From the NCBI GenBank assembly GCA_018650165.1, contig JABIGM010000018.1, positions 1 to 64,000 on the forward strand: a stretch of DNA of 64,000 nucleotides. The letters run 5' to 3'. The stretch is from Methanobacteriota archaeon. Its GTDB lineage: Archaea; Thermoplasmatota; Poseidoniia; Poseidoniales; Poseidoniaceae. Below the pieces are notes generated by a model. It was not told where the DNA came from. It saw only the letters and a list, made by a program, of their open reading frames with translations, and searched no databases. The translations under genes were made by a program, and so were the position numbers. How positions within the stretch are numbered: position 1 is the first letter of the stretch; each line of letters starts with the position of its first letter. Of this stretch, positions 1 through 64,000 are shown in pieces.

Positions 1-504
1 GTGGTTGGACCAGTATTCAACTTGAATTTCTTTTACTCGCCACTAGAGGAAGAAATGCCTAAACTAGAACTCCTTGGTGTGGATTGGCGCTTTGAATCAT
101 CTTTAGATGGGCATGTTCGCTTACCTGCGCCTCAACAGATGACAATGCCTGCACACCAACAAATACCTGAGATGACAGTTGTTGGTCATAATACTGCCAC
201 AATTCGCGAATCACTTCTCGAGAAAGCATTCGAACTTGGTGAGAAATTTATTACTGCATCGAAGGAGCATTACGACCCAGGAATCATTGGTCCATTCTGC
301 TTGCAAACATGTATCGACAAGGACATGAATTACGCAATATATGATGTGGCTCCACGCGTAGGTGGAGGCACAAATGTGCATGTTTCGGTTGGCCATCCTT
401 ATGGCAATGCAACATGGAGAAAGCCTGTTTCAAGTGGTCGAAGAATCGCTATGGAAATCCGTCGTGCAGTGGAACAAGATCGCCTGTTGGAAGTATTAAC
501 ATAA
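1..504 (+). CDS. purP: PurP-like formate-dependent IMP-pathway ligase (FAICAR synthetase), C-terminal part, truncated by window edge
   Basis: Motifs GPFCLQ and DVAPRVGGGTNVHVSVGHPYGNA typical of the PurP C-terminus; ORF open at window start. Confidence 0.85.
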   Translation: MVGPVFNLNFFYSPLEEEMPKLELLGVDWRFESSLDGHVRLPAPQQMTMPAHQQIPEMTVVGHNTATIRESLLEKAFELGEKFITASKEHYDPGIIGPFCLQTCIDKDMNYAIYDVAPRVGGGTNVHVSVGHPYGNATWRKPVSSGRRIAMEIRRAVEQDRLLEVLT

Positions 505-514
505 GGTGATTTGA

Positions 515-2599
515 ATTTCTGAGAAATTTTGGATAATAATTTCATTTCTCGCATTCATGCTACTCTTTGCAGGAGTAGGTTTGGCTTCAATTCGTGTAAA
601 GAAAGATACAACTGATGATTATTTGGTTGCAGGTCGTGGGATGCATCCTGCTCTTGCCGCACTTTCTGCAGTCAGTACATGGAACTCTGGCTACATGTTC
701 ATCGGTGCAATAGGTTTCACTTATGTGATGGGCTACAATGTAATTTGGCTGGCTATTGCATCAACACTTGGCCAACTTGTTGCATGGATGTGGTTATACA
801 AATTCATTCAGGAAGAAGGACACAAAAGAAATGTTAGGTCGCTATCATCTCTTGTTGGAGATAAGGCCGGTTCACCAGAAGCAAAATTGGCGGCTGTTCT
901 CTCAGTATTATTCCTAAGCATATATGCTGCAGCCCAACTAACATCTGGTGGTAAAGCATTGCTAGTAATGATGGGATGGTCTGAACTTGTAGGAATATTG
1001 ATTGGTTTCGTACTGGTCGTTGCTTACTGTTATGCTGGAGGAATCAGAGCATCCATCTGGACCGATGCCATTCAATCATGTGTGATGATAATTGGTTCTA
1101 TGATTCTGTGTTGGATTGCATTAGGAGAAGTTGGAGGCTTTAGCGGGATGAATTCTGGCCTTGAGTCTCAAGACACGGCCCTAACCAATATTATGCCACC
1201 CGATCTAATGTTTGGATTTTCGCTGTGGATTTTTGCTTTCCTACTTGGGGGATTAGCAGTCGCTGGCCAGCCACAAGTAGTGTCCAGAGTTATGACTCTC
1301 GGTTCAGAAAAAGACAGAAAACAAGCAATGGTTTGGTTCTTCGTTTGGCAGACTCCATTCATTATCTTGATGACCTTTGTTGGATTATCAAGTCGTGTAC
1401 TGTTCCCAAAGGCAGACAATTTTGACCCAGAATTAGGGCTTCCTATGCTAGCCATGGACACAATGCCGGCAATAGGAGTAGGTATGATTCTTGCATCTAT
1501 TTTCGCAGCAACTATGTCAACCGCAGACAGTCAGGTACTAGCCTGCACTGCTGCGATTACTGATGACATCAAACCAGAATGGAGGGAGGACCACAAGACT
1601 ACCAAGAAGGTCACATTAGTTGTCGCTGCTTTTGCAACTGCAATTTCAATAGGTGGACTTTACGTTCCGGGCGGAGATTCTGTGTTCAAGTTAGTAGTAC
1701 TAGCAGTATATGGACTAGGAAGCATATTTGTTCCTTTACTGATTATTCGTTGGATGGGATACAAACCAGATTCAACCCATTCCATCGTAATGATGGTTTC
1801 AGCATTTTCAGCAGTTATTCTTTGGTCATTGCTGCCAGCAATTATGGATTGGAAGTCCGTTGCCAGTGCAGATGGCGTGTTCCCTTCAGTACCGGGAATG
1901 GGTGCAGCCTTTGCAGCACACTTCATCATGAACGCAATGCGAACACCTGATGTTTCATCACTGGGAAGATTCAATTGGCCAGATAGTAAAAAGATTGGTA
2001 CTTTCGCCGCTATTATTATCATTCCACTAGCAGGACTTGAAGCTACTTATCTCGCTACAGCTCCTGATGCCATGGTGTCCTCAGAACCCGCTCCTGACTC
2101 GATGTGGACCTTAAGTGTTGAAGGTGAAGATATCTGGACTGAAGAAACGATTTTGATATCTGACGGAGCAACAGAATCCTTCTATTTTGATGTACCTTCT
2201 GATGCAGTTTTAATAACGTTCATCCTAAATTATTCAGAAAGCAATGAGGGCGGTGTTTTAGCAGTATGCGATGACATAGAAACAAGCCATGATCTTTCAG
2301 AATTATCACCGGAATTTAACAATGGCTCTGGAATTAGTGATTTGTCAGGAAAGTTATGCGGAAGTAATGGTTTAGGCGTTCTAAAAACAGTTGCAGACCA
2401 TTCCGAAAAGGACACATATGAAAGTCACATCAAATTTATCGAGAGATTGCAAGTTGAAAAACAGGATAGCAGTTTAGCAATTAATGTAAAAATCGATGTC
2501 GATAGAGGGACTCCATTAAATGGAGACAGTGGAGAAGAAATTTCGATTTCTTACGGGTACATTAGATACATATCACACAATCTAACTCAGATTGAATGA
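515..2599 (+). CDS. Sodium:solute symporter (SSS/PutP-like) with ~170-aa C-terminal non-membrane extension; ORF track starts at ATG 557, likely true start is ATT 515
   Basis: DDYLVAGRGMHP...STWNSGYMFIG and AGGIRASIWTDAIQ motifs of the SSS family; frame stays open upstream to 515 with GGTGA at 505-509. Confidence 0.8.
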   Translation: MSEKFWIIISFLAFMLLFAGVGLASIRVKKDTTDDYLVAGRGMHPALAALSAVSTWNSGYMFIGAIGFTYVMGYNVIWLAIASTLGQLVAWMWLYKFIQEEGHKRNVRSLSSLVGDKAGSPEAKLAAVLSVLFLSIYAAAQLTSGGKALLVMMGWSELVGILIGFVLVVAYCYAGGIRASIWTDAIQSCVMIIGSMILCWIALGEVGGFSGMNSGLESQDTALTNIMPPDLMFGFSLWIFAFLLGGLAVAGQPQVVSRVMTLGSEKDRKQAMVWFFVWQTPFIILMTFVGLSSRVLFPKADNFDPELGLPMLAMDTMPAIGVGMILASIFAATMSTADSQVLACTAAITDDIKPEWREDHKTTKKVTLVVAAFATAISIGGLYVPGGDSVFKLVVLAVYGLGSIFVPLLIIRWMGYKPDSTHSIVMMVSAFSAVILWSLLPAIMDWKSVASADGVFPSVPGMGAAFAAHFIMNAMRTPDVSSLGRFNWPDSKKIGTFAAIIIIPLAGLEATYLATAPDAMVSSEPAPDSMWTLSVEGEDIWTEETILISDGATESFYFDVPSDAVLITFILNYSESNEGGVLAVCDDIETSHDLSELSPEFNNGSGISDLSGKLCGSNGLGVLKTVADHSEKDTYESHIKFIERLQVEKQDSSLAINVKIDVDRGTPLNGDSGEEISISYGYIRYISHNLTQIE

Positions 2600-3388
2600 C
2601 ATCCCTTCTTTGCCTACTTTCCAACCTAATTCAGTAACTGGTGTTTCATCTCTACACAGAGGATTTGTGTGATTTAGGTGGATGAATACTATTTCTCCAT
2701 CTCCTTCTCTGCGCTCACCAATCATCTGCAGTGTTTGTTCAACTGGTGGGTGAGGCACCTCACTCTGGTCTCGGTGCTTGAGTTCATCAGAACTGTAGAA
2801 TGTGCCATCGATAAGGGCGATGTCGACCTCGAAGTGGTTGAGCCAAGCTCTCAAGTCGTGACCACGAAGAGTTTCTTGCCAGGTATCGTGATCTGGTAGG
2901 AAAAGCAGAGTTTTCTCGGCTTTGATAAGATAGGCATGCATGTCAGAAAGTTCCGCTCGGTGCGGAACTTCGATGGCTTCAACCGTTACACCCGGTAATT
3001 GATACAAGGATGCAACCCTTGGAATGAAGACACCTTCAGAAAGTAGGTTGGACCAATGTGGAGTTCTTTCTATCAACTCAACCATTGATTTTGAGCAGTA
3101 TAGATTGACTCCTTTTGCAGCCATAGTTTCCTTTCCAAATAGCCCTAGACCATCGACATGACCAATATGAGCATGAGTGAGGAAGACAGAATCAACTTCG
3201 GTACAACCCCACAAACGCAATTGCTCACCAAGGTGGCGGGTTGCCTCGAACAGGTGCTTCCCACCATCTGCATCGGTTAATCCCAAAGATACAGGATACC
3301 TTTGTGTCAAGTTAGAACAACATTCGCAACCAACCTGTGGAACACCACCGTCCTGAGCCGTGCCCAGTAAGGTTACCGATACCATCAA
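2582..3388 (-). CDS. Metallo-beta-lactamase fold hydrolase, PqqB-like
   Basis: LGTAQDGGVPQVGCECCSN N-terminus and THAHIGHVDGLG metal-binding motif. Confidence 0.75.
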   Translation of the reverse strand: MMVSVTLLGTAQDGGVPQVGCECCSNLTQRYPVSLGLTDADGGKHLFEATRHLGEQLRLWGCTEVDSVFLTHAHIGHVDGLGLFGKETMAAKGVNLYCSKSMVELIERTPHWSNLLSEGVFIPRVASLYQLPGVTVEAIEVPHRAELSDMHAYLIKAEKTLLFLPDHDTWQETLRGHDLRAWLNHFEVDIALIDGTFYSSDELKHRDQSEVPHPPVEQTLQMIGERREGDGEIVFIHLNHTNPLCRDETPVTELGWKVGKEGMSFNLS

Positions 3389-3416
3389 ATTCCCTCAATT
3401 TACAATAATCGCGGTT

Positions 3417-6400
3417 TCAAGTTCGCTGCCAATCGGCACCATTCCACCATAGTGTACTTCCATCACTCATGGACCTCCAGGTGTGCCCATTGGCATCAGT
3501 CCACTGTTGAACAACTGTTGGCTCAGGCGAAACCACTTGTTGAGGTGCAATTTCCATGTTGCCAGGAAGACTGGAAAGTGCAGGGCCTGTATGTTGAGGT
3601 TGTACATGCTGTGAATATAATCCCTGATTTACAGGCATAGCATTCATGTTTGGCATTTCAGGAATTGTATTTCCTTGGGACCAAATCTTGTCATCTTCAT
3701 CCGAATCCATTCTACGCATAATTAGTAATCCAATCACAATTACAACCACTAATACGCCGATTCCGATTCCCCCGTATGTGAGAATGCTGCTCCCTGATGA
3801 GTCAACAATTACTTCTTCGCAACCATTTTCCTTGGCTACTCCTGCAACTTCGGGACATTTGTCAGCATCTCTGCCATTCGGATTATCGCCAAACCCATCT
3901 TCGTCTGAATCATTCCATTGGGTTGGTTCTGTTGAGAATTTATCGATAATATCCGCCCAACCATCGCCATCGGTATCTACACACCCAAGTACATCTCCTT
4001 CAAAGGAATAGCCGGCCTCATCAGGACAGAAATCGGGGTTATTTCCAACTGGGTTATCTCCATACTGGTCTCCATCAGAATTTGCCCATTGTGTCGGGTC
4101 CATTGGATTCCAATCTGAGCCAAGTGATGGGTCGCCCCAGCCATCGCCATCAAAGTCTGGGCATCCTAGAATATCATTTGTTGAATTCCCAGGTACGTCT
4201 GGACAGTCATCTGCACCATCCGCTACACCATCCATATCTGAATCCTGATATTCATCAGGGTCATTGGGGAACCCATCCATGAAATTTGCCCAACCATCAC
4301 CATCACTATCCGGGCATCCAAGAATATCTTCCTGCCAAGAAGTCCCAAACAATGTAGGACATGCATCTTGGTCTCTTGCATACTGATAATATTCGCCTGG
4401 CCAATTAGAATTTCTGTCGAGCCAAGTGAGATTACCAAAATTATCTCCAAATCCATCTTCGTCCCAATCTGACCACTGTGTTTCATCTAGTGGGAAGGCG
4501 TCTGCACCATTTTCGATTGTCCAATCTTGATCGCCAGAAGAATAACCATCGCTATCGGGGTCAGGGCAGCCATATCTGTCTAGAACTGATGTTCCTTCCA
4601 AATTAATACAAGCATCGGGAGTGTTTCCATCTTGGTTGTCACCATATCCATCTCCGTCAGCATCATCCCATTGAGTAGGATCGTTGTCAAAGGCATCATC
4701 ATCATCAGACCAACCATCACCATCAGTGTCGGGACAGCCAATTGCCCCACCTAGTGTGGAATTACCTGCAGAATTAGGGCATGTATCTTCAATATCAGCC
4801 CAGCCATCATCATCGGAGTCTATGCAACCTTGGTATGCGCCGAGTGTCGAATTTCCAGCAATTTTGTTACAGTCATCTGCAGCATCATCATAGCCATCTC
4901 CATCATCATCAAGATCCTCGTCAGCATCTCTGCAGCCATCACTATCTATGTCATTAGAAGTATCTGAAACCCACCAATTTCGTGGTGGAGAATAAGAACT
5001 CATACAACCGTCAGAATCATCATCAATTCCATCGTTATCATCATCATCGTCTTCGCTAGAGTCTTTACATCCATCATTATCGAAGTCGGTTGTTGAATTA
5101 CTGGTCCAATTCCAAGCTCCGCCACGCGGACAGTCATCACCAGAATTGTCAGTGATTCCATCATTATCATCATCATAATCGCATTCGTCGCCATTACCAT
5201 CAAGGTCACTGTCATACTGTAGTGGATTATTGTCATCAGGGCAGTTGTCTGTGAGATCATTTACTCCATCATTATCTCTGTCAGCATTATTTATTGGGTC
5301 AAGACTCCAAATAACCAAATCAAGGCCACCTGAACTCGTTACGGATTGTGTACCCTTGTTAATCGTTGATTGGAAAGAGCCTAAAGCGGCTGGTTTATCA
5401 GTCATGTTGAGTGCTAAATCTGCAAATAAATCATCGGCAGTTCCCCCAAGATTCTCTACCCATTGCCATGTGCCCATGCTGTCGAGTTGTGCAACGTACA
5501 AATCCAAACCACCGTTTGTGTTTGTAACATGAATTCCAAAGTCTGCTGAGCCTCCAATCATTCCACCAGCAATAAAATCACCATTCGAAGTTTCTGCGAT
5601 TGAATAAACTCTCTCTAAAGAAGAACTTCCACCGGCGCTTGTAGCCCATGAGGAGGCTCCTGATTTCAGTAACTTGACGACATAACCATCTCCATTACCC
5701 TTGTCAGAAAGTGTATTTTGATTTCCAGCATCAAGTGAACCCAAAAATACACCTGAAACCACAATATCATCGGTTTGTGTGACTATCAAATCGTGTGGGA
5801 TATTGATTTCACTGGCAGCACTAGAGAGACCAATTACATCCTGAACTACTCCCTGTGCACTCCATTTTATCACTACTGTGTCGGCTTGGCTTACTGCCTG
5901 GTGAGACTTCCCGTTAGCTGAAAATGTTCCTGATGTGGTTCCTGCTTGCCAAATAGTTCCCATTGAATCTACACTAACTGGTCCGCCTTCTTCATCACCG
6001 ATCCCGCCTGCAGTAGTTACCCAATTCAAAATACCAGAATTGGCATCTAAACTAGCAATAAATAATTCTGAGTCGGTATTATTTGCGTTTATTCCTCCAA
6101 AGTCAGTATAGCCTTTTTGAGTACCAGATACAATAACGTCCCCCGAAAGAGATGCTGCTAAGCCAGTAACAATGCTACTGTTGCCTACTGAATTTGTGGC
6201 TGTATCAAACGCAACAGCCCACATCCACTGACCCCCAGGGCCAACCTTTGCAATGAAACCATCACCATATCCATTTTGAGCGCTTAACAGTGTACTACCA
6301 AAGTTCACATCGCCAAATATTAATCCGCCAATAAATATGTCACCACCAATCGAACTCGTCATCGATGTAACCAAGGTTAACCCTTGAGTTGCATCCGGCA

Positions 6401-6737
6401 TTATTGCCCACAACCAGTTGCCTTGTGAATCAATTGAAGCAACATATGAATCTGCATCTAGTTGATTATTGTAAACCGAAGTCGCTTGCAATTGGAATGC
6501 ACCAAATGTCAACGAATTTCTCGTATCTCCCGAAATTACCCATCCGTTAGGTGTTGCCTCGATTTGTGATCCATTAACATGCCCTGTTGAGGTACCGGCT
6601 TGTACCAGCATTTCGGGTTCTGAATCCGCAAATAGCGTACGCTCTGAATCTTCGAGAACGGATATATTCGTAACAGGGACTAGACTACCCAGTAGTAGAA
6701 CAAGTATTGATAGGCTCAATACAGAACGATTGCGCAT
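3417..6737 (-). CDS. Large cell-surface protein: signal peptide, propeller-like repeats, many thrombospondin type-3 (calcium-binding) repeats, TM helix, short tail ending in a WWNGADWQ motif
   Basis: N-terminal hydrophobic signal; repeated DxDxDGxxDxxD; TM near C-terminus (GGIGIGVLVVVIVIGLLIMRR); Trp-rich tail. Confidence 0.85.
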   Translation of the reverse strand: MRNRSVLSLSILVLLLGSLVPVTNISVLEDSERTLFADSEPEMLVQAGTSTGHVNGSQIEATPNGWVISGDTRNSLTFGAFQLQATSVYNNQLDADSYVASIDSQGNWLWAIMPDATQGLTLVTSMTSSIGGDIFIGGLIFGDVNFGSTLLSAQNGYGDGFIAKVGPGGQWMWAVAFDTATNSVGNSSIVTGLAASLSGDVIVSGTQKGYTDFGGINANNTDSELFIASLDANSGILNWVTTAGGIGDEEGGPVSVDSMGTIWQAGTTSGTFSANGKSHQAVSQADTVVIKWSAQGVVQDVIGLSSAASEINIPHDLIVTQTDDIVVSGVFLGSLDAGNQNTLSDKGNGDGYVVKLLKSGASSWATSAGGSSSLERVYSIAETSNGDFIAGGMIGGSADFGIHVTNTNGGLDLYVAQLDSMGTWQWVENLGGTADDLFADLALNMTDKPAALGSFQSTINKGTQSVTSSGGLDLVIWSLDPINNADRDNDGVNDLTDNCPDDNNPLQYDSDLDGNGDECDYDDDNDGITDNSGDDCPRGGAWNWTSNSTTDFDNDGCKDSSEDDDDDNDGIDDDSDGCMSSYSPPRNWWVSDTSNDIDSDGCRDADEDLDDDGDGYDDAADDCNKIAGNSTLGAYQGCIDSDDDGWADIEDTCPNSAGNSTLGGAIGCPDTDGDGWSDDDDAFDNDPTQWDDADGDGYGDNQDGNTPDACINLEGTSVLDRYGCPDPDSDGYSSGDQDWTIENGADAFPLDETQWSDWDEDGFGDNFGNLTWLDRNSNWPGEYYQYARDQDACPTLFGTSWQEDILGCPDSDGDGWANFMDGFPNDPDEYQDSDMDGVADGADDCPDVPGNSTNDILGCPDFDGDGWGDPSLGSDWNPMDPTQWANSDGDQYGDNPVGNNPDFCPDEAGYSFEGDVLGCVDTDGDGWADIIDKFSTEPTQWNDSDEDGFGDNPNGRDADKCPEVAGVAKENGCEEVIVDSSGSSILTYGGIGIGVLVVVIVIGLLIMRRMDSDEDDKIWSQGNTIPEMPNMNAMPVNQGLYSQHVQPQHTGPALSSLPGNMEIAPQQVVSPEPTVVQQWTDANGHTWRSMSDGSTLWWNGADWQRT

Positions 6738-6774
6738 GACCTATGGTCATGACACAGACTGATGAAACCTTTGT

Positions 6775-7659
6775 TCACAAGTTTCTGTGAAGAGTTCCTG
6801 TTACACCATCAAGAATCCATTTTGATCCAGTACCATCACGACTAATGTGAGCAGGTACTAACACATCATATGTGTCTACAATGGCTCCTTCATTTTCGAA
6901 TCTCCACCAACGAAGTAAATCCCCCATTCCATCGGAATGTGCTCGCCGTTCTGAAAGAATATCTGTGAAATCTGGCTTAGGGTTAATTTCTAAATACTCT
7001 TGATTGAGTAATGGTGATTTATCTAGTAATTCTACCTCATGTAGAAGATGGAGTCCACCACAATTCAATACCCAACGAGAAATTTCATCTTCAGCGGGTC
7101 CTTTTAGAAGACCTCTCACATTGTGAATTTTTCCTGGAATCAATACTGGCTTAGCCATTGAAATATCTAGGCCTTCGCTATCGAGTTGCGTGAAATCATT
7201 CCTCGGCTTGAGGGTGAATGGTCCAGTACCTGCAAACATTTCAGGTTCTGTTTCATTCGTAACTAATTCTTCTTCATCGATTATAACAAGGCTTCCATCA
7301 AGTACTGAATGGCCAATAAATGCAGCTAATTCATTCTGAGTCCAAATGGTCAGATTTCGTTCAACCCGCTGCGGGGTATCCTCTATATTGAAAGTTATTT
7401 TACGCTCTGCAATAATCAGGTGATCCCCACGCGGTGCATCAAACAACCATGTCTCAATGCCTGCTAAATCCAAGGGTGCAAAACCTTGTCCTGAAGTCCA
7501 CACATCCATTCCATCTGACATTCCCAAATTGAAATGTTCAGGCGATACATCATACAGACTGCCCAGCCATGTGATTACACCTGGGGAAGTGACCGGGGCT
7601 GAATCAGAATCTAGGCTAACGCCCAAACGCTTCAAAACAGCGACCAAGTCAAGGGCCAT
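6775..7659 (-). CDS. Uncharacterised protein (294 aa)
   Basis: Long ORF colinear with the RNAP/L30e operon; no family recognised. Confidence 0.6.
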   Translation of the reverse strand: MALDLVAVLKRLGVSLDSDSAPVTSPGVITWLGSLYDVSPEHFNLGMSDGMDVWTSGQGFAPLDLAGIETWLFDAPRGDHLIIAERKITFNIEDTPQRVERNLTIWTQNELAAFIGHSVLDGSLVIIDEEELVTNETEPEMFAGTGPFTLKPRNDFTQLDSEGLDISMAKPVLIPGKIHNVRGLLKGPAEDEISRWVLNCGGLHLLHEVELLDKSPLLNQEYLEINPKPDFTDILSERRAHSDGMGDLLRWWRFENEGAIVDTYDVLVPAHISRDGTGSKWILDGVTGTLHRNL

Positions 7660-7689
7660 AGACTTGCGAGAAAACCGATGTCTTTAGTT

Positions 7690-7989
7690 TCACGCTAGAT
7701 TGCCACTAAGTGTCAGCAATTCTGAATCGCCCGCATCAACGACAGTAATTGTCGAGACACTGAATGGTTTTCCAGATGCTACACCCAAATCGCGGTTAAC
7801 CATAACAGTTCGGTGGATGGTTATTCCCGGGTGCTTTGCAGAAAGTTCATCCACATACTCTTGTGGGCAGTTTGCTGCTAGAATAACGCACTTGGCATCA
7901 CCCTTAGCACATGCATCTACTGCTTGGCGTTGTCCAAACAATAGTTTTCCGGTCGTACTTGCAAGCTTCAATTGTCTACTTATATCCAT
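7690..7989 (-). CDS. rpl30e: Ribosomal protein L30e
   Basis: L7Ae/L30e-like sequence (GKLLFGQRQAVDACAKGDAKCVILAANCPQEYVDEL) in canonical position after rpoA2. Confidence 0.85.
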   Translation of the reverse strand: MDISRQLKLASTTGKLLFGQRQAVDACAKGDAKCVILAANCPQEYVDELSAKHPGITIHRTVMVNRDLGVASGKPFSVSTITVVDAGDSELLTLSGNLA

Positions 7990-8026
7990 ATTTCATTCCT
8001 CCGCGTTATGCATCTCAATGTTGAAT

Positions 8027-9616
8027 TTACTTTTTGCCTTTTTTGGCTTTTTTGTCTTCTTCTGGGATGTAATATAACTGTACAGACCCAGTACCTAGAC
8101 TGATCGGCTGTCCTACGATGATATTCTCTGCGACACCTGTTAGGTTGTCACGTTCACCAATAATTCCAGCCTTCAATAGGTGGTTTACTGTAACTTCGAA
8201 TGCTGCACGAGCAAGGATAGAGTGCTTGGTTCCAGACACACCATGGCGTCCAATAGCACGAACTTCTCCTTCGCTAGTCATTACATCTGCAACCATTAAC
8301 AAGTGGCGTACGTCAACTTCTAGACGTGCTCCATCAAGTGTGGCTTGCAGTTCGTCGATAATGGCTTGACGTGCTGCTTCAATTCCAAGATACTCGTAAA
8401 TTTCGATAATGTTGTTGGTGTAAGTACGTGAACGGTCGATTCCTTCCATGTCAGAAACTCTCGAAAGGTTACTACCAATCGTCGAAAGATAGTACTCGCC
8501 AGTTTTGTCATCAAGTTGAACGTTAGCACGCTCAACATTTGGAACTCCCTTCAAACGCATGTCTTTGATTTTATCTTCCAATTGAAGTAGTTCAGTGTAA
8601 GATGGTGGGTTCTCAGCAAGTGTCTTCAGGTCATCTTCAGTTTGAACACCTGGTATTAGAGTCAATACTGATGGGTTCTTCTCTTTGTCAGCCTCGACAT
8701 AGAGTCGAAGTGCACGCTCGAGTTTGTCCTTGACTTCAGCCGGAGTCATTCCCTTCTGCTTCAAGTTACCTTTCTTCAATTTCAGAACCAGGCGACGCTG
8801 AGCGACATCTGTTTCAATATCAGCAATGTTCACTGTGGTTGTAATTTCAATTGATGCTGCTAGTTTACGTGCTGCATCTGCAGAGGTACTGTTGGCTCCG
8901 TCAAGACGGATTGTCATAGTAGGCGTGTTTGGTACTTTACGTGCGTCAACAATCTCGATAATACGCGGTAGACCCTGTGTTACGTTTACAGTTGCAACAC
9001 CAGCATAGTGGAAAGTACGCATAGTCATCTGAGTACCTGGTTCTCCAATAGATTGTGCAGTGATAATTCCTGCAGCCTCGAAAGGATCTATCTTAGCAAT
9101 TTTCTGTGCTTTACCTGCCTCAACAACTAGTGCCTCAGCCTTTTTCTTAGTTAACTTTGAAATTTCACGGTCATGTACTGCGACAGTCAAATCGTGGATA
9201 GTCATCTGAGAAAATTTCAGGTCCAAAGATTCAGCTGCTGCTTTAATGGACTTAAACACCGGGTCATCCGCAAGGTCATCGACATAAGTAGCCAATTTGA
9301 TTTCAGGGTCATATGGTTCCAAGACCTGTACTGCCTTTGCTGTACGGCGGCGGCGTGTTCCTCGACGAAGTCGAACAGAAGCAATGTTTGAATTATCGCC
9401 ACCTGTAGAATCTCTACTCGATGAGGATGCACCAGTAATAATTCCATGTATTCGGGCTGCAGTGTCAGAATCGGTTTCACAGAACTGAGCAATTTCTTGT
9501 GCTGTCAGTACCTTTACGTCATCCCACTTGCGGTCATCTGCCAACTTGTGAGCAAATTCTTCAGGTACTAACATGTCCATGAGCTTCTTCTTTGTTGCAC
9601 TCTTTACTACCATCAC
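8027..9616 (-). CDS. rpoA2: DNA-directed RNA polymerase subunit A''
   Basis: [26 protein letters not shown] and [19 protein letters not shown] motifs; extra N-terminal module. Confidence 0.95.
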
Positions 9617-12600
9617 TCAGCACCCCCTGCTGCTGCTTCAGAATCTCCTTCGCCAATTCCATGGGAGAAGTCCTTATCCTCGCTGTCGCGGTATTCTTCT
9701 TCCTTAGTTTTGACTGGTCCATCTGTGCCTAGTGCCTCATCGACTACTACATCGATGTTGAAAGGCTTACCATGCACACCACGGCTAGGGTCGATTCCAT
9801 CCTCCCCATATGAGAATTGTATGATTCGATTTGCAGTATTTCTTACTGACAAATTTTCATCATTGTAAACCTTCAGATCATCCATTGCGTTAATCAAACG
9901 GCGCTGCATGTATCCAGACTTACTTGTTCTGACCGCTGTATCAACAAGTGATTCACGTCCAGAAACAGATAGCATAAAGAATTCTGTAGGCTCAAGTCCA
10001 CGCTTGAAAGAAGAAGAGATGAATCCCTTCTCTGGTGCACCTAGTCCGCCACGCTTGAAGTGAGGCAGAACACGCTGGTGGTAACCACGCTCTAATCTTG
10101 CACCACGAACCTTTGCTTGTCCAATACTTCCTGCCATCATTGTCAGGTTATCCATGGAACCACGTGCTCCAGAGATAGCCATTCCAACCGCAGTATTGTT
10201 TCGAGTCAAGAATAGTTCGTCCTTAGCCGCATCTCCTGCAGCTTGCTTACCAAGATCTAGAATGACCATGATGTTCTCCTCAAGGGTTTCCTTTGGAGTT
10301 CGCCCCGGACGTGCTTCATACCCACGACCATCTTTACCGAATTTATCTAACTCAACCTGAACTTCAGAACGAGCTTTTGCGTTATGTCCTTCGATTTCGT
10401 TTAGGGTCTTTTCAGAAAGGTCTTCATCGTCAATTCCAGTTGTGAAACCAAGTGAAGTACACGCTGCAATCGATAGACGAGTGAACTCATCTAGGAATTT
10501 AGCGCCCTTTGTCGAACCATTTGTCTGTACAATGGCGTCAAGAAGACGACCGTCTTCAGCACCAATTGCACGCTTATCTAGAGTTCCGGATACCTGACCG
10601 TTCTTGACAATAACGTCGTCGTTTGAACGGCTCTTGAAACGTAGATGAATGTTATTTGGTATGATTACAGAAATCAAATCTTCACCTTTGAAATATTCGC
10701 CGCTAGGACCTTTGTGGACCTTTGGTAGTTCACCAGTAAAACCAATGTTACCAAGAATCTCTAGACCATTACGCTTTGAGATTTGAGTATCTGGTCTCGA
10801 TAGAAGGTATGCGCCAGAAATGTGGTCGTGGATTCCACCAATAACTGCTCCACCATAACGCGGTGTCAGAATATGTTCTTGTACGCGCATCAAGATTTTA
10901 GCTTCTGCACGTGCTTCTTCTCCTTGAATAACGTGCAAGTTCATCTCGTCACCATCGAAATCTGCGTTGTAAGGAGTACATACTGCCAGATTGAATCTGA
11001 AAGTGTGGCCTTCCATTACGCGAACTTCGTGAACCATCATTGACATACGGTGCAATGAAGGTTGTCGGTTGAAGATTGCAACATCTCCATCGATTAAGTG
11101 TCTCTCTACCAGAAGACCCGGTTTTGGATTACGGTTCATATCAACTGTAGCCAGGCGATCTTCAACACGAGTTCTCTCATCCCATTCATTGTCTGGACTA
11201 CCACAGTGTGGACAAGCAACATCTAGATGCTCTGGGTATTCAGAATCAGGATTTGCAAGTTCGAACTTCCAGCGGTGGTGTAGAACTGCACGTGGATCAT
11301 CTTCATCCAAGGGGTTACCATCAACATCTTCTCCACGAAGGTTTGCGATAGTAGCGGCCTCATCTATAGCATAACTGACGAGTTCTTCGCCACCGGCTAC
11401 TGCACCTTCACGGGTGATGAATTTCTTGACAACTAATCCAGGCAAGAAGTTAGGTGCTGGCAGTACTGAATGTAGGTCGAACCTTGTTGTTGTCTCTTCC
11501 ATACATTCTGGGTTGTGACAACGGTAGCCTGCATTGATTAGACGGCTGCGCTCATTGATTCTTACACGACGGTTGTCACCACGTATTACGTAGTTTACAC
11601 CAGGATGTACATCAGGTCCACGAAGGATCATTTGACGCATTTGTTCACGGTTTCGAGTTGTTACACGAATTGGAACGGTTAGTTCCTTAGCGATCTTAGT
11701 TGGAACTCCAACTTCATTGATACCAAGATAAGGATCTGGCGAGATAACAGAACGTGCACAGAAGTTAACACGCTTACCAGAAAGGTTGGAACGGAAACGT
11801 CCTTCCTTACCCTTTAGACGCTGAGTTAAGGTCTTCAGTGTTCTTCCAGAGCGGTGTCTTGCAGGAGGAATTCCACTGGTTTGGTTATCGAAGTAAGTAG
11901 TAACGTGGTACTGCAACAATTCCCATAGATCTTCAACAATCAACTGAGGTGCACCTGCATCACGGTTTTCACGTAGACGTTGGTTGATTCTTAGAACGTC
12001 AACCAACTTGTGAGTCAAGTCGTCTTCAGAGCGGTCTCCCGAATCCAGAGTAATTGAGGGTCGTACAGTAATTGGGGGAACTGGTAGAACCTTCAAAATA
12101 ATCCATTCTGGACGGTTTTCTTTGTGCATTCCAAGGAAAATCAAGTGATCTTGTGGTATGCCTTGAAGCCATTCACGAATATCACGAGCGTTTAATTTCC
12201 TCTCAATTGCTTTGCCGCCACCTTGTGCTGCAATGTTTTCCTTGAAGGTAGTAGGCTTGTCTAGGACAATCTTTCCTTGCTGGGACTTACAGTGCATACA
12301 AATGGTACGCTTAGCTTCCGAAGTTTTCTTCTCAATCTCCTTGATAATCTTGGAGAATTCAGTTGAACCTACACCGTGCTTTGTGATCAAATCACGGACA
12401 CGGGCTCGGTAGAAATCTTGCTCAGAAAGTCCGGGATTCGAAGGGTGAGTACCTTCAGCATCGTGCAACAGAATCTTGCTACATGAATTACATGTAGCCT
12501 TCAATGAAGTCTTTATCAGATTCACGAAACCAATGTGAACTACAGGTAGTTCCAATTGGATATGACCGAAGTGACCTGGGCTTTCATCATACTTACAGTT

Positions 12601-12804
12601 GTCAGTTGGACAAAGAAGACCTGGCTCAATAACACCCATGTGAGGGTCCATCAATCCTTGACGGTAAGCGTGACCATCGTCCTTGTAGGTATCTGCAGTC
12701 TTAACTTCAACAGATGACATCTTACGAATCTCTGTTGGGTCCATCAATCCAAAGCGGATGCTAGCGATTCTCTTTGGAATCATTGTTGTGCTATTTCGAC
12801 TCAT
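9613..12804 (-). CDS. rpoA1: DNA-directed RNA polymerase subunit A'
   Basis: [14 protein letters not shown] catalytic motif and [12 protein letters not shown]. Confidence 0.97.
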
Positions 12805-15800
12805 CTGCGGTCCTCCAGTTCTAGACGCATTGCCACTCCGAGACTCTTCATCTCATCCAGTAGTAGCTTGAATGCATAAGAAGTCTGTACCTTGTAGACT
12901 TCTGCTCCATCACCATGAATTGGTGAAACATATGTACGGCGCTTTGGATCAAACCAAGCAACGTGACCAGATTGTGCGCATACGAACAAGTCGATACCGT
13001 CGGACTCGTCCAGCAAACGGTCTTTGATGACCATAGATGCACCATGGGCAATCAAACAGTCACGCTCCATTTCACCAAACCTTAGACCGCCTTGTCGGGC
13101 ACGTCCTTCGGTTGGCTGGCGGGTTAGAATCTGTACACGTCCACGGCTGCGAGCATGTATCTTTCCAGATACCATGTGGTGTAACTTCTGGTAGTAGATA
13201 CATCCTACGAAAATATCTGCAGGGTAAGTTTCACCGGTCTCTCCGTTAATCATTGGTTCACGGCCAGTATGGTCGTATCCATTTCGAACTAGACTGTCAC
13301 GTAGACTGCCTTCTTTTTCTCCACGGAATGCTGTACCATCGATTCTTCGCCCTTCGAGAGAACCGACCTTACCACCAATCATCTCAAGAACGTGAGCTAC
13401 TGTCATTCGAGACGGAATAGCGTGCGGGTTGATGATTAGGTCTGGAACGATTCCATCACGAGTAAATGGTAAGTCTTCAGCATCGACTAGACGACCGATA
13501 ACTCCCTTTTGTCCGTGGCGTGAAGCGAACTTGTCTCCAACTTCAGGTACCTTGTGTGAACGGACCATTGTTCGAACAAGACGTCCAGAATCTAGAGATT
13601 CTGTTACGAATACGTTCTCGACCCATCCCTTCTCACCATGACGAATAGGCATAGATGATTCACGGCGTTCTTGTGCTTGTAGGAATGCTCCTGCACCTGT
13701 CTCTTCTAAGAATCGAGGAGGGCTTGTCTTTCCAACAAGTACATCTCCTCCTTCAAGATACTTTTCTGGGCGTGGCAATCCATCGCCTTCGAGGTGATCA
13801 TAAGCACCTACAGGCTTCAGACCTTTGACTTCTTCAAGGCCTGTTCCTGGGATTTCAATCTCTTCGACCTGTCCACCTGGGAAACGTCGACGTTCAGCAT
13901 TGTATGTACGGTTGAACGTGGAACGTCCAAGTGCACGCTGAATACTAGAACGGTTCATGATTACAGCGTCTTGCATGTTGTAGCCATGCAAACTCATAAC
14001 TGCAACGATGAAGTTCTGTCCACCTGGGCGGCTATCGAACTTCGTAGTGTCCATTGCTTGGGTATGAGTAATGGAGCGCTGCGGATAATGCAGGATATGC
14101 AGTCTTGTATCTGGGCGCAGACGGTAGTTTGCGCTTGGTAGACCCAAGGATTGCTTGACCATTGCTGTTCCACCTGTAACACGGGGTGTAGAGTTGTGTT
14201 CGGGGTAAGGAATTAGTGAAGCACATACACCTAGAACCAATTGAGGATCTATCTCACAATGTGTGTGCTCTGGGGTGTAAAGCAAGTCTACATCGAATAC
14301 TGCGGTTGCTTTCGTACCATTTGGCATGGTAATGTTAGCCTGTAGTTTTGCAGATGTTGCTGCAGGCTCGCCAAGGTTCAACCAAGTAACTGCGGAATGG
14401 CTCAATGGCCTTCCTGCGAATTCGTTACCTTCTGGTACAACTTCTGGTAGAACATATGGACGAGGTGAGATATAGAGGTCTTCTTCTTCCTCTGCATCTA
14501 TCCACTCAACTACACCTTCATTGACTAAATCATTGAAAGTAAGTTCTCCGGATGAAACCATCTCAAGATGCTTCTGAGTGAGTCTTGGTGCACCATCATA
14601 TAGAATTAAGACAGGTCGTAGTATTCGTCCCTTATCTGTATTGATGAAGATATCACGGTTTGGTGCATCATATCTGATAGAGACTTCAGGGCGGATTGCA
14701 CCACGACGGCGCGCATTCTTGAACTGAGTTACAAGATTTTTACCGCGCTTGTGGATTCCGTAAATGTCACCATTTACGTGAATTCTATCACCATCAGCCC
14801 AATCATCGGGTTGGTAAACGTCCATTTCATCCAAGCGTGCTCGGATTTCGGTTTCTGGTACTGCTTCAGAGACATCGATCATCTGAGCTGCATTCTTTAC
14901 CAGGCCACAGTTCTGACCTTCCGGGGTCTCGTTAGGACACAAACGTCCCCACTGAGTCGGGTGCAGGTCACGTGCTTCGAAGTGAGGTTGGCTTCTAACA
15001 AGAGGACTGGTCACTCGGCGCATGTGAGATAGTGCAGATAAGAAAGTAGTTCGGTCGAGAAGTTGGCTGACACCAGATCTTCCGCCAACCCAGTTTCCAG
15101 TTGCTAGAGCATGCATAATTTTGCTTGTTAGAACATCTGGCCTGAGACATGATGTGATTTTTAACTCGCGCTTTCGGTTGTGGTGGCGTTCAAGTTGGTA
15201 CTTCAGATCACGAGCTAGTTGACCCATTGAAACTCGGAACAAGTCTTCAATCAAATCTCCTGCAAGACGAACACGCTTGTTTGCATAGTGGTCTTTGTCG
15301 TTTGGCTTACGGCTAGTGATAGCCATTTCCAAAACTTGACGAACAATTCTTCCAAGGAAGATAGCCTTCTTCTTACGATCTTCATATTGGTCACCCAAGT
15401 GAGGCAGAAGTTCGCGGTCAAGTAACTGAGTGACACGTGCTTCACGGTATTCCTTTTGTTGTCCTGCGGCGAATTTCTTTTGTAGCCACTCATGTGCTTC
15501 CTCAAGTGAATCAACAGCATATTCTTCATTGTCTTTCAGTTCGTTGATGTTTGCAACAATGAATTTGAAAGTTTCAGTTGGACCTGCGATAGCTTGGAAC
15601 AAATCTTGGTCGTTCTCAATTCCTAGTGCTCTCATCAAAAGCACAACTGGGATTGCAGTTGTTCCAGCGGTACTAATTTTGACCATTAGCATACCGTCAC
15701 GGCGCTTTTCTACAGTTAGAGGCTTTCTCATACCATCTTTCTGCGAGAAAATCTTAGCGACCTCTGTCTGCTTTGCATAACGATTGTTGATTTCAACAGT

Positions 15801-16412
15801 TACACGGTTAGGTGCAAGGTCTTCCATTGAGATTAGAACACGCTCTGTACCGTTAATGATAAAGTAGCCACCTGGGTCAAGAGGGTCTTCGCCCTTTGTC
15901 CTTAGTAGCCCGTCTAACATCTTCCGATCTTCGTCAGAGGTTGTTGCATGAAGAACACGGTCTCCTGCAATGTGGTTTGAATGTAAGTTACATCTACGGC
16001 TGCGAACCATGATTGGCATATTTCCGACCTGCACTCCCTTCTCAGGCTGCCCAGGTACTCCATTACGGTAGATTGTGAAATCCATACGTACAGGTGACAT
16101 GTAAGTCAACTTACGTAGACGGCATTCCATTGGTGATGACGGATGGTCACTTCCATCTGCTTCACGAATCGTCGGTTCACCGAGTTGGATATTCTTCACA
16201 CGGATGATGATATCTTGGTCGATTACGTCAAGTTTGACTAGACCGCCTTTGTCATCTTCAACTTCTTCGTCGGTACCTACGCGGATACCACGTACGATTT
16301 TCTCCATTCGAGACAGAGAGTTATCTCCAGCAGGAATACAATCATCGTATGATGCTAACTGGTGATTAACCAGGCTACGTTCTCTGAAAAAAGATTCAAT
16401 AATTTCCTTCAT
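12801..16412 (-). CDS. rpoB: DNA-directed RNA polymerase subunit B (unsplit)
   Basis: GDKFASRHGQKGVIG, CPNETPEGQNCGLVKN motifs; 1203 aa. Confidence 0.97.
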   Translation of the reverse strand: MKEIIESFFRERSLVNHQLASYDDCIPAGDNSLSRMEKIVRGIRVGTDEEVEDDKGGLVKLDVIDQDIIIRVKNIQLGEPTIREADGSDHPSSPMECRLRKLTYMSPVRMDFTIYRNGVPGQPEKGVQVGNMPIMVRSRRCNLHSNHIAGDRVLHATTSDEDRKMLDGLLRTKGEDPLDPGGYFIINGTERVLISMEDLAPNRVTVEINNRYAKQTEVAKIFSQKDGMRKPLTVEKRRDGMLMVKISTAGTTAIPVVLLMRALGIENDQDLFQAIAGPTETFKFIVANINELKDNEEYAVDSLEEAHEWLQKKFAAGQQKEYREARVTQLLDRELLPHLGDQYEDRKKKAIFLGRIVRQVLEMAITSRKPNDKDHYANKRVRLAGDLIEDLFRVSMGQLARDLKYQLERHHNRKRELKITSCLRPDVLTSKIMHALATGNWVGGRSGVSQLLDRTTFLSALSHMRRVTSPLVRSQPHFEARDLHPTQWGRLCPNETPEGQNCGLVKNAAQMIDVSEAVPETEIRARLDEMDVYQPDDWADGDRIHVNGDIYGIHKRGKNLVTQFKNARRRGAIRPEVSIRYDAPNRDIFINTDKGRILRPVLILYDGAPRLTQKHLEMVSSGELTFNDLVNEGVVEWIDAEEEEDLYISPRPYVLPEVVPEGNEFAGRPLSHSAVTWLNLGEPAATSAKLQANITMPNGTKATAVFDVDLLYTPEHTHCEIDPQLVLGVCASLIPYPEHNSTPRVTGGTAMVKQSLGLPSANYRLRPDTRLHILHYPQRSITHTQAMDTTKFDSRPGGQNFIVAVMSLHGYNMQDAVIMNRSSIQRALGRSTFNRTYNAERRRFPGGQVEEIEIPGTGLEEVKGLKPVGAYDHLEGDGLPRPEKYLEGGDVLVGKTSPPRFLEETGAGAFLQAQERRESSMPIRHGEKGWVENVFVTESLDSGRLVRTMVRSHKVPEVGDKFASRHGQKGVIGRLVDAEDLPFTRDGIVPDLIINPHAIPSRMTVAHVLEMIGGKVGSLEGRRIDGTAFRGEKEGSLRDSLVRNGYDHTGREPMINGETGETYPADIFVGCIYYQKLHHMVSGKIHARSRGRVQILTRQPTEGRARQGGLRFGEMERDCLIAHGASMVIKDRLLDESDGIDLFVCAQSGHVAWFDPKRRTYVSPIHGDGAEVYKVQTSYAFKLLLDEMKSLGVAMRLELEDRR

Positions 16413-16426
16413 GATACCACCTCAGC

Positions 16427-17047
16427 TCAGCTGCCCTCCACTATCAGTCGATAAGCAACTGATTTACCAGCAGATGGTGATTTACGAATAACCTTGAGTA
16501 CACGGTCAGATAGCCATCCTGCGGGAAGAGGGGTAATTTCTTCATCGCCTTCAGACTCTTTTTCTCGTGCTGACTCAACGGTTTCCTTAATCACTTGGAC
16601 AACTGGATCGGTAATGAGAATCTTCGGAAGAAGTTCTTTTGCAAGGCGTGGTTCGCCAGTTTCTTCGTCGGTAGCAAGAAGACCCCATGGGGCAAGGGCT
16701 TCTTCTTCATCCTCTACGGGTACAAGTTCCTGGTGAGGAACGAGAATGTGATTTAGTGCATTGAATTTTGTTGCAGCCAAATTCATATCATCATCATCAA
16801 GAGCTTTCTTTGAGATGGTAATTTTACGACTACGGCGCTTTTGACGGCGGTTTCCAAGTTCTGCAAGAGCATTCATTGCACCAGTGAAAATTTCGTCATC
16901 CTTCGAAACTCCAAGACACGAGGCAATTTCATCCGCCGGCATGGCTTTTATGTCCGTCATATTACGGTCAGTAGCCAATTTGTGAGCGTATTCCTCAGCA
17001 ATTCCCATTTCCATCAAGCGCTTCTTGGTTGCCGACTTAACTACCAA
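16427..17047 (-). CDS. rpoH: DNA-directed RNA polymerase subunit H with N-terminal extension (TTG start)
   Basis: Rpb5-like C-terminus ALNHILVPHQELV...LLPKILITDPV...VIRKSPSAGKSVAYRLIV; upstream of rpoB. Confidence 0.9.
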   Translation of the reverse strand: MVVKSATKKRLMEMGIAEEYAHKLATDRNMTDIKAMPADEIASCLGVSKDDEIFTGAMNALAELGNRRQKRRSRKITISKKALDDDDMNLAATKFNALNHILVPHQELVPVEDEEEALAPWGLLATDEETGEPRLAKELLPKILITDPVVQVIKETVESAREKESEGDEEITPLPAGWLSDRVLKVIRKSPSAGKSVAYRLIVEGS

Positions 17048-17063
17048 ATAAATTCCCCCATAA

Positions 17064-17101
17064 GCCCGCCATACACCGGTCCTGCTTCTTGTCAGGCGGG
17101 C
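17064..17101. repeat. Inverted repeat GCCCGCC / GGCGGGC spanning the tRNA-Lys 3' end and the tRNA-rpoH spacer
   Basis: Arms 17064-17070 and 17095-17101, perfect complement. Confidence 0.55.
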
Positions 17102-17170
17102 CTGACGGGGTTCGAACCCGCGACCGTCCGGTTAAAAGCCGGACGCTCTACCTGACTAAGCTACAGGCCC
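17097..17170 (-). tRNA. tRNA-Lys (anticodon TTT)
   Basis: Minus strand GGGCCTGTAGCTTAGTCAGGTAGAGCGTCCGGCTTTTAACCGGACGGTCGCGGGTTCGAACCCCGTCAGGCCCG; perfect 7-bp acceptor stem, anticodon stem TCCGG/CCGGA, TTCGAAC T-loop; CCA not encoded. Confidence 0.95.
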
Positions 17171-17343
17171 AAATGTATGTCTTGGGCTTTGTGGCCGACC
17201 TGCAAGTGGTTCTTAAAGCCTCCGCCATCCATAATTACCATCTAAAGGCAAGACTCGTAGGGAATGCAAGTCCGACTCTTTACAGTATTGTGGTTAGAGC
17301 CAAGAGGCATAAAGGCTTCGGCACAGACGGAGGGGTGGGGCAC

Positions 17344-18696
17344 ATGGCGGAAAGGGAAGTATTTACTGCCGAAGATGCGGCATTAGAGGTTGGACGCCTT
17401 GAGCGAGCCCCCAGTACATCTTTTTGGTCACCGCGTGAGGGCTTCAACTTCAAATTAATCATACCCCCAACTGTTTATCCACCAAGAGAAGATACTAACC
17501 TTTTAGCAAAGAGAATCGTGGCATTAGGCCCAGGACGAGGTAGAACATTTCTTGAGATTGGAAGCGGTTCTGGCGCACTTTGCGTACTTGCATCTTCTAT
17601 GGGATGGAAAGTGAGCGGGTGCGACATTAACCCCTTCGCCGTAGCCGCCACTAGAGGCAATTTGGAGAACAATGGTTTTACAGGAGAAATTCGCGAAGGA
17701 GGGGTTGGCCCAGAACCATTTCCCTTTGAGAAATCATATGATTTGATAATTTGGAATTTACCATATATTGTGCCACAAGAAATCGAACAGGTTCTAGGGC
17801 CGATGGAAGAAGCTGCGCTAATCGATACTGATGACCAGGGGTTGGGTAATAGGTTTCTATGTAGCATCACCAGTAACCACTTACTCGCCCCGAAGGGTAG
17901 AGTTCTTGCATTAGGCAGAGAAAATTCAGTAGTTGATACAAAATATTTAGCACACCGCGTTTGGGATGAAATTGAATTTGAAGATGGAGAAAGGTTGGAA
18001 TTAACATGCTATTGGCGGCCATTCGAAGGAGCCACTAGCACATTCCTGGAAAGCACGGGTTCTACCAATGAAGATCTCTTTGCTAAAACAGGAATCGGCA
18101 CCCACATTTCTACGAGTTGGCAAACGGCAGGCAGAGGGAGAAGAGGGCGGACTTGGACCTCTATAGAAGGTTCTTATGCGGGGTCATGGATTGTCGCAGA
18201 AGGTTCGGAAATTAATCCCGGGCACCTACAATTATCCGGTGGCTTAGCTGTACTAAAATCTCTAAATAAAAGTGAATTAAGATTGAAATGGCCAAATGAC
18301 ATATTAATCGGTAAAAGAAAGGTTTGTGGTGTTTTAGCAGAAGGGAGAACTTTCGAAGATGGAACACGAGTAGTGCTTGGTTTTGGAATTAATCTCAAAT
18401 CAGGGGAACATAACGTTGATGTAGAAATTGCAACACTTGAGGAAATAATTAATATCGAGCATAATGAATTTGATGGAAGGTTAAATTGTGAACTCGCATC
18501 CTTACTCGAATCTTTAGATGACATCCCCCCAATACGGTATTCGGAAATACGAAGTGAAGTATTGAAAGAGATGCGCCGTATGGGCAAACCAATGTTCAAG
18601 GGTGAAATTTATGATGATTTCAATTTGAATAATTCTGGTGAATTAATTCTTGGAACTAATATTGTGGATGATGGTGAAGAGATTTCTTGGAACTAA
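17344..18696 (+). CDS. Fusion: HemK/PrmC-like class I SAM methyltransferase + biotin-protein ligase (BirA catalytic domain)
   Basis: FLEIGSGSGALCV and IIWNLPYIVP (MTase), then ESTGSTNEDL, GRGRRGRTWTS, LKWPNDILIGKRKVCGVLAE (BirA); ATG 17344 preferred because the longer ORF start lies inside the tRNA. Confidence 0.85.
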   Translation: MAEREVFTAEDAALEVGRLERAPSTSFWSPREGFNFKLIIPPTVYPPREDTNLLAKRIVALGPGRGRTFLEIGSGSGALCVLASSMGWKVSGCDINPFAVAATRGNLENNGFTGEIREGGVGPEPFPFEKSYDLIIWNLPYIVPQEIEQVLGPMEEAALIDTDDQGLGNRFLCSITSNHLLAPKGRVLALGRENSVVDTKYLAHRVWDEIEFEDGERLELTCYWRPFEGATSTFLESTGSTNEDLFAKTGIGTHISTSWQTAGRGRRGRTWTSIEGSYAGSWIVAEGSEINPGHLQLSGGLAVLKSLNKSELRLKWPNDILIGKRKVCGVLAEGRTFEDGTRVVLGFGINLKSGEHNVDVEIATLEEIINIEHNEFDGRLNCELASLLESLDDIPPIRYSEIRSEVLKEMRRMGKPMFKGEIYDDFNLNNSGELILGTNIVDDGEEISWN

Positions 18697-19190
18697 TCTT
18701 CCAACACCGCTTCAATCGGATCATCTTTCGCAAGTGCGACTTTCTTCCAAATTCCAAATGCAAGGATTGCAGTCCCGATTACATATGGCAGCAAATCAAA
18801 AATAATGCCACGGGTCACTGAATATTCGATTGATGAATCTTCATTTCCTAATATGATAAATGAATGCACGCCTGACTCTTGTGCGGTAAATTCCCAGTTC
18901 GAGTCAACATCGCTGTACTGTTCTAACTCCCCCGAAGGCAGCACGACTGTAGGCCTAACTTGGCCATCTAATACTTCAAGCGAAAAGGTGTCCCCTTCAG
19001 ATAAATCATACTTGATGACGAATTCGTTATCATCCCCTTCGTTGATTGTTGTTGGAACTGACCAAGTTTGTATAATGAACATCACTAATATTATCGAAGC
19101 CCCAACGAGAATCATGACATCCTGGCCCCTGACAGGTGGTGCCTCTCCGCTTGCGCCCATATGGTGATGGAGTTGACTAAGGCACTTCAA
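18693..19190 (-). CDS. Small membrane protein, uncharacterised (two TM segments flanking an extracytoplasmic domain)
   Basis: Hydrophobic segments VMILVGASIILVMFIIQTW and LPYVIGTAILAFGIW. Confidence 0.6.
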   Translation of the reverse strand: MKCLSQLHHHMGASGEAPPVRGQDVMILVGASIILVMFIIQTWSVPTTINEGDDNEFVIKYDLSEGDTFSLEVLDGQVRPTVVLPSGELEQYSDVDSNWEFTAQESGVHSFIILGNEDSSIEYSVTRGIIFDLLPYVIGTAILAFGIWKKVALAKDDPIEAVLED

Positions 19191-19489
19191 CGCTTTCTTG
19201 GCCTTCTAGTGAAACCCATGCGCTCTCTTACCAATCTAATCTTGCCACTTGCGGTCTGGCTGATTACTCTACCGCTAGACAATGATTCCTTTACAGAATC
19301 ATAATTTGTTAGTCCTACAACAATAATGCATTTGTCATTTTCGAAGTCATATATTTTGACTGGTAATTCGGAAAGATGCTTCTCAAGTTCGCTCCTTGAG
19401 TTAAAATCTTGACAAATACAACCAATCCACCGACGCTTACCTCGTAACGCCTTGGTCAATTTCTTCGCCATATTGCTCCCTGAGAGCAT
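19187..19489 (-). CDS. Small basic protein, possibly Rpp14/Pop5-like RNase P component
   Basis: RKRRWIG...KCIIVVGLTNYDSVKESL...ASGKIRLVRERM pattern loosely resembling archaeal Pop5; weak. Confidence 0.35.
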   Translation of the reverse strand: MLSGSNMAKKLTKALRGKRRWIGCICQDFNSRSELEKHLSELPVKIYDFENDKCIIVVGLTNYDSVKESLSSGRVISQTASGKIRLVRERMGFTRRPRKR

Positions 19490-19533
19490 TGTCTTAACAT
19501 AATGCCGTTGCTCGCGTTACGAAGGCGAGTGAA

Positions 19534-20820
19534 ATGTCCGATGAATCCGAACCCCGATTTTCGCAAGCCGGAATTTTACAACTAATCAAAAATATGCTCT
19601 CACCACGTACTATTCCTCACATCATAATGATCGCACTGATTTCTATAACATTGCTATTCTTAGTCAAATCACAGGAAGTATTTGTCGCAATGATGTTTAT
19701 TTCATTGGCTATTTCTTATTCACTCATTGCAATTTTTGCAAATAAAGAAATGGTCCAGAGCCTGACTATACTTCCAAAAGAGAGCGGGGATGCTGCCCTT
19801 ATAGTTCGGTTTTTATTTAGTTTTCGAATAACAATTGTCCCATTGCTTCTTGCAACTGTGATAACAGGGTTGATGTGGACTATGCTTGGTGGACAGAGTA
19901 ATACCTGGGTTGCTCCAATTTTAGCTTCATTATTCATTGTCTGGTCCATAGCACAAGCCGCATCATTTAGGACTGGAATGGTCGAGTGGTTAGCAAATGG
20001 TTTAGGTGATGCTAAACTTCACAGTTATCGCGAAAAACTTTCCACAGCCTCACAAATTATTCTTGTCCAGAGTTTTGCATTTCTAATTATTTGGATTGGT
20101 CAAATGATTACTGAAGTAGAACAAATGTCATTTGGAGAAGCCCTATTGGGGGGATTGCTATTTTTAGCAATTAGTGCCTCTCTACAAGCCTTTACAATAT
20201 GGTTAACCCGAGATGAAAGACAATCCGCTGGAAATGAAAAGGGGTTGGCTGGCTTTTCTTTCAAATGGATGACTGTTGCGCAACTATTCATCACATGGCA
20301 CGCATTTAGCATCTATCGAAGGGCCATGATGGAACCATCTGAAACATCAACATTGGTTGAAGAAGGCATACTCATGGCGTTTACTGTAATTTTTGCTGTT
20401 TGGTCACTCACGACTTACACGGTAAGAGATGGTAAGAGACTGATATCTGAAAATTCGGCACTACCGCTAGGGATCTCATTTGGTTATGCCTATGCAGGTT
20501 CTGTAGCAATGCTCGTTGGAACATTTGAAAGTTTACGAGAAGTGATGATTTTTGGCCACGTGATATCAATTTGTGCAATGATGCTGCTGCTGCGTCCGAC
20601 ATTACGCACCAGTCGAATCTCAACCGACATACTCGACTATGCCAAAACTGTTGAAATCACTTCAAAAGAAAAGGTGGAGGATAGTGAAGATGAAGACAGT
20701 GATAAATCAGTGGAATCCAAAGAAACTTGGCAGGATGACAAGGATTTAGATTGGGAAAAGGGCTCCGAAATCTCAGAGGATGTCGAATGGGGTTCTGATG
20801 ATAAATCAGATGAGGCTTAA
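19534..20820 (+). CDS. Polytopic membrane protein with acidic C-terminal tail, uncharacterised
   Basis: Multiple hydrophobic helices followed by an E/D/K-rich tail. Confidence 0.65.
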   Translation: MSDESEPRFSQAGILQLIKNMLSPRTIPHIIMIALISITLLFLVKSQEVFVAMMFISLAISYSLIAIFANKEMVQSLTILPKESGDAALIVRFLFSFRITIVPLLLATVITGLMWTMLGGQSNTWVAPILASLFIVWSIAQAASFRTGMVEWLANGLGDAKLHSYREKLSTASQIILVQSFAFLIIWIGQMITEVEQMSFGEALLGGLLFLAISASLQAFTIWLTRDERQSAGNEKGLAGFSFKWMTVAQLFITWHAFSIYRRAMMEPSETSTLVEEGILMAFTVIFAVWSLTTYTVRDGKRLISENSALPLGISFGYAYAGSVAMLVGTFESLREVMIFGHVISICAMMLLLRPTLRTSRISTDILDYAKTVEITSKEKVEDSEDEDSDKSVESKETWQDDKDLDWEKGSEISEDVEWGSDDKSDEA

Positions 20821-21735
20821 TCCTGAAGTTTCATCTAGTCCAGAAACTACTGCGACCACACGTATCCTGCCTTGTAAGTCATCGCTTACTCGAGCACCTA
20901 GAATAACTTGGGCGTCCTCATCAAAGCGTGCAGTAAAAGCATCTGCAATTAGGCCAACTTGGCCTACGGTCATCCCAGGACCTCCTTCGATTTGTAGCAA
21001 ACAAGCCTTTGCACCTTCCAACGAAAGGTTAGCGAGAGGAGCTCCCAATGCATCTTCCAATAACGAGTTTGCATCATCTGGGTTTCCTTGCCCAACCATC
21101 AAAGTCGAGCCCCCCGCATGACCAACTATCGTCTTGAGATCCATCATGTCAAGGTTGATCAAGCCAAGTCGCATCAAAGTTCGAACGAGACCATCTACGA
21201 ATTCCTCGACCCATGAAGCACCCAATCTCCAATCTATCCCGCGCTCTCGGGCTTGCCATGCCAAACGGTCAAGTTCTAAGCGTACACAGACATCTGAATT
21301 TGCCTCAAGTTTTGGTAAGCCTTCACGGCTAACTTTGACTCGTGTTTCTTGTGCTTCAAATGGAATTGCTGCGATGGATATCACAATCGCTCCAGACAAC
21401 CTCGCCTGTCTGGCAAACTCCGGGCCAGCACCTGTACCGGTCCCGCCACCTAAGCCTGTAAGTAAAATCACCATTTCCACACCCTCCAAAAGGGTACGTG
21501 TCACGCCAGCAGCTTGACGCATTCGCTGTTCACCGAGTGGTGGTAATGCCGCACAACCGGCTGAGTCGAGATCCTTTCCCAAACGGATAACATGAGCATT
21601 GGGGGAGTCAAACGAATTTTCATCTGCGTCGATGAGAACTAAATCGATATCATGACCGGTCTTTGAGTGGGCCCGTTGAGCCCATGCACAACCCAAACCA
21701 CCGATGCCGGCGATGAGAATCTGTGCTCCATCCAT
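20806..21735 (-). CDS. FtsZ/tubulin-family GTPase, short divergent form
   Basis: GLGGGTGTGAGPEFARQAR tubulin signature, T7-loop-like NLDMMDLKTIV, N-terminal GIGGLGCAW. Confidence 0.8.
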   Translation of the reverse strand: MDGAQILIAGIGGLGCAWAQRAHSKTGHDIDLVLIDADENSFDSPNAHVIRLGKDLDSAGCAALPPLGEQRMRQAAGVTRTLLEGVEMVILLTGLGGGTGTGAGPEFARQARLSGAIVISIAAIPFEAQETRVKVSREGLPKLEANSDVCVRLELDRLAWQARERGIDWRLGASWVEEFVDGLVRTLMRLGLINLDMMDLKTIVGHAGGSTLMVGQGNPDDANSLLEDALGAPLANLSLEGAKACLLQIEGGPGMTVGQVGLIADAFTARFDEDAQVILGARVSDDLQGRIRVVAVVSGLDETSGLSLI

Positions 21736-21760
21736 ACAAGGTCCTTACATTGGAGGTTAT

Positions 21761-22090
21761 TCAATCTCTGCCCACATATCGTAGGTAACGTCGACGAGCA
21801 TCTCGTGCCCAAGAGTTGTCAGGTTCGAGTTGCAACACTTTGTTATACAGTTCAACAGCCTTTTCGAAATCGGAAAAATGTCGACCGTATAGGTGCGCTA
21901 AATTGTTCAAAACCGGGATGCAGTCTTCTTCTTCATCCAGCATAGCTAGAAGCATATCTTCGGCCCGTCCAAGATTATTTCTCAGCATTTCTGCTTCAGC
22001 CTCATCTAATTTCTCCAATTGTTCATTCGAGAGGTCATATGTATTCTCGAATGGGTGGTCTGACATGTACAGTCCTCGGTGCGTTTTCAC
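21761..22090 (-). CDS. TPR-like small protein
   Basis: NNLAHLYGRHFSDFEKAVELYNKVLQLEPDNSWARDARRRYL TPR consensus. Confidence 0.6.
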   Translation of the reverse strand: MKTHRGLYMSDHPFENTYDLSNEQLEKLDEAEAEMLRNNLGRAEDMLLAMLDEEEDCIPVLNNLAHLYGRHFSDFEKAVELYNKVLQLEPDNSWARDARRRYLRYVGRD

Positions 22091-22151
22091 ATATGTTTTG
22101 TCATTATATGATTAGTACAAAAAAACTGCCGAATTGTAACACTGCAAGACC

Positions 22152-22168
22152 CCCTATCGTAGATAGGG
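22152..22168. repeat. Perfect inverted repeat CCCTATC-GTA-GATAGGG upstream of respiratory cluster
   Basis: Read directly; 7-bp arms, 3-nt spacer. Confidence 0.6.
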
Positions 22169-22220
22169 CACGAACGATTATAGGCGCAATGCAAGTCGCC
22201 CAAATCAGTTGGGATAGGCT

Positions 22221-23009
22221 ATGGGCATGTCACGGGTTTTCATCCGAAGTTTGCTACCCCTAATCCTAGTGTCATTAATGCTTTTACCGGGGCTTAGTGA
22301 AGCCTACCCAGATGGTATTGGCGGTGAACAAAGCAATGCTGGTGAAACTATTGATGATGTTGCCAAAGAAGGTTGTCTTTGCCATGGTGGCGAAGCAAGT
22401 AATTCCGTAATGGTAATTCTTGTCGACGTACCGCACTCTTGGACTCCAGGAGATGCCTACACAATGAGACTAGAAATCATCGGCGGACCCGATTCAGACA
22501 AGGGTGGATTTTCTGCCCGAGTTAGCGCTGGTGAGTTATCTGGTGATGGACAATCGTGGGAGGAGGACTCGATGTCAAGGACACATTCGTCCTCTGCAAC
22601 CAGAATTTTCGAACTTATTTGGACACCTCCTGCCGAGGGAACAGGCACAGTAGATTTCTGGATCTCGGCTAATGCCGTGAATGGTGCAGATGGACCAGTG
22701 GGAGATAATTGGAATCAACTGGTTTTCAATTTGGTCGAAGTTGCAGAAGATGATGGTCGTGGCACACGCAGTTTGATTGCAGGTAGCGGGACTCCTGAAG
22801 CACCAGCTGCCGATGCCGGAGCAGTTGACTTACATTCGATGGGAGCGCCTTTCCGTGCGCACTGGCTAGGTTTACTTGGATTTGGAGCAGTTATCTGTGT
22901 AATTATATTCTGTGGGTTCCTCCTTAGATACGGATTTTCGACATCCTACAAGGGACGTAGTAACGTTTTGAGACTGCGATACAAGATTAACAGGAGAGGT
23001 GACCAGTGA
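22221..23009 (+). CDS. Secreted/anchored protein with CLCHGG motif, Reeler / choice-of-anchor-V-like domain, C-terminal TM
   Basis: Signal peptide; EGCLCHGGEASNSVMVILVDVPHSWTPGDAYTMRLEIIGG; TM near C-terminus; first gene of Rieske/cyt b cluster. Confidence 0.6.
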   Translation: MGMSRVFIRSLLPLILVSLMLLPGLSEAYPDGIGGEQSNAGETIDDVAKEGCLCHGGEASNSVMVILVDVPHSWTPGDAYTMRLEIIGGPDSDKGGFSARVSAGELSGDGQSWEEDSMSRTHSSSATRIFELIWTPPAEGTGTVDFWISANAVNGADGPVGDNWNQLVFNLVEVAEDDGRGTRSLIAGSGTPEAPAADAGAVDLHSMGAPFRAHWLGLLGFGAVICVIIFCGFLLRYGFSTSYKGRSNVLRLRYKINRRGDQ

Positions 23010-23461
23010 TGGCCAAGGATACAATCACCCGTCTTCTGGAGCAGGTCGCATCAGGCGATGTTAGTATCAAGGATGCTCGAAAGGCACTAGAAGATGCAAC
23101 GCTAACAGAAGACCAAATGGATTCAGCAATCAATCACGGGGTATTCAACCCTGCTGAACCAGGAACTATTATTTCAGCATCTCTTGCTCCATCGGGCTCA
23201 TCTGCGCTGGCTTTATTCTTCTTCGGATGGGGCATATTCTGGACAATTTATTGGTTTGGAACTATGCTTTACGGGTTCCTAAATGGCTCATCATGGGACC
23301 AACAACAACTCTCATACCATCTGGCAATGGGAATTTCAACTCTTATTATGATGGGGATAGTCTACATGAAGTGGGTTCTTCCAGACAAAATTATTGTTAA
23401 GCACAGGCGAAATAAGTACATCCCTGAGCATCCAAAGGATTGGAGAGAGTATAATTGGTGA
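23006..23461 (+). CDS. Small membrane protein of the Rieske/cyt b cluster
   Basis: Two hydrophobic helices; overlaps neighbours on both sides. Confidence 0.55.
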   Translation: MMAKDTITRLLEQVASGDVSIKDARKALEDATLTEDQMDSAINHGVFNPAEPGTIISASLAPSGSSALALFFFGWGIFWTIYWFGTMLYGFLNGSSWDQQQLSYHLAMGISTLIMMGIVYMKWVLPDKIIVKHRRNKYIPEHPKDWREYNW

Positions 23462-24315
23462 GTTCTATGGATGATATGAAGTTGAGACCAGCACCAACTC
23501 CCGAGAGTGCTTTATTGTCGTCAATACAAACGACTTCGATTAATCGAAGACAATTCTTGCGATATGGATTCAATGCTGCTGGAGGAGTTCTTGCTGCAAC
23601 ACTTGGAGCTCTTGGATTCGCTTCAATCTTGATGCCGCCTGGCGAAGGTGGCGGAGGAGATTCGTCTGTCCTATTCTGGGCCAAAGGTCGTGAAGAAGAA
23701 GCATGGTATGGTGCAAAACATTTGCAACCAATGCTAAAGTCGGATTTCGTGACTGAATCTGCTAATTCTAATATTGGAATGGCTGGAGCGCAAGGTGTTT
23801 GGAATGGTTTACCAGTTGTGGTCAATTATGTCCCACACGCACAAAACTCAGACTCTCCTATCGCTGACAACTCACCACGATTCCAAGAAATGGCTGGCTA
23901 TGATATCGGCAAGAACTACGTTGGCCATGCTACTGAATATCTACTTGGCAATCCTGATGTCTTTGACCCTAGTGGCAATTTAGTTATGATCTTCTCTCGT
24001 TGTACTCACTTATGCTGCATACCAGGATGGCAACTTGTTTCAAACTCATTTACTGCAGATAATTGGACCCCTGGAGGGGCAGATGATGGTGGTAGCAAAC
24101 TGTTCTGTATATGCCATTCAAGTCGTTTCGACCCTACTGCGATTGAAGTAAACCGAAACATAAACCGTTCAAATGGTGCTACATTCGACTACCTCGGAAT
24201 ACGTCGCGCAGGTGGCCCTGCCCCAGTAGGGTTACCGATAATTCCGATAATAATGAATGGCGACTCCATCGGGGCGTCAAGTGAATACACGGGCTGGCTG
24301 ACCTATTGCGATTGA
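23455..24315 (+). CDS. Rieske iron-sulfur protein with Tat-like signal
   Basis: NRRQFLRYGFNAAGG Tat-like motif; Rieske ligands CTHLCCIPGW and CICHSSRFDP. Confidence 0.9.
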   Translation: MVSSMDDMKLRPAPTPESALLSSIQTTSINRRQFLRYGFNAAGGVLAATLGALGFASILMPPGEGGGGDSSVLFWAKGREEEAWYGAKHLQPMLKSDFVTESANSNIGMAGAQGVWNGLPVVVNYVPHAQNSDSPIADNSPRFQEMAGYDIGKNYVGHATEYLLGNPDVFDPSGNLVMIFSRCTHLCCIPGWQLVSNSFTADNWTPGGADDGGSKLFCICHSSRFDPTAIEVNRNINRSNGATFDYLGIRRAGGPAPVGLPIIPIIMNGDSIGASSEYTGWLTYCD

Positions 24316-24316
24316 G

Positions 24317-25192
24317 GTGATTATCATGAATACAATATTTTGGGTACTCTGGTTCTTTATCGCTTTCATCACTGTGTTGATCGCATTCACACTTCGTAAA
24401 GAAAACGAAGACATTCCTCGTCGTGAAATTCTTCGGGCTGTAGAAACCAGTGGTAAAATGGGCTTTGCTGAAAGAACATTCCTTTGGGTGTTCTCATTCC
24501 TCGATACAAGATTCAGAATTCAAGATTACTGGAATATGAGTAAGGGCGCCTACTACAATATGCACAGACAAATGCCGCTTACACATGCAGAGAAGTACAA
24601 ACTCCGAATCATTTGGTATTGGTACCCATTGTACTGTCTTGGTGGCATATCATTCCTTTCGTTCATTATTCTTGTAATCACAGGTACTGTTCTTGGTATC
24701 TATTATGTCCCAGGTGGAGAAGGTGACCCTTCCCCTGCGTATGCGAGTATGGAATTCATCATGACTCAATTACCATTTGGATATATTATCAGAGCTGTTC
24801 ACCATTGGGGAACTCACTTCATGGTAGCATCTGTATTCCTCCATATGTGTCGTGTTTACTTTACAGGCGCATACCGCAACCCTCGTGAATTGAATTGGTT
24901 AATTGGTGTTGCACTCATGGCTCTGACAATTGTATTCGGATATTCGGGCTATCTATTGCCATGGGATAGCCTTGCATTTGGCGCTGCCACTATTGGGATT
25001 AACATGGCTAACTCAACGCCGTTAATTGGAAAATATGTTTCGACATTACTGTTCTCCGGCTCATCGCTGTCTCACAGGGCTGTGACTCGAATGTATTTCA
25101 TTCACGTATTCATATTGCCAGTTATTGTTACAACTTTGATCATCATACATTTGTTCATAGTTTGGGTTCAAGGAATTGCGGAGCCGCATTGA
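24317..25192 (+). CDS. Cytochrome b N-terminal domain (b6-like)
   Basis: RAVHHWGTHFMVASVFLHMCRVYFTGAYRNPRELNWLIG...GYSGYLLPWD and SHRAVTRMYFIHVFILP heme-binding motifs. Confidence 0.95.
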   Translation: MIIMNTIFWVLWFFIAFITVLIAFTLRKENEDIPRREILRAVETSGKMGFAERTFLWVFSFLDTRFRIQDYWNMSKGAYYNMHRQMPLTHAEKYKLRIIWYWYPLYCLGGISFLSFIILVITGTVLGIYYVPGGEGDPSPAYASMEFIMTQLPFGYIIRAVHHWGTHFMVASVFLHMCRVYFTGAYRNPRELNWLIGVALMALTIVFGYSGYLLPWDSLAFGAATIGINMANSTPLIGKYVSTLLFSGSSLSHRAVTRMYFIHVFILPVIVTTLIIIHLFIVWVQGIAEPH

Positions 25193-25201
25193 TATGGAGG
25201 T

Positions 25202-28012
25202 ATGAATATGGGTCTAATTGAGAATCTTGGTGCTGTTGCTTCATCCTATATGGATGAGAAAGAAAATCTTCAGACCACTGATGAAAGGCGTGTACGCACT
25301 ATGGCAGGACATGGTTTCTGGCCGCATGAAGTGCTACGTGACACACTTATTTTCGGATTTTTAGCTGCAGTATTGTTGTTTTATGCTTGGCTCATCCCAC
25401 CACCACTACACAGTGCAGCAGACCCCTTTGCCCAGGCTGGTTTCGTATTCCCTGACTGGTATGTTCTATTCTCATATGGTTACCTAAGGTGGGGTGAATA
25501 TCTACCTCAGTTCTCTGTCCCTCTTGGGCCAGTGGGTGAATTCTTCGGCCAGCCATCTTTCCCATGGAACGCTGCATGGTGGGGTGCTTTCCTTACAGGA
25601 ATCCCAGTTGGAATTCTAGCACTTCCACCTTTCCTAGGTGGACGTGAAAAGAGACCTGTAGAAGACCCCTGGTTTGCGAGTGCAGGTGTAGTTTATCTTG
25701 CACATATTTGGTTTATCTCAGTATTCTCAATCAATATCTTCCTAGAATTATATGGGAAGAACCGGAGTGATTTCTGTAAATTAGACAGTCACGGAGATTT
25801 GGTCTGTGGCGCACGAGCACCATGGATTGCTGATTTATTCAATGCCATACCATGGATCATGACAGGTATTCTGTTATGGATTGTCATCTACTTTGTAGCA
25901 AAATGGTTGTTCAATAATGCATGGGGTGCGAAATTTACTCCCGCCCATGGAAAGAAATTAATTGTAGGCGCCTTCATTGTTGCAACCGCAGCAAGTGTAG
26001 TCTCTTACCCTGTTTATGACAATGGTTTCTGGGATGCAAAAGGATTACTCACAATAGAAGACTATGGCGAATTAGAGGACATGCGTTCTCAACCTCTAGA
26101 TGTTCATGTTCACGAGCACAATGAGCACATGACTGACCAAGGATTCGAAGGTGATATAGTTCCAGCATCCGCCTGGATGCAATGGAACATATACCAACCC
26201 GCAAGATATTATTTAATTGATTTTGCCGATAGTAATGGGCATCAAAACCTAGATACTGGGGTCAATGGAGCAAGCGGACTCGAGACCTATTCAGGTGATG
26301 AAACTGCAGGTGAGTCAGGTTACTTCAACATCTCAAATAATCACTGGCCAGAAAATGTTGAATTTACAACTGTACCTGTCGATGCAACCTGTGCAACAAG
26401 AGCCAGTGAAGTCATTATCGATGGAGGAGTTCCGACCTCGGCAATGATGCAATCAAGCCTCATAATTACTGACCATAAAACCGGTGAAGTTGTGATTGAC
26501 ACAGACTGTTCTACTGGAGAAACTGGTGTTGAGTTAGGCGCTGGCCTTTACCACTATGAATTCCGTGCTTACTCTACAGATGCCCTTGCTGCTAACGAAA
26601 GCGTCACTGTTGAAACTCAATTCACAATCAAAGCTTACCAACCACTGCTATTGTATGGTGAAGACGCAGGCAATGGACTTGCAGGACATGCAGTTAATTT
26701 GTCGAATTCACTGGACATCGAATTAGAAGGAGACGAGATGGGCGTTGTTGTTAATCCAACATACCATGCCAATCCAAAGGCTCTAGATGCTAAATTGACC
26801 TATGCTATGTTTATCCCATGTTTGACAGCAGGCGCTGTTGTATTCATCCTGCTACGTAATATGGCAAGAGGATATGAATTTGAAATGAACAAGTGTTACG
26901 GCTGTGATCTTTGTGACGATGCATGTCCTGTGCGTCTGTTTAATGCTGGTGACAAGTTGAACATCATTTACAATTCATGGAACAATGAAGATGATGGTGT
27001 GCCTATGTATTCCTGTCTCACTTGTACCGCATGTACAAATGCGTGCCCACAACTAGTCGACTATGACTCATATGTTGACATCCGTCGCTCACTCATCGTC
27101 GGTGGACCTGCTGCTGAAATTCCTCACACTGTGCTACAAGCAGTTCTAGCTGCTGAGGCCGAAGAAGAGAGTGATGCAGACTTTGTACCTGTCAAAGAAT
27201 ATCCTATCGATTCAAACATTGGCTATTACCCAGGTTGTGTCGACTACCTCGACCAAGAAATGGTATTTAGCCACCTCAATGAGGGTGATATGAATCTTGG
27301 AGATTCTACCAATTCAGCATTCACCCTGTTTGAAGAAATGGGTGCTGAAGTGTCATACCTTGGACGCGACTTCCTCAAGTGCTGTGGCCATGACCAAAAA
27401 TGGCAGGGATTGGATGAAGTGTTTGACAAGTTAAAGTCATACAACCAGAAGAAGATTGAGGCATCTGGAATCGACACATTGGTTTCATCCTGTGCTGAAT
27501 GTTTCCGAACCTTTGCACGTGACTATGAATTAGAAGGTGTCAAAGTAATGCATACTACAGAATTCCTTATCGAAAATGGCTTCGATATGGAGATGAAGGT
27601 TGAAGACGAATTGACAGTAACCTATCACGACCCTTGTCGCTTAGGTCGCCAGATGGGAATCTATGACGAGCCTCGTGACTTGGTCAACAGTGTTGAAGGT
27701 GTCAAACTGGTTGAGATGGAGCACAGTGGCGAAGATGCAATGTGCTGTGGAGTCTCTAGCATGATGTCTTGTAATGAAAATGCACGCTCCTTGAGAGTTT
27801 CAAGGATGGAAGAAATTCGTAACACTGGAGCAGATATGATGATTACATCATGTCCAAAGTGTGTGTCTCACTTCGAATGTCTGAAGTTTGAAGATGATGA
27901 GAAGTATGACATCGAGATCCTAGATGTTGTCTCCTTCCTTGCACGCCAAGTAGAAGCAAAGAAGCAGGTCCATTCTGAGCCTGTATCTACGCATGTACCT
28001 GCAGAAGCTTAA
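25202..28012 (+). CDS. Fusion: cytochrome b C-terminal domain (subunit-IV-like) + extracytoplasmic domain + TM + HdrD/GlpC-like 2x4Fe-4S and two CCG domains
   Basis: FPDWYVLFSYGYLRW; CYGCDLCDDACP and CLTCTACTNACP; CCGHDQ...CAEC and CCGVSS...CPKC; one continuous 936-aa ORF. Confidence 0.9.
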   Translation: MNMGLIENLGAVASSYMDEKENLQTTDERRVRTMAGHGFWPHEVLRDTLIFGFLAAVLLFYAWLIPPPLHSAADPFAQAGFVFPDWYVLFSYGYLRWGEYLPQFSVPLGPVGEFFGQPSFPWNAAWWGAFLTGIPVGILALPPFLGGREKRPVEDPWFASAGVVYLAHIWFISVFSINIFLELYGKNRSDFCKLDSHGDLVCGARAPWIADLFNAIPWIMTGILLWIVIYFVAKWLFNNAWGAKFTPAHGKKLIVGAFIVATAASVVSYPVYDNGFWDAKGLLTIEDYGELEDMRSQPLDVHVHEHNEHMTDQGFEGDIVPASAWMQWNIYQPARYYLIDFADSNGHQNLDTGVNGASGLETYSGDETAGESGYFNISNNHWPENVEFTTVPVDATCATRASEVIIDGGVPTSAMMQSSLIITDHKTGEVVIDTDCSTGETGVELGAGLYHYEFRAYSTDALAANESVTVETQFTIKAYQPLLLYGEDAGNGLAGHAVNLSNSLDIELEGDEMGVVVNPTYHANPKALDAKLTYAMFIPCLTAGAVVFILLRNMARGYEFEMNKCYGCDLCDDACPVRLFNAGDKLNIIYNSWNNEDDGVPMYSCLTCTACTNACPQLVDYDSYVDIRRSLIVGGPAAEIPHTVLQAVLAAEAEEESDADFVPVKEYPIDSNIGYYPGCVDYLDQEMVFSHLNEGDMNLGDSTNSAFTLFEEMGAEVSYLGRDFLKCCGHDQKWQGLDEVFDKLKSYNQKKIEASGIDTLVSSCAECFRTFARDYELEGVKVMHTTEFLIENGFDMEMKVEDELTVTYHDPCRLGRQMGIYDEPRDLVNSVEGVKLVEMEHSGEDAMCCGVSSMMSCNENARSLRVSRMEEIRNTGADMMITSCPKCVSHFECLKFEDDEKYDIEILDVVSFLARQVEAKKQVHSEPVSTHVPAEA

Positions 28013-28059
28013 CTACAAACTAGAGTCTTACTCTGGAATCTGTTGTAACTTATAGTGAA

Positions 28060-28221
28060 CTAAATATTTAATTTGCGATTTAGTAAGTCAATTATTTCAG
28101 TAAATTGGGTCGAAAGTTCCAATCCAGTAATCGCTCCCCATGCAGCCATAACTGTCATCAAAACAATTAGATAAATCACCATCAACAATCCTTCAAAGTA
28201 TTCAATAATCCATGACATCAT
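28060..28221 (-). CDS. 53-aa membrane microprotein MMSWIIEYFEGLLMVIYLIVLMTVMAAWGAITGLELSTQFTEIIDLLNRKLNI (not in supplied ORF track)
   Basis: Manual translation: ATG to TAG, one TM helix. Confidence 0.5.
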   Translation of the reverse strand: MMSWIIEYFEGLLMVIYLIVLMTVMAAWGAITGLELSTQFTEIIDLLNRKLNI

Positions 28222-28283
28222 AGTTTTTCACTATGCTAAAGAAATTTGATTATAGTTATAATGATAATCCCGGATTTGACCCA

Positions 28284-28565
28284 CTAAGATTGCTCTTTGT
28301 CGTCTTCCATCCCTCGAATCTCATAGTTAGATGGGAATAGAGCCACGATAACTCCTGCAATTAAGAAGCCGAGACCCAAAGCAAATCTCTGCTCTACGAA
28401 AAGAAATTCTAGAGCGAAAACCACTAACAATAATCCGCCAATATTTGAAATCCAAACTAGTGCTTTGAAAGTTGAAAGTGAGACTCCTGTGGTATTGGCT
28501 CCTCTGGAGGGGCCGAATTCTCCACCGAATCTTTGTGCTCCGTCATGGTCTGGTTGGTCACTCAT
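28284..28565 (-). CDS. Small two-TM membrane protein
   Basis: ALVWISNIGGLLLVVFALEFLF and FALGLGFLIAGVIVALF helices. Confidence 0.6.
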   Translation of the reverse strand: MSDQPDHDGAQRFGGEFGPSRGANTTGVSLSTFKALVWISNIGGLLLVVFALEFLFVEQRFALGLGFLIAGVIVALFPSNYEIRGMEDDKEQS

Positions 28566-28569
28566 ATTC

Positions 28570-28902
28570 TCACCTATCTATCATTGTAATCGCATCGGTT
28601 GGACACGCTAGAACACAAAGCCTGCACCCAGTACAGGCATCTCGAATAATTTTGGCTTTGCGATTACTAGGTACTTCGAGTAAAGGTGAGGCCATTTCTT
28701 TGAAGTATAATTCAATTGCATCATCATCACAAACTATTGTGCACTGATCACAACCAATGCACAATTTCTCAGTAACCCAAGCAACGGTCCCTTCGCCACC
28801 TTTTGTCATAGCACGTCGCTCACCCTTTTGCCTAGCAAGAGAGATCGCTATCCGTTCAGCCTCCACTGCACGGCGCTTTGACAGGTCCTCTGGAGATGTC
28901 AT
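28570..28902 (-). CDS. Ferredoxin-type protein, two 4Fe-4S motifs
   Basis: CIGCDQCTIVCDDDAI and CTGCRLCVLACPTDAI. Confidence 0.85.
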   Translation of the reverse strand: MTSPEDLSKRRAVEAERIAISLARQKGERRAMTKGGEGTVAWVTEKLCIGCDQCTIVCDDDAIELYFKEMASPLLEVPSNRKAKIIRDACTGCRLCVLACPTDAITMIDR

Positions 28903-29555
28903 TCAGTCACCTCCAATGGGTGCTCACCTTCAAACTTCGCGACAGACAGATTCACTAACACATCTCCCAAACAGTAGAATGCACCAACCAATAGAGGCGG
29001 ATTCCAAGCTGTTAATCCGGTCCAAGGTACTTCATTCGACCAAGTCCAATTGGCAAGATAAGTCCCCCATAATTCCATCAGTAAAGCCGCCCATGCCATT
29101 GTGGCATAAAGTGACGGTTGCGGGCCCCATTTAGTAAAGGCAAGAACTAAAATTAGTAAAAATAAACCCGATGTATCTCCGCCAGTCCACACACCATAAG
29201 CCACTAATGGAATAAATGGAATAAGTGAAAACATTGCTTTCTTTACCGGTAAATGTGTTGCAATTCTACGACCTGCATCAAACAAAAACCAGTGGCCTAC
29301 TGGAACAAATAAGGGCATTAGACCGCGTTGATATTCATAGATGAGCCATACTTCACTGAAAAATAACTCCATCGGAGTTGCGAATGCTAGAACTGTAATC
29401 ATTTCAATGCGTTCACGTCTTTCAGCTTGGCTAAAGAGGTACATGAATAGTCCTATGCAACCAATATTTACAGGCCATTCACCATATTTTGCACTTACAA
29501 ATAATCCTATACCAATTGTTAATGCATAAAGAAAAACTCTCTTCATACAAATCAA
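28899..29555 (-). CDS. Polytopic membrane protein, uncharacterised
   Basis: Multiple TM helices; overlaps ferredoxin gene by 4 nt. Confidence 0.6.
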   Translation of the reverse strand: MICMKRVFLYALTIGIGLFVSAKYGEWPVNIGCIGLFMYLFSQAERRERIEMITVLAFATPMELFFSEVWLIYEYQRGLMPLFVPVGHWFLFDAGRRIATHLPVKKAMFSLIPFIPLVAYGVWTGGDTSGLFLLILVLAFTKWGPQPSLYATMAWAALLMELWGTYLANWTWSNEVPWTGLTAWNPPLLVGAFYCLGDVLVNLSVAKFEGEHPLEVTE

Positions 29556-29559
29556 CTCA

Positions 29560-30546
29560 TTAAGATTGTAATTCGATTGACACGCCTTCTGAGCGCATTA
29601 CTTCAATCACTAATTCGATTACATCATTCGGCAAATCTTCCGGTGCGTGTACACCCGACGGAAGCATTTCAGGTCGGTCAACCCAGGCAATAGCACAACA
29701 TGCAGTTACGAGTCCTGTCGTTCTTGCCATACTAGAATCTCCATCTGAACCACTGTCCTCGACAACCCATCTGCGCTCATTATCTCCCGAGGTAATATGT
29801 ACTTCCATCCAAGTAAACTCTCCGCGCAGTGGGTCGATTTTCCAAGCATCAACTAACTCTTCGGGATTAAGTTTAGTCGCCTGATACTTCTGAATATGCC
29901 CTGGCCATCTGACAGTATACTCGCCCATCTTTGTTGCAGGAATGTTTAGCAACGAGCGTAGCCCATCAGTCAGGAATGCATCCATCTCCCGACCGTTAGC
30001 ATCTATTGTATGCAGTTCAGTCATAGCAGGAACCTCGCAAACCTCACCGTTTTCGATGATTCTGGCTTCACGAGTATATTCTGCAATTACATCATGGGGG
30101 GAAAATGGTGCCATATACGACCAGTGGTTATCTGGTTCACTGGGATTGCCACCTACTTTGATACTCACTTTGTCTAATGTCCCAAATTCACGGTACGCCT
30201 GTGAGACGAGCATATTGGAGAGACCTGGTGCGATTCCAACATCCCACAGAATCTTGCTTTGAACATTTTCTAATCGATCTGGAGTTATTTCGCTAAAGGA
30301 AAGGTCTACTATTTTTTGTCCCGAATTTTTTAGCATACTGGTTGCCTTGTGGCCCAGTGACCCCGGCAGCATATTGATGATTAAATCCGCAGAACTGTGG
30401 TCCGCTTCCAAGGCGCTACCTAAATGGAAAGTTGCATCGGTTTCTCTCTCGACAATATCGAATAAATGCACTTCGAAATTTGCATCCACCAAACGTCGTG
30501 TGACAAATAAGCCAACCAGGCCCCCTCCTAGGCAGTGTACCCGCAT
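29560..30546 (-). CDS. Saccharopine dehydrogenase-like (Lys9/lysine dehydrogenase family) NAD(P)-binding protein
   Basis: VHCLGGGLVGLFVTRRL Rossmann; WDVGIAPGLSNMLV typical of the family. Confidence 0.75.
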   Translation of the reverse strand: MRVHCLGGGLVGLFVTRRLVDANFEVHLFDIVERETDATFHLGSALEADHSSADLIINMLPGSLGHKATSMLKNSGQKIVDLSFSEITPDRLENVQSKILWDVGIAPGLSNMLVSQAYREFGTLDKVSIKVGGNPSEPDNHWSYMAPFSPHDVIAEYTREARIIENGEVCEVPAMTELHTIDANGREMDAFLTDGLRSLLNIPATKMGEYTVRWPGHIQKYQATKLNPEELVDAWKIDPLRGEFTWMEVHITSGDNERRWVVEDSGSDGDSSMARTTGLVTACCAIAWVDRPEMLPSGVHAPEDLPNDVIELVIEVMRSEGVSIELQS

Positions 30547-31754
30547 TAATTCTTCACCATCTGCTTTTGAGATTCCGCACCCATTGCTAGCATTGACAAC
30601 TCAGCAACCAGAGCATGCCATCCATGTGCATGCTCACCATATGTGCCACCTACTTCACTGTAAGGGAGAAATATCGCAGATGGGGAATTCAAATTTTCAA
30701 TCTCACCTTTCTTTGGATTTATTCGATAAAACCATGATGCTGCTTCACCATCTACCAAGTAGACAACTGGTTCAACAGAATAGCCTTCACTCGACTTTAG
30801 AGTGGTGGGTACGCCTTCCTGTATCAGGAAGTTTTCAACATCGACCCCTCCTTTTGAGTACATTAGTCGTTTGAATTTTCGATTTGAAAGATTCAGAAGT
30901 TGGTTACCACTCGTTACTGCCATAATCCCTAAGCCATAGGTGCCCCTATCGTTTTTGACAAAAGCAACTGGCTCTCTTTCAATGCCCAATGCTTGATATC
31001 TAACAGCGATTTTAGCCAAGAACTCATCTATTTCTACTGCAAGGGCTTGGCGGCAAGTTTCCTTTTCCAAACATTTGTTTTCACTTACAAACCAGTCAGT
31101 TAGAAGGTGCCACGGATCAATATCCAATACCTCTGCAATCTCGTTGACATATTCTTGTAAACAAGCATAGTGTTCGGACTTTCTTCTTCTCTGCCAACCC
31201 ATATGAGGCGGTGGTGAAACTTGGTGGGCAGCAATTCCCGGAACAACACCTTCAGTTAAATCATTATTCAGCATTATAAGGTCAGGGCTATTTCCATCAA
31301 TCATTAATGAATCGTTGACGAGTTTGACTTGGTCTAATACCAGTGGTCCTGTGATTCCATCAATAGAACCGTGCCCACCCAACTCTGGTGAACCGACAGT
31401 GCAGCGGAAACCTCCATCAATTAATAGACGCTTGATTGTTGAAACATTTTCAGCATAACCGGGATTCCTCGTGTGGGATTCTGGATATAGATGGACCCAT
31501 TTACATTCTGGCTGCTGTCGAATAATATGTTCGCGCAGTAATATAGAAAGTCGTTCTTCATCCTCGCTTGACACATTATTGAATCCTGCAGGAAAATGGT
31601 TTGCATCGACTACTGCTATTTTCCACCCACAGTCACGAATGTCGACGCTACCATAGATTGGAATTGGTACCTGTGAACGCTTTTTAGCCATCCACTCAGT
31701 GATCAATTCACGATTGGCTTCAAGATGTTTGGTGAGGTCATGTACTGCGGTCAT
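30546..31754 (-). CDS. gshA: Glutamate-cysteine ligase, Acidithiobacillus/proteobacterial GshA type (putative)
   Basis: YGSVDIRDCGWKIAVVDANHFPAGFNN; PVAFVKNDRGTYGLGIM; VENFLIQEGVPT; VEPVVYLVDGEAASWFYRIN. Confidence 0.7.
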   Translation of the reverse strand: MTAVHDLTKHLEANRELITEWMAKKRSQVPIPIYGSVDIRDCGWKIAVVDANHFPAGFNNVSSEDEERLSILLREHIIRQQPECKWVHLYPESHTRNPGYAENVSTIKRLLIDGGFRCTVGSPELGGHGSIDGITGPLVLDQVKLVNDSLMIDGNSPDLIMLNNDLTEGVVPGIAAHQVSPPPHMGWQRRRKSEHYACLQEYVNEIAEVLDIDPWHLLTDWFVSENKCLEKETCRQALAVEIDEFLAKIAVRYQALGIEREPVAFVKNDRGTYGLGIMAVTSGNQLLNLSNRKFKRLMYSKGGVDVENFLIQEGVPTTLKSSEGYSVEPVVYLVDGEAASWFYRINPKKGEIENLNSPSAIFLPYSEVGGTYGEHAHGWHALVAELSMLAMGAESQKQMVKN

Positions 31755-33466
31755 GATACCACTTCCTCAAGCAGCGAAGTGAGATCCCCACTGCGCTTAC
31801 TTATTCCGCCATCCAATATGTGCATCGATTCAAACAACCCTAGACCTATGGCGATTTCTGGCTGCTTTATTAAGGCGCGTTTCAGACGCGGATAACGATT
31901 AGCAATTGGCTCGACAAAGTAGTTTAATTCATCTAAGACCGAATCTATCATTCGGGGTGATGTTGCCCTACCTGCTGGCATTTTAGGTCGACGAACAATT
32001 TCAGTCGGTAGGTTGGTCAATTCTGCAGCTGAACGTAAAGCAGCCTTCTCATCATGAGATGGAGGGAGCCTCCAATCCATTGGCAATTTGTTTGAATCTT
32101 CGCGGTGCCTACTCCCTAAAAATGGCACCCGAACCTCGAGGCTATGAGCCATTGAGTGCCGGTCTACTAACCGCAGTTGAAAATTAGATAATTGACCATG
32201 CTCTAGTTCAAATTGTAAAAAATCCTCAAGTGATTTCGTATGTGCTTCAGGTGTTAGGTCGTCACTCCACCACGAATCTCCTTGAAGATTTGTAAGGCTG
32301 CAGTCCATATCACTCAAACGTGATCTAATCAATTTCGAATGACCCTCTAAATCTCGGTATCTTGGGTAACCCGCATGTAACTCATCAGCACCTTGACCAC
32401 ATAGGCCTACGGTCACAGACTCCGCCATCTTAGCAAAAAGTGGTTGGAAAAATAGTACAGTGACATCTAAGTCCTCTCCATGCCATGCTAAATCTGGTAA
32501 TTTGGAATGAAATGAATCGGGCTCGAGTATGTGCTGGTGGTGTTTGAGGTCTAGACTCGATGCTACAAGTTCTGCTGCTTGCCAGTCAGGATTGTCTTCG
32601 CTCTCGGCTACTGTCCAACATTCTGGTACATCTTGTTCCGCAATCTCTGCTGCCTGCCGTGCAACTGCACATACAAGGCTTGAATCGAGTCCCCCCGACA
32701 ATACAATGCCAACAGGTACATCGGCCATCAATCTATCACTCACACTCAAAGTAAACGAGTCCAGTAAGCCTTCTGGGTCATTCCAATCACTAGTTGGGAG
32801 AACTTTCTGGATTTCAAATCGCGACGAACTTGTCATTCTAGGCTTTCCATCAATCAATTCCCAGACCTCGACACTACCTGGTCTAACGTTATGGACATCT
32901 GCAAAGAGAGTGGTTGCGTCTAGGGGGTACTCCCATGCAATTCTAGCTTGCATTGCAAAATCATCGATCTGTGGAATATATGATTCATGCGCCCTTAGTG
33001 CCTTAGCTTCGGATGAAAACAGAAGACAGTCGTCAACAATAGTTCGCATTAAGGGCTTGATGCCAACGGGGTCTCGGGCCAAAATTAGTTGGCCATTTGA
33101 CCATAGTGCAAATGCAAACATTCCATCTAATTTAGATATCCATTTCGCATGATCATTCGCATTACCTTTACCAGTATGCAACGATAGAATAACTTCGCTG
33201 TCCCCATTGGTAGAATAATTGTAAGAGTTACTTTTCAAATCAAGATGGTTGTAAAACTCACCATTGACTACTGCAACTTTACCAGGACCACGCAATGGCT
33301 GAGGTGAACCAACTAAATCTAAGATGGCAAGTCTTGCATGGGCTAAGCCACAAAAATCATCTTCATAGGTGCCGCGTCCATCAGGACCGCGATGTTCCAT
33401 GAGGTCAATCATGCGCGATAGTACAACCTTGTCAGGTTGTCCAAGCATGCCACCTATGCCACACAT
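31751..33466 (-). CDS. asnB: Asparagine synthase (glutamine-hydrolysing)-like
   Basis: N-terminal MCGIGGML Ntn glutaminase; EHRGPDGRGT; LSGGLDSSLV PP-loop. Confidence 0.85.
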   Translation of the reverse strand: MCGIGGMLGQPDKVVLSRMIDLMEHRGPDGRGTYEDDFCGLAHARLAILDLVGSPQPLRGPGKVAVVNGEFYNHLDLKSNSYNYSTNGDSEVILSLHTGKGNANDHAKWISKLDGMFAFALWSNGQLILARDPVGIKPLMRTIVDDCLLFSSEAKALRAHESYIPQIDDFAMQARIAWEYPLDATTLFADVHNVRPGSVEVWELIDGKPRMTSSSRFEIQKVLPTSDWNDPEGLLDSFTLSVSDRLMADVPVGIVLSGGLDSSLVCAVARQAAEIAEQDVPECWTVAESEDNPDWQAAELVASSLDLKHHQHILEPDSFHSKLPDLAWHGEDLDVTVLFFQPLFAKMAESVTVGLCGQGADELHAGYPRYRDLEGHSKLIRSRLSDMDCSLTNLQGDSWWSDDLTPEAHTKSLEDFLQFELEHGQLSNFQLRLVDRHSMAHSLEVRVPFLGSRHREDSNKLPMDWRLPPSHDEKAALRSAAELTNLPTEIVRRPKMPAGRATSPRMIDSVLDELNYFVEPIANRYPRLKRALIKQPEIAIGLGLFESMHILDGGISKRSGDLTSLLEEVVS

Positions 33467-33507
33467 ATCCAGTCCAATTACTTGTAGTTCAAGAGCCCTT
33501 GCTTTGC

Positions 33508-33618
33508 TCAGAAAATCGAGTAAACAAACATTGTAACAATCATGATTACAAATGAAAGAATAAATGTCACCAAGTAGGCACTTTGGGGTGGGTCTTGGGG
33601 TGGTACTTCGTCAGTCAT
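33508..33618 (-). CDS. 36-aa single-TM microprotein MTDEVPPQDPPQSAYLVTFILSFVIMIVTMFVYSIF (not in supplied ORF track)
   Basis: Manual translation; AGGTGAGACCC immediately upstream of ATG; one clear TM helix. Confidence 0.5.
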   Translation of the reverse strand: MTDEVPPQDPPQSAYLVTFILSFVIMIVTMFVYSIF

Positions 33619-33670
33619 TGGGTCTCACCTATACTATGGGGAGTTGAGGCGCCATTTCAACATAATGGTC

Positions 33671-34291
33671 TCACAACCACGGTGCTAGTAAAATAATTGC
33701 TGCTAATGGAATTAGCAACATCGTGGCATTATCATCAATCCACCTTAGTCGTGGCCACTCAGCAGCCACGCACAATGGGCCCATTACGAAAGCTAACCAA
33801 ATTGGAGTCTCTAATTGAGACCAAGCAGCAACCCAAATCAATGCTATGAAAATTGAACCAAATATGAAGACGTTTTTACTTTCCACACCCTTCCGTCTAA
33901 TCTCTCCCAAGAAAGGGTCTCCTAACGACAACGATAGAATTAGCGGCCAAACGAGTTCGGGAGCCTCTGCAAGTGTCATGAATGTCAAACCAATTGCAAA
34001 ACCACCCCACGCTAAAGCACTGACTTGTTTGGACTCATAGTCGCGTTGACCAAAAATGGTTATTCCTAATTTTAGCCGTATACCTTCAGCAAACACAATT
34101 GTAAATGTCAGAAAAGAAACTACCTGTAATACCGTGATTGAAAAGTAGTCAGCGATGTTTTTTGAATATTCAAAGAAGATGAATGGTATTATTGACATAC
34201 CGATGTGAAAGCCTCTGCGGAACAGGTGCCCATAAAATCCTCCGACTGAATGTTTAACCGGATCTGTAAGTTCAACTTGCTCACTCATCAA
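33671..34291 (-). CDS. Dolichol/phosphatidate cytidylyltransferase- or kinase-like membrane protein
   Basis: LFRRGFHIGMSIIPF and LSLSLGDPFLGEIRRK pattern of the SEC59/DGK1-like family. Confidence 0.5.
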   Translation of the reverse strand: MMSEQVELTDPVKHSVGGFYGHLFRRGFHIGMSIIPFIFFEYSKNIADYFSITVLQVVSFLTFTIVFAEGIRLKLGITIFGQRDYESKQVSALAWGGFAIGLTFMTLAEAPELVWPLILSLSLGDPFLGEIRRKGVESKNVFIFGSIFIALIWVAAWSQLETPIWLAFVMGPLCVAAEWPRLRWIDDNATMLLIPLAAIILLAPWL

Positions 34292-35102
34292 ATTCCCTCA
34301 ATGCGTCTTCGATGCTTAACCCTTCTTCAGACATGCGGTCGATAATAGCCTCAAAGGCGGGATTTCGGACCAGGACATTCTCATGCGCCATCAATAATTG
34401 CTGACGAACTCTGGCGCGACGGGAAGAAACCCTTTCCTCTAAGGATAGGATTTTTTCCGATAATTCATCCAATCCTACCCCTTCAGTAGCACTTGCTAGA
34501 ATAATTGGAGGGGCATCATTAGTCAAAGTTAGAGAGACGGTTAGGTCATTGACAACTTTACTTGCACCTTCCAAATCACTTTTGTTCACCACTATCAAAT
34601 CAGCTAATTCTAGCAAACCTGCTTTTTCTGCTTGTACTCCATCTCCACGTGAAGGTCCTTCAACAACAATAATTCGATTTGCAATTGCGGCGCATCGCAT
34701 TTCTGATTGCCCTGCACCAACAGTTTCTATGATTACTAAATCGAAATTACTTGCCAATAAATGGTTTGCAAGGTCACTAACTATAGAAGGGATTGAACCA
34801 CTCGAAGAACGGGTGGCAATACTTCGAACGTATATTGAATCCGACTTTTCTGCATCATCTAGTACACTTAACCTAATCCGGTCCCCAAGTAAGGCACCTC
34901 CGCTTATTGGAGAAGTAGGATCTATTGCCAGTACTGCAACTTTGTGTTTTGGTGCAAGTCGGTGAAGTATCCCATCTACAAGACATGACTTTCCGACACC
35001 GGGTGGGCCTGTGATTGCAACAATCAGTCCTTCTGTTTTTACAACTTGCAACTCACCATTCTCTATAGCTGAAAGTTGACGAGCAAGTTGCCTACGCTCC
35101 AA
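34281..35102 (-). CDS. meaB: MeaB/ArgK-family GTPase (methylmalonyl-CoA mutase chaperone)
   Basis: AITGPPGVGKSCLVDGIL; DPTSPISGGALLGDRIRL; ETVGAGQSE. Confidence 0.9.
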   Translation of the reverse strand: MERRQLARQLSAIENGELQVVKTEGLIVAITGPPGVGKSCLVDGILHRLAPKHKVAVLAIDPTSPISGGALLGDRIRLSVLDDAEKSDSIYVRSIATRSSSGSIPSIVSDLANHLLASNFDLVIIETVGAGQSEMRCAAIANRIIVVEGPSRGDGVQAEKAGLLELADLIVVNKSDLEGASKVVNDLTVSLTLTNDAPPIILASATEGVGLDELSEKILSLEERVSSRRARVRQQLLMAHENVLVRNPAFEAIIDRMSEEGLSIEDALREFDE

Positions 35103-35594
35103 TCACTCACCCCAGTGCCACTCATCTGGTGAACCGACTCCACAATTAAGACCGGAAGCGAACTCTACAAATTCGAGAATTTCAGTTGAAGGTGTACCTG
35201 GTCCAAATATTGCTCGGACTCCAGCATCAAATAGTTGTGAGCGGTCGTCTTCAGGAATAATCCCTCCTCCAAAAACGACTACATCATCTAAGCCCGCCTC
35301 GCGTAAGAGATTGCAAACTTTCGGGAAGAGGTGGCTGTGAGCACCAGAAAGAGAAGATAGGCCGACGAAACGTGCATCTTCATCCATTACTGTTCTGACA
35401 ATTTGGTCTGGAGTCCTTCGAAGACCAGTATAGATCACCTCATGACCTCCATCACGTAATGCCCGGGCTACGACCTTGGCTCCACGGTCATGACCATCAA
35501 GTCCCGGCTTGGCTATGACAATACGTTGTCGGGCTCCCATATTCGGCTGTGTGTAGGAGCGTCTATGAAGCGGTTGCGGTGTAGAAATGCGCAC
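35103..35594 (-). CDS. Methylmalonyl-CoA mutase B12-binding subunit
   Basis: [60 protein letters not shown]. Confidence 0.93.
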
Positions 35595-35628
35595 ACAAGC
35601 AATAAGGAGGGGCTATTACTGTCTCTGA

Positions 35629-37194
35629 TTGGCGAAAGGCATGATGGGTACCGATGAGCGACTACGGGACCTGCGGGCACGAAAGGCACGTGCTGAGGCA
35701 GGTGGCGGCCAAGACAGGGTTGCTGGCCAACATAAGAAAGGAAAAATGACTGCTCGCGAGCGCTTAGAAATGCTACTCGATGAGGGCTCATTCCAAGAAA
35801 TTGATGCTTTGGTTGAGCACCGTTGCCGAGATTTCGACATGGACAAGAATGTCATCCCTGGAGATGGTGTTGTCACCGGCCATGGTACTGTAAATGGAAG
35901 AGAGATTTTCGCTTTCGCACAAGACTTCACCGTATATGGGGGTAGCCTTGGTGAGATGCACGGCCTCAAGATTTGCAAAGTACTTGATATGGCCCTCAAA
36001 ACAGGTAGGCCAGTAATCGGGCTGAACGATAGTGGAGGCGCTAGAATCCAAGAAGGAGTTGCTAGCCTAGGGTCCTATGCTGAAATTTTCTTCAGAAATG
36101 TAAGAGCGAGTGGCGTAGTTCCACAAATAAGCGTCATAATGGGACCATGTGCAGGAGGCGCTGTTTACTCGCCTGCTATCACAGATTTCGTAATCATGGT
36201 CGATAAAACGGCACATATGTTCATCACTGGTCCTGAAGTTATCAAGACTGTTACAAATGAAGAGGTTTCATTCGAAGATTTAGGTGGAGCCGGGACTCAC
36301 GGTAGTAAGTCAGGAGTATCTCACTTTACTGCGCAAAACGACCAAGAAGCAATTGATCTAGCAAGAGAATTAGTTGATTTTTTGCCATTGAATAATATGG
36401 AAATGTCGCCCGAGAAGAAAACCAGTGATCCAGCAAACAGAGTTTGCGAAAAATTGGATTCAATCGTACCAGAAGACCCAACCAAGCCATATGATGTAAA
36501 GGATGTAATTACAGAAATCCTTGATGATGGTGGGTTCCTTGAAGTCCAAGAAAATTGGGCAGGCAATATTGTCATTGGCTTTGGCCATCTGAATGGAGCA
36601 ACAGTTGGGGTCGTCGCAAATCAACCCAAGATGTTAGCTGGTTGCCTTGACATTGATGCAAGTGACAAGGCTGCACGCTTCGTAAGGTTCTGTGATGCAT
36701 TCAATATACCACTGATAACTTTAGAAGATGTTCCGGGATTCCTTCCGGGAACCAACCAAGAATGGGGAGGGATAATTCGGCATGGGGCTAAACTCCTCTA
36801 CGCATATGCAGAAGCTACTGTTCCAAAACTGACTGTCATTTTGCGCAAAGCGTATGGCGGCGCATATGATGTTATGTCCTCGAAACACATTCGTGGCGAT
36901 TACAATGTGGCGTGGCCAAGTGCAGAATTGGCAGTTATGGGAGCCGAGGGTGCAGTACAAATTATTCACCGACGAAGATTACAGAATGCAAGAGACTCAG
37001 AGGGTGAAAGAGAAAGACTAATCGATGACTTCCAAGAGACATTTGCTAACCCTTACAAAGCCGCAGCACTTGGTTATCTAGACGATGTCATCGAACCAAA
37101 TCAAACCCGTGACCGATTATGCAAGGCTCTTAGCATGCTAACCGATAAAGAAGAATTACGTCCATCAAGAAAGCATGGAAATATACCGTTGTGA
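35629..37194 (+). CDS. Acyl-CoA (propionyl/methylmalonyl) carboxylase carboxyltransferase subunit
   Basis: [47 protein letters not shown]-type [46 protein letters not shown]. Confidence 0.95.
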
Positions 37195-37203
37195 GTGGAT
37201 ATT

Positions 37204-37389
37204 ATGGCAGATATTGAAACACTTAGAATGGCAGCCATCGCTGCGGTACTAGCAGCCTCATCAAGTGGTGAAGACCCAACAAAGATTGGGCGAAAACTTG
37301 GAGAGGCATGGGCTCAAGATCACAGAAGGATGAATATGGGAATGTCATCACTTATGCACCGAAATAGTTCTCGGTCTACCTGGAGGTGA
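37204..37389 (+). CDS. Small protein between carboxyltransferase and BCCP, possible accessory (epsilon-like) subunit
   Basis: Colinear short ORF MADIETLRMAAIAAVLAASSSGEDPTKIGRKLGEAWAQDHRRMN. Confidence 0.5.
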   Translation: MADIETLRMAAIAAVLAASSSGEDPTKIGRKLGEAWAQDHRRMNMGMSSLMHRNSSRSTWR

Positions 37390-37390
37390 A

Positions 37391-37801
37391 ATGATGGGTG
37401 AAACTCGGAAAGTCATTGTCAATGGAGAAGAATTCGAAGTTGAACTCGAACAAAATGGTGACACTTGGACTGCAACTGTCGGCGGTCAAAGTTTTGACAT
37501 AACAGTTCCAGACGCAGGACCCGCTCCTAAACAGCGAAGAGCTGCTGGCGGGAAGTCGCAAAAATCAGGAAAGGTAAATGCAAATATTCCGGGAAAGGTT
37601 GTTACTGTAGAGGTTGCTCTTGGAGATGAAGTCGAAGAAGGGCAAGTAGTAATGATTCTCGAAGCGATGAAGATGCAAAATGAAATTCAAGCACCAATCA
37701 GTGGCACTGTTACCGAAATTCATTGTGAAGAAGGCCAATCAATCGAGGCAAACATTCCACTATTGGTAATCACTCCTCCTGAAAGTGAAGATGAATCCTG
37801 A
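37391..37801 (+). CDS. Biotin carboxyl carrier protein / biotinyl domain
   Basis: EAMKMQNEIQAPISGTV biotinylation motif. Confidence 0.93.
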   Translation: MMGETRKVIVNGEEFEVELEQNGDTWTATVGGQSFDITVPDAGPAPKQRRAAGGKSQKSGKVNANIPGKVVTVEVALGDEVEEGQVVMILEAMKMQNEIQAPISGTVTEIHCEEGQSIEANIPLLVITPPESEDES

Positions 37802-38084
37802 TTCATTCCAATGGTTAAAGCGGGATAAGTTTCTAGGCGTCGATATGGGAGAAGATGCCGTCTGTGATTACCCCGGTTGCGGGGCTGTTGGTGACATCAT
37901 TTCTCGGCTTTCACCAGAAGGATATCTTGTTGCTACTGGAAAGAAGGCTTACTCGTTTCGAGAAGCATACCGTAGGTTCCACTATTGTGGAGACCATCAC
38001 GAACAATTGATGGGAGGAGTCTGGTCTCGAGTTCGCAAGCCAGATGACAAAGCAGATGGCCATGCTGCACCTACAGCAATCTGA
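37785..38084 (+). CDS. Small Cys/His-containing protein, uncharacterised (putative zinc binding)
   Basis: CDYPGCG...HYCGDHHEQ. Confidence 0.5.
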   Translation: MKMNPDSFQWLKRDKFLGVDMGEDAVCDYPGCGAVGDIISRLSPEGYLVATGKKAYSFREAYRRFHYCGDHHEQLMGGVWSRVRKPDDKADGHAAPTAI

Positions 38085-38110
38085 TTTATGTTGAATTTCC
38101 TCAGTGAAAT

Positions 38111-39184
38111 ATGCCAGTGCTGAATCACCCCGTCGTTGGGGAAAAATTTAGTCAACGGCTAGGACATATTGATTCGTTACGCGGCCTGGCTGTATTGCTA
38201 ATGATAATGGTCCATGCTGCAGCGACCTGGAATCCTTTTTCTAATTCTGAAATCTCAACTCTTGCATATGTTGTATCCGGCCTGGGAGGTTTGGCCGCAC
38301 CATTATTTGTAACCTTACTAGGATGGGGATTACTGCAAACAGAATCAACTCGACGCAAACGAATTTCAAGAGCGACTTTTTTGTTGGCCATGCAAATAGT
38401 AGTAAATTTGTTTGCACCACACTTATTCGCTCCATTTACACCAGGGGTTCTTTCTTTATTCGCTCTACTAATTATTAGTGAACCGATATGGTCTTCGCCT
38501 TTTAGGTCATCTAAATTATTACCTCAAACTGTATTTTCACTATTGCTCTTTTTGACGGTCATTGGACTGTACTTTGGATCGGGCTTCCAAGGCTCAGATA
38601 AATGGACAGATAGGACAACTACTGCATCGATTCAAACCTTGATTTTACATCTCCTACTAACCGGAACATATCCACTGTTCCCTTGGATGATTTTTGCTGT
38701 ATTTGGTGCATTTATTGCCAAAATAACATCTATTGATTCGAAAATAAATGTCCTAAAATTGACTACTACTTCAATTGTTTTCGGACTGATATTTTGTGTT
38801 ACGTCCCTCGTTTGGTCAATTCACAATGATTCGGCATGGGCACTACCCTCTGGTGAGGCTGTCCTTACATTTTTCCCACCAAATTATCCTTTCATACTTG
38901 CAGCATTAACCGGAGTTCTACTGCTGTGGGCATTAATCTACAAAATGCCACAAGTTAGCTTCCTAGAAGATACGGGGAGATGCTCACTTACCCTATATGT
39001 CGTCCACTTCATTCCTTTCGCACTCTTTCACAAGGCTGAAACTACCTATGGTTGGAGCCTTACAATCTCCTGTCTAGTCGTCATAGGATACACCATCGCC
39101 TGGATCCCTATTGCAAAATTGTGGAGAAGTAAATTTCCGAGTTACACACTTGAGAAATTAATGCGTAATTTGTCTGAAGTCTAG
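38111..39184 (+). CDS. Membrane acyltransferase-like protein (DUF1624 / acyltransferase-3-like)
   Basis: RLGHIDSLRGLAVLLMIMVHAAATW N-terminus and multiple TM helices. Confidence 0.65.
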   Translation: MPVLNHPVVGEKFSQRLGHIDSLRGLAVLLMIMVHAAATWNPFSNSEISTLAYVVSGLGGLAAPLFVTLLGWGLLQTESTRRKRISRATFLLAMQIVVNLFAPHLFAPFTPGVLSLFALLIISEPIWSSPFRSSKLLPQTVFSLLLFLTVIGLYFGSGFQGSDKWTDRTTTASIQTLILHLLLTGTYPLFPWMIFAVFGAFIAKITSIDSKINVLKLTTTSIVFGLIFCVTSLVWSIHNDSAWALPSGEAVLTFFPPNYPFILAALTGVLLLWALIYKMPQVSFLEDTGRCSLTLYVVHFIPFALFHKAETTYGWSLTISCLVVIGYTIAWIPIAKLWRSKFPSYTLEKLMRNLSEV

Positions 39185-39537
39185 TATCCACTAAATGTGA
39201 AATATAATAATACAAAAAACATACCAAACAGAAGTAATCCTGCAATGAATAGACCAATTCCAACCCATGCACAAATGTGTGCTGCTTTAGCAACTCCTGC
39301 ATCCGGGTGATTTGGAAATTGATTTGTAATTTTCAATGCACCATTAGCCAGAATGAGCCCTGGAATCGCGAAAAGGATTCCGATTCCGTAGAAAAGAGTC
39401 GCAACAATTCCAATGATAGACAGAATCAATGCAGTAGTCGCGTTTGTGGGTGGCATCATTGCCATGGCTTGATTGCCAAGTTGCCCTTGAGCCAAGCCCG
39501 CAGGTGAATAATAAATTGGCTGGGGTGCTGGCTGCAT
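39181..39537 (-). CDS. DUF4190-like two-TM protein
   Basis: NATTALILSIIGIVATLFYGIGILFAIPGLILANGALK. Confidence 0.65.
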   Translation of the reverse strand: MQPAPQPIYYSPAGLAQGQLGNQAMAMMPPTNATTALILSIIGIVATLFYGIGILFAIPGLILANGALKITNQFPNHPDAGVAKAAHICAWVGIGLFIAGLLLFGMFFVLLYFTFSGY

Positions 39538-39603
39538 GCAACTGCCCTATGATTTGACATATATATGCAATTAGACGGTTTTTCCAATTGGGAAATCTAT
39601 CAA

Positions 39604-41994
39604 TCATGCACCGCAACTTAGACAGTCATCAGGTGTGTCTAGAGAACATGCAATTGCTTCGAGACTTGTAGCCTCATCGGCTCTAACCGCTAATCCATCA
39701 ACCGTTTCATCGCCGACCTTTTGCTCAACCGTGAACTGAATCGCATCCGCTGCAGCCTTTGTACGCAGGTAGTACATTCCAGTCTTGAGTCCTCTTCTCC
39801 ATCCGTGGAAGTGCATCGAAGTTACCTTAGCCGGATTTGCATCGGTCATGTGGATGTTCATAGATTGGCTTTGATCGATGTAAGCTCCACGGTCAGCAGC
39901 CATGTCGATGACAATACGTTGCTTAATTTCCCAGGTCGTCTTATACAATTCTTTCAAATCTTCTGGAATACCATCGATTAACTGTACACTTCCTTTGTGA
40001 CGTAGAATTTCATTCTTCATTTCAAGTGACCAGAGGTTGCGGCTAATTAAATCGTTAACAAGATGCTTGTTTAGCACAATGAATTCGCCAGAAAGTGTTC
40101 TTCTGACGTATAGGTTAGAAGTGAACGCCTCAAAACATTCGTTGTTTCCAAGTATCTGACTTGTAGAAGCAGTTGGCATCGGTGCGACCATCAAAGAGTT
40201 GCGAAGACCATGCTCGATAATGTCTGCTTTCAGAGTATCCCAATCCCAGCGACCAGAGTGTTCAGTGACACCCCAAAGGTCAGGCTGTAGGATTCCTTGG
40301 CTGGCAGGAGAACCTTCGAAGGTAGAGTAAGGCCCTTCTTCCTTTGCCGCATCCATACTTGCACTGCAAGATGCGAAGTAAATGGTCTCGAAGATTTCAC
40401 GATTCAATTTGCGTGCCTGTTCGGATTCGAAAGGTAGTTTTAGCATTGCAAAGGTATCTGCTAATCCCTGCACACCTAGTCCGATTGGTCTGTGGCGCAT
40501 GTTGGAGTTTCTTGCTTCGGGAACTGGGTAGAAATTGACATCAATAACTCGGTTCAGATTTCCGGTAGCGTGGTATGTGACATCGAATAATTTCTGATGA
40601 TCAAAGGAACCTTCCTCCAGGTTTACGTATTTTGGCAGTGCGATTGAAGCCAGATTACAAACCGCTACCTCATCAGGAGCAGTATACTCCATGATTTCAG
40701 TACAAAGGTTTGAAGAACGAATTGTTCCTAGATTCTTCTGGTTTGATTTTTCATTACATGCATCCTTGTAGAGCATGTAAGGAGTTCCTGTCTCTATTTG
40801 CGATTGTGTAATTGCATCCCATAAGTCACGGGCTTTGAGTGTCCTACGAGCAAGCCCAGAGGATTCGTATTTTGAATATAGAGCACGGAACTCATCACCA
40901 TATGAGTCATGAAGACCAGGGCATTCGTTGGGGCAGAATAGTGACCATTCACCATTTGCTTCTACACGTTCCATGAACAAGTCTGGGGTCCAAAGCGCAT
41001 AGAATAAATCACGAGCTCTCATCTCTTCTTTCCCATGGTTCTTACGCAAGTCTAGGAATTCGAAGATGTCAGGGTGCCAAGGCTCTAGGTAAATTGCAAT
41101 ACTTCCTTTACGCTTTCCGCCTCCTTGGTCGACATAGCGTGCTGTGTCGTTGAACACACGAAGCATTGGCACTAGTCCATTGGAATGGCCATTGGTACCT
41201 TTGATGTATGATCCCTTAGAACGAATTTGGTGAATCGATAAACCGATTCCGCCTGCGGACTTTGAAATTCTAGCGCACTGCTTCAATGTGTCATAGATTC
41301 CATCCAACGAATCTTCTTGCATTGTAAGAAGGAAACATGAGGACATCTGGGGGGTTGGTGTTCCTGAATTGAATAAAGTAGGTGTAGCGTGTGTAAACCA
41401 CCCTTCGCTCATCAAATCATATGATTCCAATGCTTTTGCGATGTTACCATGATGGATGCCCACTGCGACACGCATTAACATATGTTGTGGCCTCTCAACC
41501 ACCTCGCCATTAAGTCGGAGTAGGTAGGAGCGCTCAAGTGTCTTAAACCCGAAATAATCGTAATTATGGTCGCGATTGTAATCGATGTGTGAATCTAGAA
41601 CATCCTTGTTCGCCATAATTATCTCATATACTTCTTCTGAAATAAGAGGTGCATGCTTTCCCGATTCTGGGTCAATGAAATGCCTCAAGTCTGAAACGAC
41701 TTCACTGAAGACGCCCTTTGTAGAGCGGTGTAGATTGTCAACACAAATACGTGCTGCCAATTTTGAATAATCGGGGTGATGTGACGCAAGGGATGCTGCT
41801 GTCTCAGCAGCTAATTCATCGAGTTCAGATGTTGTAACACCATCATAAAGACCTTCGATGACCAATTTGGTAACCATTCCTGGATCTACCCAAGTCTCAT
41901 GCAATCCTGCTGAGAGATTTGTTAACTTCTCCTGAATCGCATCGAAACGAACATCTTCTTTGTCTCCATTCCTCTTAACCACTTGTAGACCCAT
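39604..41994 (-). CDS. nrdA: Ribonucleoside-diphosphate reductase alpha subunit (class I) with ATP-cone
   Basis: [23 protein letters not shown]-cone; [36 protein letters not shown]-terminal CLSCGA. Confidence 0.95.
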
Positions 41995-42057
41995 ATTCTT
42001 TGTCCTCCTGTATCATATCATTTGAGTGTGCAACATCCGTCCTGCTACGCGGGCGGT

Positions 42058-43092
42058 TTAGAAGTCTTCCTCCATTGAGAAGCGCTGCTGGACCGCTCCT
42101 AGGCTTGATGAGCCCATTACGCCAGCCTTCTGGTATTCCCCAACTCTCTTTTCGAAGAAGTTGGTTTTTCCTTGCATCGAAATCATTTCCATCCAAGGGA
42201 AAGGATTCTCTGCATTGTAGAGTTTAGTAGCGCCAAGAGAAATTAGTAGACGGTCAGCGACGAAATGGATGTATTGCTGCATCAAGTCCGAATTCATTCC
42301 AATCAATGAAACTGGAAGTGCACTAGTTACGAATTCGATTTCGATTTCAACAGCCTCCGAAATAATCTGGTGTATCTTCATTTCACCAGCACCACGTACT
42401 AGGTTTGAATGTAGGAGGCAAGCAAAGTCACAATGCAATCCTTCATCACGACTAATCAATTCATTTGAGAATGTCAAACCAGGCATTAATCCGCGCTTCT
42501 TCAGCCAGAAGATTGCACAAAAGGAGCCGGAGAAGAATATTCCTTCAACAGCGGCAAAGGCTACTAATCTCTCAGCAAATGATGCACGCTTTCTATCTAG
42601 CCACCGTAATGCCCAAGTTCCCTTTTTCTCAACAGATGGCACGGTTTCTAGAGCCTTGAATAAGTGATCTTTCTCATTTGGGTCCTTGATGTATGTATCA
42701 ATCAGTAACGAATAGGTTTCGGCATGGATATTTTCCATCATAATCTGGAACCCGTAGAATGCACGGGCTTCAGCCCACTGTACTTCATTTGCGAAATTGA
42801 CTACAAGATTTTCATTTACAATTCCATCAGATGCTGCAAAGAATGCCAATACATGTTTTAGGAAATGTTGCTCATCCGCAGAGAGAGAAGCCCAATCTTT
42901 AGCATCTTCAGCCAAATCTATTTCCTCAGCCGTCCAGAAAGAAGCAGCATGTTGCTTGTACATGTCCCAAATCTCTGAATGCTCTATAGGAAATAGGACA
43001 AAACGGTCTAGAGATTCCTTAAGCATCGGTTCTGAAAATTCAGAAGTTAGATCTAAATCAAAGCCGTCTGTATTGTGTGATTGTGGCTCCAT
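42058..43092 (-). CDS. nrdB: Ribonucleoside-diphosphate reductase beta subunit (R2)
   Basis: [51 protein letters not shown]. Confidence 0.95.
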
Positions 43093-43351
43093 TTTCTCTC
43101 CCTCCCATATTTCACTCGCAGTGGATTTTGTATGCCGTATAAACTGGCCTATAATGTTGCTTAATCAACCACCCCAGTTGAGGCCGGTTCTTGAGCAAGA
43201 TTGCAGACTGTCAGGCTCACCTAGATGGGCGTCGGAGGTTTATCATCTCTGTCATTAAGTCTAAATTGAAGATTTGTAAGTTAGTCAGCCGTTACATGTA
43301 GGCCGTGACACAACCAAAGGCCTTGAGAGCCCCCTACCCTTCGGGTCAAAC

Positions 43352-43804
43352 ATGATGAGGCCGAATGTGGAAGTACTCTTCGCCAAACTAGATTCCGAGG
43401 CATCACAGCCAACACAAGGTACCAAATCAGCCGCCGGCTGGGATTTGCGCGCACTTGAGTCGACTGTTGTTACAAAGGGCAAGTCGACCAAAATTCGAAC
43501 TGGATTAGCTGTTGCGATTCCCGAGGGATGGGAAGGTCAAATCAGATCACGTTCATCTTTGGGTGCAAAGGGTATGATTATGCCTAATGGTGTTGGAACC
43601 ATAGATTCAGATTATCGCGGAGAATTGATGGTCTTAGCAACATGGATTGGAGAAGGCGATTGTATCGAGTTAGCGAAAGGCGAACGTATTGCTCAAATGC
43701 TAATCGCTCCAGTTCCAATAACGACATACAGAGAAGTTAGTTTTGAAGAATTATCAACCACTGAAAGAGGCGAAGGCGGATTTGGAAGCAGTGGCCGTTT
43801 TTGA
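43352..43804 (+). CDS. dut: dUTP diphosphatase
   Basis: AAGWDLRA; RSSLGAKGMIMPNGVGTIDSDYRGEL; GERIAQMLI; C-terminal RGEGGFGSSGRF. Confidence 0.9.
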   Translation: MMRPNVEVLFAKLDSEASQPTQGTKSAAGWDLRALESTVVTKGKSTKIRTGLAVAIPEGWEGQIRSRSSLGAKGMIMPNGVGTIDSDYRGELMVLATWIGEGDCIELAKGERIAQMLIAPVPITTYREVSFEELSTTERGEGGFGSSGRF

Positions 43805-43813
43805 GGTATTAAT

Positions 43814-44440
43814 ATGCGCCCTTTGCACATCAATAATCTCGGAGTAGTCTCCCACTCAAGTGCAGATGAGTTGATGCGTGTAATGCAATCTAAGCGAATC
43901 GATGATGAAATCGAAGATACGATTCTCGTTTGTCAGCATGAAGAAATTGTCACCGTTGGCCCTAGGGCACGTAATGATGGAATTAGCCCCCCAATAGGGT
44001 ATGATACATCATCTGTTGACAGGGGCGGAGGCTTAACTTGGCATGGCCCAGGACAATTGGTAGTATACCCAATTATCAAATGGGATAAAGATGGTGAATC
44101 TAATGTCAAAGCTGTAATTGCAATTTTAGAAGAGTGGGTGATTTCTGCACTTGCACAATTAGGAGTAGAGGGCAGAAGAGATACGAGAATGCAGGGCGTG
44201 TGGGTTGGAGAGAACAAAATCTGTTCAATCGGACTATCGTTCCTGCGATGGACTAGTCGCCATGGACTAACTGTGAATTGTAATACACCCCCCGGTAGAG
44301 TCGAGATGGTTAGCGGATGCGGTTTAGGACAGGATACTACAACAAGTTTAGCTGCGTTAGGCCATAATATAACTACAGAAATGGTTCTCAATGCACTCAT
44401 TTCCAATGCAAATTGCCTTTCTAGAGAAATAAGCAATTGA
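43814..44440 (+). CDS. lipB: Octanoyl-ACP:protein N-octanoyltransferase (LipB)
   Basis: DRGGGLTWHGPGQLVVYPI; RWTSRHGLTVNCNTP; motif pattern of LipB. Confidence 0.9.
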   Translation: MRPLHINNLGVVSHSSADELMRVMQSKRIDDEIEDTILVCQHEEIVTVGPRARNDGISPPIGYDTSSVDRGGGLTWHGPGQLVVYPIIKWDKDGESNVKAVIAILEEWVISALAQLGVEGRRDTRMQGVWVGENKICSIGLSFLRWTSRHGLTVNCNTPPGRVEMVSGCGLGQDTTTSLAALGHNITTEMVLNALISNANCLSREISN

Positions 44441-44480
44441 AATGTGAAGTCTATTAGATGGCTGCTGTACATGTCGCCCT

Positions 44481-45593
44481 ATGGCAGGATACTATCCAGA
44501 GGCAGGAGGTCCTGCCCGTGGCTCAATGATTCCGCCTGTTGCTTATCTTAAGTGGTATATACCTCGATTAAAGGAACAACGACCGCACAATCTTTCTTTT
44601 TCCGGCCTACAATTCCCATGGGAACTCGGTCAAGTGCCAGATGTTTGGAGAGACCACAGGGGCCCGGGTATTGATGAGCGGGATGTAGTCAGCGAAATGT
44701 ATGCCATCCCAGTGGAGAATATCCACCTCTGCTTAGGAGCGACTCAAGGAATAAATCTCGCAATCTCAGCCGCATCACGTGGTGGCAAGGTAGCGGTAGA
44801 AATGCCATCTTATGGACCGGTTAGCCAGGCTGCTAGAATTCTCGGACTAGAAACAATTGCAGTACATAGACTGCCGACTTCGGGTGCTTGGATAATCGAT
44901 CGTAACGAATGGGAAACCACCCTCTCGAATGTCGATTTATTGATGGTAACCCCGCAACTGAACCCAGTCGGTTGGTCATTTACCGATGATGACAGAAACT
45001 GGTTAGTCGAAAAGTGCAAAGAGATGGATGTTCGGATAATTAGTGATGAAGTCTATGCAGCAGCTGATAGAGGATGGAAACCAATGTTTACTGAAGGGGA
45101 GCACTGTATCTCATTATCCTCGTTGACAAAAATCCATGGACTTGGTGTCCTTCGATATGGGTGGATTATTGCAAGTGAAGAAATAATTTCGAATGTGGCA
45201 AATGCATTTCATAATATGGAGGGGATGATGTCTTCACCAACGATTCGTATTGTTGACCATATTCGTAACAGGCTGGATGAGCCAGTTCAATTGATTGAGA
45301 AATATCGGGAACAAAATATTCCAGTACTAAAAAAGGCACTGGAACGACTGGAAATTGAATGGACACCACCGCCCTCGGGAGTGTTTGGAGCATTCAGGGT
45401 TCCCGGAGTGAACACTCTCGAAATGATAGATACTATCGGAAAAGAGCATGGACTACTTGCAGTGCCCGGATGTATGTTTGGACAGGGGATGGACGAATGG
45501 CTTAGAGTCGGCTGGTCTATAGACCCTACTTCCTTCACTAAAGCAGTAGATGTATTGGAAACGGTACTTCGCACAGCCATGGACATACCTTGA
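44481..45593 (+). CDS. PLP-dependent aminotransferase class I/II
   Basis: ATQGINLAISA; TPQLNPVGWSF; SDEVYA; SLTKIHGLGVLRYGWI. Confidence 0.85.
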   Translation: MAGYYPEAGGPARGSMIPPVAYLKWYIPRLKEQRPHNLSFSGLQFPWELGQVPDVWRDHRGPGIDERDVVSEMYAIPVENIHLCLGATQGINLAISAASRGGKVAVEMPSYGPVSQAARILGLETIAVHRLPTSGAWIIDRNEWETTLSNVDLLMVTPQLNPVGWSFTDDDRNWLVEKCKEMDVRIISDEVYAAADRGWKPMFTEGEHCISLSSLTKIHGLGVLRYGWIIASEEIISNVANAFHNMEGMMSSPTIRIVDHIRNRLDEPVQLIEKYREQNIPVLKKALERLEIEWTPPPSGVFGAFRVPGVNTLEMIDTIGKEHGLLAVPGCMFGQGMDEWLRVGWSIDPTSFTKAVDVLETVLRTAMDIP

Positions 45594-45620
45594 TACATGA
45601 TTCCATACGAGAATTGTTTG

Positions 45621-46187
45621 ATGGGCGAGATTGTGTTGGTAATTTCTGGCGCTTCTGGCGCAGCATATGGCGTGCGTCTTGCTGAAATCCTTGGAAGTAC
45701 TGCCCGGCTGGTTGTAACAGACTCCGGTCGCCTTACAATGTCTCATGAATGTGAGGGGCTAACACCTGAAGTTTTAGCGAAAAGAACTGGCGCTATTCTA
45801 GAAAGTAATGATGACATTGCGGCCAAGTCAGCATCTGGTTCTGCAGAAATAGATGCGGTAGTGATATGCCCATGCAGTGGTTCGACACTTGGAAAACTCG
45901 CAGCCGGCATTGGCGATAACCTTGCAACTAGATCTGCAATTGTTGCTCTAAAGGAAAGAAGAAAACTGATAATTGTACCACGAGAAGCACCATATGCGAC
46001 TATTCATTTAGAAAACATGGCAAAAATATCTAGTTGGGGAGTAATCGTAATGCCAGCATCGCCTGGATTCTACAATCTACCAAAGACAATGGAGGATTTG
46101 GTTGATTTCATAGTTTCACGCATTCTTGACCACCTGGGAAAGGATAACAAATTGACTAAACGTTGGACTGGAGAGGAATTGCAATGA
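45621..46187 (+). CDS. ubiX: UbiX-like flavin prenyltransferase
   Basis: EIVLVISGASGAAYGVRLAEIL; VICPCSGSTLGKLAAGIGDNL; PREAPYATIHLENM. Confidence 0.9.
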   Translation: MGEIVLVISGASGAAYGVRLAEILGSTARLVVTDSGRLTMSHECEGLTPEVLAKRTGAILESNDDIAAKSASGSAEIDAVVICPCSGSTLGKLAAGIGDNLATRSAIVALKERRKLIIVPREAPYATIHLENMAKISSWGVIVMPASPGFYNLPKTMEDLVDFIVSRILDHLGKDNKLTKRWTGEELQ

Positions 46188-47800
46188 GTGCTAGCGATGA
46201 CATCATTTCTGCTGAAGTTGTAGAGGATTGGGCAGAGGCAAAAAACCGACGATCGGCACTTGAATTCTTCCAAAGCACAACTGCAATGGCAATCGTACTA
46301 GTTGTGCTATTCATTTCATCATCACTTCTTTACTTCATGCTCGATGATGATCCTGTAGACTATGGGGCGTCTATGGTGTTTGAACAAGACCGTGCAAGAG
46401 GCTATGCTGAGGATTTAGTGAATCTTGGGCACCCAGACTGGAAAGGACGGATGAGTGGTTCTGCAGAAGAACAGGCTGCTGCAGAATACATTGCAAATAC
46501 ATTCGAAGAATTGGGCTATCAATCGACTCTTCATACCTATGAAGTTCCGATGCACAGCATAAACAGCGAACCAAGTTTGAGAGTATGTGTACCAGGAGCT
46601 GTTGGTGGCATCGGAGTCGTACCTTGTTCCACCGCGGATGTAGGTCAGCAGATTACCTCATTTAACCACAGAATCGATTACGTAATCCAAGGGTTTTCAG
46701 GTGAGTCGTCTATTATGTTTGGACAGGACATGGAAGTTGTTCACTTAGGAAACGGGTCTGATGATGCACTTTGGTCATCGGCTGCTGGCAAGGTTGGTTA
46801 TATCGAAGGCGGCGGTACTAAAACCGGTAATACATTCATCATGACTAGCGCTATAGAATATGGCCTTGATGCGATTATTCGCGTTAACAAGGACTACAAT
46901 TGTGGCAAAATCGAGGGCAATGATTGCGTACCAATATTCAAAGGAACAGGTTATGATGCCATTGTGGAAGCAAATGGTGGCTCTGCACCATCACAATTGG
47001 CATTCATCGCTATGAGTAAAGATGCTGGAGAGATTTTAGAATCTGTTGTCATTAATGGCAGTGGCAGACTCGAGATGATAATCGATGTCACCAATAATCA
47101 AGAATTGACTATCAGAGTTCCATGTGGAACATATTACGGGACTAGTGACGAATTACTGATTGTCGGTGGCCACCATGATACTGTATATCACGGACCTGGA
47201 GCAATCGACGACACATCTGGAACTGCATCTGTTTTGGAAATGGCTACAATGTTTTCCGAGTATATCATTGAAAACGGTGAGCCAGAGCGAACATTACGCT
47301 TTTGCACATGGGGTGGAGAAGAAGAGGGATTGTGGGGTTCAACTGCATATGTTGACGAAATGAATCAAGATTTAGCAATGAACCTGAGACTCTATGTTAA
47401 TCTAGACATGAATCATGTCGACATCGACCAAAGTCGATCCGACTCAGTAACCCTCTTTGCAAACCATCCCGAAGATTATGGCCACATTGAAAGATTGGCT
47501 GAGGAATACAAAGTTGCTAATCCACAAATGGCTTCTAAGTACACCATCAATTTAGGATTGTATGATGGCGCCAAGGGTGATTCTGATGGAATGCCGTGTA
47601 ATTCCGACCACTGCCCGTTCGTGTACGACCTTGATGGTGGTGACACTGTAGGAAGGGCCGCTGTGTGCTACGGGAGTGGCTCATGGGAATACCATACCTA
47701 CCTTGATGACCTTACTCGGTTTAACGAGGAGAGTCTTGGAATCTCTGTGACGATTTATGGAAACTATGTCAAGTACCTCGCATGGAATCTTGACGCCTGA
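46184..47800 (+). CDS. Membrane-anchored M28-family zinc peptidase
   Basis: VGGHHDTVYHGPGAIDDTSGTASVLEMA; FCTWGGEEEGLWGSTAY; N-terminal TM. Confidence 0.85.
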   Translation: MSASDDIISAEVVEDWAEAKNRRSALEFFQSTTAMAIVLVVLFISSSLLYFMLDDDPVDYGASMVFEQDRARGYAEDLVNLGHPDWKGRMSGSAEEQAAAEYIANTFEELGYQSTLHTYEVPMHSINSEPSLRVCVPGAVGGIGVVPCSTADVGQQITSFNHRIDYVIQGFSGESSIMFGQDMEVVHLGNGSDDALWSSAAGKVGYIEGGGTKTGNTFIMTSAIEYGLDAIIRVNKDYNCGKIEGNDCVPIFKGTGYDAIVEANGGSAPSQLAFIAMSKDAGEILESVVINGSGRLEMIIDVTNNQELTIRVPCGTYYGTSDELLIVGGHHDTVYHGPGAIDDTSGTASVLEMATMFSEYIIENGEPERTLRFCTWGGEEEGLWGSTAYVDEMNQDLAMNLRLYVNLDMNHVDIDQSRSDSVTLFANHPEDYGHIERLAEEYKVANPQMASKYTINLGLYDGAKGDSDGMPCNSDHCPFVYDLDGGDTVGRAAVCYGSGSWEYHTYLDDLTRFNEESLGISVTIYGNYVKYLAWNLDA

Positions 47801-47809
47801 GGTGAAAAT

Positions 47810-48097
47810 ATGGTTAATCCGAGTGCACATGCAAGCCACATCCTTGTGAAGAGTAAGGGAGAAGCAACTCAATTAGCTGCTAATATCAAGAAATTCAAAG
47901 ACTTTCAAAAGACTGCAAGGAAGAAGTCGGATTGCCCTTCGGGTCAAAAAGGCGGCGACCTTGGTTGGTTTCGTAAAGGACAAATGGTCAATGAATTCGA
48001 AGAAGCGGTTTGGTCTACTCCTCTAAAGACAGTCTCAAGCCCTATCAAAACTAAATTTGGCTATCATCTGATTTGGGTCCATGAAAGAGGAGAGTGA
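47810..48097 (+). CDS. Parvulin-type peptidyl-prolyl isomerase
   Basis: ASHILVKSKGEA; CPSGQKGGDLGWFRKGQMVNEFEEAVW; FGYHLIWVHER. Confidence 0.93.
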   Translation: MVNPSAHASHILVKSKGEATQLAANIKKFKDFQKTARKKSDCPSGQKGGDLGWFRKGQMVNEFEEAVWSTPLKTVSSPIKTKFGYHLIWVHERGE

Positions 48098-48462
48098 TTT
48101 CTTTGGTCACCCGTGTTGGTCTCGAATCATATGAAGTGATGGCGTCACATGGAGCCTATGATTTTGAACGAGAACAAGTTCAGCCTTTTATTATCTCAAT
48201 TTGGGCAACCTTGGCAAATGATGTACAGGAAGATGACCTAGACTTGACACTGAATTATGCAGATTTACAATCTGCTGTAGATGCGGAAGTCGTCAACTCA
48301 GAGCCGGTTAAACTAATGGAAACACTATGTGATATGCTAGCAAAAAACATTAGTAAAAATGCAATTGTCCAGTCCATATCAATACGTATGGAAAAGCCCG
48401 ATGCACCATTCCCTCACCCTGGCGGATTAGCAGTAGTAGAGTATGAGTGGACGAGGGGTTGA
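48094..48462 (+). CDS. folB: Dihydroneopterin aldolase, FolB-type
   Basis: LESYEVMASHGAYDFEREQVQPFIISI; TLNYADLQSAV. Confidence 0.75.
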   Translation: MISLVTRVGLESYEVMASHGAYDFEREQVQPFIISIWATLANDVQEDDLDLTLNYADLQSAVDAEVVNSEPVKLMETLCDMLAKNISKNAIVQSISIRMEKPDAPFPHPGGLAVVEYEWTRG

Positions 48463-48974
48463 AGGGCTACCACTTGACAGCACACTCCATGACAGCCCCC
48501 TCGCGTGTCTTCGTGCCCTCGGTTACCGAAGAGGACGGAGGAGCGATTGGCTTAGGGGTTTTTTCGAGTGAGGAGACTGCTTGGAAGGTACTTCGTCGCT
48601 TCTTACGAAAGTCGCATTTGATGTCACTGAAGCGTTCTGACCTCGTGATTTGGGAAGTCGATCAGGTTGGCGAAGACGGTATGACAGTCCTCACAAGTAT
48701 GCATTGTAGAGATTGCCCAGTTTGTAAAAGACGTACTTTTTGGGTTGACCTCGATACCTTTTCTGCAATGTGTACTGGACACTCCTGTGAGGCTTGGATA
48801 GAGGAATCTACAATTGAACCCGGTATTATTGACCTAGGTTGGCCACCGACAAGATTCCTAAAACAGGCAGAGAACCTTGAAGATGCCATTTCAGAACTGA
48901 ATAAAATCGGTGCGCAACTCGAGGCCGCCGGGAGAACACCAGATACTGTATTCACATCGACTCTAGAGGAATGA
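48447..48974 (+). CDS. Uncharacterised Cys-rich (zinc ribbon-like) protein
   Basis: CRDCPVCKRRTFWVDLDTFSAMCTGHSCEAW. Confidence 0.5.
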   Translation: MDEGLKGYHLTAHSMTAPSRVFVPSVTEEDGGAIGLGVFSSEETAWKVLRRFLRKSHLMSLKRSDLVIWEVDQVGEDGMTVLTSMHCRDCPVCKRRTFWVDLDTFSAMCTGHSCEAWIEESTIEPGIIDLGWPPTRFLKQAENLEDAISELNKIGAQLEAAGRTPDTVFTSTLEE

Positions 48975-50670
48975 TCCCAACACCAATCATTCCAGAGCAA
49001 AGCATCTCTCTTGCTTTTTCGCTAACTGCGAAATTGAATTCATCAACGACTCCGTCTTTAACAACATGGCAGTCACGATAGAATGAATTGTAGGATGTAG
49101 CAAGTTCAAGCAAATACAGTGCAAAAGTATGCGGCTTATTCTCCTTGACAGAATGACTCAACTTATCCACAAAACAAGCCATTGTTCGTAATAAATCATG
49201 CATAGCAGGAGGGATTTCTCCTTTACTATCGGCGATTGGACCTCTCCCTACTCGTTTAGCAATTGAGCATGCACGTGTGTGTGAATACATGATGAATGGT
49301 GCACTTTCTCCTTCAAATGAAAGTGCTTCTTCCCAACGGAATGTGAAGCCTTTGTCGGGGCTAACTTTTGTAATATTATATCGAACTGCAGAAACACCAA
49401 CCGCCTCTGCGATTTTGGTTACCTCATCCATCCCGAGTTCAGGTCGTAGTTCCTTTACAACAGACGCTGCTTGGGCTTGTGCTTCCTCGAGAAGGTCGTC
49501 CATGAATACAACGTTACCGCGTCTTGTACTCATCTTGCCTTCAGGTAATTTGATGAATGCATAGAACATCACTTCTGGCACTTTCTCTCCCAATTCTTGT
49601 AGCGTCATGCTAACCTGTTTAGCTTGTAATTTATGATCTTCACCAAGAACATTGATTAATTCATCACATTGCTGCCATTTCCACATGTGATAAGCGATAT
49701 CTCTAGTAGCATATAGTGAAGACCCATCTCCTCTTCTATAGAAGAATTCGGTTTTGCCTTTTAGCCCTCTTTGGCCCAAATCCAAAAAGTGTGCGCCGTT
49801 ATCTGCCATGCCATGAATTTCTAGACCAGCAAGTCTTTCCATTAGTTTGGAAACCGTACCTTCAACAACAAATTTGGATTCTTTTGTGAAGGTATCAAAA
49901 TCAATACCTAGGCGAGAAAGTGTCTCAAGCATACCGTCCAGAACAGGTTGGTATGCATCTTCAAACTGCTTTAGAACAGAATCATCGCCATGCTCAGATG
50001 CATGAACTAATTTACCAATCGCCTCTTCAATAACAGGATCTTTATCTTCACGCATAAGTTGTGCTGCTTGGTACCAACGAACCATTTCATGGTCTGGTTT
50101 TCCATTCCAACGGGGATTTACACCATCTTTCCCTTCAAGAAGTGAATCTACTTGGTCCTTTGACAGATTAGCAATCGCCCATGCTAGAACACCTACTTGT
50201 TTTCCCATATCATCAACATAGTATTCAGCACGAACCTCGTTACCATACATGCGGTTCAACCGAACCAGTGTGTCGCCTAAGATGGCATTCCTTGCTCGGC
50301 CTACGTGGAATGGCCCGTTTGGATTAGCACTTGTGTGTTCGATTAGGACGTTCTTTGTACCTGGCATTTCAGAAGCTGGCATTACTTTGGAACAAAGCCA
50401 ATCCGGCTTTGCACTAAAATTCAGGTAACCACCTGCAGTTGAAATATCGTAATCCCCTGATAGAAGAGTGGATAATTCGGTTGCAATATCGGCCGGATTA
50501 CGCCCCAGTTGCTTTGCAAATGGGAAACAGGGCAATGACAAGTCACCTTGGTCACGTTCTCGACTGGGACCCAAGGCTTTCTTCCAAAAATCACCTTTTA
50601 CTCCAACTTTTTCAAGAGCAGTTTCTAATGAAGGTTCAATGATTGCTCGAAGAATTTCCATTAATATCAC
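48952..50670 (-). CDS. argS: Arginyl-tRNA synthetase
   Basis: EHTSANPNGPFHVGRARNAILGD; KMSTRRGNVV. Confidence 0.95.
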   Translation of the reverse strand: MILMEILRAIIEPSLETALEKVGVKGDFWKKALGPSRERDQGDLSLPCFPFAKQLGRNPADIATELSTLLSGDYDISTAGGYLNFSAKPDWLCSKVMPASEMPGTKNVLIEHTSANPNGPFHVGRARNAILGDTLVRLNRMYGNEVRAEYYVDDMGKQVGVLAWAIANLSKDQVDSLLEGKDGVNPRWNGKPDHEMVRWYQAAQLMREDKDPVIEEAIGKLVHASEHGDDSVLKQFEDAYQPVLDGMLETLSRLGIDFDTFTKESKFVVEGTVSKLMERLAGLEIHGMADNGAHFLDLGQRGLKGKTEFFYRRGDGSSLYATRDIAYHMWKWQQCDELINVLGEDHKLQAKQVSMTLQELGEKVPEVMFYAFIKLPEGKMSTRRGNVVFMDDLLEEAQAQAASVVKELRPELGMDEVTKIAEAVGVSAVRYNITKVSPDKGFTFRWEEALSFEGESAPFIMYSHTRACSIAKRVGRGPIADSKGEIPPAMHDLLRTMACFVDKLSHSVKENKPHTFALYLLELATSYNSFYRDCHVVKDGVVDEFNFAVSEKAREMLCSGMIGVGIIPLESM

Positions 50671-51918
50671 CTATGCCATCGGGTAGCGAAGCACAGCAGC
50701 AAGGCCACCAAATCCAGAGTCTAGTTGCGCGCCTTCTTCGGTGTCTGTAGAAATGAATTTCACTTCAGAACGTCCCTTAGCAGCCAGTAATGAGAATTCG
50801 TCAATCAATGATATTGAACTTACTTCAATCAAATCATCACCATCGGATTTACATTTTGGACACGCAGGTAAAGCATCCATGCGACCAATTGTAACCGACC
50901 ACTCGTTTGAACAAGATTTACATTCAATTTCTACTGAATTCTTACGCATCCCTTCACTGATAAGTAATTTAGATACAGCCCCTTGCTCTAATGCTTGACG
51001 GATCATTACCTCGCCATATGTAGCCTTTGGATGTGATTTCACTAGTTCCTCTAAGAATTCGGTTACGACTTTTCGCTCGGTATCAAGTTCAATCTCGCTC
51101 ATCAGTCCGCCTGCATTGTCGACAAGTTCTCGAACGCCACTTTCATTTGAATAGCCAACATCAAATGTAGTTTTAGCAATCTTCTTTGCGATTTCATGAT
51201 GGAAGTAGTCGTTCTTTACAACGTAGTCTTTGGTCGCACCGGGTCCGCCAATTATTATCGCCTGGATGTTTTCCAATTCAGGTAACCAGTATGAACAAGC
51301 GTGCTCAGAAGCACGTTTGAAGAAATTATGAGCTGCTTCTTCAATAAGCCTTTCGAATCTTTGCGCTGACTGACCCCCTTGCCTGTGCTTACCCATAATG
51401 TTGGAAACAAGTGTTTCTTGAACATGTATGCGTTTACCACTGGCAATTCCATATGCAGCTTCAGCACGGTCGATTACGAACAAGCCATAGGATTTTTTGT
51501 CAACCAACATATCTTCTAATTGCGATAACTCAAACTTAGAATCACAGCGGTATCGGAATGAGATTAGTGCCTGGGGTGGATCATCGATAATTACAGTAGT
51601 ATGGCGCGTTTTATTGTTGCCAACAATAATTGCTCCAGTGAATAGGGCAAGTCCTCTTTCGCCGGCATCACGGTATTTTGAGAGTAATGAAATTGCAGAT
51701 TCAATCGCACCCTGTACGTTCTTTTTTGTTGATTTAGACTTGATATTAGCCGCTTGCCCGTGCTCGTTTTGAAGCATCTGTCTCGCATCAGAAACCTGTC
51801 GGTCAGGCGGAATAATTACTGTAACTAACTCTGTCCCCGAACCCTTCATCTCTCGAAGGTCCTCGAGTGCCAGTTTCAACTTGAGTCGGCGGGTCGCCTG
51901 TTCTGCGTCATCACTCAT
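50671..51918 (-). CDS. prf1: Archaeal peptide chain release factor aRF1
   Basis: GHRQGGQSAQRF (GGQ motif variant listed as KHRQGGQSAQRFERL); GGPGATKDYV. Confidence 0.95.
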   Translation of the reverse strand: MSDDAEQATRRLKLKLALEDLREMKGSGTELVTVIIPPDRQVSDARQMLQNEHGQAANIKSKSTKKNVQGAIESAISLLSKYRDAGERGLALFTGAIIVGNNKTRHTTVIIDDPPQALISFRYRCDSKFELSQLEDMLVDKKSYGLFVIDRAEAAYGIASGKRIHVQETLVSNIMGKHRQGGQSAQRFERLIEEAAHNFFKRASEHACSYWLPELENIQAIIIGGPGATKDYVVKNDYFHHEIAKKIAKTTFDVGYSNESGVRELVDNAGGLMSEIELDTERKVVTEFLEELVKSHPKATYGEVMIRQALEQGAVSKLLISEGMRKNSVEIECKSCSNEWSVTIGRMDALPACPKCKSDGDDLIEVSSISLIDEFSLLAAKGRSEVKFISTDTEEGAQLDSGFGGLAAVLRYPMA

Positions 51919-51930
51919 ACAGCTCTCCCC

Positions 51931-51945
51931 CAGCCCTAAGGGCTG
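51931..51945. repeat. Perfect inverted repeat CAGCCCT-A-AGGGCTG between divergent prf1 and pyrH
   Basis: Read directly; 7-bp arms. Confidence 0.55.
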
Positions 51946-52006
51946 AGGCGGGGACTTTCAAGCCTTCTGAGAAGGAAGCATCATCAATGGTCGACATTAC
52001 GCAGTA

Positions 52007-52714
52007 ATGATGACGACCCACATCATTGCTCTGGGAGGCTCACTTCTACGTCCTGAAGAAGCAGAGCAGAGAACTCAGTGGTTCGGTCAGTTGAGACAAT
52101 TAGCGGTGCATCTGGAAGGAAACGGAAGGCGTCTGGGAATTGTTGTGGGTGGAGGTCTGCCCGCAAGAGAGGGCATCACCTTGGCACGCCAATCATTCTC
52201 CGAGCCCTATAGACTAGATACCGTCGGCATTGCTGCTACAAGACTTAATGCAACAATTTTACAGCAATCACTACTTGATACCGGATGTAATGTCTGCCCA
52301 ATTATTCCAAATTCCACCGAAGAGGCTGCAGATTTACTCACTGAACACAACTTTGTGATTATGGGAGGTACATCTCCGGGCCACACGACTGATGCTGTAG
52401 CTGTTGCTTTGGCAAGAGACTGCGGAGCACCTCACTGTGTCATCGCTACAAATGTCACACATGTTCACGATAGCGACCCCCGCCTCAACGATGATGCTAA
52501 GCCAATCGAAGAGATGACTTTGACTGAATTAGCAAGAATCACTGGAACCGAACCTCTAGAGCCTGGTGAATCAGCAGCAGTAGACCCGGTGGCAGTAAAG
52601 TGGGCAATTGAGGCCAATGTTAAGTTAGCAGTATTGGACGGACGGAATCTGTCATTACTTGAGGATGCAATCGAAGGAAGGCCGTTTGTTGGCACACTGG
52701 TTCGAACGGAGTGA
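52007..52714 (+). CDS. pyrH: Archaeal-type uridylate kinase
   Basis: ALGGSLL; VVGGGLPARE; GGTSPGHTTDAVA; ATNVTHVHDSDPR. Confidence 0.9.
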   Translation: MMTTHIIALGGSLLRPEEAEQRTQWFGQLRQLAVHLEGNGRRLGIVVGGGLPAREGITLARQSFSEPYRLDTVGIAATRLNATILQQSLLDTGCNVCPIIPNSTEEAADLLTEHNFVIMGGTSPGHTTDAVAVALARDCGAPHCVIATNVTHVHDSDPRLNDDAKPIEEMTLTELARITGTEPLEPGESAAVDPVAVKWAIEANVKLAVLDGRNLSLLEDAIEGRPFVGTLVRTE

Positions 52715-52995
52715 GAAATATGGTAGATGCAAAAGCGATTAGAGATAAAGTAAACAAAAAAATAAACTCACCTCGCTCAAAGATTTCTTCTAATCTCCCC
52801 TCTCACAAGCATTGTAGAATGTGTGGTATCGAGATTGATGTCAAAACCGACCCTCGTATTTGTAAAAACGAAGAGTGCGTAACTAAACTAGAAAAGCAGA
52901 GCAAACAAGATAAAATGATGCGAATTATGTTCTTCATATTCTTCATTGCGATAGTTGCACCTGTCGCATTGCAATTATTTGGCTTTGGACGTTAA
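52711..52995 (+). CDS. DUF2116-like zinc-ribbon plus TM protein
   Basis: HKHCRMCGIEIDVKTDPRICKNEEC followed by TM helix. Confidence 0.75.
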   Translation: MRNMVDAKAIRDKVNKKINSPRSKISSNLPSHKHCRMCGIEIDVKTDPRICKNEECVTKLEKQSKQDKMMRIMFFIFFIAIVAPVALQLFGFGR

Positions 52996-54092
52996 TTCCT
53001 GTACCAGCCGTCTGGAAGTTCCATCGGGTCTGTAGCCATATTCGCTTTACAGCGCCTAACCATCTCCAGTCTAAGTGCGATTACACCAACTTCTTCTTGC
53101 GCTGAAATTGTAACGCACCCTTCCTCATCAATTAGCACTGGCAAATCGGGTTCACCCTCACCATCCCATTCGGATTCAAATTTCTTCACTTCATCCCAAT
53201 TAACAGGTAGTGGATCCATCAAGTCACCTTTTGAGACAACTACAATCATATCGATTTCTGGAAGAAGCTCCTTGACTTCGGCCAAAAGATTGTTTTGGTC
53301 TTCGACACTAGTACCACATTTTTCTGAAATATCCATCAAGAAAATGCACAGGCTACCAACATGCTGAATCGCTGCGATTGCTTGCAATTCAATTGTATTA
53401 CGGTCATACATTGGCCGGTCAAGTAGTCCAGGTGTGTCGACCATCTGGTGAGGGACGCGACGGTGCTTGAAATGGCCAACGTGAAGTTGTTTAGTTGTGA
53501 ATGGGTAATGGTTTACTTCCATATTTCCACTTGAAAGTGAAGAAATGAATGCACTCTTTCCAACATTTGGAGCACCGCATACAACAATTGTGGGACACAG
53601 TTGGTCAATAACTGGCAGTTTACGCAAGATTTGTCTGCTTTGGTGAAGCCATTCAAGTGATGGACTAATTCGACGCATGATGCTTGAAAGGCGACCATAT
53701 GCCTCTTTCCGCGCATCGTGCATTATCTCGAATCTTGCGCTACGAATGATTTTCATCGTATTTTGCTTTGCGATTTTTCGCATCTGCTTTGCACCCCAGC
53801 CAAGCATCGAAAGATGGTGACGATAATCATCGCATCCAACACAAGCATCGACCATGGCTTTATCGAACAGAGGCATTCTATCGAGGCTTGGCCATGACTT
53901 TTCAGTATCTTCCAAGTATTGTGACATAACATCCGCAGATGTTTGAACCATTCTAGTCAACTGTTTACGGACACGAAATACCTTGACTGGGTCGTCGACG
54001 CGGTCAGCGGCTTTCTTGCCGCGACTGAAACCTTTGTCGAGAACCTCCTCTTCTGTAAGGACGGTTGTCAGGTCTCGCCATACTACCTTCAT
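52992..54092 (-). CDS. NOG1-family GTPase
   Basis: GAPNVGKSAFISSLSSG; YPFTTKQLHVGH; VDTPGLLDRP. Confidence 0.9.
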   Translation of the reverse strand: MKVVWRDLTTVLTEEEVLDKGFSRGKKAADRVDDPVKVFRVRKQLTRMVQTSADVMSQYLEDTEKSWPSLDRMPLFDKAMVDACVGCDDYRHHLSMLGWGAKQMRKIAKQNTMKIIRSARFEIMHDARKEAYGRLSSIMRRISPSLEWLHQSRQILRKLPVIDQLCPTIVVCGAPNVGKSAFISSLSSGNMEVNHYPFTTKQLHVGHFKHRRVPHQMVDTPGLLDRPMYDRNTIELQAIAAIQHVGSLCIFLMDISEKCGTSVEDQNNLLAEVKELLPEIDMIVVVSKGDLMDPLPVNWDEVKKFESEWDGEGEPDLPVLIDEEGCVTISAQEEVGVIALRLEMVRRCKANMATDPMELPDGWYRN

Positions 54093-54192
54093 CGGAATGC
54101 CTCTGATTCAATCGGGTCGGCTCCTATTCTTCAATTCGTAGGTTCATTTTGAAAGCGTCAGACCTTAGAAGGAGGAGCCCCGACACTCCCAT

Positions 54193-54618
54193 ATGTCGGA
54201 CCTACCGGATTGGGCGCGGAGCATGTTGGAAGAACTTGGTTCTCCAAAACTTGATGAAATTGCTAGCGTTCACACTGGCGATTTGATGGAACGTCGCCAT
54301 GGTCTAAGGAAAGATGACCTTGTGAAAATTCAATTAGATGCAAGAGCACTTAGTGAGGGAGAAGACACTTGGGTGTACGGGAGATTATTATCTTCTGGTA
54401 AATCTTCAATCGAGTTACTTAACACGGATGGAGAGCATGTTTACATCGCGAGAGAAGTAGTGGTCAGAGTTGTTCTAGTCACTCATACACGCCCCGCATA
54501 TATCGATGATAAGAAATTGCTAGAATTCGAGAGAGCGGACCAAAAAAGGCGATCAAATCTTCACGAGAAGGTCGAAAAAGAAACCAAAGGCAGCGACGAC
54601 TCTCATATTTGGGGCTGA
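54193..54618 (+). CDS. Uncharacterised 141-aa protein
   Basis: ORF colinear with PCD and [2Fe-2S] genes; no family recognised. Confidence 0.55.
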   Translation: MSDLPDWARSMLEELGSPKLDEIASVHTGDLMERRHGLRKDDLVKIQLDARALSEGEDTWVYGRLLSSGKSSIELLNTDGEHVYIAREVVVRVVLVTHTRPAYIDDKKLLEFERADQKRRSNLHEKVEKETKGSDDSHIWG

Positions 54619-54622
54619 GAAC

Positions 54623-54868
54623 GTGTCATGGGCGGTTATTGACAACCACCATTTGGAAAAATCATTTGTATTCCCAGACTTTACTTCCGCACTAGAATTT
54701 GTGAATATTGCTGGAAATATTTGTGAGGAACAGGACCACCATGCAGAATTTATTTTGACTTGGGGTTCAGTCTTAATCAAGACATGGAGTCATGATGTCG
54801 ATTCGATTACAGAGCGCGACCATAAACTCGCCAAAGCGATAGATGAGGTTGTTTCGAATGGATCCTAA
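54623..54868 (+). CDS. Pterin-4a-carbinolamine dehydratase-like
   Basis: FVFPDFTSALEFVNIAGNICEEQDHHAEFILTWGSVLIKTWSHDVDSITERDHKLAKAID. Confidence 0.85.
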   Translation: MSWAVIDNHHLEKSFVFPDFTSALEFVNIAGNICEEQDHHAEFILTWGSVLIKTWSHDVDSITERDHKLAKAIDEVVSNGS

Positions 54869-55190
54869 AGGAATATCTAGCCCCGGATACAGAATGCATG
54901 CCTTCGTGTGTGGACATACGCGTCCCGAGGGTGCTGCGCGTGGTTGCTGTAATGACAAGGGGTCACTGGATTTGATGAAGCAATTCAAGCAAATGGCAAA
55001 GGATTCGGGAATAAAGGATGTACGCGTACAGAAATCTGGATGCTTAGATTTCTGTGAAAGTGGGCCAACATGCGTAATATATCCAAGTGGCAACTGGTTC
55101 AAAATCACCAGTGAATCGATTCCAAGTCTTGTCAAATACCTTGATGATGGGACTTTGCCAAGTGAATTTCTACTGGACCTCAAAGCTTGA
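54843..55190 (+). CDS. Thioredoxin-like [2Fe-2S] ferredoxin
   Basis: HAFVCGHTRPEGAARGCCNDKGS...VQKSGCLDFCESGPTCVIYP. Confidence 0.85.
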   Translation: MRLFRMDPKGISSPGYRMHAFVCGHTRPEGAARGCCNDKGSLDLMKQFKQMAKDSGIKDVRVQKSGCLDFCESGPTCVIYPSGNWFKITSESIPSLVKYLDDGTLPSEFLLDLKA

Positions 55191-55590
55191 CGGGGCGAGT
55201 AGCACCACATGCCTGGCACTTTAGCAAGGTTGTTCGATCCTGCCTGATGAAATTAGTATCTGGTGCATTACATTGTCCGCACTTGATGTATGTGTTGACA
55301 TAATTGACAATGGTCTTTTTGATACGCTTCGGAGGAATTCTACCTTTGAATCGAATACGAGGCCCATCTCTGGACCCAGCAGTTCCAAGTTCATTTAGCA
55401 TGAATTGGTATACGTGGTTTTCATCTCTTTCCATGTGATTGACGACTTCTGCGAAATTACGGAAAATCGTGTTTGAACCTTCAATCATAATCTGAGGATC
55501 AGGTAGTGTCCAACGAGCACGATTCGAGATTTCTTCAGGAATATTTGACCTTGCGCGGTCTAGCAAAGACTCGTATTTGAAGTCGGACAT
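55180..55590 (-). CDS. Translation initiation factor aIF2 beta (start at MSDFKYESLL)
   Basis: MIEGSNTIFRNFAEVVNHMERDENHVYQFMLNELGT...CGQC...CQACGA zinc ribbon. Confidence 0.93.
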   Translation of the reverse strand: MSDFKYESLLDRARSNIPEEISNRARWTLPDPQIMIEGSNTIFRNFAEVVNHMERDENHVYQFMLNELGTAGSRDGPRIRFKGRIPPKRIKKTIVNYVNTYIKCGQCNAPDTNFIRQDRTTLLKCQACGATRPVKL

Positions 55591-55660
55591 CAAACCACTC
55601 GCCGAGTCCGCTCCATTTGAGGGTTTCCGCCTCCTAGCGCATTTTGTCAACGATGGTTTG

Positions 55661-56275
55661 ATGTCTGAGAGACAACCCGAATCTAACATGGAGACCGGAA
55701 TGAGTATAGAGGAACTGCGTGGAATGGCAGCAAACCTTCGCAAAGAAGGTTTGAATTCTCAGCAAATTGCAGATGAACTTTCACTATCACAAGATACAAT
55801 TTCATGGCTACTTGCCGGCAGCACTGCTGAAGAGATGCCACGTGACGTTAGAATCGGGTGGAGAACGATTGGAGTACGCCCTCAAAGAGTAGCAGCAATT
55901 GGCGCGATTATGGCTGATGTCGTAGCTGAAGAATGCGGAGATGGTATCGATACCGTTGTTGGAATCTCGATTAATGGCGTTCTGTTTGCAAATGAAGTCG
56001 CCAACCAGTTAGATTGCGAAGTTGCGATTCACCGAAATGTAGACGGGGGACCAGGTAAAGGTTCTCTTTCCAATAAGTATGGACAAGTTTCTGGCAAACG
56101 AATCGTAATTGTCGATGACGTGCTGTCCACAGGTGTAACCATGAGGCGTACAATAGATTCCATGCGAGAGGCTGGAGCAGAAGTCGCTCTTTGCATGGTC
56201 CTAGTTAACAAAACAGTACGAAATGAAGTGGACGAAGTTCCATTGCGTGGTATAATTCGCGCAGCTGTTGTTTGA
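55661..56275 (+). CDS. HTH + phosphoribosyltransferase-domain protein (GfcR/PyrE-like)
   Basis: HTH (GLNSQQIADELSLSQDTISWLL) followed by PRPP loop IVIVDDVLSTGVTMRRTID. Confidence 0.85.
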   Translation: MSERQPESNMETGMSIEELRGMAANLRKEGLNSQQIADELSLSQDTISWLLAGSTAEEMPRDVRIGWRTIGVRPQRVAAIGAIMADVVAEECGDGIDTVVGISINGVLFANEVANQLDCEVAIHRNVDGGPGKGSLSNKYGQVSGKRIVIVDDVLSTGVTMRRTIDSMREAGAEVALCMVLVNKTVRNEVDEVPLRGIIRAAVV

Positions 56276-56286
56276 GGTGAGCATAG

Positions 56287-57792
56287 ATGCATTGGGCTGA
56301 TTTTGCGGCACAGACATTGTCGCAAAGAGGTGGAAAGCACATTATTGCATCTGGAATTACTCCAAGCGGTGAATTCCATATTGGCCATCTCAGAGAAATT
56401 CTCACTGGTGACATGGTTACTAGAGCGTGTCGCAACGCGGGAATTGATGCTGAATCTGTTTTCATAGTAGATTCGGCAGACCCTTTACGCAAAGTGTACC
56501 CCTTCCTGTCAGATGAATATGAGAAGTACATCGGCTGCCCTCTAGCAACAATTCCTGCCCCTGATGAAAATGGCAATCCGACTATAGATGGTAGAAGTTA
56601 TGCACAGCATTTCCTCGAGCCATTCCTCGCTGCATTAGAGCAAATCGATGTCAGACCACGTATTATTGACAACTATACATCCTATTCAAATGGAGAATTT
56701 GCAGAAAAGTCACGCATAGCGTGCGAAAAAGCCGAAGAAATACGAGAAATTATCGAACGTGTTAGTGGGAGAGAACTTGCTCCTGATTGGTTTCCATTCA
56801 ATCCATACGGGCATAATGGAAGTCTCGATGGAGTCACAGTAACTGGATATGAATGGCCTTACGTTCACTGGGTACAAGATGGAGTTGTCGGCAAATCAGA
56901 TTTGAACAAGGCTGAAGGGAAACTCCCGTGGCGAATTGACTGGCCAGCCAGATGGGGATGGATTGGAATCACTTGTGAGCCATTTGGTAAAGATCATGGA
57001 GCAGCAGGTGGTTCATATTCAACCGGTAAAGAAATCTCAAAGTTATTCGGTGATATGCCCCCTCATCCACTGGTGTATGAATGGATTTCTTTGAGAGGAC
57101 AAGGCGCAATGTCTTCATCCACTGGTAATACGGTCGGTCCGCTGGAAGCTCTAGAACTTGTACCACCGGAAATTCTCAGATTTCTAATTGCATCAAACAA
57201 GCCAAAGAAGGCGATTACATTCGATGCAGGAATGTCACTGGTAGAACTCGCAGATGAATTTGAGCGCTTACTTTCTCGAGACATCGTTTCTGAACTTGCA
57301 GATGAAAACCTATCACGGCGACAGAAGGTTGCGGTTGAAGATGCAGAAGGCGCTCTACGCATGAGTAAAATTCACGACTCAGAACATTCTAACATGACAT
57401 TTAGACATCTGGCTATGCTGTCTCAGGTAAAGAGTGATTTAGAGATACTGCAATCATTTGGACAGGATTTATCCGATAGGCTAGCACGTATGCACAATTG
57501 GATTAACGGCCCTCATTTCCCAGAGGAATTGCGCATAAGTGTACTCGAAGAACCAAAGGGTGGGCTTAACCAAAACATAACCGGTGCTCTTGCCAATTCA
57601 CTAGCAGAATGCGAGTGGAATAACAAAGCGATTGGAGAGTGTATCTCATTGACATTCAAGTCAGATGAAATCAATATTAAAGATGGTTATAGAACCCTAT
57701 ATCTCGCAATCTTAGGTGCCGAAAAGGGCCCAAGGTTATCTCCGATTCTAGCGGAATTAGATCGGATGCATGTTCTAAAACTACTCGGCTAG
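56287..57792 (+). CDS. lysS: Class I lysyl-tRNA synthetase
   Basis: ASGITPSGEFHIGHLREILTGD (HIGH); GAMSSSTGN (KMSKS-like); EPFGKDHGAAGGSYSTG. Confidence 0.95.
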   Translation: MHWADFAAQTLSQRGGKHIIASGITPSGEFHIGHLREILTGDMVTRACRNAGIDAESVFIVDSADPLRKVYPFLSDEYEKYIGCPLATIPAPDENGNPTIDGRSYAQHFLEPFLAALEQIDVRPRIIDNYTSYSNGEFAEKSRIACEKAEEIREIIERVSGRELAPDWFPFNPYGHNGSLDGVTVTGYEWPYVHWVQDGVVGKSDLNKAEGKLPWRIDWPARWGWIGITCEPFGKDHGAAGGSYSTGKEISKLFGDMPPHPLVYEWISLRGQGAMSSSTGNTVGPLEALELVPPEILRFLIASNKPKKAITFDAGMSLVELADEFERLLSRDIVSELADENLSRRQKVAVEDAEGALRMSKIHDSEHSNMTFRHLAMLSQVKSDLEILQSFGQDLSDRLARMHNWINGPHFPEELRISVLEEPKGGLNQNITGALANSLAECEWNNKAIGECISLTFKSDEINIKDGYRTLYLAILGAEKGPRLSPILAELDRMHVLKLLG

Positions 57793-57870
57793 AGGCACAG
57801 TTGCCAAAATTAGCATAATACTCGCCATCCGACCGTTCGATTGAAAGGGGCCAAGGGTTGTTGGGGTAAC

Positions 57871-59073
57871 ATGGGCGGGGTCTATTGTCCGGGATGTGAG
57901 GCTGGTGTCGAACCAGCATCAAAGTTCTGCCTTTCCTGTGGTAACGACCTAACTGTCAGGGGACCAATCACTGCTACAGGTCATGATTTGAATCAACTGA
58001 AAGATGTTATCCGTACTCGAGATGACCTCTCGATGGCTGAAAAATTCGATATGATTGCTAAAGTTGAAGATGGGGCAAACCCAATTCTGCTTGGCATCGC
58101 CGCTCCTGCCGATGGTGATGACGTAGATATTGCTGAAGCATTCGCTGCAGGAGAAGGTAGTGAAGACGAAACTAATGTATTCACAGATTACCAATTTGGT
58201 GAATCTGCAGCAGCAGCGGCAGCAGTTCGTGCGACGGTACGTGGCACTGATGGCTGGGTTCTTGTTCAGAAAGGAACTCTAGACCTTTCGGAAGGATTGT
58301 TTAGAGATGCAATGAATCTTGGTATGGAAGCAAGTACTCACATTCACGATGTATCGAGTGGTGAGCATGAAGGAATTGACCCTGAGGCTATGCGTTCGAT
58401 TCCTGTACTGAAGCCGCCGAAGAGATCATTCTGCCCTAAGTGTGGCTCAGATATCCATGCAAACACAATGCTGCAATGGAGAAAATGGAGAGATTCATCC
58501 GGAGATGTAGTATCAATGCAACTCGAAGCAAGTATGGAAACTGCACTCATTCAAGTTGCTTCACACTATCTTACTGTCATTGAAAAGATGAAGGGCGATG
58601 CATCATCAGTAGATGAGGAAGCCATCATCAAGAAATTAGAAACCGAAATTCGCAAGGAACTCGAAAATGAGATGGATGGCCGTACCGCTGCATCAAAAAG
58701 TGGAGCTAAAGAGGAAAAGAAAGCCGGCGCTTCCAGCAAAAAGAAGAGCACACCTCAGAAGTCTAATACTACTGCACCAAAGAAGAAGGGCGGAGGAATG
58801 TTTGGAGCAAAGCGCCCCAAGAAAACATTCGAAGGTAAGGCTGGAGACAAGGCTGATTGGTTCTTAGCAGAGGCATTGGATACAATCTTCGACCCACATG
58901 GAACAGGAAAAGTCCTGAAACCTAAGACCATTGTCGCAAGATCTAGTGAAGGGAATGTGCGTGTACAGGACGTAGTACGCGTCTATGATGCTGAAGGAAA
59001 AGATGGCATAAGTGAACTTGCTTGGACAAGCCCGTTCACAGAATATATCATTGAAGCATACGATGCTTGTTGA
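57871..59073 (+). CDS. Zinc-ribbon protein with Lys-rich linker, uncharacterised
   Basis: YCPGCEAGVEPASKFCLSCGND; CPKCGSDIHAN. Confidence 0.6.
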   Translation: MGGVYCPGCEAGVEPASKFCLSCGNDLTVRGPITATGHDLNQLKDVIRTRDDLSMAEKFDMIAKVEDGANPILLGIAAPADGDDVDIAEAFAAGEGSEDETNVFTDYQFGESAAAAAAVRATVRGTDGWVLVQKGTLDLSEGLFRDAMNLGMEASTHIHDVSSGEHEGIDPEAMRSIPVLKPPKRSFCPKCGSDIHANTMLQWRKWRDSSGDVVSMQLEASMETALIQVASHYLTVIEKMKGDASSVDEEAIIKKLETEIRKELENEMDGRTAASKSGAKEEKKAGASSKKKSTPQKSNTTAPKKKGGGMFGAKRPKKTFEGKAGDKADWFLAEALDTIFDPHGTGKVLKPKTIVARSSEGNVRVQDVVRVYDAEGKDGISELAWTSPFTEYIIEAYDAC

Positions 59074-62000
59074 TCAGTAGTTAACTTTGAGCCGCATAGG
59101 CTGCAAGTCTACTTCCCTCATTGCTCTGATAGCAGATACTTCCATCTTTGCACCTGACATTGTAGTGACCAATGGGATATTCATCTCGACTGCTAGTCTT
59201 CGCATCATATTACCATCTCTAACTGCTCCTCCTGAAATTGTAGGGACATTTACGATAAATGAAACCTCTCCCTTGCGCATCAAATCCAGAGCATCTGGAT
59301 GCTTTCTATCTGTTATTCTATAGACTGTTTCGACATCTACATCACCTCCCCTAATCACATCGGCAGTACCCGGGGTTGCATAAATTGTGAATCCCATGTC
59401 CGAGAGGTCGTGAGCAACATCCACGAGGCTTTGTTTGTCCTCGTCACGTACGGTTAGATATGCGCCCCCTGCTGAAGCAACCGGTATCTCAGTTGCTAAT
59501 CTCGCTTTGAGATAAGCAACATCTGCTCGCAAATCTGAGCCATATACTTCGCCTGTAGATTTCATTTCTGGACCTGGTGCTGGATCTAATCCTTGTAATT
59601 TGATGAAAGGGAATACCGGTGCTTTTACCGCTACATGCCCAGATGTGGGAACTGGAATCTCTTGTGAGGCAAGTGGTATACCAATCGTAATTCTTGCCGC
59701 TATTCGGGCCATTGGGACTCCTGTTGCTTTAGCAACAAACGGAACGGTCCTACTGCTACGGGGATTTACTTCAAGGCAATACAAATCATCACCTTGTATT
59801 GCAAATTGAATATTGTAACAACCATAGATGTTCAAACCCAATCCGATATTCTTGGTTTGTTCTCGCACCCTTGCAAGCATATCCTCAGAGATATTTTGGG
59901 TTGGGATAAAGCAGGTTGAGTCTCCTGAATGTATTCCTGCTTCTTCGAGGTGCTCCATAACAGCTCCAATCAGCACCTCCTTTCCGTCAGATGCCGCATC
60001 GACATCCAGTTCGATTGCATGTCCAAGATATTCATCAACAAGAAGTGGTTTATCTGGAGCAAGATATGCTTCTGTCAGATAGGCATCTAATTGCTTTTGA
60101 TTGGAAAGTATCTCCATTCCTCTTCCCCCGAGAACATAGGATGGTCTAATCAATACAGGGAACCCGATTACCTCTACCGCTTCTCGCACATCATCGGCAC
60201 TAGTTCCCGTAGCACCTCTCGGCATCTTGAGACCTATCCTTTCTGCAAAGGATTCGAATCGCTCTCTATCACTAGCCTCATCAATTGCATCACAAGAGGT
60301 TCCTAGAATCTCTAACTGCAGGTTCAAATCCTCTATTCTCGATTCTAATGGTAATGCGAGATTTATCGCAGTTTGACCACCAAATTGTAGTAAGATTCCG
60401 TGGGATTCTTCTCTAAGCAGTACTTCAGTGACACATTCCAAAGTAAGTGGCTCAAAGTACAAACGATCTGATGTGTCGAAATCAGTTGAAACCGTTTCGG
60501 GATTGTTATTCATCAAAATAGCATCCATTCCGGCTTCCCTAATTGCTTTCACAGCATGAACGCACCCATAATCAAATTCAATTCCTTGTCCAATTCGGAT
60601 TGGCCCAGAACCAATTACCACCTGGCGTTTCTTATTTCGATTTGCAAGGTCTGGTAGCAAATCAATCCCGTAGTTACCATTTGGTTCATATGTTGAATAA
60701 TAATAGGGGGTTTTTGCAGCAAATTCTGCTGCACATGAATCAACCATACGGAAAATTGGATGCACTGATAAGGAATGCCTCTTCTTCATCACAGCAGATT
60801 CTCCACGGCTTGCAGTAATCTCTTTCAAGCCTAATACAGGGAATCCAGAAAGGGCATCAGCGATATGAGCGTCACTAAAACCGAAGCTCTTCCAACGACG
60901 TAAATCATCTGCTGAAATATCATTTGGAGAACATGACTTTCTAACAATTTCATTTTCTATTTCGGCTAAGTTCTGGAATCCATAAAGGAACCACCTTGTG
61001 ATTCTCGTTATTTCGTGAACCCTTTCGATACTCCAGCCACGTCTAAATGCTTCAATTACCGCGCCCATTCTACGGTCGGTAGCAATCCTTAGCCAATCGA
61101 TTAACACACTATCAGGCAACTCTTCATTGGCTCTTTCAGCCATTCCTTCGCCTTCCGACTCATCTGCCCTAGTTAGTGGCCTTGGATAGTGAGCCCCTTG
61201 CTCTAGAGAAGCCCAAGCCTTCAGGAATGCCTCTTCGAAACAACGGCCAATAGCCATCACCTCGCCAGTCGATTTCATCGAAGTTCCAAGAGTACGGTCT
61301 GCAGTACGGAATTTGTCGAAAGGCCAACGTGGAATCTTAACCACACAATAATCCAGTGTTGGTTCGAATGCGGCAGTAGTTCCTTCCCCTGTAATCGGAT
61401 TAGGTAATTCATCAAGAGTATATCCAACTGCTATTTTTGCAGCCATCCTCGCAATTGGATATCCGGTAGCTTTGGAGGCGAGTGCTGATGAGCGAGAAAC
61501 TCGAGGGTTTACTTCGATGACGCGTACTTCACCTGTAGACTGATTTACAGCAAATTGTACATTACATCCGCCCTTAATATTCAATTTACGGATCAGTGAA
61601 AGTGACATATCTCTTAATTCCATGTGGTCCCTATCAGAAAGTGATTGAACAGGTGCTACCACAGTTGATTCACCAGTATGCACTCCCATAGGGTCAATGT
61701 TTTCCATGGTACAAACAATTGTGGCATTGTCTGCACCATCACGCATAACTTCGTATTCGTACTCCTGCCATCCGAGAATACTCTCTTCGATTAGGACCTG
61801 TCCAATTCTACTGTTTCTCAGCCCTAATGTTGCTATTTCAACCAATTGCCCAGTATTCCATGCAGTTCCTCCACCCAGGCCACCAAGAGTAAATGCTGGA
61901 CGGATAAGAATTGGCCAACTCCCAATTTGTTCTGCAGCTGAAAGTACATCTGCTATTGAATTACAAGCGATTGCATCAGATATCGGCAGATCTATTTCGA

Positions 62001-62409
62001 GACACACTCGATTGAACAAATCTCTGTCCTCTGCCTTGTCGATTGCATCAAGGTCAGAACCAATCAATTCAATGCCCAATTCATCCAATACTCCCGCATG
62101 TGCTAATTCACTTGCAATATTTAGAGCGGTTTGACCACCCATGCCCGCAAGAAGAGCATCTGGTCGCTCAATCTCCATAATTCGCTTTATTGTATCTGGA
62201 AGCAGCGGTTCGATGTAGACCTTATCTGCCATCTCAGGGTCGTTTTGAATTGTAGCAGGGTTCGAATTGACAAGAATTACTTTGTATCCATCTTCACGCA
62301 AAGCTTGCACTGCTTGTGAACCAGAGAAATCGAATTCTGCGGCTTGACCGATTTTAATTGGTCCGGAACCAAGAACTAAAATTGTCTTCAAGTCATCTCT
62401 TCGAGGCAT
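59074..62409 (-). CDS. carB: Carbamoyl-phosphate synthase large subunit
   Basis: VLGSGPIKIGQAAEFDFSGSQA; GSGPIRIGQGIEFDYGCVHA; duplicated ATP-grasp halves. Confidence 0.97.
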   Translation of the reverse strand: MPRRDDLKTILVLGSGPIKIGQAAEFDFSGSQAVQALREDGYKVILVNSNPATIQNDPEMADKVYIEPLLPDTIKRIMEIERPDALLAGMGGQTALNIASELAHAGVLDELGIELIGSDLDAIDKAEDRDLFNRVCLEIDLPISDAIACNSIADVLSAAEQIGSWPILIRPAFTLGGLGGGTAWNTGQLVEIATLGLRNSRIGQVLIEESILGWQEYEYEVMRDGADNATIVCTMENIDPMGVHTGESTVVAPVQSLSDRDHMELRDMSLSLIRKLNIKGGCNVQFAVNQSTGEVRVIEVNPRVSRSSALASKATGYPIARMAAKIAVGYTLDELPNPITGEGTTAAFEPTLDYCVVKIPRWPFDKFRTADRTLGTSMKSTGEVMAIGRCFEEAFLKAWASLEQGAHYPRPLTRADESEGEGMAERANEELPDSVLIDWLRIATDRRMGAVIEAFRRGWSIERVHEITRITRWFLYGFQNLAEIENEIVRKSCSPNDISADDLRRWKSFGFSDAHIADALSGFPVLGLKEITASRGESAVMKKRHSLSVHPIFRMVDSCAAEFAAKTPYYYSTYEPNGNYGIDLLPDLANRNKKRQVVIGSGPIRIGQGIEFDYGCVHAVKAIREAGMDAILMNNNPETVSTDFDTSDRLYFEPLTLECVTEVLLREESHGILLQFGGQTAINLALPLESRIEDLNLQLEILGTSCDAIDEASDRERFESFAERIGLKMPRGATGTSADDVREAVEVIGFPVLIRPSYVLGGRGMEILSNQKQLDAYLTEAYLAPDKPLLVDEYLGHAIELDVDAASDGKEVLIGAVMEHLEEAGIHSGDSTCFIPTQNISEDMLARVREQTKNIGLGLNIYGCYNIQFAIQGDDLYCLEVNPRSSRTVPFVAKATGVPMARIAARITIGIPLASQEIPVPTSGHVAVKAPVFPFIKLQGLDPAPGPEMKSTGEVYGSDLRADVAYLKARLATEIPVASAGGAYLTVRDEDKQSLVDVAHDLSDMGFTIYATPGTADVIRGGDVDVETVYRITDRKHPDALDLMRKGEVSFIVNVPTISGGAVRDGNMMRRLAVEMNIPLVTTMSGAKMEVSAIRAMREVDLQPMRLKVNY

Positions 62410-63767
62410 TATTGCATACCCCCATAATGAATATCGACTACTTCTCTAAATCTAGCAAATAGTGGGTAAGCATCGTGAGGACCAGGTGCTGCCTCAGGGT
62501 GGAATTGAACTGTGAATACGGGCCGTCCTACTAGGTCTAAACCCTCGACTGTACGGTCATTTGCATTGACGAAACGAACTTTCGCCTGTGCTCCGTGAAG
62601 ATTCTCACCGGGAGGTGAGCAGGCCCCCGAAGGGTGGGCTGCTAGCATTCCGTTCTCAGGGTCTGCCACTGCAAAACCATGGTTTTGGCTTGTAATCCAA
62701 ACACGACCATTTTCCAAATCAACACAGGGTTGATTTGCACCACGGTGACCATATCTCATCTTGTAGGTCTGTAGGCCACTTGCTAGACCTAGCAATTGGT
62801 GGCCTAAGCAAATTCCCATAACGGGAATGTTTGCTTTTACTGCTTCTGCAAGAGTGTTACGTGCCATTGTTGCTTTTCCCGGATGTGCTGGATCACCGGG
62901 TCCGTTTGAACAAAATAAGGCCGCCACACCATAGGATTCTACCTGTGAAAACGTCGTATTGGGAGGGCACCATATCACTTCAAAGTGGCAGCACAAACTA
63001 CGCAAAATATTGTATTTAATGCCACAATCTATCGCTGCTATACGGGGTAATGGATTGCCAAGGTTATCTGTAGCACCTTCATTGATAATCACGGCTTCAT
63101 TAATCGAAACTTGGTCGACAAGGTCTTCCAGTTCGGGCGACGATAACTGAGCTAAATGTTGCTTTAGGTTTTCTTCCTCTTCAATTGGCCCAAATACGCA
63201 TAAGACACAACCATGCTCCCTGACCCTTCTAGTGATTGCCCTAGTATCGATTGCTTCTATTCCCGGTACGCTATGGAACGCAAGGAAGTCGCTCAGATTT
63301 GATATTGAATCACGGTGATCTGGCCGAGCCATTGCATGACGGACTACAACGCCACGAGGCCACACGCCAGCAGATTCACTAGTACCTGCATGTATACCAT
63401 AATTTCCAATCAAAGGGTAAGTGAAAGTGAGGACTTGGCCAGCGAATGAAGGGTCGGTTAACGATTCTTGATAGCCAGTCATACCTGTAGTGAATACTAG
63501 TTCGCCTTCACCCCAAGTCTTCGCCCCGAATAATTGGCCCGTAAAACGACTACCATCGGCCAACAGCAGCACCCCTTGACCCGATGCTGATTCAGGAATT
63601 ATTCCCCCCTCAACAATGCCATCGGTGGCATCAACCAATCGCAAACGGTCTCCGGGAGAAGTATCTCCTTTCTGAGACCACTCGCCCGACATCGAAAATG
63701 CTGATTGTATAGGGGTCATAATCATTGGCAACGGCGCCAATAAACTCGCGCGAACACACACGCACAC
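62409..63767 (-). CDS. carA: Carbamoyl-phosphate synthase small subunit (true start may be downstream of 63767)
   Basis: GVVVRHAMARPDHRDSISNLSDFL; GICLGHQLLGLASG; FTVQFHPEAAPGPHDA. Confidence 0.93.
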   Translation of the reverse strand: MCVCVRASLLAPLPMIMTPIQSAFSMSGEWSQKGDTSPGDRLRLVDATDGIVEGGIIPESASGQGVLLLADGSRFTGQLFGAKTWGEGELVFTTGMTGYQESLTDPSFAGQVLTFTYPLIGNYGIHAGTSESAGVWPRGVVVRHAMARPDHRDSISNLSDFLAFHSVPGIEAIDTRAITRRVREHGCVLCVFGPIEEEENLKQHLAQLSSPELEDLVDQVSINEAVIINEGATDNLGNPLPRIAAIDCGIKYNILRSLCCHFEVIWCPPNTTFSQVESYGVAALFCSNGPGDPAHPGKATMARNTLAEAVKANIPVMGICLGHQLLGLASGLQTYKMRYGHRGANQPCVDLENGRVWITSQNHGFAVADPENGMLAAHPSGACSPPGENLHGAQAKVRFVNANDRTVEGLDLVGRPVFTVQFHPEAAPGPHDAYPLFARFREVVDIHYGGMQ

Positions 63768-63817
63768 GAGGGTTTTATTCTAAATAGCGTACTGCGAATA
63801 AGTAAAGAGATGCATAC

Positions 63818-64000
63818 TTACTCTTCTTCATCTGAAGAATCATGAACTAACTTTCCACCGTTGATTCCTTCGATAACTAGCCGAGCACCATCAAATGTCC
63901 GCTCGCTACCCGATTCTCCAAACCAAGCATCCATGAAAAGTGCAAGAGCAGCAACTTCCGAATGGGGTTGATTACCCACTGCAACATTGTGCTGACATAA
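63818..64000 (-). CDS. C-terminal fragment of an uncharacterised protein (ends ...GARLVIEGINGGKLVHDSSDEEE), truncated by window end
   Basis: Manual reverse translation; open to window edge. Confidence 0.45.
   Translation of the reverse strand, partial: LCQHNVAVGNQPHSEVAALALFMDAWFGESGSERTFDGARLVIEGINGGKLVHDSSDEEE

Follow-up and report, generated by a model that had tools for sequence, protein, structure and literature searches.

A Rieske/cytochrome b complex (complex III) encoded in the 64,000-nucleotide stretch of Poseidoniales (Marine Group II) DNA analysed here (the window) appears to have, on the side where quinone is reduced, a hard-wired port for ferredoxin/flavodoxin that serves most likely for electron input; we put the probability of this reading at roughly 0.55. 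The port would be an Fe-S/CCG module that is fused to subunit IV of the complex and through which electrons probably pass straight between ferredoxin and complex III.

Results

A single ORF joins subunit IV to an Fe-S/CCG module

The initial annotation had described one uninterrupted ORF of 936 aa at 25202-28012, and this was borne out (Table 1); a GGAGGT lies just 5' of its ATG. The ORF closes an operon spanning 22221-28012, downstream of which two partner genes are found in convergent orientation (28284-28902). The architecture that had been proposed, in which a subunit IV-like domain is followed by Fe-S and CCG domains and is encoded beside genes for a cytochrome b N-domain and a Rieske protein, holds as well. 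When the protein was searched against Pfam, Fer4_8 matched at residues 561-617 and two CCG stretches were recognised (8e-24), whereas the cytochrome b C-domain that had also been named (PF00032) gave no match at E≤0.1. The subunit IV identity therefore needed independent proof.

Table 1 Features of the operon, the fusion protein and the two downstream genes
Feature	Position	Strand	Remarks
Choice-of-anchor V domain protein	22221..23009	+	Secreted, membrane-anchored; conserved GCxCH motif
Small membrane protein	23006..23461	+	Weak DUF7318 match, 17.3 bits against a 27-bit cut-off
Rieske iron-sulfur protein	23455..24315	+	Tat-like signal RRQFLRYG; cluster motifs CTHLCC and CICHSS
Cytochrome b6-type N-domain	24317..25192	+	Four heme b ligands H162, H176, H263, H278; extra N-terminal TM
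SUIV-Fer4-CCG fusion subunit	25202..28012	+	936 aa, ATG start, no internal stop; coordinates exact
Cytochrome b C-domain/subunit IV	Fusion residues 1-275		PDWY (Qo motif) at 84-87
Extracytoplasmic insert	Fusion residues 276-528		
Last TM	Fusion residues 532-550		
Two [4Fe-4S] motifs	Fusion residues 565-575 and 605-615		
CCG1 ligands	Fusion residues C679, C727, C728, C764, C767		
CCG2 ligands	Fusion residues C812, C848, C849, C884, C887		
Small membrane protein	28284..28565	-	Travels with the ferredoxin gene and the operon
RnfB-like 2x[4Fe-4S] ferredoxin	28570..28902	-	Best NCBIfam match RnfB, below cut-off

Elsewhere in the phylum, both halves register together in the fusions of two further lineages, where one protein scores 39.3 bits with PF00032 and 100 bits with CCG (L134) and another 22.5 and 83 bits (L133), the gathering scores being 20.7 and 20.6, respectively. 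When the window domain was combined with others into a profile of 14 rows, bc1 cytochrome b C-domains were recovered (1.8e-11), as was b6f subunit IV (1.6e-9), and PDWY fell on PEWY in the alignment. Unfused homologues at the same operon position are plain subunit IV by Pfam and NCBIfam. From the order of the TM segments, the hydropathy and the positive-inside charges, the PDWY loop is predicted to lie outside and the Fe-S/CCG part inside. The last TM helix leads straight into the cubane-type [4Fe-4S] motifs, which are predicted to be cytoplasmic. The first ligand spacing of CCG1 is long (47).

The structure of cytochrome b6 together with the fusion, linked in the input by in-frame read-through of the TGA, was predicted with AlphaFold2. 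The model was of low confidence overall (pLDDT 51, pTM 0.34), with the CCG part mostly at 75-87, and no cluster-to-heme distances were taken from it because of the low confidence outside CCG. Using Foldseek, the CCG part was matched to LutA (TM 0.77 by target), HdrB (0.62) and EtfD; the low-confidence membrane part was matched to bc1/b6f cytochrome b, and the insert contains strands in the same low-confidence model.

The fusion is real and not an assembly artefact. We found 126 full-length copies in independent assemblies, and the cytochrome b6 gene is directly upstream on the same strand in 122 of them (gap -35 to 19 nt). Both Poseidoniales families carry the fusion, which is a constant feature of the order. 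A scan of one genome per species yielded 316 related stretches, and the best 80 of the 316 were all from Marine Group II. The alignment of 119 copies shows no change at PDWY or at any of the 18 Fe-S cysteines, and the variable part is the extracytoplasmic insert: pN is about 0.18 there, compared with about 0.05 for subunit IV, the junction and the Fe-S regions, with pS near saturation at about 0.7. The strong purifying selection across the junction and the many copies exclude a chimera or frameshift there, and these data, the invariant cysteines and the related fusions in three other lineages refute the idea that two unrelated genes were joined here by misassembly, by a frameshift or in a pseudogene, even though the two halves are in different frames at residue 617-623 in one relative (G005).

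The operon encodes a b6f-like complex III

The protein encoded upstream of the fusion has cytochrome b6 (1VF5) as its best PDB match (E 1.5e-42). Its heme b ligands, paired as H162/H176 and H263/H278, align with those of b6 and are kept in Poseidoniales and in all related lineages read. The cysteine at b6 position 35 that characterises a b6f-type cytochrome b, the attachment residue of heme c_n/c_i, is present as C107. It occurs in 123/123 aligned Poseidoniales rows with a residue at that position, in the fused relatives L128, L133, L134 and L160 and in the unfused L151, and is replaced by Ser in four of five sister-order genomes (L129-L132), all of which retain the module. Given these four genomes and the unfused relative with Cys, heme c_n is not an obligatory partner of the Fe-S arm, and we rejected a strict pairing of the cysteine with the module.

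The Rieske gene product gave no match to the Pfam Rieske domain and matched the NCBIfam Rieske model below cut-off only; it contains both [2Fe-2S] motifs. Of the features that define a Rieske/cytochrome b complex, two bis-His heme b sites, a Qo motif and such a Rieske protein are present; no p-side cytochrome c1 or f subunit was found in the operon. The choice-of-anchor V protein with its GCxCH motif stands at that place and is a possible extracytoplasmic partner of the Rieske branch. Cytochrome c1/f is absent from many archaeal complexes. The DUF7318-like protein is kept as part of the operon at most of the phylum's related loci. The PDWY motif is a mark of low-potential (menaquinone-type) chains (PMC6349771). 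Taken at the level of sequence, these features suggest a menaquinol-type, b6f-like complex III.

Origin of the fusion

In seven other families the operon is mostly kept without any Fe-S module and consists of genes for the choice-of-anchor V protein, the DUF7318-like protein, the Rieske protein, cytochrome b6 and subunit IV. The unfused subunit IV ends in YExxLNxxYYKVR, and at that exact point the fused proteins run on as YEFEMNKCYGCDLC. Since the unfused subunit stops exactly at the junction, the Fe-S module was appended to the C-terminus of subunit IV. The G066 and G075 lineages have the complete fusion without the extracytoplasmic insert. The sister order (Marine Group III by position; loci L128-L132) shows the same gene order with the split falling after the ferredoxin motifs, such that one ORF of ~350 aa covers subunit IV and both motifs, and a second gene, which overlaps the first in 4/5 loci, encodes the CCG domains. 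The initial annotation had considered that relatives might carry the two halves as separate ORFs; this is so for the CCG domains in the sister order, but the cytochrome b-ferredoxin junction is fused there too.

All Fe-S modules linked to cytochrome b form one clade (support 100/99), which suggests that the module was recruited once. The cytochrome b tree supports a single fusion origin weakly (49/30), a value that is compatible with one origin and no proof of it. The nearest neighbours of the module clade among the proteins sampled are of the MvhD-HdrCB type and come from the same phylum, with the EtfD-like paralogues lying far away, and by this placement the module descends from HdrC/HdrB-type proteins rather than from EtfD. 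The module had earlier been labelled HdrD/GlpC-like; its ancestry is HdrBC-like rather than EtfD/GlpC-like. Close membership of EtfD, GlpC or TfrB was rejected, as NCBIfam scores were far below every cut-off and the ligand signature is unlike that of EtfD.

Ferredoxin and flavodoxin genes accompany the fusion

Of 56 loci that extend far enough downstream, 52 have the RnfB-like ferredoxin partner. In the other Poseidoniales family (L019, L021, L141, L142), the genes for the ferredoxin and the small membrane protein are codirectional with the operon and lie downstream at a small gap, and in the sister order they are codirectional and just downstream. In the window's own family the pair is convergent and not co-operonic, which counts against a ferredoxin-linked arm. 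The homologue in the sister order has an N-terminal Thermoplasma-type zinc ferredoxin (1.3e-16) or Flavodoxin_1 (6e-27) domain, and the swap of ferredoxin and flavodoxin is the mark of a low-potential carrier. A four-cluster ferredoxin follows the fusion in G066, and the start of an HdrA2-like gene overlaps the stop of the fusion in G075. The partner gene, the HdrBC-like ancestry and the b6-type heme c_n cysteine are observations beyond the initial annotation.

Marine Group II has been reported to encode RnfB without the other Rnf subunits (RnfACDEG absent), and cytochrome b and Rieske proteins but no canonical bc1 (PMC6336850). We infer that the ferredoxin gene at 28570-28902 is this orphan RnfB. 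In place of RnfABCDEG together, the set that makes up an Rnf complex, the RnfB-like ferredoxin, itself below cut-off, occurs alone beside complex III.

2-oxoacid:ferredoxin oxidoreductase was found in 10/10 genomes, and NuoF, the NADH-binding subunit of complex I, was absent in 7/7 Poseidoniia, including one single-contig assembly. Reduced ferredoxin is therefore a main electron source in these organisms.

Discussion

Proposed electron input from ferredoxin at the quinone-reducing side

The initial annotation had suggested that an Fe-S/CCG site in the cytoplasm exchanges electrons with the quinone/Rieske branch, and this is still the best-supported reading, at the level of an inference from sequence. 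We propose that the Fe-S arm serves as a wire between the Qn site, or heme b_N/c_n, and the cytoplasmic ferredoxin/flavodoxin pool, with the RnfB-like ferredoxin subunit as the connection. Electrons might normally enter from ferredoxin reduced by 2-oxoacid:ferredoxin oxidoreductase. At the Qn site they could then be passed to menaquinone, and reoxidation of the resulting quinol at the Qo site could feed the Rieske branch, although we are less certain of these three steps. One assembly would thus act as a ferredoxin:quinone reductase and as a quinol:Rieske-branch oxidoreductase. A ferredoxin/flavodoxin:quinone:Rieske oxidoreductase in this full sense, with low-potential electrons entering the Q cycle on the n-side through a covalent HdrCB-type wire, is a tentative assignment that we hold at somewhat less than even odds.

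As a rule, the Rieske/heme b_P pair is placed symmetrically around the quinol (PMC12954380). Such symmetry would put heme b_N well above ferredoxin, and electron flow from ferredoxin would therefore be downhill. On the other hand, ferredoxin could already be oxidised by a complex I that lacks NuoF, in which case a second outlet is not strictly needed. The full Hdr-type cysteine sets of Poseidoniales would suit disulfide chemistry too.

Alternative readings

The arm may instead be an outlet, where quinol bifurcates at the Qo site and one electron goes to the Rieske protein while the other passes through the b hemes and the Fe-S arm to ferredoxin or flavodoxin. The parts list matches that proposed for anammox complexes, with a b6-like cytochrome b, a separate subunit IV and an n-side Fe-S module (PMC12954380). 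Modules of the HdrBC type are parts of bifurcating enzymes, an HdrA-like gene follows the fusion in G075, and the module and ferredoxin genes co-occur. However, a menaquinone complex is expected to have a b_N potential far above that of ferredoxin (~-400 to -500 mV), such that the bifurcating step would require either a b_N of very low potential or assistance by the proton gradient. Quinol bifurcation is thermodynamically harder for a low-potential complex of the PDWY type. Nor was an unusual acceptor module of high potential, comparable to the anammox multiheme cytochromes, seen in the operon, and the organisms are described as aerobic heterotrophs (PMC6336850), which make reduced ferredoxin from 2-oxoacids. 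We therefore regard electron output as unlikely.

If the two CCG sites carry noncubane clusters of the Hdr type, these could also catalyse disulfide chemistry, reducing or forming a low-molecular-weight disulfide such as bis-gamma-glutamylcystine with electrons of the quinone or heme b. With two CX(n)CCX(n)CXXC sets, as in HdrB/HdrD, the CCG domains of Poseidoniales have 10/10 Hdr-type cysteines, and by the ligand criteria that separate EtfD from Hdr (PMC13083937) the fusion is of the Hdr type, having Cys728 and, where EtfD has a ligand His, Glu766. A gene for glutamate-cysteine ligase (gshA; PF08886, 7.7e-95) lies 2.5 kb downstream and is present in 51/56 long Poseidoniales loci, although the linkage is absent in L141, from the other family. 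Every sister-order genome examined has lost one CCG1 cysteine (C728S in L129 and L131, C767G in L128) and yet keeps the module, which argues for electron relay over obligatory disulfide catalysis. Solvent-exposed Hdr clusters are moreover expected to be oxygen-sensitive, a poor fit with aerobes, and we consider disulfide chemistry improbable.

In a further reading, the CCG arm would take electrons from a flavoprotein, ETF or one of the lactate/glycolate oxidase type, and deliver them to the quinone pool in the manner of EtfD, GlcF and LutA. EtfD (9OJN) is indeed the best PDB sequence match (E 4e-20), EtfD and LutA are the best structural matches of the confident CCG region, and ETF is encoded in 10/10 genomes tested. 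The same genomes, however, have a separate EtfD-like paralogue with the EtfD signature of Ser728 and His766 and a weak Nitrate_red_gam match for its membrane part, so that ETF has its own EtfD-type route. The fusion has neither the Thr/Ser at the second CCG1 cysteine, nor the His before the last, nor the five-TM heme b anchor of EtfD. Its module groups with HdrBC-type proteins in the tree and no flavoprotein gene is adjacent in Poseidoniales, and input from a flavoprotein is accordingly improbable, to a slightly greater degree than disulfide chemistry.

Relation to known systems

The closest parallels to a ferredoxin-linked arm on complex III come from several directions. The anammox complexes of Kuenenia (Kustd1480-1485, Kuste4569-4574; PMC12954380) combine a b6-like cytochrome b, a subunit IV-like protein and a Rieske protein with an n-side Fe-S redox module, which is thought to exchange electrons with heme b_N/c_N, and have been proposed to produce NAD(P)H. 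Their module is an FAD/NAD(P) oxidoreductase and they have p-side multiheme cytochromes, whereas the complex described here has an HdrC/HdrB-like module covalently built into subunit IV, ferredoxin/flavodoxin partner genes and no multiheme cytochrome in the operon. The b6f complex shares the position of the heme c_n cysteine, and ferredoxin is a suspected donor at its n-side quinone site; its role as a ferredoxin:plastoquinone reductase in cyclic electron flow is proposed and unproven (PMC13287000, PMC5683061). However, b6f has no built-in Fe-S arm, while Poseidoniales encode the Fe-S wire in subunit IV.

Among the Hdr-related systems, HdrDE, HdrABC and DsrMK resemble the fusion in their Fer4-CCG cysteine sets and in the order of membrane cytochrome b, cubane and CCG clusters. 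HdrE and DsrM, however, are NarI-type cytochromes without a Qo site or Rieske protein, in contrast to the cytochrome b6/subunit IV anchor of Poseidoniales. EtfD of the mycobacterial ETF:menaquinone oxidoreductase (9OJN, PMC13083937) likewise has a membrane anchor, two cubane clusters and two CCG domains in one protein feeding menaquinone, but its five-TM heme b anchor is unrelated to complex III and it has Thr/His ligand changes where the fusion keeps Hdr-type cysteines.

A cytoplasmic redox module on a Rieske/cytochrome b complex is thus already known from anammox, as are Fer4-CCG arms on NarI-type cytochromes from HdrDE, EtfD and DsrMK. What appears to be new is the Fer4-CCG arm built into a b6f-type subunit IV, with ferredoxin/flavodoxin partner genes: no description of a b6-type cytochrome fused to an HdrBC module was found in the literature searched, whose coverage stopped short of subscription papers and preprints. 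Our comparison of named architectures covers Thermoplasmatota.

Significance for Marine Group II

Marine Group II is among the most abundant planktonic archaea and is uncultured. The anatomy of the fusion plausibly explains both its "missing" complex III and its orphan RnfB. If the arm does exchange electrons with ferredoxin, it would be a genetically fixed case in which ferredoxin meets a cytochrome b6-type complex on the side that reduces quinone. The ferredoxin-plastoquinone reductase activity long sought in b6f would thereby have a natural counterpart outside photosynthesis. The reach of Q-cycle enzymes would also be extended to direct coupling with the low-potential cytoplasmic pool.

A possible electron donor of complex I, and a flavodoxin swap beside complex III

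The literature describes the Poseidoniia complex I as a canonical NADH dehydrogenase, in contrast with the missing NuoF: this subunit (PF01512) was absent in all seven Poseidoniia genomes (G000, G055, G021, G025, G037, G043 and G130). Complex I of these archaea may take its electrons from ferredoxin instead of NADH. In part of the sister order (loci L131 and L132), a flavodoxin domain opens the ferredoxin subunit gene that accompanies complex III, where relatives carry a zinc ferredoxin; the family search covered L131 only. This is a natural ferredoxin-to-flavodoxin swap within a respiratory gene cluster.

Genes around complex III

No cytochrome c1/f was present in the complex III operon. The GCxCH motif of its choice-of-anchor V protein is kept across the phylum, mostly as CxCH and as CxxCH in L151, an unfused relative. 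The motif may form an atypical site for heme or a metal that accepts electrons from the Rieske protein. In lineage G075 (L134), an HdrA2-like gene follows the cytochrome b-Fe-S-CCG fusion so closely that its start overlaps the fusion's stop codon. The cytochrome b6 extension in G066 and G075 resembles, by eye, repeated Ig-type domains; the L134 reading frame possibly starts too early. L153 comes from a lineage that lacks the Fe-S arm; there, the small membrane protein 3' of subunit IV carries a glutaredoxin-like domain.

An orphan "RnfB" without the remaining Rnf was reported from Marine Group II genomes (PMC6336850), for which the complex III-associated ferredoxin gene is the strongest candidate. 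Among the 56 long loci of Poseidoniales, 51 retain the gshA and asparagine-synthase-like genes that adjoin the ferredoxin gene; this suggests that gamma-glutamylcysteine serves as a low-molecular-weight thiol.

Coordinates of the features discussed (unprefixed, window; L-numbers, loci of relatives)
Feature	Position	Strand	Remarks
Choice-of-anchor V domain gene	22221-23009		First in operon; conserved GCxCH motif
Ferredoxin gene adjoining complex III	28570-28902		
gshA (glutamate-cysteine ligase, PF08886) and asparagine-synthase-like gene	30546-33466		Adjoin ferredoxin
Ferredoxin subunit gene with N-terminal flavodoxin domain	L131:6946-7935	-	Family search
Cytochrome b6 with long N-terminal extracytoplasmic extension	L133:11086-12975		Lineage G066
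Cytochrome b6 with long N-terminal extracytoplasmic extension	L134:788-3613		Lineage G075
HdrA2-like gene start	L134:5435-6379		Lineage G075; cut by contig end
Small membrane protein after subunit IV	L153:7338-7859		Glutaredoxin-like (DUF836) domain
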